Source: an uncultured bacterium | GTDB taxonomy: Bacteria; Patescibacteriota; Patescibacteriia; CAIQCM01 | Length of the DNA stretch: 17,323 nt | Assembly: GCA_903870305.1 (NCBI GenBank) | Contig: CAIQCM010000157.1 | Coordinates: forward strand, 1-17,323 | Direction of reading: 5' to 3' | Shown: positions 1 to 17,323 of the stretch, one piece after another | How positions within the stretch are numbered: the stretch's first letter is position 1 | Layout: every line of letters starts with the position of its first letter | The notes under the pieces: generated by a model | Database searches by the model: none | What the model saw: the letters and a program-made list of their open reading frames with translations, nothing else | Told to the model about the DNA's origin: nothing | Made by a program: the position numbers and the translations under genes

Positions 1-497
1 CCCGCCTCGGTTTCGGCGCACGCCACGTTGTTGGTCTTGGCGACATTGGTGCCGATCGGAAGCTTAAATTTTTTCGACGCCAACCGCGCCGCAATATGCG
101 CGCATCCTTCGTTCTTCAGACCGTAGTGGACAACCAGCGCGCCCAATTTTGGCAAACGCCACAATCGCGGCTTGGGATTTCCTTCGCACGGCTCGCCGGT
201 AATGGAACCGACTTCTTCAAAACCAAAACCAACTTCCGGCATAATGTCAGTAAGCTTGGCATCCTTATCAAATCCGGCCGAGAGCCCGACGGGATTCGCA
301 AATTTGATGCCAAGGACCGTCTGCTCAAGCCGCGGATTTTTATACGCGAAAAGCCAACGCGTGATGGCGCGCATGGTTTTGTATTTTCCCAAAAAAATGC
401 CCATGCTCGTAAAAGCATCATGGACATTCTCCGCATCGAACAAGAAAAGAATGGGTTTTAACACCCGTCTATATATAGAACCGATGAATTTCGCCAT
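1..497 (-). CDS. pyrD: Dihydroorotate dehydrogenase (quinone), class 2, 5' part only
   Basis: Oxidises dihydroorotate to orotate in de novo pyrimidine synthesis; class 2 enzymes carry FMN, sit on the membrane and pass electrons to quinone. The gene runs off the left edge, so only about 165 N-terminal residues are visible. Translation from the ATG at 497-495 starts MAKFIGSIYRRVLKPILFLF, and LFLFDAENVHDAF matches the class 2 N-terminal membrane-binding motif (LFxxDxExxH). NPVGLSAGFDKDAKL (FMN-binding region), GFGFEEVGSIT, NPKPRLWRLP and YGLKNEG follow in the order usual for the family. The ATG was chosen because it precedes the family N-terminus and lies just after a -10-like TATAGA; no Shine-Dalgarno site is visible. 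The catalytic base and the C-terminal FMN phosphate site lie outside the window. Confidence 0.93.
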   Translation of the reverse strand, partial: MAKFIGSIYRRVLKPILFLFDAENVHDAFTSMGIFLGKYKTMRAITRWLFAYKNPRLEQTVLGIKFANPVGLSAGFDKDAKLTDIMPEVGFGFEEVGSITGEPCEGNPKPRLWRLPKLGALVVHYGLKNEGCAHIAARLASKKFKLPIGTNVAKTNNVACAETEA

Positions 498-507
498 ATG
501 GCCATAC

Positions 508-513
508 TCTATA
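508..513 (-). promoter_or_regulatory. Possible -10 box for pyrD
   Basis: TATAGA on the minus strand, 10 bases before the pyrD ATG and just downstream of the terminator of the preceding gene. No convincing -35 box is seen. A start point 6-7 bases downstream would leave a leader of only a few bases. Confidence 0.4.
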
Positions 514-526
514 ATGAAAATCAGTA

Positions 527-559
527 AAACAAAAGACCCCGCCGAGACGGGATCTTTTT
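527..559 (-). terminator. Rho-independent terminator after the coiled-coil gene
   Basis: On the minus strand GATCCCG and CGGGGTC pair (7 bp, one G-T) around the loop tctcgg. Flanking A and T runs add four more pairs, followed by ttttgtttt. It lies between the stop of the 598-1026 gene and pyrD. The A run on its other side means it could also act on the plus strand. Confidence 0.85.
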
Positions 560-597
560 CGGTTTTTATGGACCCCCGATTGGGTCGGGAATGACGA

Positions 598-1026
598 TCA
601 TGCAAGCAATGCCGGATTGATCGCCATCACTTCTTGGGCATCAACTTGAGTAATGACATTTTTATCTTGGAGTTTTACTGTCAAGAGATCAACTTTGTCG
701 TTGGTCTTCATGAAACCCTCGTGCATTTCCGATCGAAGCGCGGATATTTCGGATCGAATCGAAGATGTTTCTGACGAAAGATTATTATCCACACGCAAAA
801 TATCGCCCTTAAGCTCGGTGCGGACTGAGGACATTCTAGCATCGACTCCTGCAATATCGTTCTTAAGCTCGGTACGAAGCGCATGCATTTCTTCGCCCAC
901 ATGATCAAAACCGCTTTTTACAAGCATTGCCAATTCATCAATAGATGAGGCGTTTTCTTTAATAGCTGTCGCATTTTCTTTAACCAAAGCGGTCAGCTCT
1001 TCAATTTTCTTATTGGTATCTTCCAT
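598..1026 (-). CDS. Coiled-coil protein of unknown function
   Basis: A 142-residue, charged, soluble-looking protein with no membrane segment or signal peptide. Residues about 5-120 show heptad-like spacing of hydrophobic residues with recurring blocks (ENATAIKENASSIDELAMLV; ALRTELKNDI then VRTELKGDI; IRSEISALRSEMHEGF), as expected for a long helical coiled coil. The C-terminal 20 residues (from about QDKNVITQVDAQEV) are less repetitive. I cannot name the family; proteins of this shape include small multimerising or DUF1640-like coiled coils. The ATG at 1026 was chosen over an in-frame GTG at 1044 because a -10-like TACAAT overlaps that GTG. It is a single gene between two terminators. Confidence 0.8.
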   Translation of the reverse strand: MEDTNKKIEELTALVKENATAIKENASSIDELAMLVKSGFDHVGEEMHALRTELKNDIAGVDARMSSVRTELKGDILRVDNNLSSETSSIRSEISALRSEMHEGFMKTNDKVDLLTVKLQDKNVITQVDAQEVMAINPALLA

Positions 1027-1035
1027 GCAAAAAAC

Positions 1036-1064
1036 ATTGTACACCTATTTTAAAAACGCAAAAA
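1036..1064 (-). promoter_or_regulatory. Probable promoter of the coiled-coil gene
   Basis: TTTTTG, 17 bases, TACAAT on the minus strand. The -10 box ends 9 bases before the ATG, so the transcript would have almost no leader. The weak -35 box lies in the T-run of the fusA terminator. Confidence 0.5.
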
Positions 1065-1086
1065 GACCTCCGGATGGAAGTCTTTT
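1060..1086 (-). terminator. Rho-independent terminator of the rpsL-rpsG-fusA operon
   Basis: Minus strand AGACTTCC, loop ATCC, GGAGGTCT (8 bp with one G-T), extended by AAAA/TTTT and a T-run. It lies about 50 bases after the fusA stop. Confidence 0.88.
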
Positions 1087-1090
1087 CACT

Positions 1091-1137
1091 ATTTGCTATA
1101 AGCTATTTGCCACGAGCGACATGCCACGAGCCACGTG
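1091..1137. repeat. Short degenerate repeats after fusA
   Basis: The spacer between the fusA stop and its terminator is made of imperfect repeats: gccacgag occurs twice, with a related gccacgtg, beside gctataagctatttgc. It resembles in style the arrays at other gene borders in this window. No function is known to me. Confidence 0.55.
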
Positions 1138-3216
1138 CTACTTCCTCTTGCCTTCGACGATCTGGGCTTCCACATTCTTGGGGACGTCCGAGTAGTGGGA
1201 GAATTCGATCGAGTAGCTGGCGCGGCCTTGGGTCATGGAGCGCAGTGAGGTCGCGTAGCCGAAGAGTTCGGAGAGCGGGACGTCGGCGTCGATTATTTTC
1301 ATGCCGCCGCGGTCGCGCATTTCCTTGATGATCGCGCGCTTCGAGTTGAGGTCGCCAATGACTTCGCCCATGAAGTTATCCGGCGTAATGACCTCGGTCT
1401 TCATGATCGGCTCGAGGATCGAAACGCCGGCGTGTTTCGCGGCGTCTTGCACGGCCATCGAGCCGGCAATTTTAAAGGCCATTTCGGAGGAGTCCACATC
1501 GTGGTAGGAGCCGTCGTAAACAGTGACCTTGGTGTCGATGACCGGGTAGCCGGCCAAAATGCCGCGCTCGAGTGCTTCTTCGGCGCCTTTGCCGATCGGC
1601 TTGATGAACTCTTTGGGAATGGAACCGCCCGTGGTCTCGTCCTCGAAGATAAAGCCGGTACCGAAAACGCCCGGTTCGACGCGCACATAGCAGTGTCCGT
1701 ATTGTCCGCGGCCGCCGGTCTGTTTGATGTATTTGCCTTCGCCTTCGGCCGGCTTTTTCAAGCGCTCCTTGAAGGCGACCTGCGGCGCGCCGACGTTGCA
1801 CTCCACCTTAAACTCGCGCTTCATGCGGTCGACGATGATGTCGAGGTGCAGTTCGCCCATGCCGGAAATAATGACCTGCCCCGTTTCCTCATCCGAGCGG
1901 ACGCGGAAGGTCGGATCTTCTTCGGCAAGCTTGGAAAGGGCGATGCCCATTTTTTCTTGGTCAACCTTGGTCTTGGGTTCAATGGCGAGCGAGATGACCG
2001 GTTCGGGGAAGGTGAACTTTTCCAGGAGGATCGGATTATTTTCGTCGCAGAGGGTGTGGCCGGTGAAGGTATTCTTGAGCCCGACAGCGGCGGCAATGTC
2101 GCCGGAAAAAACCTCGTCGATGTCTTCGCGGGTGTTGGCGTGCAAGCGGACGAGGCGGCCGATGCGCTCGCGCTCCCCGGTCGCGGTGTTCAAAACGTAG
2201 GAACCGGCTTTGAGCGTGCCGGAATAGACGCGGAAGAAGCAGAGCTTGCCTATGAACGGGTCGGCGGCGATCTTGAACATGATGGCCGTGAGCGGTTCGG
2301 TGTCGTTAAGTTTGCGCTCGATCACCTTATCGTGGTCGTCGGGATCGGTGCCTTTGACCGAGCCGATATCCGCGGGCGACGGCAAATAATCGACGATGGC
2401 GTCCAAGAGGAACTGCACGCCCTTGTTCTTAAGAGCCGAACCGCAAAGAATGGGAACGAACTCAAATTTGCAGGTTCCCTTGCGGATCAGGCGTTTCAAT
2501 TCTTCTTCGGGAATTTCTTCGCCGGCCAAGAACTTGTTCATCGAATTCTCATCTTGTTCGACGATCTTTTCGATCATCTTGGTGCGCCATTCTTTGGCCA
2601 GGGCGACCATGTCGGCCGGGATCTCTTCTTCGCGAATATCCTTGCCCATTTCATCGTAATAGACGAAGGCCTTCATTTTGAGAAGATCAACGATGCCCTT
2701 GAAACCGTCCTCAGTGCCAATGGGGAGCTGCAACGGATAGGCGTTCTTGGTCAAGCGGTCAAGAATTGATTTAACATCCTTGTAAAAATCCGCGCCCGTG
2801 CGATCGAGCTTGTTGATGAAACAAACGCGCGGCACTTTGTAGTCGTCGGCGTAGTGCCAGTTGGTTTCGGATTGCGGCTCAACGCCGGCAACGCCGTCAA
2901 AAATGACGGCAGCGCCGTCAAGAACGCGAAGCGAACGCTTAACTTCGACGGTAAAGTCGATGTGCCCCGGCGTGTCGATGAGGTTAAGGCGATGCCCTTT
3001 CCAAAAACAAGTGGTGGCGGCGGAAGTAATAGTGATGCCGCGCTCGCGCTCCTGTTCCATCCAGTCCATGGTCGTGTCGCCCTCGTGCACCTCGCCTATC
3101 TTGTGTTTCTTGCCGGTATAAAAAAGAATGCGCTCGGAGACCGTGGTCTTGCCGGCGTCGATGTGGGCGATGACTCCGAAGTTGCGGTACTTATCTATGG
3201 GGTATTCTCTAGGCAT
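1138..3216 (-). CDS. fusA: Translation elongation factor G
   Basis: GTPase that moves tRNAs and mRNA through the ribosome after peptide bond formation and helps recycle ribosomes. At 692 residues it has the usual bacterial length. The G-domain motifs are intact: AHIDAGKT at 17-24 (P-loop), [10 protein letters not shown] around 59-68 (switch I), DTPGH at 81-85, NKLD at 135-138 and GSAL near residue 261. Domains II to V follow, including GMGELHLD of domain III and GGRGQYGH of domain IV. It is the last gene of the rpsL-rpsG operon, but a GxxExxY gene sits between rpsG and fusA. The start is fixed by [20 protein letters not shown]. No Shine-Dalgarno site is visible; the leader is a repeat array of attcgta units. 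Confidence 0.98.
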
Positions 3217-3220
3217 ATTG

Positions 3221-3256
3221 TCTTACGAATATACGAATCTTTTACGAATTACGAAT
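3221..3256. repeat. attcgta/tacgaat array between GxxExxY gene and fusA
   Basis: Four imperfect copies of tacgaat in plus orientation. They supply the last codons and stop of the GxxExxY gene and the leader of fusA. The array matches the inverted array at 3659-3699, with about 32 of 37 positions identical after reverse complementing. Confidence 0.85.
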
Positions 3257-3658
3257 AGCAGTTTGATTGTCAGGATTGAGAACGCGCTTAAAGCTCACTC
3301 CATTACTGGTAAAATTTGCCAGAATAGCGAGCGGTAAATGGGATGTTTGAAGATACGAAACAACTTGATTGAAGTTGTTCTTTAGGAACCTATCCCCTCT
3401 TTTGATTTCCAAGATAATTCTATTTTCAACCAGAAAGTCAAAAAAGTGTTTCCCAACGATTTGATTATCAAAGCGGATATCGCAGGCGACTTGTTCGGAA
3501 AATTTTATTCCTGCTTTGCTAAACGCCGTCGCCAGCGCCCGTCCGTAAACGATCTCACGATGCCCAAATCCGAGTTCATTGTAGACGTCGTACAAGACCC
3601 CAACGATCTTATAACTTAACTCTGGCTCAACCAAATCACTACGCGTTAGTTTGATCAT
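3242..3658 (-). CDS. GxxExxY family protein
   Basis: A 138-residue member of the GxxExxY family, small proteins with a PD-(D/E)XK nuclease-like fold whose biological role is not established. The signature is at residues 32-38 (G-H-R-E-I-V-Y). A nuclease-like core follows: FDFLVEN with Asp74, then LEIK with Glu84 and Lys86, then NQVVSYLQ. It lies between rpsG and fusA on the same strand and is probably co-transcribed with them. Its last residues, TAIRNS, and its stop codon are encoded by the attcgta array, and another such array precedes its ATG. The whole gene is therefore bracketed by inverted copies of one repeat array. This looks like a cassette inserted in a conserved operon (inference). 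There is no Shine-Dalgarno site. Confidence 0.9.
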   Translation of the reverse strand: MIKLTRSDLVEPELSYKIVGVLYDVYNELGFGHREIVYGRALATAFSKAGIKFSEQVACDIRFDNQIVGKHFFDFLVENRIILEIKRGDRFLKNNFNQVVSYLQTSHLPLAILANFTSNGVSFKRVLNPDNQTAIRNS

Positions 3659-3699
3659 TTATTCGTAAATTCGTAAGAAATTCGTAATTTCGTAAGAAT
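3659..3699. repeat. attcgta array between rpsG and GxxExxY gene
   Basis: Four imperfect attcgta units, inverted relative to the array at 3221-3256. It fills the whole spacer from the rpsG stop to the GxxExxY start codon. Confidence 0.85.
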
Positions 3700-4170
3700 C
3701 TAGAATTTGGCAAAGTGAGCGAATGCCCTGTTGGCTTCGGCCATGCGGTGAACGTCGGCGCGCTTTTTGACGGCGTTGCCTTCGTTCGCGGAAGCGGAAG
3801 CGATCTCTTCGGCGATCTTGATCGCCATCGGCTTACCCTTCCTCGTTTTGGCCGCTTCGATCATCCAACGAAAAGCCAGCGAGAGGCGGCGTTCGCCGCG
3901 AACCGGGATCGGAATTTGGTAGTTGGCGCCTCCCACGCGGCGGGACTTGACTTCAACAGCGGGAGAGACGTTCTTAATAGCTTCTTCAAAAGCATCAATG
4001 GCCGCTTTGCCGGTCTTTTCGGCAACAATATCCATGGCGTCATAGACGACCTTGGTGGCGGTGTTCTTCTTGCCGCCTTCCATCATGTAATTGATAAACT
4101 TGGCCAAGTTCGTGGAAGAGTACTTGGGGTCGGCCGCAATTTCGCGCTTAGGAGCTTTCTTGTGTCGCAT
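3700..4170 (-). CDS. rpsG: 30S ribosomal protein S7
   Basis: Primary binder of the 3' major domain of 16S rRNA and organiser of the 30S head. Its 156 residues are the usual bacterial length. It starts MRHKKAPKR and carries NYMMEGGKK, AIKNVSPAVEVKSRRVGGANYQ and PIPVRGERRLSLAFRW, all typical of S7. The ATG at 4170 is 9 bases after the rpsL stop, so the two are tightly coupled. No Shine-Dalgarno motif is seen in that spacer, which fits re-use of ribosomes finishing rpsL (inference). Confidence 0.98.
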   Translation of the reverse strand: MRHKKAPKREIAADPKYSSTNLAKFINYMMEGGKKNTATKVVYDAMDIVAEKTGKAAIDAFEEAIKNVSPAVEVKSRRVGGANYQIPIPVRGERRLSLAFRWMIEAAKTRKGKPMAIKIAEEIASASANEGNAVKKRADVHRMAEANRAFAHFAKF

Positions 4171-4179
4171 AGGTAAAAA

Positions 4180-4608
4180 TTATTTCTTGGCCGCCTTAGG
4201 GCGCTTGGTTCCGTAAATGGAGCGGCTCCCCTTGCGGTCGGCAACGCCTTGCGTGTCGTAAATGCCGCGCACAATGTGGTAGCGAACGCCGGGAAGATCT
4301 TTAACGCGGCCGCCGCGGATCATGACGATAGAGTGTTCTTGCAAATTGTGTCCCTCGCCCGGAATATAGGCCGTCACTTCCATGCCGTTAGAAAGGCGGA
4401 TGCGGGCGATCTTACGCAAAGCCGAGTTCGGCTTTTTCGGGGTCATGGTGGTCACCTTAACGCAAACGCCGCGCTTGAACGAAGCGCCCTTCGGCAAAAT
4501 GGTCTTGGAGCGCACCAAAGTATTGGTGACAAACTGCAAAGCCGGCGTCTTTGACTTGCGCTTAATGATCCGGCGTCCTTTCCGAACGAGTTGATTTATT
4601 GTAGGCAT
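4180..4608 (-). CDS. rpsL: 30S ribosomal protein S12
   Basis: Decoding-centre protein of the small subunit. At 142 residues it is longer than the common 124, mainly through its C-terminal region. Diagnostic segments are present: [42 protein letters not shown] and [17 protein letters not shown]. The lysines where streptomycin resistance changes usually fall (in KKPNSALRK and RVKDLPG) are unchanged, and the aspartate of VKDLPG, the known methylthiolation site, is present. It is the first gene of the operon with rpsG, the GxxExxY gene and fusA, transcribed from the promoter at 4650-4678. No Shine-Dalgarno site is visible in the roughly 35-base leader. Confidence 0.98.
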
Positions 4609-4649
4609 GTATGGAATAAAAATAAACGTCTGTCGCGTTTGTTAGTAGA

Positions 4650-4678
4650 ACAATATCATGACTCGATTTTTGCGTCAA
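4650..4678 (-). promoter_or_regulatory. Promoter of the rpsL-rpsG-fusA operon
   Basis: TTGACG, exactly 17 bases, TATTGT on the minus strand. This gives a leader of about 35 bases before the rpsL ATG. It is one of the best sigma-70 type matches in the window. Confidence 0.8.
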
Positions 4679-4683
4679 TACCG

Positions 4684-4704
4684 TGCCCGCCCCTCCCCCG
4701 CCTA
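4684..4704 (-). other. G-rich tract upstream of the rpsL promoter
   Basis: The minus strand reads GGCGGGGGAGGGGCGGGC here, a few bases upstream of the -35 box. Runs of 2, 5, 4 and 3 G with one-base spacers could form a two-tetrad or bulged quadruplex. Alternatively it may be only compositional. Confidence 0.4.
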
Positions 4705-4717
4705 TCGGTTTTAAGCC

Positions 4718-4753
4718 AAAAAGAAAAGCCGCAACCCCCGATGGAATTGCGGC
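4718..4753 (-). terminator. Rho-independent terminator after the helicase gene
   Basis: Minus strand GCCGCAA and TTGCGGC pair perfectly (7 bp) around a 12-base loop, followed by TTTTCTTTTT. It starts a few bases after the helicase stop. Confidence 0.87.
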
Positions 4754-4759
4754 CGTAAG

Positions 4760-6871
4760 TTATGCGCTAGCGTTGCCTTTCCGCTTTTTACGCAGGTTGG
4801 CAACAGCTTTCTCGACCTGATCGAGACAATAAAAACTCTGAATATGACCGCCTCTATCTCTTCCCTTTCTCGAAACAAGGCCGGTACCGGCTTTTGCATC
4901 AGCAATTGCTGTATCAATCGTCTTACGCGTTACGTGTCCAATCCTCTCCTTTAACGCATGTACCGTTCCCCACACATGACCATCATCACAGAACAGACCA
5001 TTCTCACTCGCCCTATCCGTGACGACAGATAATTTCTTACAAGCGGCTTCAACATCATCAACCTTGTAAAAATCCGCAACATGACCTCGACGATCTTTGC
5101 CTATTATCGACCCGGGTTTATGTTTCTTGATTCCGCGCCTCACTGAGGCGTCCGATATGCCTAGCAGTGCCGCAATAGGCCCTTTCGTGCCCCATGAACG
5201 ATTCTCATACGTAATAAGACCATCACTGTCGGCATTGATTGCGGTTACCGTTTTACCACAGGCAGCGGCGACCTCCGCAAGATCATAGAAAGTTCGATCC
5301 TTGCCCCTAAAATCTTTTCCGTTCTTTACGGTAAGTTCGAAACCGATAATCTTGCGATCAATTGTCGTCGATGCTATTTCAAGCATATTTGCAATTACTT
5401 CTTTTGTTCCCCATATACGACCACCATCCTCAAAGAACCCGTCTTTTCCCGCACGGTATGCCCATTCCGTTTCCATCGCATCAACGAAGATCAGCTTCGG
5501 CTTGGCATGTTTGGGCAGGTAGGGAGAATCTTCTTCCTCTTCATCATCGTTTTCTTCCTTAGGACCGCAGATGATTCCACCTGTCACAAATCTGTCTTTG
5601 CCGAATATAATCGGCGCTGACATTGGCGAGAGCTTTCCGCCTTGGAAGTGCGCATCGAGGATCAAAGCAACCTTATTGGGGTTGGAAAGATCGATCCGCA
5701 GTACCCGCCCCATGATCTGCACATAGACGACCCGCGACGTTGTCGGCCTGAGGATCATACCGACCTCCGCCCCTGGCGCATCCCAACCTTCACGCAAGAC
5801 CATGACCGACGAGATTAAATTTATTTCTCGCTGATCATAAGCTTCGAGAATCTTAAGTCGTCTACGGTCTGGGGTCCTTCCGGTTATACAAGCCGATGGA
5901 ATTCCAAGACCACCGATGACTTCGGCAAGCATCTGTGCCTCTTCAACACCCGGACAAACCGCGAAACACTGCTTGTGACGCAAGTCGTACTGCCGATTCT
6001 TGTACAAACGGCGAACCGTTTCGCACATGACTGGCCAGTGTTTGGCCATGAGTTTTTGGAGCGCGCTGGCGTCGTAATCAAGGCCGTATTCCCCTTCCTT
6101 AAGGGGAATTTGGTCAAACTTCGCGTCAAACTCGATTCGGCCATAAGCCAGCGATGACAACCAGTGGTTTTCAATCCCCCAACGAACTGTGCGTTCGTCG
6201 ATCATTGTCCCGAAGTGCGCTCGAGCAAAACGGCTGGGGTCGCCATAGAGAATTTTTCCATTCTCCATCTCGACCGAAACGTAACCGTTCTTTGCTGCGT
6301 TACCTAAGTAGTCGGGTGTCGCCGTGTAACCGACGATGACCGCTTCTGGGAAAAACGACAGCTTTTTTTGCGCGCTCTCTGTGTAGGCCCAATGGCATTC
6401 GTCCCAAATGATCAATGACGGGACGAATTTCAAAGCCAGCTGATCGGCATGTAGCTCGAAGCTGTCGTTGGTCGTGATCACAATGTCGGAGTGATCGTGG
6501 CCGCGCAGAGCGATGGTCTCATCGTTCTCGCCAACAACGCGGGACACGCTCGAAAGATGTCCGAGTATGCCGCCAGTTGATTGTTGTATCTTCCTCGCCG
6601 TCTGCTGAAGTAACACCTTGGTTGGAACAATTACCAAGCACCGCAGTCCAGTGCAAAATTGCAGGATCGACGAAAAGAGATAGGTTTTCCCCAAACCGGT
6701 AGCGTGAGCAAAGTACCCGCGCCGCGATCCTCTTGGATCGCATAACCACTTATGCAGCCGCCCAAAGGCCTCGATCTGGTAAGGCCGCGGCGGTTTTGAC
6801 AATTGATTGAGGGAGGACAGCAGGGCCTGTGTGCGCTTAGCTAATGCTTCTCGATTTTGATGATGATTCAC
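4760..6871 (-). CDS. Superfamily 2 DEAD/DEAH-type helicase with three C-terminal 74-residue repeats
   Basis: A 703-residue ATP-dependent nucleic acid helicase or translocase. Motifs in order: RPYQIEA at 29-35, Walker A ATGLGKT at 57-63, VPTKVLLQQ near 82-90, Walker B DECH at 157-160, TAT at 183-185, REGWDAPGAEVG near 360-371 and QIMGRVLR at 385-392. All ATPase residues look intact. An acidic linker (DDEEEED, about 444-450) separates the helicase core from three tandem units starting near residues 474, 548 and 622. Each unit has the pattern G-x(n)-WGT, then a helix-turn-helix-like stretch (IAALLGISDASVRRGI in unit 2), then G-(R/K)DRxGH-x(2-3)-FY-x-L/V. The unit family is not known to me; DNA binding is a guess. 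The start is GTG at 6871 with GAGG 6 bases upstream. It resembles the type I restriction and UvrB-like branch in layout, but no methylase or partner is adjacent, so its job is open. Confidence 0.93.
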   Translation of the reverse strand: MNHHQNREALAKRTQALLSSLNQLSKPPRPYQIEAFGRLHKWLCDPRGSRRGYFAHATGLGKTYLFSSILQFCTGLRCLVIVPTKVLLQQTARKIQQSTGGILGHLSSVSRVVGENDETIALRGHDHSDIVITTNDSFELHADQLALKFVPSLIIWDECHWAYTESAQKKLSFFPEAVIVGYTATPDYLGNAAKNGYVSVEMENGKILYGDPSRFARAHFGTMIDERTVRWGIENHWLSSLAYGRIEFDAKFDQIPLKEGEYGLDYDASALQKLMAKHWPVMCETVRRLYKNRQYDLRHKQCFAVCPGVEEAQMLAEVIGGLGIPSACITGRTPDRRRLKILEAYDQREINLISSVMVLREGWDAPGAEVGMILRPTTSRVVYVQIMGRVLRIDLSNPNKVALILDAHFQGGKLSPMSAPIIFGKDRFVTGGIICGPKEENDDEEEEDSPYLPKHAKPKLIFVDAMETEWAYRAGKDGFFEDGGRIWGTKEVIANMLEIASTTIDRKIIGFELTVKNGKDFRGKDRTFYDLAEVAAACGKTVTAINADSDGLITYENRSWGTKGPIAALLGISDASVRRGIKKHKPGSIIGKDRRGHVADFYKVDDVEAACKKLSVVTDRASENGLFCDDGHVWGTVHALKERIGHVTRKTIDTAIADAKAGTGLVSRKGRDRGGHIQSFYCLDQVEKAVANLRKKRKGNASA

Positions 6872-6881
6872 TTTTCACCTC

Positions 6882-6910
6882 TGTATTCTGTATGTAGAAT
6901 TGTTTGTCAA
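6882..6910 (-). promoter_or_regulatory. Probable helicase promoter with overlapping small palindromes
   Basis: A perfect TTGACA on the minus strand (6905-6910) is followed after 17 bases by a weak -10, AATACA. Two inverted repeats lie in it, ATTGACAAACAAT and ATTCTACATACAGAAT; they could be operator half-sites. The GTG start and its GAGG site follow closely. Confidence 0.5.
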
Positions 6911-6928
6911 TTTGCTAGCCATAAACGC

Positions 6929-6954
6929 AAAAATTCGCGTTCAGGCAACGCGAA
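6929..6954 (-). terminator. Rho-independent terminator after the site-2 protease gene
   Basis: Minus strand TTCGCGTT, loop gcctg, AACGCGAA: a perfect 8-bp stem followed by TTTTT. It lies 44 bases after the protease stop. Confidence 0.87.
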
Positions 6955-6998
6955 AACATATCATAAAATTATGTTTTTGTCAAGATAATCGTCTAAAT

Positions 6999-7634
6999 CT
7001 ACGCAAACAACCTCAGCGTAAAATTCGCGGCGAAGGAAAAAATGGTTGAGAGGATGTTGAGGCCCGACAAGCTGTCGAGGAGGATCAGGCCGAGGAGTAA
7101 GAGGGGGCCGCGGGTTTCGAGAAAAAAGCGAGTTTTGTAGTGTTCGGGCGCGGCGAGGGCCGAGAGTAAGAACTTCGAGCCGTCTAGGGGCGGCACGGGA
7201 ATAAGATTGAAGAGGCAAAGAATTAAATTCAGCTGGATCAATAATTCGAGGAACGCAAGCAACAAATTGTCCAGCGGCAAGAACGGGTGAACAAACTTAA
7301 AGATAAGGCCGAAAACAAGGATCATTACAAGATTTGAAACAGGGCCGGCGGCGGCGACCAGCGTACTCCCCCATTTGGGATAGCGCAGATTATACGGATT
7401 GTATGGCACGGGCTTGCCCCAGCCAAAACCGATTAAGACCAGCGCCAAAAAGCCGATCGGGTCCAAGTGCACGAGCGGGTTTAGCGACAGCCGGCCCATG
7501 CGCTTGGCCGTCTGGTCGCCAAGAAAGTGCGCGGCCAAAGCATGGGAAAACTCATGAAAGGTCAGCGCGATCAAGATCGCCGCGACCCAAGCGATGAAAT
7601 ATAGCGGATTTTGCGCAAGCAAGGAAATTGGCAT
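6999..7634 (-). CDS. Site-2 protease family (M50) membrane metalloprotease
   Basis: An intramembrane zinc metalloprotease of 211 residues, the short form without a PDZ domain. HEFSH at 27-31, in the first hydrophobic segment, is the HExxH zinc motif, and NLIPVPPLDG at 143-152 supplies the third zinc ligand (Asp151). AAAGPVSNL near 94-102 is also typical of the family. Five or six hydrophobic segments are visible. Family members release membrane-bound regulators or cleave signal peptide remnants; the substrate here is unknown. It is a single gene, divergent from rpmB, with a repeat array directly before its ATG and no Shine-Dalgarno site. Confidence 0.93.
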   Translation of the reverse strand: MPISLLAQNPLYFIAWVAAILIALTFHEFSHALAAHFLGDQTAKRMGRLSLNPLVHLDPIGFLALVLIGFGWGKPVPYNPYNLRYPKWGSTLVAAAGPVSNLVMILVFGLIFKFVHPFLPLDNLLLAFLELLIQLNLILCLFNLIPVPPLDGSKFLLSALAAPEHYKTRFFLETRGPLLLLGLILLDSLSGLNILSTIFSFAANFTLRLFA

Positions 7635-7638
7635 GCGG

Positions 7639-7673
7639 ATGAATGTCGAATGACTAATGTCGAATGTCTAATT
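7639..7673. repeat. Degenerate repeat array before the protease start
   Basis: Imperfect repeats of gaatgtc and ctaat (gaatgtcgaatgactaatgt, then cgaatgtctaat) end a few bases from the protease start codon. It is like the arrays at other gene borders in the window but has its own unit. Confidence 0.7.
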
Positions 7674-7693
7674 ACGATACCACGAATCAACCC

Positions 7694-7722
7694 TTGCACA
7701 AATACTCGATCTCTGGTATCTT
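7694..7722 (+). promoter_or_regulatory. Promoter of rpmB
   Basis: TTGCAC, exactly 17 bases, TATCTT. It gives a leader of about 40 bases made mostly of the aactca array. Confidence 0.65.
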
Positions 7723-7731
7723 TCCGTTCGT

Positions 7732-7769
7732 ACTCACTAACAACTCAAAACTCATAACTAGCAACTCAT
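7732..7769. repeat. Degenerate aactca array before rpmB
   Basis: Imperfect repeats of aactca and actcat (actcactaacaactcaaaa, then ctcataactagcaactcat) run directly into the rpmB ATG. Confidence 0.7.
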
Positions 7770-7967
7770 ATGGCCCGACAATGTTCCAACTGCAAACGCG
7801 GCTTCATGACTAGCGTTTCCAGGAGCCACTCGCATATTGCCACCAAGCGCCGCCAGAATGTGAACCTGCAAATGCGCCGCGTGGACGGCGAAAAGGTCTT
7901 GGTCTGCGCCGCCTGCATTAAGGCGACCAAGAAAGTCAAAAAGACCGCTGTCAAAGCAACCAAATAA
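7770..7967 (+). CDS. rpmB: 50S ribosomal protein L28
   Basis: A large-subunit protein needed for late assembly and 70S formation. Its 65 residues carry MARQCSNCKRGFMTSVSRSH, the SHSHIATKRRQNVNLQ core and a C-terminal CAAC. Two cysteine pairs (CSNC near 5-8 and CAAC near 46-49) indicate the zinc-binding form of L28. The tail is lysine- and alanine-rich. It has its own promoter at 7694 and a strong terminator directly after it, so it is a single transcription unit. The repeat array before the ATG leaves no Shine-Dalgarno site. Confidence 0.96.
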   Translation: MARQCSNCKRGFMTSVSRSHSHIATKRRQNVNLQMRRVDGEKVLVCAACIKATKKVKKTAVKATK

Positions 7968-7971
7968 CACC

Positions 7972-8002
7972 AACAAAAGATCGCCATCGGCGATCTTTTG
8001 TT
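7972..8002 (+). terminator. Rho-independent terminator after rpmB
   Basis: AACAAAAGATCGCC, loop atc, GGCGATCTTTTGTT: a perfect 14-bp stem containing the T-run. The -10 box of the next gene starts two bases after it. Confidence 0.92.
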
Positions 8003-8003
8003 A

Positions 8004-8009
8004 TATAAT
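8004..8009 (+). promoter_or_regulatory. Consensus -10 box at a probably leaderless gene
   Basis: TATAAT ends 6 bases before the ATG at 8016, so a start point 7 bases downstream would fall on the A of the ATG. No clear -35 box is seen because the terminator stem occupies that position. Confidence 0.65.
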
Positions 8010-8015
8010 GGGATC

Positions 8016-8474
8016 ATGAAACGCAAACTCGCTATCTCGGCCGTCGTTATCGCGCTCATTGGTTTAGTCGTCTCGCTCGCGCTCCTGCGCAAACCGGCGG
8101 CAAAACCGGCCGCGGTCACGCAAACGCCGGCCAAGCAGAACCCGCCCATCATTCAAACCGGTACCGTGCCGGCGCTTTCTGTCGACTCGCCTCAGCCGGC
8201 CGGCGATACGATCACGGTCGCGAAGGTCGCGTTGCCCATCCACGGCTTTGTCGTGATCCGCGACGCGGCGACGAACTCGATCGTCGGCGCAAGCAATGTC
8301 ATCATTTTTCCGGAAACGATGAACACGAAGATCGCTGCGACCGTGACAAAGGGACATAAATACATCGCCGAGATCCATGCCGATGGAGACAACAACGGGA
8401 TCTTCGACCCCGCACACGATCCGCCTTTCATCGTGAACGGAAAAACCGTGAGCGCGGCATTCAAGGTCAAATAA
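8016..8474 (+). CDS. Membrane-anchored protein with a DUF7282-like domain
   Basis: 152 residues. The N-terminus MKRKLAISAVVIALIGLVVS is a basic start and one transmembrane helix, suggesting an anchored extracellular protein. A Pro/Ala-rich linker (about 26-60) leads to a beta-rich domain with LPIHGFVVIRDAATNSIVGAS, KYIAEIHADGDNNGIFD and AHDPPF. This pattern recalls DUF7282 domains, which have no established function; Asp/Asn-rich GDNNGIFD could bind metal (inference). The ATG at 8016 was chosen because it begins the basic, hydrophobic signal-anchor and TATAAT lies 6 bases before it; an upstream TTG at 7998 would put that -10 inside the gene. It is a single gene ending in a bidirectional terminator. 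Confidence 0.85.
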   Translation: MKRKLAISAVVIALIGLVVSLALLRKPAAKPAAVTQTPAKQNPPIIQTGTVPALSVDSPQPAGDTITVAKVALPIHGFVVIRDAATNSIVGASNVIIFPETMNTKIAATVTKGHKYIAEIHADGDNNGIFDPAHDPPFIVNGKTVSAAFKVK

Positions 8475-8512
8475 AAAAGAAATATCCCGCTTAAGCGGGA
8501 TATTTCTTTTTT
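8473..8512. terminator. Bidirectional terminator between convergent genes
   Basis: A perfect 18-bp stem (AAAAAAGAAATATCCCGC and its complement) around TTAA. It starts inside the stop codon of the 8016-8474 gene and ends 2 bases before the stop of the convergent 8515-8763 gene, so it serves both strands. Confidence 0.94.
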
Positions 8513-8514
8513 AT

Positions 8515-8763
8515 TCAATTCAAGGGATTAAGCTCGAAATCTTTTCGAGCTTCGGCAACCGCTCGGTAAGCCTTTTCTTCCGAATCAAAAATCACTTCAC
8601 CGTATTCATCGGCGCAAGGCTTGCCCTTGGCGTCCAGTCCGCCGGTAACCGGAAGACGGACGACAAACTTGCCATCCCGGCTCTTGATCTCGTATGGCTG
8701 AAGATCGACACGGAGAAACGGTTCATTGGGAACCGCCTCATGAGACAGTGATTCGATCGACAT
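8515..8763 (-). CDS. Small unknown protein, 82 residues
   Basis: An acidic soluble protein starting MSIESLSHEAVPNEPFLRVD. It contains IKSRDGKFVVRLPVTGGLDA and EYGEVIFDSEEKAYRAVAEA, which suggests a short beta hairpin followed by a helix. I do not recognise a family and it has no membrane segment. The ATG at 8763 was preferred over an in-frame start at 8805 because a -10-like TAAAAT (8775-8780) lies between them. It shares a terminator with the convergent gene, and tRNA-Pro lies upstream on the same strand. Confidence 0.75.
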   Translation of the reverse strand: MSIESLSHEAVPNEPFLRVDLQPYEIKSRDGKFVVRLPVTGGLDAKGKPCADEYGEVIFDSEEKAYRAVAEARKDFELNPLN

Positions 8764-8816
8764 AATCAACGAAGATTTTATCAGTGAGACTGGAATATTC
8801 CTCAATCAACACTCTG

Positions 8817-8888
8817 TCGGGGCGACTGGAGTCGAACCAGCAATCTCATGCACCCCATGCATGCGCGATGCCGCTACGCTACGCCCCG
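8817..8888 (-). tRNA. tRNA-Pro, anticodon GGG
   Basis: A complete 72-base cloverleaf on the minus strand. Acceptor CGGGGCG pairs with CGCCCCG (7 bp), the D stem is GCG/CGC, and the anticodon stem CATGC/GCATG holds the loop ATGGGGT (T33, anticodon GGG, G37). The T stem GCTGG/CCAGT holds TTCGACT, and the discriminator is A. G37 and an A32-T38 pair fit bacterial tRNA-Pro(GGG). CCA is not encoded. A 43-base part (8841-8883) is repeated at 8905-8947. Confidence 0.95.
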
Positions 8889-8904
8889 ACACAATGTTGA
8901 TTGT

Positions 8905-9033
8905 CAATCTCATGCACCCCATGCATGCGCGATGCCGCTACGCTACGGACGCGAAGCGAGGAATAAAATGGCAGCGAACTGATATTTTTTCCGAACGAGC
9001 GTCCGTATGGCGCAACGCGCCATACGCCCCGAC
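8905..9033 (-). pseudogene. Truncated, interrupted second copy of tRNA-Pro
   Basis: 8905-8947 is identical over 43 bases to 8841-8883 of the tRNA (D arm, anticodon arm and variable loop). The 5' acceptor end is found again at 9023-9033 (12 bases TACGCCCCGACA shared, 9023-9034), separated by about 75 inserted bases. The T arm and 3' acceptor strand are missing, so it cannot be a working tRNA. It reads as a partial tandem duplication later split by an insertion. Confidence 0.75.
8948..9022. repeat. 75-bp palindrome-rich insert within the tRNA-Pro fragment
   Basis: It is flanked by the 4-base direct repeat TACG (8944-8947 and 9023-9026). It contains two stems: TACGGACGC/GCGTCCGTA (8944-8952 with 8999-9007) and a perfect 10-bp hairpin CGTATGGCGC, AAC, GCGCCATACG (9004-9026). 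It may be a miniature mobile or REP-like element with a 4-bp target duplication (inference). There is no open reading frame in it. Confidence 0.5.
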
Positions 9034-9066
9034 ATTGTTTTGGATGACCATTTGATATTACTAATA

Positions 9067-9105
9067 TAAAAGAAAAGAGGCAAGGGCGCGTACGCACCTT
9101 GCCTC
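9067..9105 (-). terminator. Rho-independent terminator after the 9124-9678 gene
   Basis: Minus strand GAGGCAAGG and CCTTGCCTC pair (9 bp) around an 11-base loop containing the palindrome gcgtacgc, followed by TTTTCTTTT. Confidence 0.9.
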
Positions 9106-9123
9106 ATCGATGATCTGATCCTT

Positions 9124-9678
9124 CTACGCGTTCATGGACGATGGGGCGAGTATTTGCCGACTCTCACGCGCCGCTTCCGGATCGGGGAAAAGCGCCATGG
9201 CGGCCGCTTCGGTCTCCATCGAGATACTGATCGTGGTCGCGGCGTGCTTGGTCAACACTCTCCGATATCCGTCGCCGCGCCCTTCGGCCGGATCCAGAAG
9301 CACGACCTTTCGCAGTCCGGCAATATTCTCGCCATCAACCAAACGCAATCCCTTAAAGAAACGGTACGGGGGAATGAATTTCATGCCCAACGGGATGTTC
9401 GTCGAGCCGTGAGTGACAACGATGATCCCCTCGCCGCGCGTACAGTTGTTGCGCGCTTCGAACGAAGCGAAGTTCATACCGCCTTCGCCAATTAGGAAAA
9501 CGGGGTGGGGGTTCATTTCGCGCGGATCAATACACTTCTGTTTGCAGCCGGCTTCGTTCTTCCACCTGTTGCCATAGTCGATGTTCCGCGCATATCCGAT
9601 CAAGGCGATGGCTTGCTCCAGCGTCGCGCAAGCCAGATCATCACCGCGAAAACAAGCGATCAATAATTTACTTGCCAT
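9124..9678 (-). CDS. Unknown protein, second gene of an overlapping pair
   Basis: 184 residues, family not recognised. It starts MASKLLIACFRGDDLACATL, a short beta strand followed by a Gly-Asp loop and a helix. Later it has a cysteine-containing stretch (NEAGCKQKCIDPRE), EGIIVVTHGSTN, and KVVLLDPAEGRGDGYRRVL. The look is of an alpha/beta cytosolic domain; there is no membrane segment. The ATG at 9678 overlaps the last codons of the upstream gene by 11 bases and has GGAGG 6 bases before it, so the two are translationally coupled. The upstream partner begins with a similar pattern (IKVILCHAGDASAAM), which hints at distant relation between them (weak inference). A terminator follows. Confidence 0.8.
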   Translation of the reverse strand: MASKLLIACFRGDDLACATLEQAIALIGYARNIDYGNRWKNEAGCKQKCIDPREMNPHPVFLIGEGGMNFASFEARNNCTRGEGIIVVTHGSTNIPLGMKFIPPYRFFKGLRLVDGENIAGLRKVVLLDPAEGRGDGYRRVLTKHAATTISISMETEAAAMALFPDPEAARESRQILAPSSMNA

Positions 9679-10240
9679 CTTGCACCTCCGCCGGCGCGTT
9701 GCGCCGCGCTTTTTTTGTTTTTGGTCTCGGGCCGAGAACGTACCCGGAAATGACCCGCACGCCGTCGGAAACGGCATTCAGTATCGCGGGGTCGTCGGAT
9801 GAAGCGCCCCTGAGATCGTTTATGACCAAGGCCGAATCAAAACCGCTGATCCTCAAATACCTATTACTCGGCTCGATCAAGACAAACGGCTTTTCCACAG
9901 TATCTTTCGGCTCAAGCTCAAGCCATGCCTCATGGTTGCTCATGACCGTCACGTAGAACACCTCCGAGTATTTGAGACCGGCGCGTTCCAGAAAGGTCGC
10001 TCTGGAAATTGAATTCGGAAGCAGTGTGACAACTTCAACATTAACCGTTTTTTCGTCACCCGCACGCCGTAACTCGACGACCCGACGATAGAAGATCGTC
10101 GTTGTGCCATCTTTGACCATTTCGCGCGAGAGCAAGCGCCGGCGAAAATTTCCCGTGAGATCGCTCGAAGCAAGAATTCCCAAGAGCATGGCGGCCGAAG
10201 CGTCACCGGCGTGGCAAAGTATCACTTTAATATCACTCAT
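9668..10240 (-). CDS. Unknown protein, first gene of an overlapping pair
   Basis: 190 residues, family not recognised. It begins MSDIKVILCHAGDASAAMLL and is predicted alpha/beta, with strands such as TTTIFYRRVVELR, VNVEVVTLLP, VFYVTVMS and FDSALVINDLRG. The C-terminal tail (GPRPKTKKARRNA) is basic. No membrane segment or catalytic signature is visible. The ATG at 10240 has AAGGAGGT 6 bases upstream, an almost perfect Shine-Dalgarno site that is rare in this window. It is co-transcribed with the 9124-9678 gene, which overlaps its end. Two terminator-like hairpins separate it from ndk, and the nearer one may attenuate transcription of the pair (inference). Confidence 0.82.
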   Translation of the reverse strand: MSDIKVILCHAGDASAAMLLGILASSDLTGNFRRRLLSREMVKDGTTTIFYRRVVELRRAGDEKTVNVEVVTLLPNSISRATFLERAGLKYSEVFYVTVMSNHEAWLELEPKDTVEKPFVLIEPSNRYLRISGFDSALVINDLRGASSDDPAILNAVSDGVRVISGYVLGPRPKTKKARRNAPAEVQDGK

Positions 10241-10246
10241 CTCTTA

Positions 10247-10254
10247 ACCTCCTT
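10247..10254 (-). promoter_or_regulatory. Strong Shine-Dalgarno site
   Basis: AAGGAGGT on the minus strand, 6 bases before the ATG at 10240. Most other genes in the window lack such a site. Confidence 0.85.
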
Positions 10255-10273
10255 TTTCAATTGTCAGGGTCCT

Positions 10274-10307
10274 GAAAAAACAAAAACCCGGTTTTTGGCC
10301 GAGGGTT
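10274..10307 (-). terminator. Second terminator-like hairpin before the unknown gene pair
   Basis: Minus strand AACCC and GGGTT pair (5 bp), with a further GG/CC across a small bulge, and are followed by TTTTTGTTTTTTC. It lies only about 20 bases upstream of the Shine-Dalgarno site of the 10240 gene. It is either a backup terminator for ndk or an attenuator for the pair. Confidence 0.55.
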
Positions 10308-10313
10308 GATGAT

Positions 10314-10350
10314 AACAAAGCCCGCGTCCTTTTGTCAAAAGGCGCGGGCT
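10314..10350 (-). terminator. Rho-independent terminator after ndk
   Basis: Minus strand AGCCCGCG/CGCGGGCT (8 bp), then, across one bulged A, CCTTTT/AAAAGG (6 bp) around loop gac, followed by ttgtt. It lies 18 bases after the ndk stop. Confidence 0.85.
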
Positions 10351-10368
10351 GATTGATCGATGCTTTTA

Positions 10369-10959
10369 TTATTTCGACAAAAACCAGTCCGGATCGTATT
10401 GCACGCGATCGTTAACGTGCTCGTACTTGTAAAGCTCGGTATCGGTGAACCAGATTCCGATCTCATGCTCCGCCTCCTTAACATTTCCGGAAGCATGCAC
10501 CAAATTGCGGATCGGGCGATTCTGGGTGTTCGAGAGGGCATAGCTGTCATGCGACAGATCGCCGCGAATGGTGCCCGGGGTCGCCGAGGCCGGTTCGGTG
10601 TTGCCGACCATTTTTCGAATCAAGGAGACCGCGGTTTCGCCTTCCCAGACCATGGCGACGACCGGCGAGGACTTTAAGAAATTTACCAGTCCTTCCTTGA
10701 TCGACTTGCCATACGCCTGATGATCGGTGAACGGAAACTTTTCGCCGACCGATTCGTACTTGGCCTTGGCTTTGGTATAAACGCCCAGCATCCACTCGTC
10801 GGTCAAAGTGTAGTGCTTCTCAACATCGTCATGCGTTGGGTGGACCATTTTGATCGCAACGAGTTTTAATCCGACGCGCTCAAAACGGCCGATGATCTCG
10901 GAAATTAGTCCACGCTGGACGCCGTCGGGTTTGATGAGGACGAGTGATTTTTCGATCAT
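10369..10959 (-). CDS. ndk: Nucleoside diphosphate kinase with an insertion
   Basis: Transfers the terminal phosphate between nucleoside triphosphates and diphosphates through a phosphohistidine. Motifs: EKSLVLIKPDGV (3-14), NTEPASATPGTIRGDL (120-135) and NLVHASGNVKEAEHEI (152-167) with catalytic His155. At 196 residues it is about 50 longer than the common 140-150. Most of the excess is an insertion near residues 50-92 (YTKAKAKYESVGEKFPFTDH and neighbours). The family motif NxxHGSDS is changed to NLVHASGN, although the histidine is kept. The ATG at 10959 begins the conserved N-terminus; the upstream in-frame ATG at 10998 would translate the repeat array as 13 extra residues. It lies downstream of the ComEC nuclease-like gene across a long hairpin. 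Confidence 0.95.
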   Translation of the reverse strand: MIEKSLVLIKPDGVQRGLISEIIGRFERVGLKLVAIKMVHPTHDDVEKHYTLTDEWMLGVYTKAKAKYESVGEKFPFTDHQAYGKSIKEGLVNFLKSSPVVAMVWEGETAVSLIRKMVGNTEPASATPGTIRGDLSHDSYALSNTQNRPIRNLVHASGNVKEAEHEIGIWFTDTELYKYEHVNDRVQYDPDWFLSK

Positions 10960-10967
10960 AGTATTCG

Positions 10968-11051
10968 AATGAAGCATTAAACATGAAGCATGAAACATTT
11001 TAACGACCGGATCCGTATGAATGTTTCATGTTGCGTGTTTCATGTTTCATT
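10968..11051. repeat. Long imperfect hairpin built from atgtttcatg-type repeats
   Basis: 10968-10999 and 11020-11051 are 32-base arms that pair at 27 of 32 positions around a 20-base loop. Each arm is itself a run of degenerate catgaa/ttcatg repeats. It fills almost the whole spacer, ending 8 bases from the ndk ATG and 7 bases from the stop of the 11059-11982 gene. There is no T-run typical of a terminator. Confidence 0.85.
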
Positions 11052-11058
11052 TTCCAAA

Positions 11059-11982
11059 CTATCGTACCCTCTCCGAGGCCACTTGTAAAGATGATCCGTC
11101 TGTCAAAGCCGTGACCGTGCCATTCTCGTCCGTCCGATATCCGACAATGCCTTTGTTCTTAATGAGTTGCATGACCCGCCAAGCGGGGTTGCCGTATGGG
11201 TTCTTCGCTCCGACCGAAGTGGCGGCGTAAACGGGCGCCACCGCGTCAATGAATTTTTCACTCGTCGAATAATTGCTGCCATGATGCCCGACCTTTAAAA
11301 AATCCGCTTTTAGATCGTCGGGGGCGGCCATGAGCTTATCCTCGATCACGGTCGTCGCGTCGCCCATAAGCAAAAAACGTTTTTGCCCAAACTTGAGCAT
11401 GCCGACGATCGAGGAATCGTTAAGCCCGTCGGAATTGCCATCGTGTTCGCTCCCGCGGATCCCCGCTTCGGTGCCGGCGGACAATACGTCGTATTCCATA
11501 TCGCCAACGCGCTCGGTCTTTATCTTTTGCGGATCATCGACGGGAATATTGTTTTGCATGATCTCGGAGCGCCAGGTTCGGAACGACACGATCGGCGCGG
11601 TCACGTCGGTGGCCATTATCTTATCGACCTTGTATCGCGACAAGACCTGCGCCAACCCGTTCACATGATCGGAATGCGGATGCGTGAGAATGACAAGGTC
11701 GATCTCCCGGTCGCCGGCGGGCATCGCGTTTCCCAAGCGTTCGAGGACCGTGCTATCGGGTCCGCCATCGATCAAGATCTGCTTGTCACCAACTTGGGCC
11801 AAAATGGAATCGCCTTGGCCGACGTCAAAAACCGTAAGCGACATTTGACCGGCGGTCGCCTTCGAGCTGAGCGCGACCGGCGCGGTCGCGCGTTCGAGCG
11901 CCGGCACGCCCACCATAAGCGAGCCGCCCAGGGCGAATGCGAGCGTCCAGCTTTTAATTTTCTTTTTGGTGAAGATCGTCAT
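11059..11982 (-). CDS. ComEC C-terminal part as a separate gene: metallo-beta-lactamase fold protein
   Basis: 307 residues. An N-terminal hydrophobic helix (about 11-28) precedes a metallo-beta-lactamase domain of the ComEC/Rec2 type: FDVGQGDSILA (52-62), ILIDGG (69-74), THPHSDH zinc motif (100-106), MGD (206-208) and GHHGS (232-236). In full-length ComEC this domain follows the membrane channel and is thought to degrade one DNA strand during uptake. Here it is a separate gene whose ATG overlaps the end of the membrane-domain gene by 29 bases, in another reading frame. The two are probably translated together and work as one complex. The N-terminal helix would place the domain outside the membrane. 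Confidence 0.9.
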   Translation of the reverse strand: MTIFTKKKIKSWTLAFALGGSLMVGVPALERATAPVALSSKATAGQMSLTVFDVGQGDSILAQVGDKQILIDGGPDSTVLERLGNAMPAGDREIDLVILTHPHSDHVNGLAQVLSRYKVDKIMATDVTAPIVSFRTWRSEIMQNNIPVDDPQKIKTERVGDMEYDVLSAGTEAGIRGSEHDGNSDGLNDSSIVGMLKFGQKRFLLMGDATTVIEDKLMAAPDDLKADFLKVGHHGSNYSTSEKFIDAVAPVYAATSVGAKNPYGNPAWRVMQLIKNKGIVGYRTDENGTVTALTDGSSLQVASERVR

Positions 11983-13150
11983 AATGTTTCAGCGTCATCC
12001 AGACCATGCCCGCCGTCATGAGCGCGGCGGCGGTCAAGTTGAAAGAGACGCCGGCGATCGATGCGCCGGGAACGCGAGCGAATAATTTAACGACCGAAAT
12101 ATCATAATTGGTGAAGAACAAGGTTATGGCGCCGCAAAAGGCCGTAAGCGGCGAAATGATCGATGAAACGATCGCGCCAAGAAAGCCGACCAGCATGGTT
12201 GGCGCGACGAACGGCAGGAGAAGCACATTGGTCGGCAGCGCCACGAGCGAGAATTGCCCGAACGCCGCGAGCGCCACCGGCAAAGTCGCCAGGGTCGCGG
12301 CCAAGGTCCCGGCAACCGTGCCGCGCAGATCATAGCGGTCGGGCAAAAACTTAACGAACGGCGCAAAAAACGGCGACAAATAAACCATGCCCAAACAACC
12401 TGCGACGGAAAGCAAAAAACCGACGTCCGTTGCCATGACCCTTGGAGAAACCAATAACATGAGCGCGGCGGCATAGGAAACGGCGCGGCCCTGCGCCGAA
12501 GGGCGGCCGCTCGCAAATGCCACATTCGCAAAAACGGCCATGACCGCCGCGCGCACGAGCGAGGCGCCGACGCCGGTCATAATAACGAAGGCGATGACCG
12601 CGACGGTCGTGGCGACGAGGCGGGTCATCTTTTGCAAACGAAAGAACATAAAAATTGAATTGACCCACTTGCCGATCGAACTTATATTCCAGCCGGAAAG
12701 CGCCATCACGTGCGCCGTGCCGGTGGCAACGAAGGCGGCCTTGAGCGCGGGCGATCCGGCGCCGCCGCCAACGAGCAAGCCGTCGAGAAATCCCGCGTGC
12801 GGCTCGGGGAGCATGCGTCCCACCGCGGCAATGAGCCACGCTTTTGTTGCCGCAAGCGCGGGAAAATATTTGAGCAGATCAACGACATCGCCGCGACTCG
12901 ATAAATAACGAGCGACGCCGGCAAATATCAAACACGCGGCGACCGTAAGCATCCGCGTATTCTTATCTTTTAAAATAAAGCCGGATGCGAGCGCGAACAA
13001 AAAACAACCGAACATTGCGGGCTGTGCCCAGGCGGCATACGACGCCGGCGCGAAGACCGTCACCGCGACGATCCCGGCAATGAACGATCCGACCCAGACG
13101 AGCAACGATGCCGATGGAGAATTTGAAATTTTATCGAGCCATGGACGCAT
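11954..13150 (-). CDS. comEC: ComEC/Rec2 competence membrane domain, lacking the nuclease-like domain
   Basis: A membrane channel for taking up single-stranded DNA in natural transformation. It is a 398-residue protein with about ten hydrophobic segments. EPHAGFLDGLLVGG (about 116-130) and TGTAHVMALSGWN (143-155) are the diagnostic ComEC motifs. The chain ends at the last membrane helix (MTAGMVWMTLKHYDD); the metallo-beta-lactamase domain is on the next, overlapping gene. The ATG at 13150 was chosen because MRPWLDKISNS leads straight into the first helix; the in-frame ATG at 13195 would lie inside the IS110 left end. The IS left end lies only about 30 bases upstream, so the original promoter has probably been displaced. 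Confidence 0.92.
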   Translation of the reverse strand: MRPWLDKISNSPSASLLVWVGSFIAGIVAVTVFAPASYAAWAQPAMFGCFLFALASGFILKDKNTRMLTVAACLIFAGVARYLSSRGDVVDLLKYFPALAATKAWLIAAVGRMLPEPHAGFLDGLLVGGGAGSPALKAAFVATGTAHVMALSGWNISSIGKWVNSIFMFFRLQKMTRLVATTVAVIAFVIMTGVGASLVRAAVMAVFANVAFASGRPSAQGRAVSYAAALMLLVSPRVMATDVGFLLSVAGCLGMVYLSPFFAPFVKFLPDRYDLRGTVAGTLAATLATLPVALAAFGQFSLVALPTNVLLLPFVAPTMLVGFLGAIVSSIISPLTAFCGAITLFFTNYDISVVKLFARVPGASIAGVSFNLTAAALMTAGMVWMTLKHYDDLHQKEN

Positions 13151-13193
13151 GAAATTTACCGTTGTTACAATATGCCTGTCATATAAAGGACAC

Positions 13194-13350
13194 ATCCCCT
13201 TAATGGGGGTATCCTTGATCGAGGGAACGGAACAATGCTGTCAATGGCTTCGAGCCACGCGCAATGCCTTTTCGTTCCCTCTTGATCGGGACTCTCCGGA
13301 ACTCCGTTATCGGGTTAGGCCTTGAGCCTCTTTAACCAATATGACAGGGA
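13194..13350 (+). ncRNA. Candidate IS110 bridge RNA
   Basis: It follows the known order of a 5' stem-loop, target-binding loop and donor-binding loop. The 5' stem-loop is ATCCCC, loop ttaat, GGGGGT. The first large stem is GAGGGAACG/CGTTCCCTC (13221-13229 with 13273-13281). It encloses CTGTCA (13238-13243, equal to the left target half), hairpin TGGCT-tcg-AGCCA, and CGCAAT (13260-13265, complement of the right target half ATTGCG). The second loop holds CCGTTATCGGGT (13304-13315), which matches 10 of 12 bases of the right end of the element (14432-14443), then hairpin AGGC-cttga-GCCT, then CTTTA (13330-13334), complementary to TAAAG of the left end (13184-13188). The exact 5' and 3' ends are estimates. 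Confidence 0.8.
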
Positions 13351-13397
13351 ACGGCGAGATCGACCGATCGTTTAATAATTTTTAACGACATTTGAAT

Positions 13398-14438
13398 ATG
13401 TCAAAACCCGAATCGTCCGCGATCTCCGCTATCGGCATCGATGTTGCAAAAGCGACGTTGAGTGTCTGTTTCCGTCGACCGAAGGCCGACGAATCTGCAC
13501 TTACGCTTCGCAACACCGATGTCGACATCAGAAAGAAATTATTGCCATGTCTTGATGGCTTCACCGGGCGTATCGTCATGGAATCGACCGGTCACTATCA
13601 TTGGCGCGTCGCCCTCATTTTGACTGAGGCCGGATACAAGGTTTTTGTCGTTAATCCCATTCTAGCGAAACAGTACACCTCGTCAAACATTCGAAAGGTC
13701 AAAACCGATCCGGCTGACGCCTCAGGACTCGCTCGCATGGCCGAGCTTGCCGACAATTTGCCGCGTTGTTTTGCTCTCACGAGAGAAACCCTTGATCTGC
13801 GGAAAAAGCTCTCCGTTATCGCTTCTATTGCCAAGCAGATGCAGGCTTTAAAGGCGACACAACGGCAGCTTACGGAAGGTCACGAGATACTCCGAACCGG
13901 TGCGTCAAAGGGTGAAGACGCTCTGGACGCAACGATTAAGCAGCTCACAAAAACAGCCGACCTTTTGGAAGATGAATTTGTGAAAGAGTCAGCCGCTCTT
14001 GAAACTGATTCGACCGCCGCCGCGCTTATCGACGGCATTCCCGGCGTTTCGCCATTTGTCGCACACCTTGTGCTTCATTGGTTGGCCGTCTTGCCGGACA
14101 TCACGGCGAAGTCATGGATCGGTTATGCCGGCCTCGATGTTTCGTCTCGCGAGAGCGGCTCGTGGCACGGACGATGTCGACTCACCAAGCGCGGAAATTC
14201 TTTTCTTCGTCGTCGACTATATAGTGCGGCTTGGGGCGCAACAATGTCCGACGAGAACTTCCAAATATACTACAAGCAAATGCGCGTCGACGGACGACCT
14301 CATGTTGAGGCCTTGCTCATCATTGCCAGAAAGATCGTACGGATTATGTTTAAACTTCTAGAAACGAAGAAAAAATACGACCCGTCGCTATTCACTTTTG
14401 GCAAAAAAACGAAACTTACTCTTGACGCCGCCCTTTAA
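13398..14438 (+). CDS. IS110-family transposase (DEDD recombinase)
   Basis: 346 residues. The N-terminal RuvC-like DEDD domain shows IGIDVAKATL with Asp15, VMESTGHYHW with Glu62, and KTDPADA with Asp104 and Asp107. A helical middle region (about 130-200) leads to the C-terminal Transposase_20-type domain with IPGVSPFVA, GYAGLDVSSRESGSWHG and KRGNSFLRRRLYSAA. Ser253 in RESGS is the likely catalytic serine. All expected residues are present and the frame is open, so the element may be active. The ATG at 13398 is preferred to an in-frame TTG at 13392; there is no clear Shine-Dalgarno site. Its 3' end carries the -35 half of the promoter that would form in the circular intermediate. By this family's biology the protein acts with the bridge RNA encoded just upstream. 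Confidence 0.96.
   Translation: MSKPESSAISAIGIDVAKATLSVCFRRPKADESALTLRNTDVDIRKKLLPCLDGFTGRIVMESTGHYHWRVALILTEAGYKVFVVNPILAKQYTSSNIRKVKTDPADASGLARMAELADNLPRCFALTRETLDLRKKLSVIASIAKQMQALKATQRQLTEGHEILRTGASKGEDALDATIKQLTKTADLLEDEFVKESAALETDSTAAALIDGIPGVSPFVAHLVLHWLAVLPDITAKSWIGYAGLDVSSRESGSWHGRCRLTKRGNSFLRRRLYSAAWGATMSDENFQIYYKQMRVDGRPHVEALLIIARKIVRIMFKLLETKKKYDPSLFTFGKKTKLTLDAAL
14422..14427 (+). promoter_or_regulatory. -35 half of a split junction promoter in the IS110 right end
   Basis: TTGACG lies near the 3' end of the transposase gene. When right end and left end are joined through the AT core, it is followed by exactly 17 bases and then TATAAA (core T plus 13183-13187). The promoter would exist only in the circle or a tandem joint, pointing into the bridge RNA. 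Confidence 0.75.
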
Positions 14439-14443
14439 CGGGT

Positions 14444-14553
14444 ATTGCGAGGAGGCCGAAGCCGACGAAGCAATCCCCTCGGAATATCACCATGGTTGCT
14501 GTATTTATGAGATTGCCGCGTCGTTCGTTTCGACTCACTCCTCGCAATGACGA
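14444..14553. repeat. Palindromic intergenic repeat, copy 1, cut by the IS110 element
   Basis: About 110 bases with inverted ends: ATTGCGAGGAGGCCGAAGCC at the left and, reversed, TCGTCATTGCGAGGAGTGAG at the right. Copy 2 is at 16103-16216; the ends and much of the left half (through cggaatatcaccat) are the same, the middle differs. The first bases of the left tip are on the other side of the IS110 element (CCTGTCAT at 13175-13182). The repeat has no open reading frame. Confidence 0.88.
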
Positions 14554-14576
14554 TAATTGATGCTCAGTTTTAAACG

Positions 14577-14582
14577 TAAAAT
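14577..14582 (+). promoter_or_regulatory. Possible -10 box of rmuC
   Basis: TAAAAT ends 3 bases before the first ATG (14586) and 6 bases before the second (14589). A start point at normal distance would fall on the second ATG. No good -35 box at proper spacing is visible. Confidence 0.4.
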
Positions 14583-14585
14583 TTT

Positions 14586-15692
14586 ATGATGCCCATTCTC
14601 TATATAATCATCGCTATCGTCGTTACTTCAATCGTCGTATTTTTTATTTCAAAAAGCAGGGGCTGGGATAATGGTTCCGTTGTCCGCGAACTTAACGCTG
14701 TGCGCGAAGAGATCGGGCGGATGAATGCCGACCACCGGAAGGAATTGCAAAATCGTCTTGATCGTATCGACGACCAGATCGACAAAAAAATGCAGCACTC
14801 GCAGGTGACGATCCAGGAACAGTTTAAACAGACCTCGAAGATCATTTCCGATGTCACGGAAAAACTTACAACACTCGATAACACCAACAAGCAGGTCTTG
14901 GATTTTTCTTCGCAATTGCAAAATCTGCAGAACATTTTAAAAAATCCGAAACAGCGCGGCGTCTTGGGCGAATACTGGCTCGAAACGCTGCTTTCAAATG
15001 TTTTGCCGCAAGGCAGTTATCAAATGCAATTCCCGATGGGGGAGGATGAAAAAACGAACAAGCAGCTTATCGCCGACGCCATCATCCGCATCCGCGAACA
15101 AATAATCCCCATCGACGCCAAATTCAGTTTGGAAAATTACAACCGCATGGCCGAAGAGCACGACGAAACAAAGCGCGCTGAATTGGAAAACGAATTGAAG
15201 AAAGACGTTAAAAACCGCATTGACGAAACGGCAAAATATATTCGCCCCGAAATAGGCACCATGGGTTTTGCTTTCATGTTCATTCCGGCCGAAGGCGTTT
15301 ACTATAATTTATTGAATGCCGAAGTCGGGTCGGGGATCAACAGTAAAAACCTCATTGAGTACGCTTTCAGCAAACACGTGATGATCGTTTCGCCGACCTC
15401 GTTCTATGCCTACTTGCAAACCGTTCTCTTGGGCCTTAAGGAACTTGCACTCGAACAATCAACAACCGTGATCATCAAGCAGGTCGCCGAACTCGGTAAA
15501 CACTTCAATGCTTATGCCGATTACCACAAGCGCGTGGGCAACAACTTGGGCGTTGCCGTAAACCAATTTAATTTATCTTCAAACGAACTCCGCAAGATCG
15601 GCAAAGACGTCAACAAAATCTCCACCGGCGCCGCCGACGAGGTGATCGAACTCGAAACCATCGACAAGCCGCAACTTCCGGAAGGGAAGTAG
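14586..15692 (+). CDS. rmuC: RmuC family protein
   Basis: 368 residues. RmuC proteins are nuclease-fold (PD-(D/E)XK-related) proteins that limit DNA inversion and rearrangement; the exact activity is not settled. An N-terminal transmembrane helix (about 3-21) is followed by a long coiled coil (about 32-120) and the RmuC domain with RGVLGEYWLETLL (124-136), IPIDAKFSLENY, MGFAFMFIPAEGVYYNLL and VSPTSFYAYLQTVLLGLK. Length and order are usual. Two adjacent ATG codons (14586, 14589) are possible starts; the second fits the -10 spacing better. It lies just after the palindromic repeat copy cut by IS110 and upstream of rpsT, which has its own promoter. Confidence 0.95.
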   Translation: MMPILYIIIAIVVTSIVVFFISKSRGWDNGSVVRELNAVREEIGRMNADHRKELQNRLDRIDDQIDKKMQHSQVTIQEQFKQTSKIISDVTEKLTTLDNTNKQVLDFSSQLQNLQNILKNPKQRGVLGEYWLETLLSNVLPQGSYQMQFPMGEDEKTNKQLIADAIIRIREQIIPIDAKFSLENYNRMAEEHDETKRAELENELKKDVKNRIDETAKYIRPEIGTMGFAFMFIPAEGVYYNLLNAEVGSGINSKNLIEYAFSKHVMIVSPTSFYAYLQTVLLGLKELALEQSTTVIIKQVAELGKHFNAYADYHKRVGNNLGVAVNQFNLSSNELRKIGKDVNKISTGAADEVIELETIDKPQLPEGK

Positions 15693-15695
15693 GGC

Positions 15696-15724
15696 TTGAC
15701 CTTAAAGCGAAAATATCGTACTAT
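15696..15724 (+). promoter_or_regulatory. Promoter of rpsT
   Basis: TTGACC, exactly 17 bases, TACTAT, starting right after the rmuC stop. The leader would be about 50 bases. Confidence 0.8.
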
Positions 15725-15736
15725 CCCAATGCTCTC

Positions 15737-15759
15737 AGACATGCCATTAACGGCTGTCT
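15737..15759 (+). promoter_or_regulatory. Hairpin in the rpsT leader
   Basis: AGACA-(T)-GCC pairs with GGC-TGTCT (8 bp with one bulged T) around attaac. It sits about 25 bases before the ATG. A role in feedback control by S20 is possible but not shown. Confidence 0.4.
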
Positions 15760-15782
15760 TTCATTATTCATAAACAACGAAC

Positions 15783-16052
15783 ATGGCAATCAAACACGCC
15801 GCCGCAAAGGCGATCCGCAAGTCGGCCAAGAACCACGCCTTCAACCTTAAGGTGAAGTCCGAGTTCAAGGGTCTGGTTAAAGAAGCGCGCAAACACATTG
15901 CCGCTAAAAAGATCGACGAAGCGAAAAAGGCCGTGGCTGCCGCCGCCAAGTCGCTCGACAAGTCAGCGCGCAAAAAGGTAATCACCAAAAACACCGCCGC
16001 CCGCCTGAAGAGCCGCCTCATGAAGGCCCTCCACGCGATCAGCAAGAAATAA
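15783..16052 (+). CDS. rpsT: 30S ribosomal protein S20
   Basis: Helical protein that binds the 5' and 3' minor domains of 16S rRNA and helps early 30S assembly. It has 89 residues, lysine- and alanine-rich, with MAIKHAAAKAIRKSAKNHAF at the start and the C-terminal KNTAARLKSRLMKAL typical of S20. It has its own promoter at 15696 and a strong terminator at 16065, so it is transcribed alone. The convergent neighbour holA is a common genomic neighbour of rpsT. No Shine-Dalgarno site is visible before the ATG. Confidence 0.97.
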   Translation: MAIKHAAAKAIRKSAKNHAFNLKVKSEFKGLVKEARKHIAAKKIDEAKKAVAAAAKSLDKSARKKVITKNTAARLKSRLMKALHAISKK

Positions 16053-16064
16053 ATTTCAAAATTG

Positions 16065-16099
16065 AAAACACCTTCGATGAAATATCGAAGGTGTTTTTA
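16065..16099 (+). terminator. Rho-independent terminator after rpsT
   Basis: AAAACACCTTCGAT, loop gaaat, ATCGAAGGTGTTTT: a perfect 14-bp stem ending in a T-run. Confidence 0.93.
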
Positions 16100-16102
16100 T
16101 TT

Positions 16103-16216
16103 CGTCATTGCGAGGAGGCCGAAGCCGACGCGGCAATCTCATCGGAATATCACCATAAGCGTATAAACCACTAGATTGCTTCGTCGTTCGCATCGGCTCA
16201 CTTCTCGCAATGACGA
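16103..16216. repeat. Palindromic intergenic repeat, copy 2, intact
   Basis: Begins CGTCATTGCGAGGAGGCC and ends with the inverted CTTCTCGCAATGACGAT, giving a long imperfect palindrome with a variable centre. It shares GCGAGGAGGCCGAAGCCGAC and TCGGAATATCACCAT with copy 1. It lies between rpsT and holA, which converge. The intact tip CGTCATTGCGAGG defines the sequence that IS110 entered in copy 1. Confidence 0.9.
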
Positions 16217-16227
16217 TATTTGAAAGT

Positions 16228-16250
16228 CGGATTAGATATTAGATATTCAG
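16228..16250. repeat. attagatatt array after holA
   Basis: CGGATTAGATATTAG (16228-16242) followed by atattcag, directly after the holA stop. The first 15 bases are the exact inverted match of 17252-17266, on the other side of holA. Confidence 0.8.
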
Positions 16251-16252
16251 CA

Positions 16253-17212
16253 TCACACCCCAACCGCCTTCGCCACGAACAAATCCAGCACCAATCGCGG
16301 GGTAGGCGTAAGGCCGGTCTTAACTTTTCTATCAGCTTCCAAAAGTGCCGTGTGAAGACCGACTAAAAAATTCATTTCAAAATTTCGCGCTTGGTCAAGC
16401 GACTTCCTGGCCGCGAACGGATGAACGCCCAGTTCGCGAATCGCCTCGTTCTGCGGAATGCCTCGGTCCAGCAAATCTCGCGCTTGGATCAAGAGCCGCA
16501 CGGTGCGCGCAAGCATCGCCAGTATCTGCATTGGCTCTATTCCCGCGGCAATCTCATTTTCAAGCATGGCCATCGCGCGCTTGGTTTGCTTATTTGCGAC
16601 CGCATCCAAGAAACCAAACATGTCCTCGCGCGTTTCCCCAACAACAATCGCGGCCACATCGGCGGCTTCAATAATTTTTTTATCACCTGCGTAGGCGGCG
16701 AGCTTGGCGGTTTCGTTGGCGGCTCTGGCGCTGTCGTCACCGATCACGTCGGCAATCGTCGATAGCGCCTCGGGTGTCAGCGAAACGCCAAACTTCGTCG
16801 CTTCCGCACTTATCCATGCAGCCATCGCACCCATATTCATTGACGAAAATTCCCAATTAAACTTACCGGCGGTGAGGAGGGGAAGAAGGGGACTTTTTTC
16901 CAGCGACTTGGCATCGCCTACTTCATAAAAAACCGCCGTCGTTGAATCGGGCAACTTGCCGATGAGGTCAACAAACGGTTTTTGCTCGTCGCGCTTAAGC
17001 GCTAACAACCCATTAATAACGACCAGCCGCTTGTTGCCCAAGAATGCCGGCGAAAAAAGCGCCTGCTGAATTTCGCCAATGTCCGTTTTTGACGCTTCAA
17101 GCGTCGTCGTATTCATGCCCGACTTATCCTCGCGCGAACGAAAATTAGCGACGATCTCATCAAGCTTGCGCCGCGAGCGATACGCATCGGTGCCGTATAA
17201 GAAGATGATCAT
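16253..17212 (-). CDS. holA: DNA polymerase III subunit delta
   Basis: Clamp-loader subunit that binds and opens the beta sliding clamp. Its 319 residues are near the usual length. It begins MIIFLYGTDAYRSRRKLDEI (the delta N-terminus is typically a strand, Gly, then a helix). It contains LFSPAFLGNKRLVVINGLLA, ESKxx-like KSLEKSPLLPLL, the AAWISAEATKFGVSLTPEAL region and the C-terminal AMLARTVRLLIQARDLLDRG and HPFAARKSLDQARNF helical collar. The predicted ATG at 17212 fits the conserved start. It converges on rpsT. The gene is bracketed by inverted attagatatt arrays. Confidence 0.94.
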   Translation of the reverse strand: MIIFLYGTDAYRSRRKLDEIVANFRSREDKSGMNTTTLEASKTDIGEIQQALFSPAFLGNKRLVVINGLLALKRDEQKPFVDLIGKLPDSTTAVFYEVGDAKSLEKSPLLPLLTAGKFNWEFSSMNMGAMAAWISAEATKFGVSLTPEALSTIADVIGDDSARAANETAKLAAYAGDKKIIEAADVAAIVVGETREDMFGFLDAVANKQTKRAMAMLENEIAAGIEPMQILAMLARTVRLLIQARDLLDRGIPQNEAIRELGVHPFAARKSLDQARNFEMNFLVGLHTALLEADRKVKTGLTPTPRLVLDLFVAKAVGV

Positions 17213-17229
17213 GGTTTGAGATTACTTCA

Positions 17230-17266
17230 TTCAATATCTAATGTCTAATACCTAATATCTAATCCG
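17230..17266. repeat. Degenerate array upstream of holA
   Basis: Imperfect repeats of ctaatatc/ctaatgtc (tcaatatctaatgtctaat, then acctaatatctaatccg). 17252-17266 is the exact inverted match of 16228-16242. Confidence 0.8.
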
Positions 17267-17280
17267 CCCGCCGAAGCGGT

Positions 17281-17311
17281 AATTCGTATCATTCGCATGC
17301 ATTCGTATATT
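17281..17311. repeat. Second array near the right edge
   Basis: Imperfect attcgtat/attcgcat units (aattcgtatcattcgcatgc, then attcgtatatt). It is similar in unit to the arrays around the GxxExxY gene. What follows is outside the window. Confidence 0.6.
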
Positions 17312-17323
17312 GGTGTCGCGTCG

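Follow-up and report, generated by a model that had tools for sequence, protein, structure and literature searches.

A candidate bridge RNA with readable target and donor guides in an IS110-group insertion sequence of a plausibly patescibacterial genome

The window analysed here, the whole stretch of 17,323 nucleotides from an uncultured bacterium, carries an IS110-group insertion sequence (Table 1) that, judged from its sequence, very probably moves by bridge-RNA-guided recombination (probability about 0.9). We regard it as a clear further example of a published mechanism and not as a new mechanism. The element would excise as a circle, the joined ends of which form a sigma-70-type promoter, and by inference from IS621 this junction promoter would drive synthesis of a bridge RNA encoded in the left end. 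Of the two loops of this RNA, the first is predicted to pair with the two strands of an intergenic palindromic repeat (CCTGTC-AT-TGCGAGG) and the second with the circle junction (AACGGGT-AT-ATAAAGG), and the recombinase would cut and exchange strands at the AT core. The element, its insertion site, the guides, the kept stems, the promoter sequence and the catalytic residues are read from the DNA itself, while transcription, RNA binding, the order of strand exchange and the activity of this copy are carried over from IS621. Patescibacteria is a plausible host lineage of the element, and the labels of its two nearest named relatives are Paceibacterota and Kaiserbacteria.

Table 1. Features of the element, its predicted RNA and its surroundings (window coordinates).
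Feature	Position	Strand	Remarks
IS110-group element	13183..14443	+	1,261 bp without the core; ends agree with relatives
Core AT	13181-13182 (left), 14444-14445 (right)		common to both flanks
-10 box TATAAA of the predicted circle-junction promoter	13182..13187	+	core T plus left end
Predicted bridge RNA	13194..13369	+	start inferred from -10 box; end uncertain, 13358-13369
5' stem-loop ATCCCC-TTAAT-GGGGGT	13194..13210	+	minimum free energy fold
Target-binding loop with outer stem	13210..13291	+	arms about 13210-13229 and 13273-13291; fold and arm exchange
Left target guide TGCTGTCAA	13236..13244	+	positions 1-9, pairing at 3-8
Right target guide CGCGCAAT	13258..13265	+	pairs 7/8 with ATTGCGAG
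Possible handshake guide GCC toward the left donor	13266..13268	+	one G-T and two Watson-Crick pairs; analogy with PMC11208158
Left donor guide ATCGGGTTA	13309..13317	+	6/9 with AACGGGTAT
Donor-loop inner hairpin GGC-CTTGA-GCC	13318..13328	+	read from sequence; inner pairs in RNAalifold of alignment A4
Right donor guide CTTTA	13330..13334	+	complement of left-end TAAAG
Core complement AT, then putative handshake guide GACAGG	13341..13348	+	complementary to target positions 7-2
Donor-loop stem, 3' arm CGGCGAG	13352..13358	+	pairs with CTCTCCG at 13292-13298; perhaps to 13369
IS110 DEDD recombinase	13398..14438	+	346 aa from ATG 13398; Pfam PF01548, PF02371
-35 box TTGACG, right end	14422..14427	+	17 nt from TATAAA after end joining
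Subterminal inverted repeat CCTTTA, right copy	14432..14437	+	left copy TAAAGG at 13184-13189
Rest of the palindromic repeat hosting the element	14444..14555	+	BLAST matches to same-genome repeats

The element interrupts one member of a dispersed family of palindromic repeats. The left flank ends in CCTGTCAT (13182) and the right flank starts with ATTGCGAGG (14444). The joined flanks agree without gaps at 120 of 124 bases with an uninterrupted repeat in this genome (locus L006 on contig C132 of genome G000), which confirms the insertion site that an earlier note on this DNA had reconstructed, CCTGTC-AT-TGCGAGG with core AT; the target sequence of this site is CCTGTCATTGCGAGG. The motif GTCWTTGCGAG occurs 35 times in G000, including 34 copies of GTCATTGCGAG, among which we counted 11 inverted pairs from the occurrence list (spacing 85-118 bases). 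The window contains the palindromic repeat a second time, at 16104-16214, where it forms an inverted pair spaced by 100 bases.

The recombinase matches DEDD_Tnp_IS110 (PF01548, E 3.6e-18) and Transposase_20 (PF02371, E 2.9e-12), both above the curated cut-offs; an alternative TTG start at 13392 is possible. Among solved structures, phmmer relates the protein to IS621 (8wt6, E 2.8e-18) and ISCro4 (9t56, E 4.6e-18). Residues D15, E62, D104, D107 and S253-G254 align with the catalytic residues of these two proteins. Those of IS621 are named D11, E60, D102, D105 and S241-G242 (PMC11208158), where a two-residue offset in the 8wt6 chain numbering is our own interpretation. The catalytic D, E, D, D and the serine are invariant across five aligned relatives.

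A search of the genome collection yielded 57 loci, in three of which alone the RNA was read, namely L011 (Paceibacterota, 54%), L012 (Kaiserbacteria, 52%) and L013 (Thiomicrospira, 36%). A draw from the phylum provided L215 (genome G431) and L216 (G610), and guides and stems were compared in these five elements and the window (n=6). L012 and L216 are without a right end and stand outside the counts for the right target guide, left donor guide, promoter and subterminal repeat. Guide analysis also excluded 22 viral loci and the distant L007-L010, and the more distant L217 (G667) and L273 (G1116), which have other target sequences, are outside the guide, stem and promoter counts. L273 lies in a palindromic site, and the region upstream of its IS110-type gene contains TCCGCTAG, 8 bases that by eye recur in the element's own left flank and are complementary to the right one; the RNA of L273 may thus be readable as well. 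In L217 (minus strand, about 1140-1230), the IS110 relative appears by eye to lie directly downstream of an apparent tRNA gene.

Among the sampled genomes, elements of this type are rare. At E up to 1e-50, they were found in one of 380 genomes of the class (the window's own) and in four of 379 genomes of the phylum draw (the own genome, G431, G610 and the distant G667). At 1e-60, the order of G381 yielded three of 397 genomes (G380, G381 and the distant G1116), and the classes of G431 and G610 yielded one of 13 and one of 49, respectively, both being already-known elements. Of 7,997 candidates scored from the protein collection, 231 reach E 1e-60. Matches to plasmids and phages were all below 60% identity (best row 33%), and pattern scans of viral contigs returned 100 and 20 stretches. 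A composite motif run over the locus sequences recovered only L011, L013 and the duplicates L092 and L094; since neither L012 nor the window's own copy (L001) was recovered, the motif is insensitive and its result is no proof of absence.

Joining of the two ends is predicted to create the circle junction AACGGGTATATAAAGG. In all four elements with both ends, TTGACN would then stand 17 nt before TATAAA, the first box reading TTGACG in the window, TTGACT in L011 and TTGACA in both L013 and L215. A promoter scan of the integrated region found none that uses the left-end TATAAA. The RNA start implied by the junction promoter lies near 13194, the position at which the earlier note had let the RNA begin. 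The 6-bp subterminal repeat CCTTTA/TAAAGG is likewise present in four of four elements, and the noncoding ends of the window's element measure 215 nt on the left (13183-13397) and 5 nt on the right (14439-14443).

The segment 13190-13352 folds better than shuffled sequences (z -3.15, 1/200 as good) into a 5' stem-loop followed by a long-stemmed target loop and a donor loop. The 5' hairpin and two loops described earlier for this spacer thus stand, while the proposed end at 13350 falls short, the 3' arm of the second stem lying beyond it (about 13352-13358). All four guide matches claimed at the time are present. Within the target loop, CTGTCA (13238-13243) is identical to target positions 3-8, with the left guide unpaired at position 9 and also at 1-2, and CGCAAT (13260-13265) is the reverse complement of ATTGCG. 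Within the donor loop, CCGTTATCGGGT (13304-13315) matches the right-end CCTTTAACGGGT at 10 of 12 positions; the left donor guide is unpaired at positions 2, 8 and 9, with both core positions mispaired. A search of Rfam 15 gave no match across 13150-13420 at E up to 1.

This mispairing of the donor guide at the core and the presence of one element copy in the genome (947,774 bases, 160 contigs) would fit a single-copy relic, a bridge RNA element that has lost its mobility. We consider this unlikely because the open frame, catalytic residues, ends and promoter are all intact and metagenome contigs carry a 98% identical protein (P0002). Moreover, contig C49 of the same assembly (L068, 3707-3940) equals window 13060-13182 exactly over 123 bases and then continues with TTGCGAGG and no element, a flank that may be an unoccupied allele. 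Past the shared left flank, C49 carries another repeat variant and a different next gene, an 827-aa frame that we take to be leucyl-tRNA synthetase. Hence, C49 may also come from a different strain, from a rearrangement or from a junction made at the repeat during assembly.

Evidence that the loops act as guides comes from the relatives. Summed over the six elements, positions 1-8 of the left guide give 33 matches out of 48 to the own flank (window 6, L011 6, L012 5, L013 4, L215 7 and L216 5, each of 8). Permutation of the flanks gives a mean of 28.0, and 33 is reached in 14 of 720 arrangements; for positions 2-8, a range chosen after the data were seen, 2/720 arrangements are as good. The right target guide pairs at 7 (window), 8 (L011), 8 (L013, one G-T) and 7 (L215) of 8 positions, and the left donor guide at 6, 7, 8 (two G-T) and 8 of 9 positions in the same order. 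The latter exhibits one co-change, CGGG in three elements and TGGG in L011. Pairing of CTTTA with TAAAG is full in four of six elements, with one mismatch in L012 and L216. The right target guide and the right end hardly vary and hence carry little information on co-change.

Both outer stems are kept with differing sequences in the six elements. With arm limits that we set from conserved anchors, the elements' own arms are the best of 720 arrangements for the target-loop outer stem (summed duplex energy -186.1, mean -109.5) as well as for the donor-loop outer stem (-100.2, mean -65.9). In individual elements a foreign arm occasionally scores better; for the donor-loop stem of L013, the arms of the window, L012 and L216 are lower than its own (-12.8, -14.8 and -13.0 vs -10.0). 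RNAalifold on the MAFFT alignment A4 recovered inner hairpins and placed the handshake segment opposite the left guide, without the outer stems. The earlier note had named two patterns that would speak against its reading, relatives with flanks that mismatch their loops and a spacer devoid of conserved structure. The relatives display neither, as their left guides fit their own flanks above most exchanges and both stems persist.

A different view of the same conservation is that the loops bind the recombinase only and the protein picks the target, the guides being alike since the relatives share one target repeat. Across the six elements, GTC and the right target guide hardly change, and much of the match therefore cannot co-change. 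However, left guide positions 2-4 and 8 vary and follow the element's own flank, with 9/18 matches at positions 2-4 (19/720 permutations as good) and 6/6 at position 8 (reached by 48/720 and alone not decisive). Furthermore, the closest studied homologue, IS621, is RNA-guided (PMC11208160). Target choice by the protein is thus very improbable. Counting against the guided model are the left donor guide with 6/9, the mispaired left guide position 9 in six of six elements and the left guide of L013 with 4/8, at n=6.

The four guides occur in the expected order in none of 20,000 dinucleotide shuffles and in none of 1,586 same-length pieces from the rest of the window, under criteria fixed after the finding was seen. 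Single matches are common in the 20,000 shuffles, where the left-target 6-mer was obtained in 1,464, the right-target 6-mer in 2,424, the left-donor match (9 of 12) in 3,054 and the right-donor 5-mer in 12,990; both target 6-mers in order were obtained in 90. The guide evidence is strong by its combination and by the relatives, the matches singly being not rare. That the structured spacer is instead a leader or an antisense-controlled 5' region regulating the transposase, with fortuitous guide matches, is hardly credible given the ordered set, the agreement of the relatives' left guides with their own flanks and a promoter that forms only at joined ends, even though the gene immediately follows the RNA region, single matches recur in shuffles and the ISPpu9 transposase is regulated by small RNAs and leader structure (PMC8450116).

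Within the bridge RNA reading, the cores and the host repeats differ among the relatives. The core is AT in the window and L013, and L011 and L215 have TT on the left and AT on the right. This might result from a later base change, or target and donor cores may differ at the first base; in the second case, the left junction would keep the target's base, as allowed by top-strand exchange after position 9. In L011 and L215, position 8 of the left guide is T, and the prevailing repeat variant of their genomes is GTCTTTGCGAG (38/42 in G380, 44/51 in G431). Position 8 is A where GTCATTGCGAG dominates (34/35 in G000, 32/32 in G610, 23/23 in G382). G381 is an exception with A in the guide and in only 24/149 repeats, yet the element's own site has A. 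According to these counts, the guide agrees with the majority variant of the host in five of six genomes, and it fits the site of its own element in all six. Tentatively, and at somewhat less than even odds, we suggest that an IS110 lineage retunes its left guide to the host repeat variant, with a nearly fixed right guide and one shared palindromic repeat family. As part of this tentative proposal, the host-tuned lineage would span small-genome bacteria of the window's phylum plus a Thiomicrospira. In the Thiomicrospira genome (G382), 14 of the 23 GTCATTGCGAG copies are clustered on contig C5 (91329-97929), all in the same direction and some spaced about 68-73 or 20 bases.

In each of the six RNAs, the right donor guide is followed by AUGA(C/U), the complement of target positions 7-5, with a G-T at one position in two elements. 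By analogy, this segment fits a handshake guide as described in PMC11208158, and in the window the complementarity comprises six bases (target 7-2). The handshake segment was also considered as an independent third target guide, the window tail being complementary to the left junction over 10 nt (ATATGACAGG). We rejected this reading because L012 and L215 have tails that match the window junction just as well (10) and their own junctions over only 7 and 5; handshake complementarity beyond positions 7-5 thus does not track the target in the relatives. The longer RNA, the junction promoter, the 6-bp subterminal repeat, the handshake guides and the TT left core are additions to the earlier reading.

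The element extends readable bridge RNAs to an apparent Patescibacteria lineage, and together with its relatives it provides six elements in which the guides can be set base by base against target and ends. With an AT core, a long right target guide and a constant donor end, the set could test guide rules beyond IS621. Among the titles listed by literature searches on bridge RNA and IS110, and on IS110 with Patescibacteria or Candidate Phyla Radiation, none concerned bridge RNAs of this lineage, and the word Patescibacteria is absent from the main text of PMC11208160. As that study covers thousands of elements, the present type may be counted there.

Among known systems, the element shares with IS1111 and its seekRNA a DEDD transposase and a noncoding-end RNA that matches both target strands, but the noncoding region described there is usually downstream (PMC11187229), whereas the present element has it upstream, like the IS110 type. 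IS1111 is marked by a bridge RNA at the right end and subterminal repeats of 7-17 bp; the window's element has a left-end RNA, a right end of 5 nt and a 6-bp repeat. Its domains, catalytic residues, long left and short right end, two-loop guides, predicted junction promoter and T as second core base are marks of the IS110 group, and so is the guide polarity, in which the left guide equals the top strand and the right guide is complementary to it. The 6-bp subterminal repeat departs from the 2-3 bp of the IS110 group, which PMC11208160 presents as a pattern with no strict limit, and we treat it as a variant.

ISPpu9, ISPpu10, ISPa11 and others insert in REP sequences (PMC1525189). Specific insertion in dispersed extragenic palindromes is common to these and the present element, but the repeat is a different one here (GTCATTGCGAG...) and the hosts are others.

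The closest parallel described is IS621 (PMC11208160, PMC11208158), with which the element shares the recombinase domains and catalytic residues, a predicted bridge RNA in the long left end with the order 5' stem-loop, target loop and donor loop, a core ending in T, handshake positions after the right guides and insertion in extragenic palindromes. Both papers describe the junction promoter of IS621, which has its counterpart at the joined ends here. In contrast to IS621, the core is AT instead of CT, the right target guide comprises about 8 nt instead of 4, the subterminal inverted repeat measures 6 bp (CCTTTA/TAAAGG) instead of 2-3 bp, the gap inside the right donor guide is larger and the target is another repeat family, and the two proteins are distant (phmmer E 2.8e-18).
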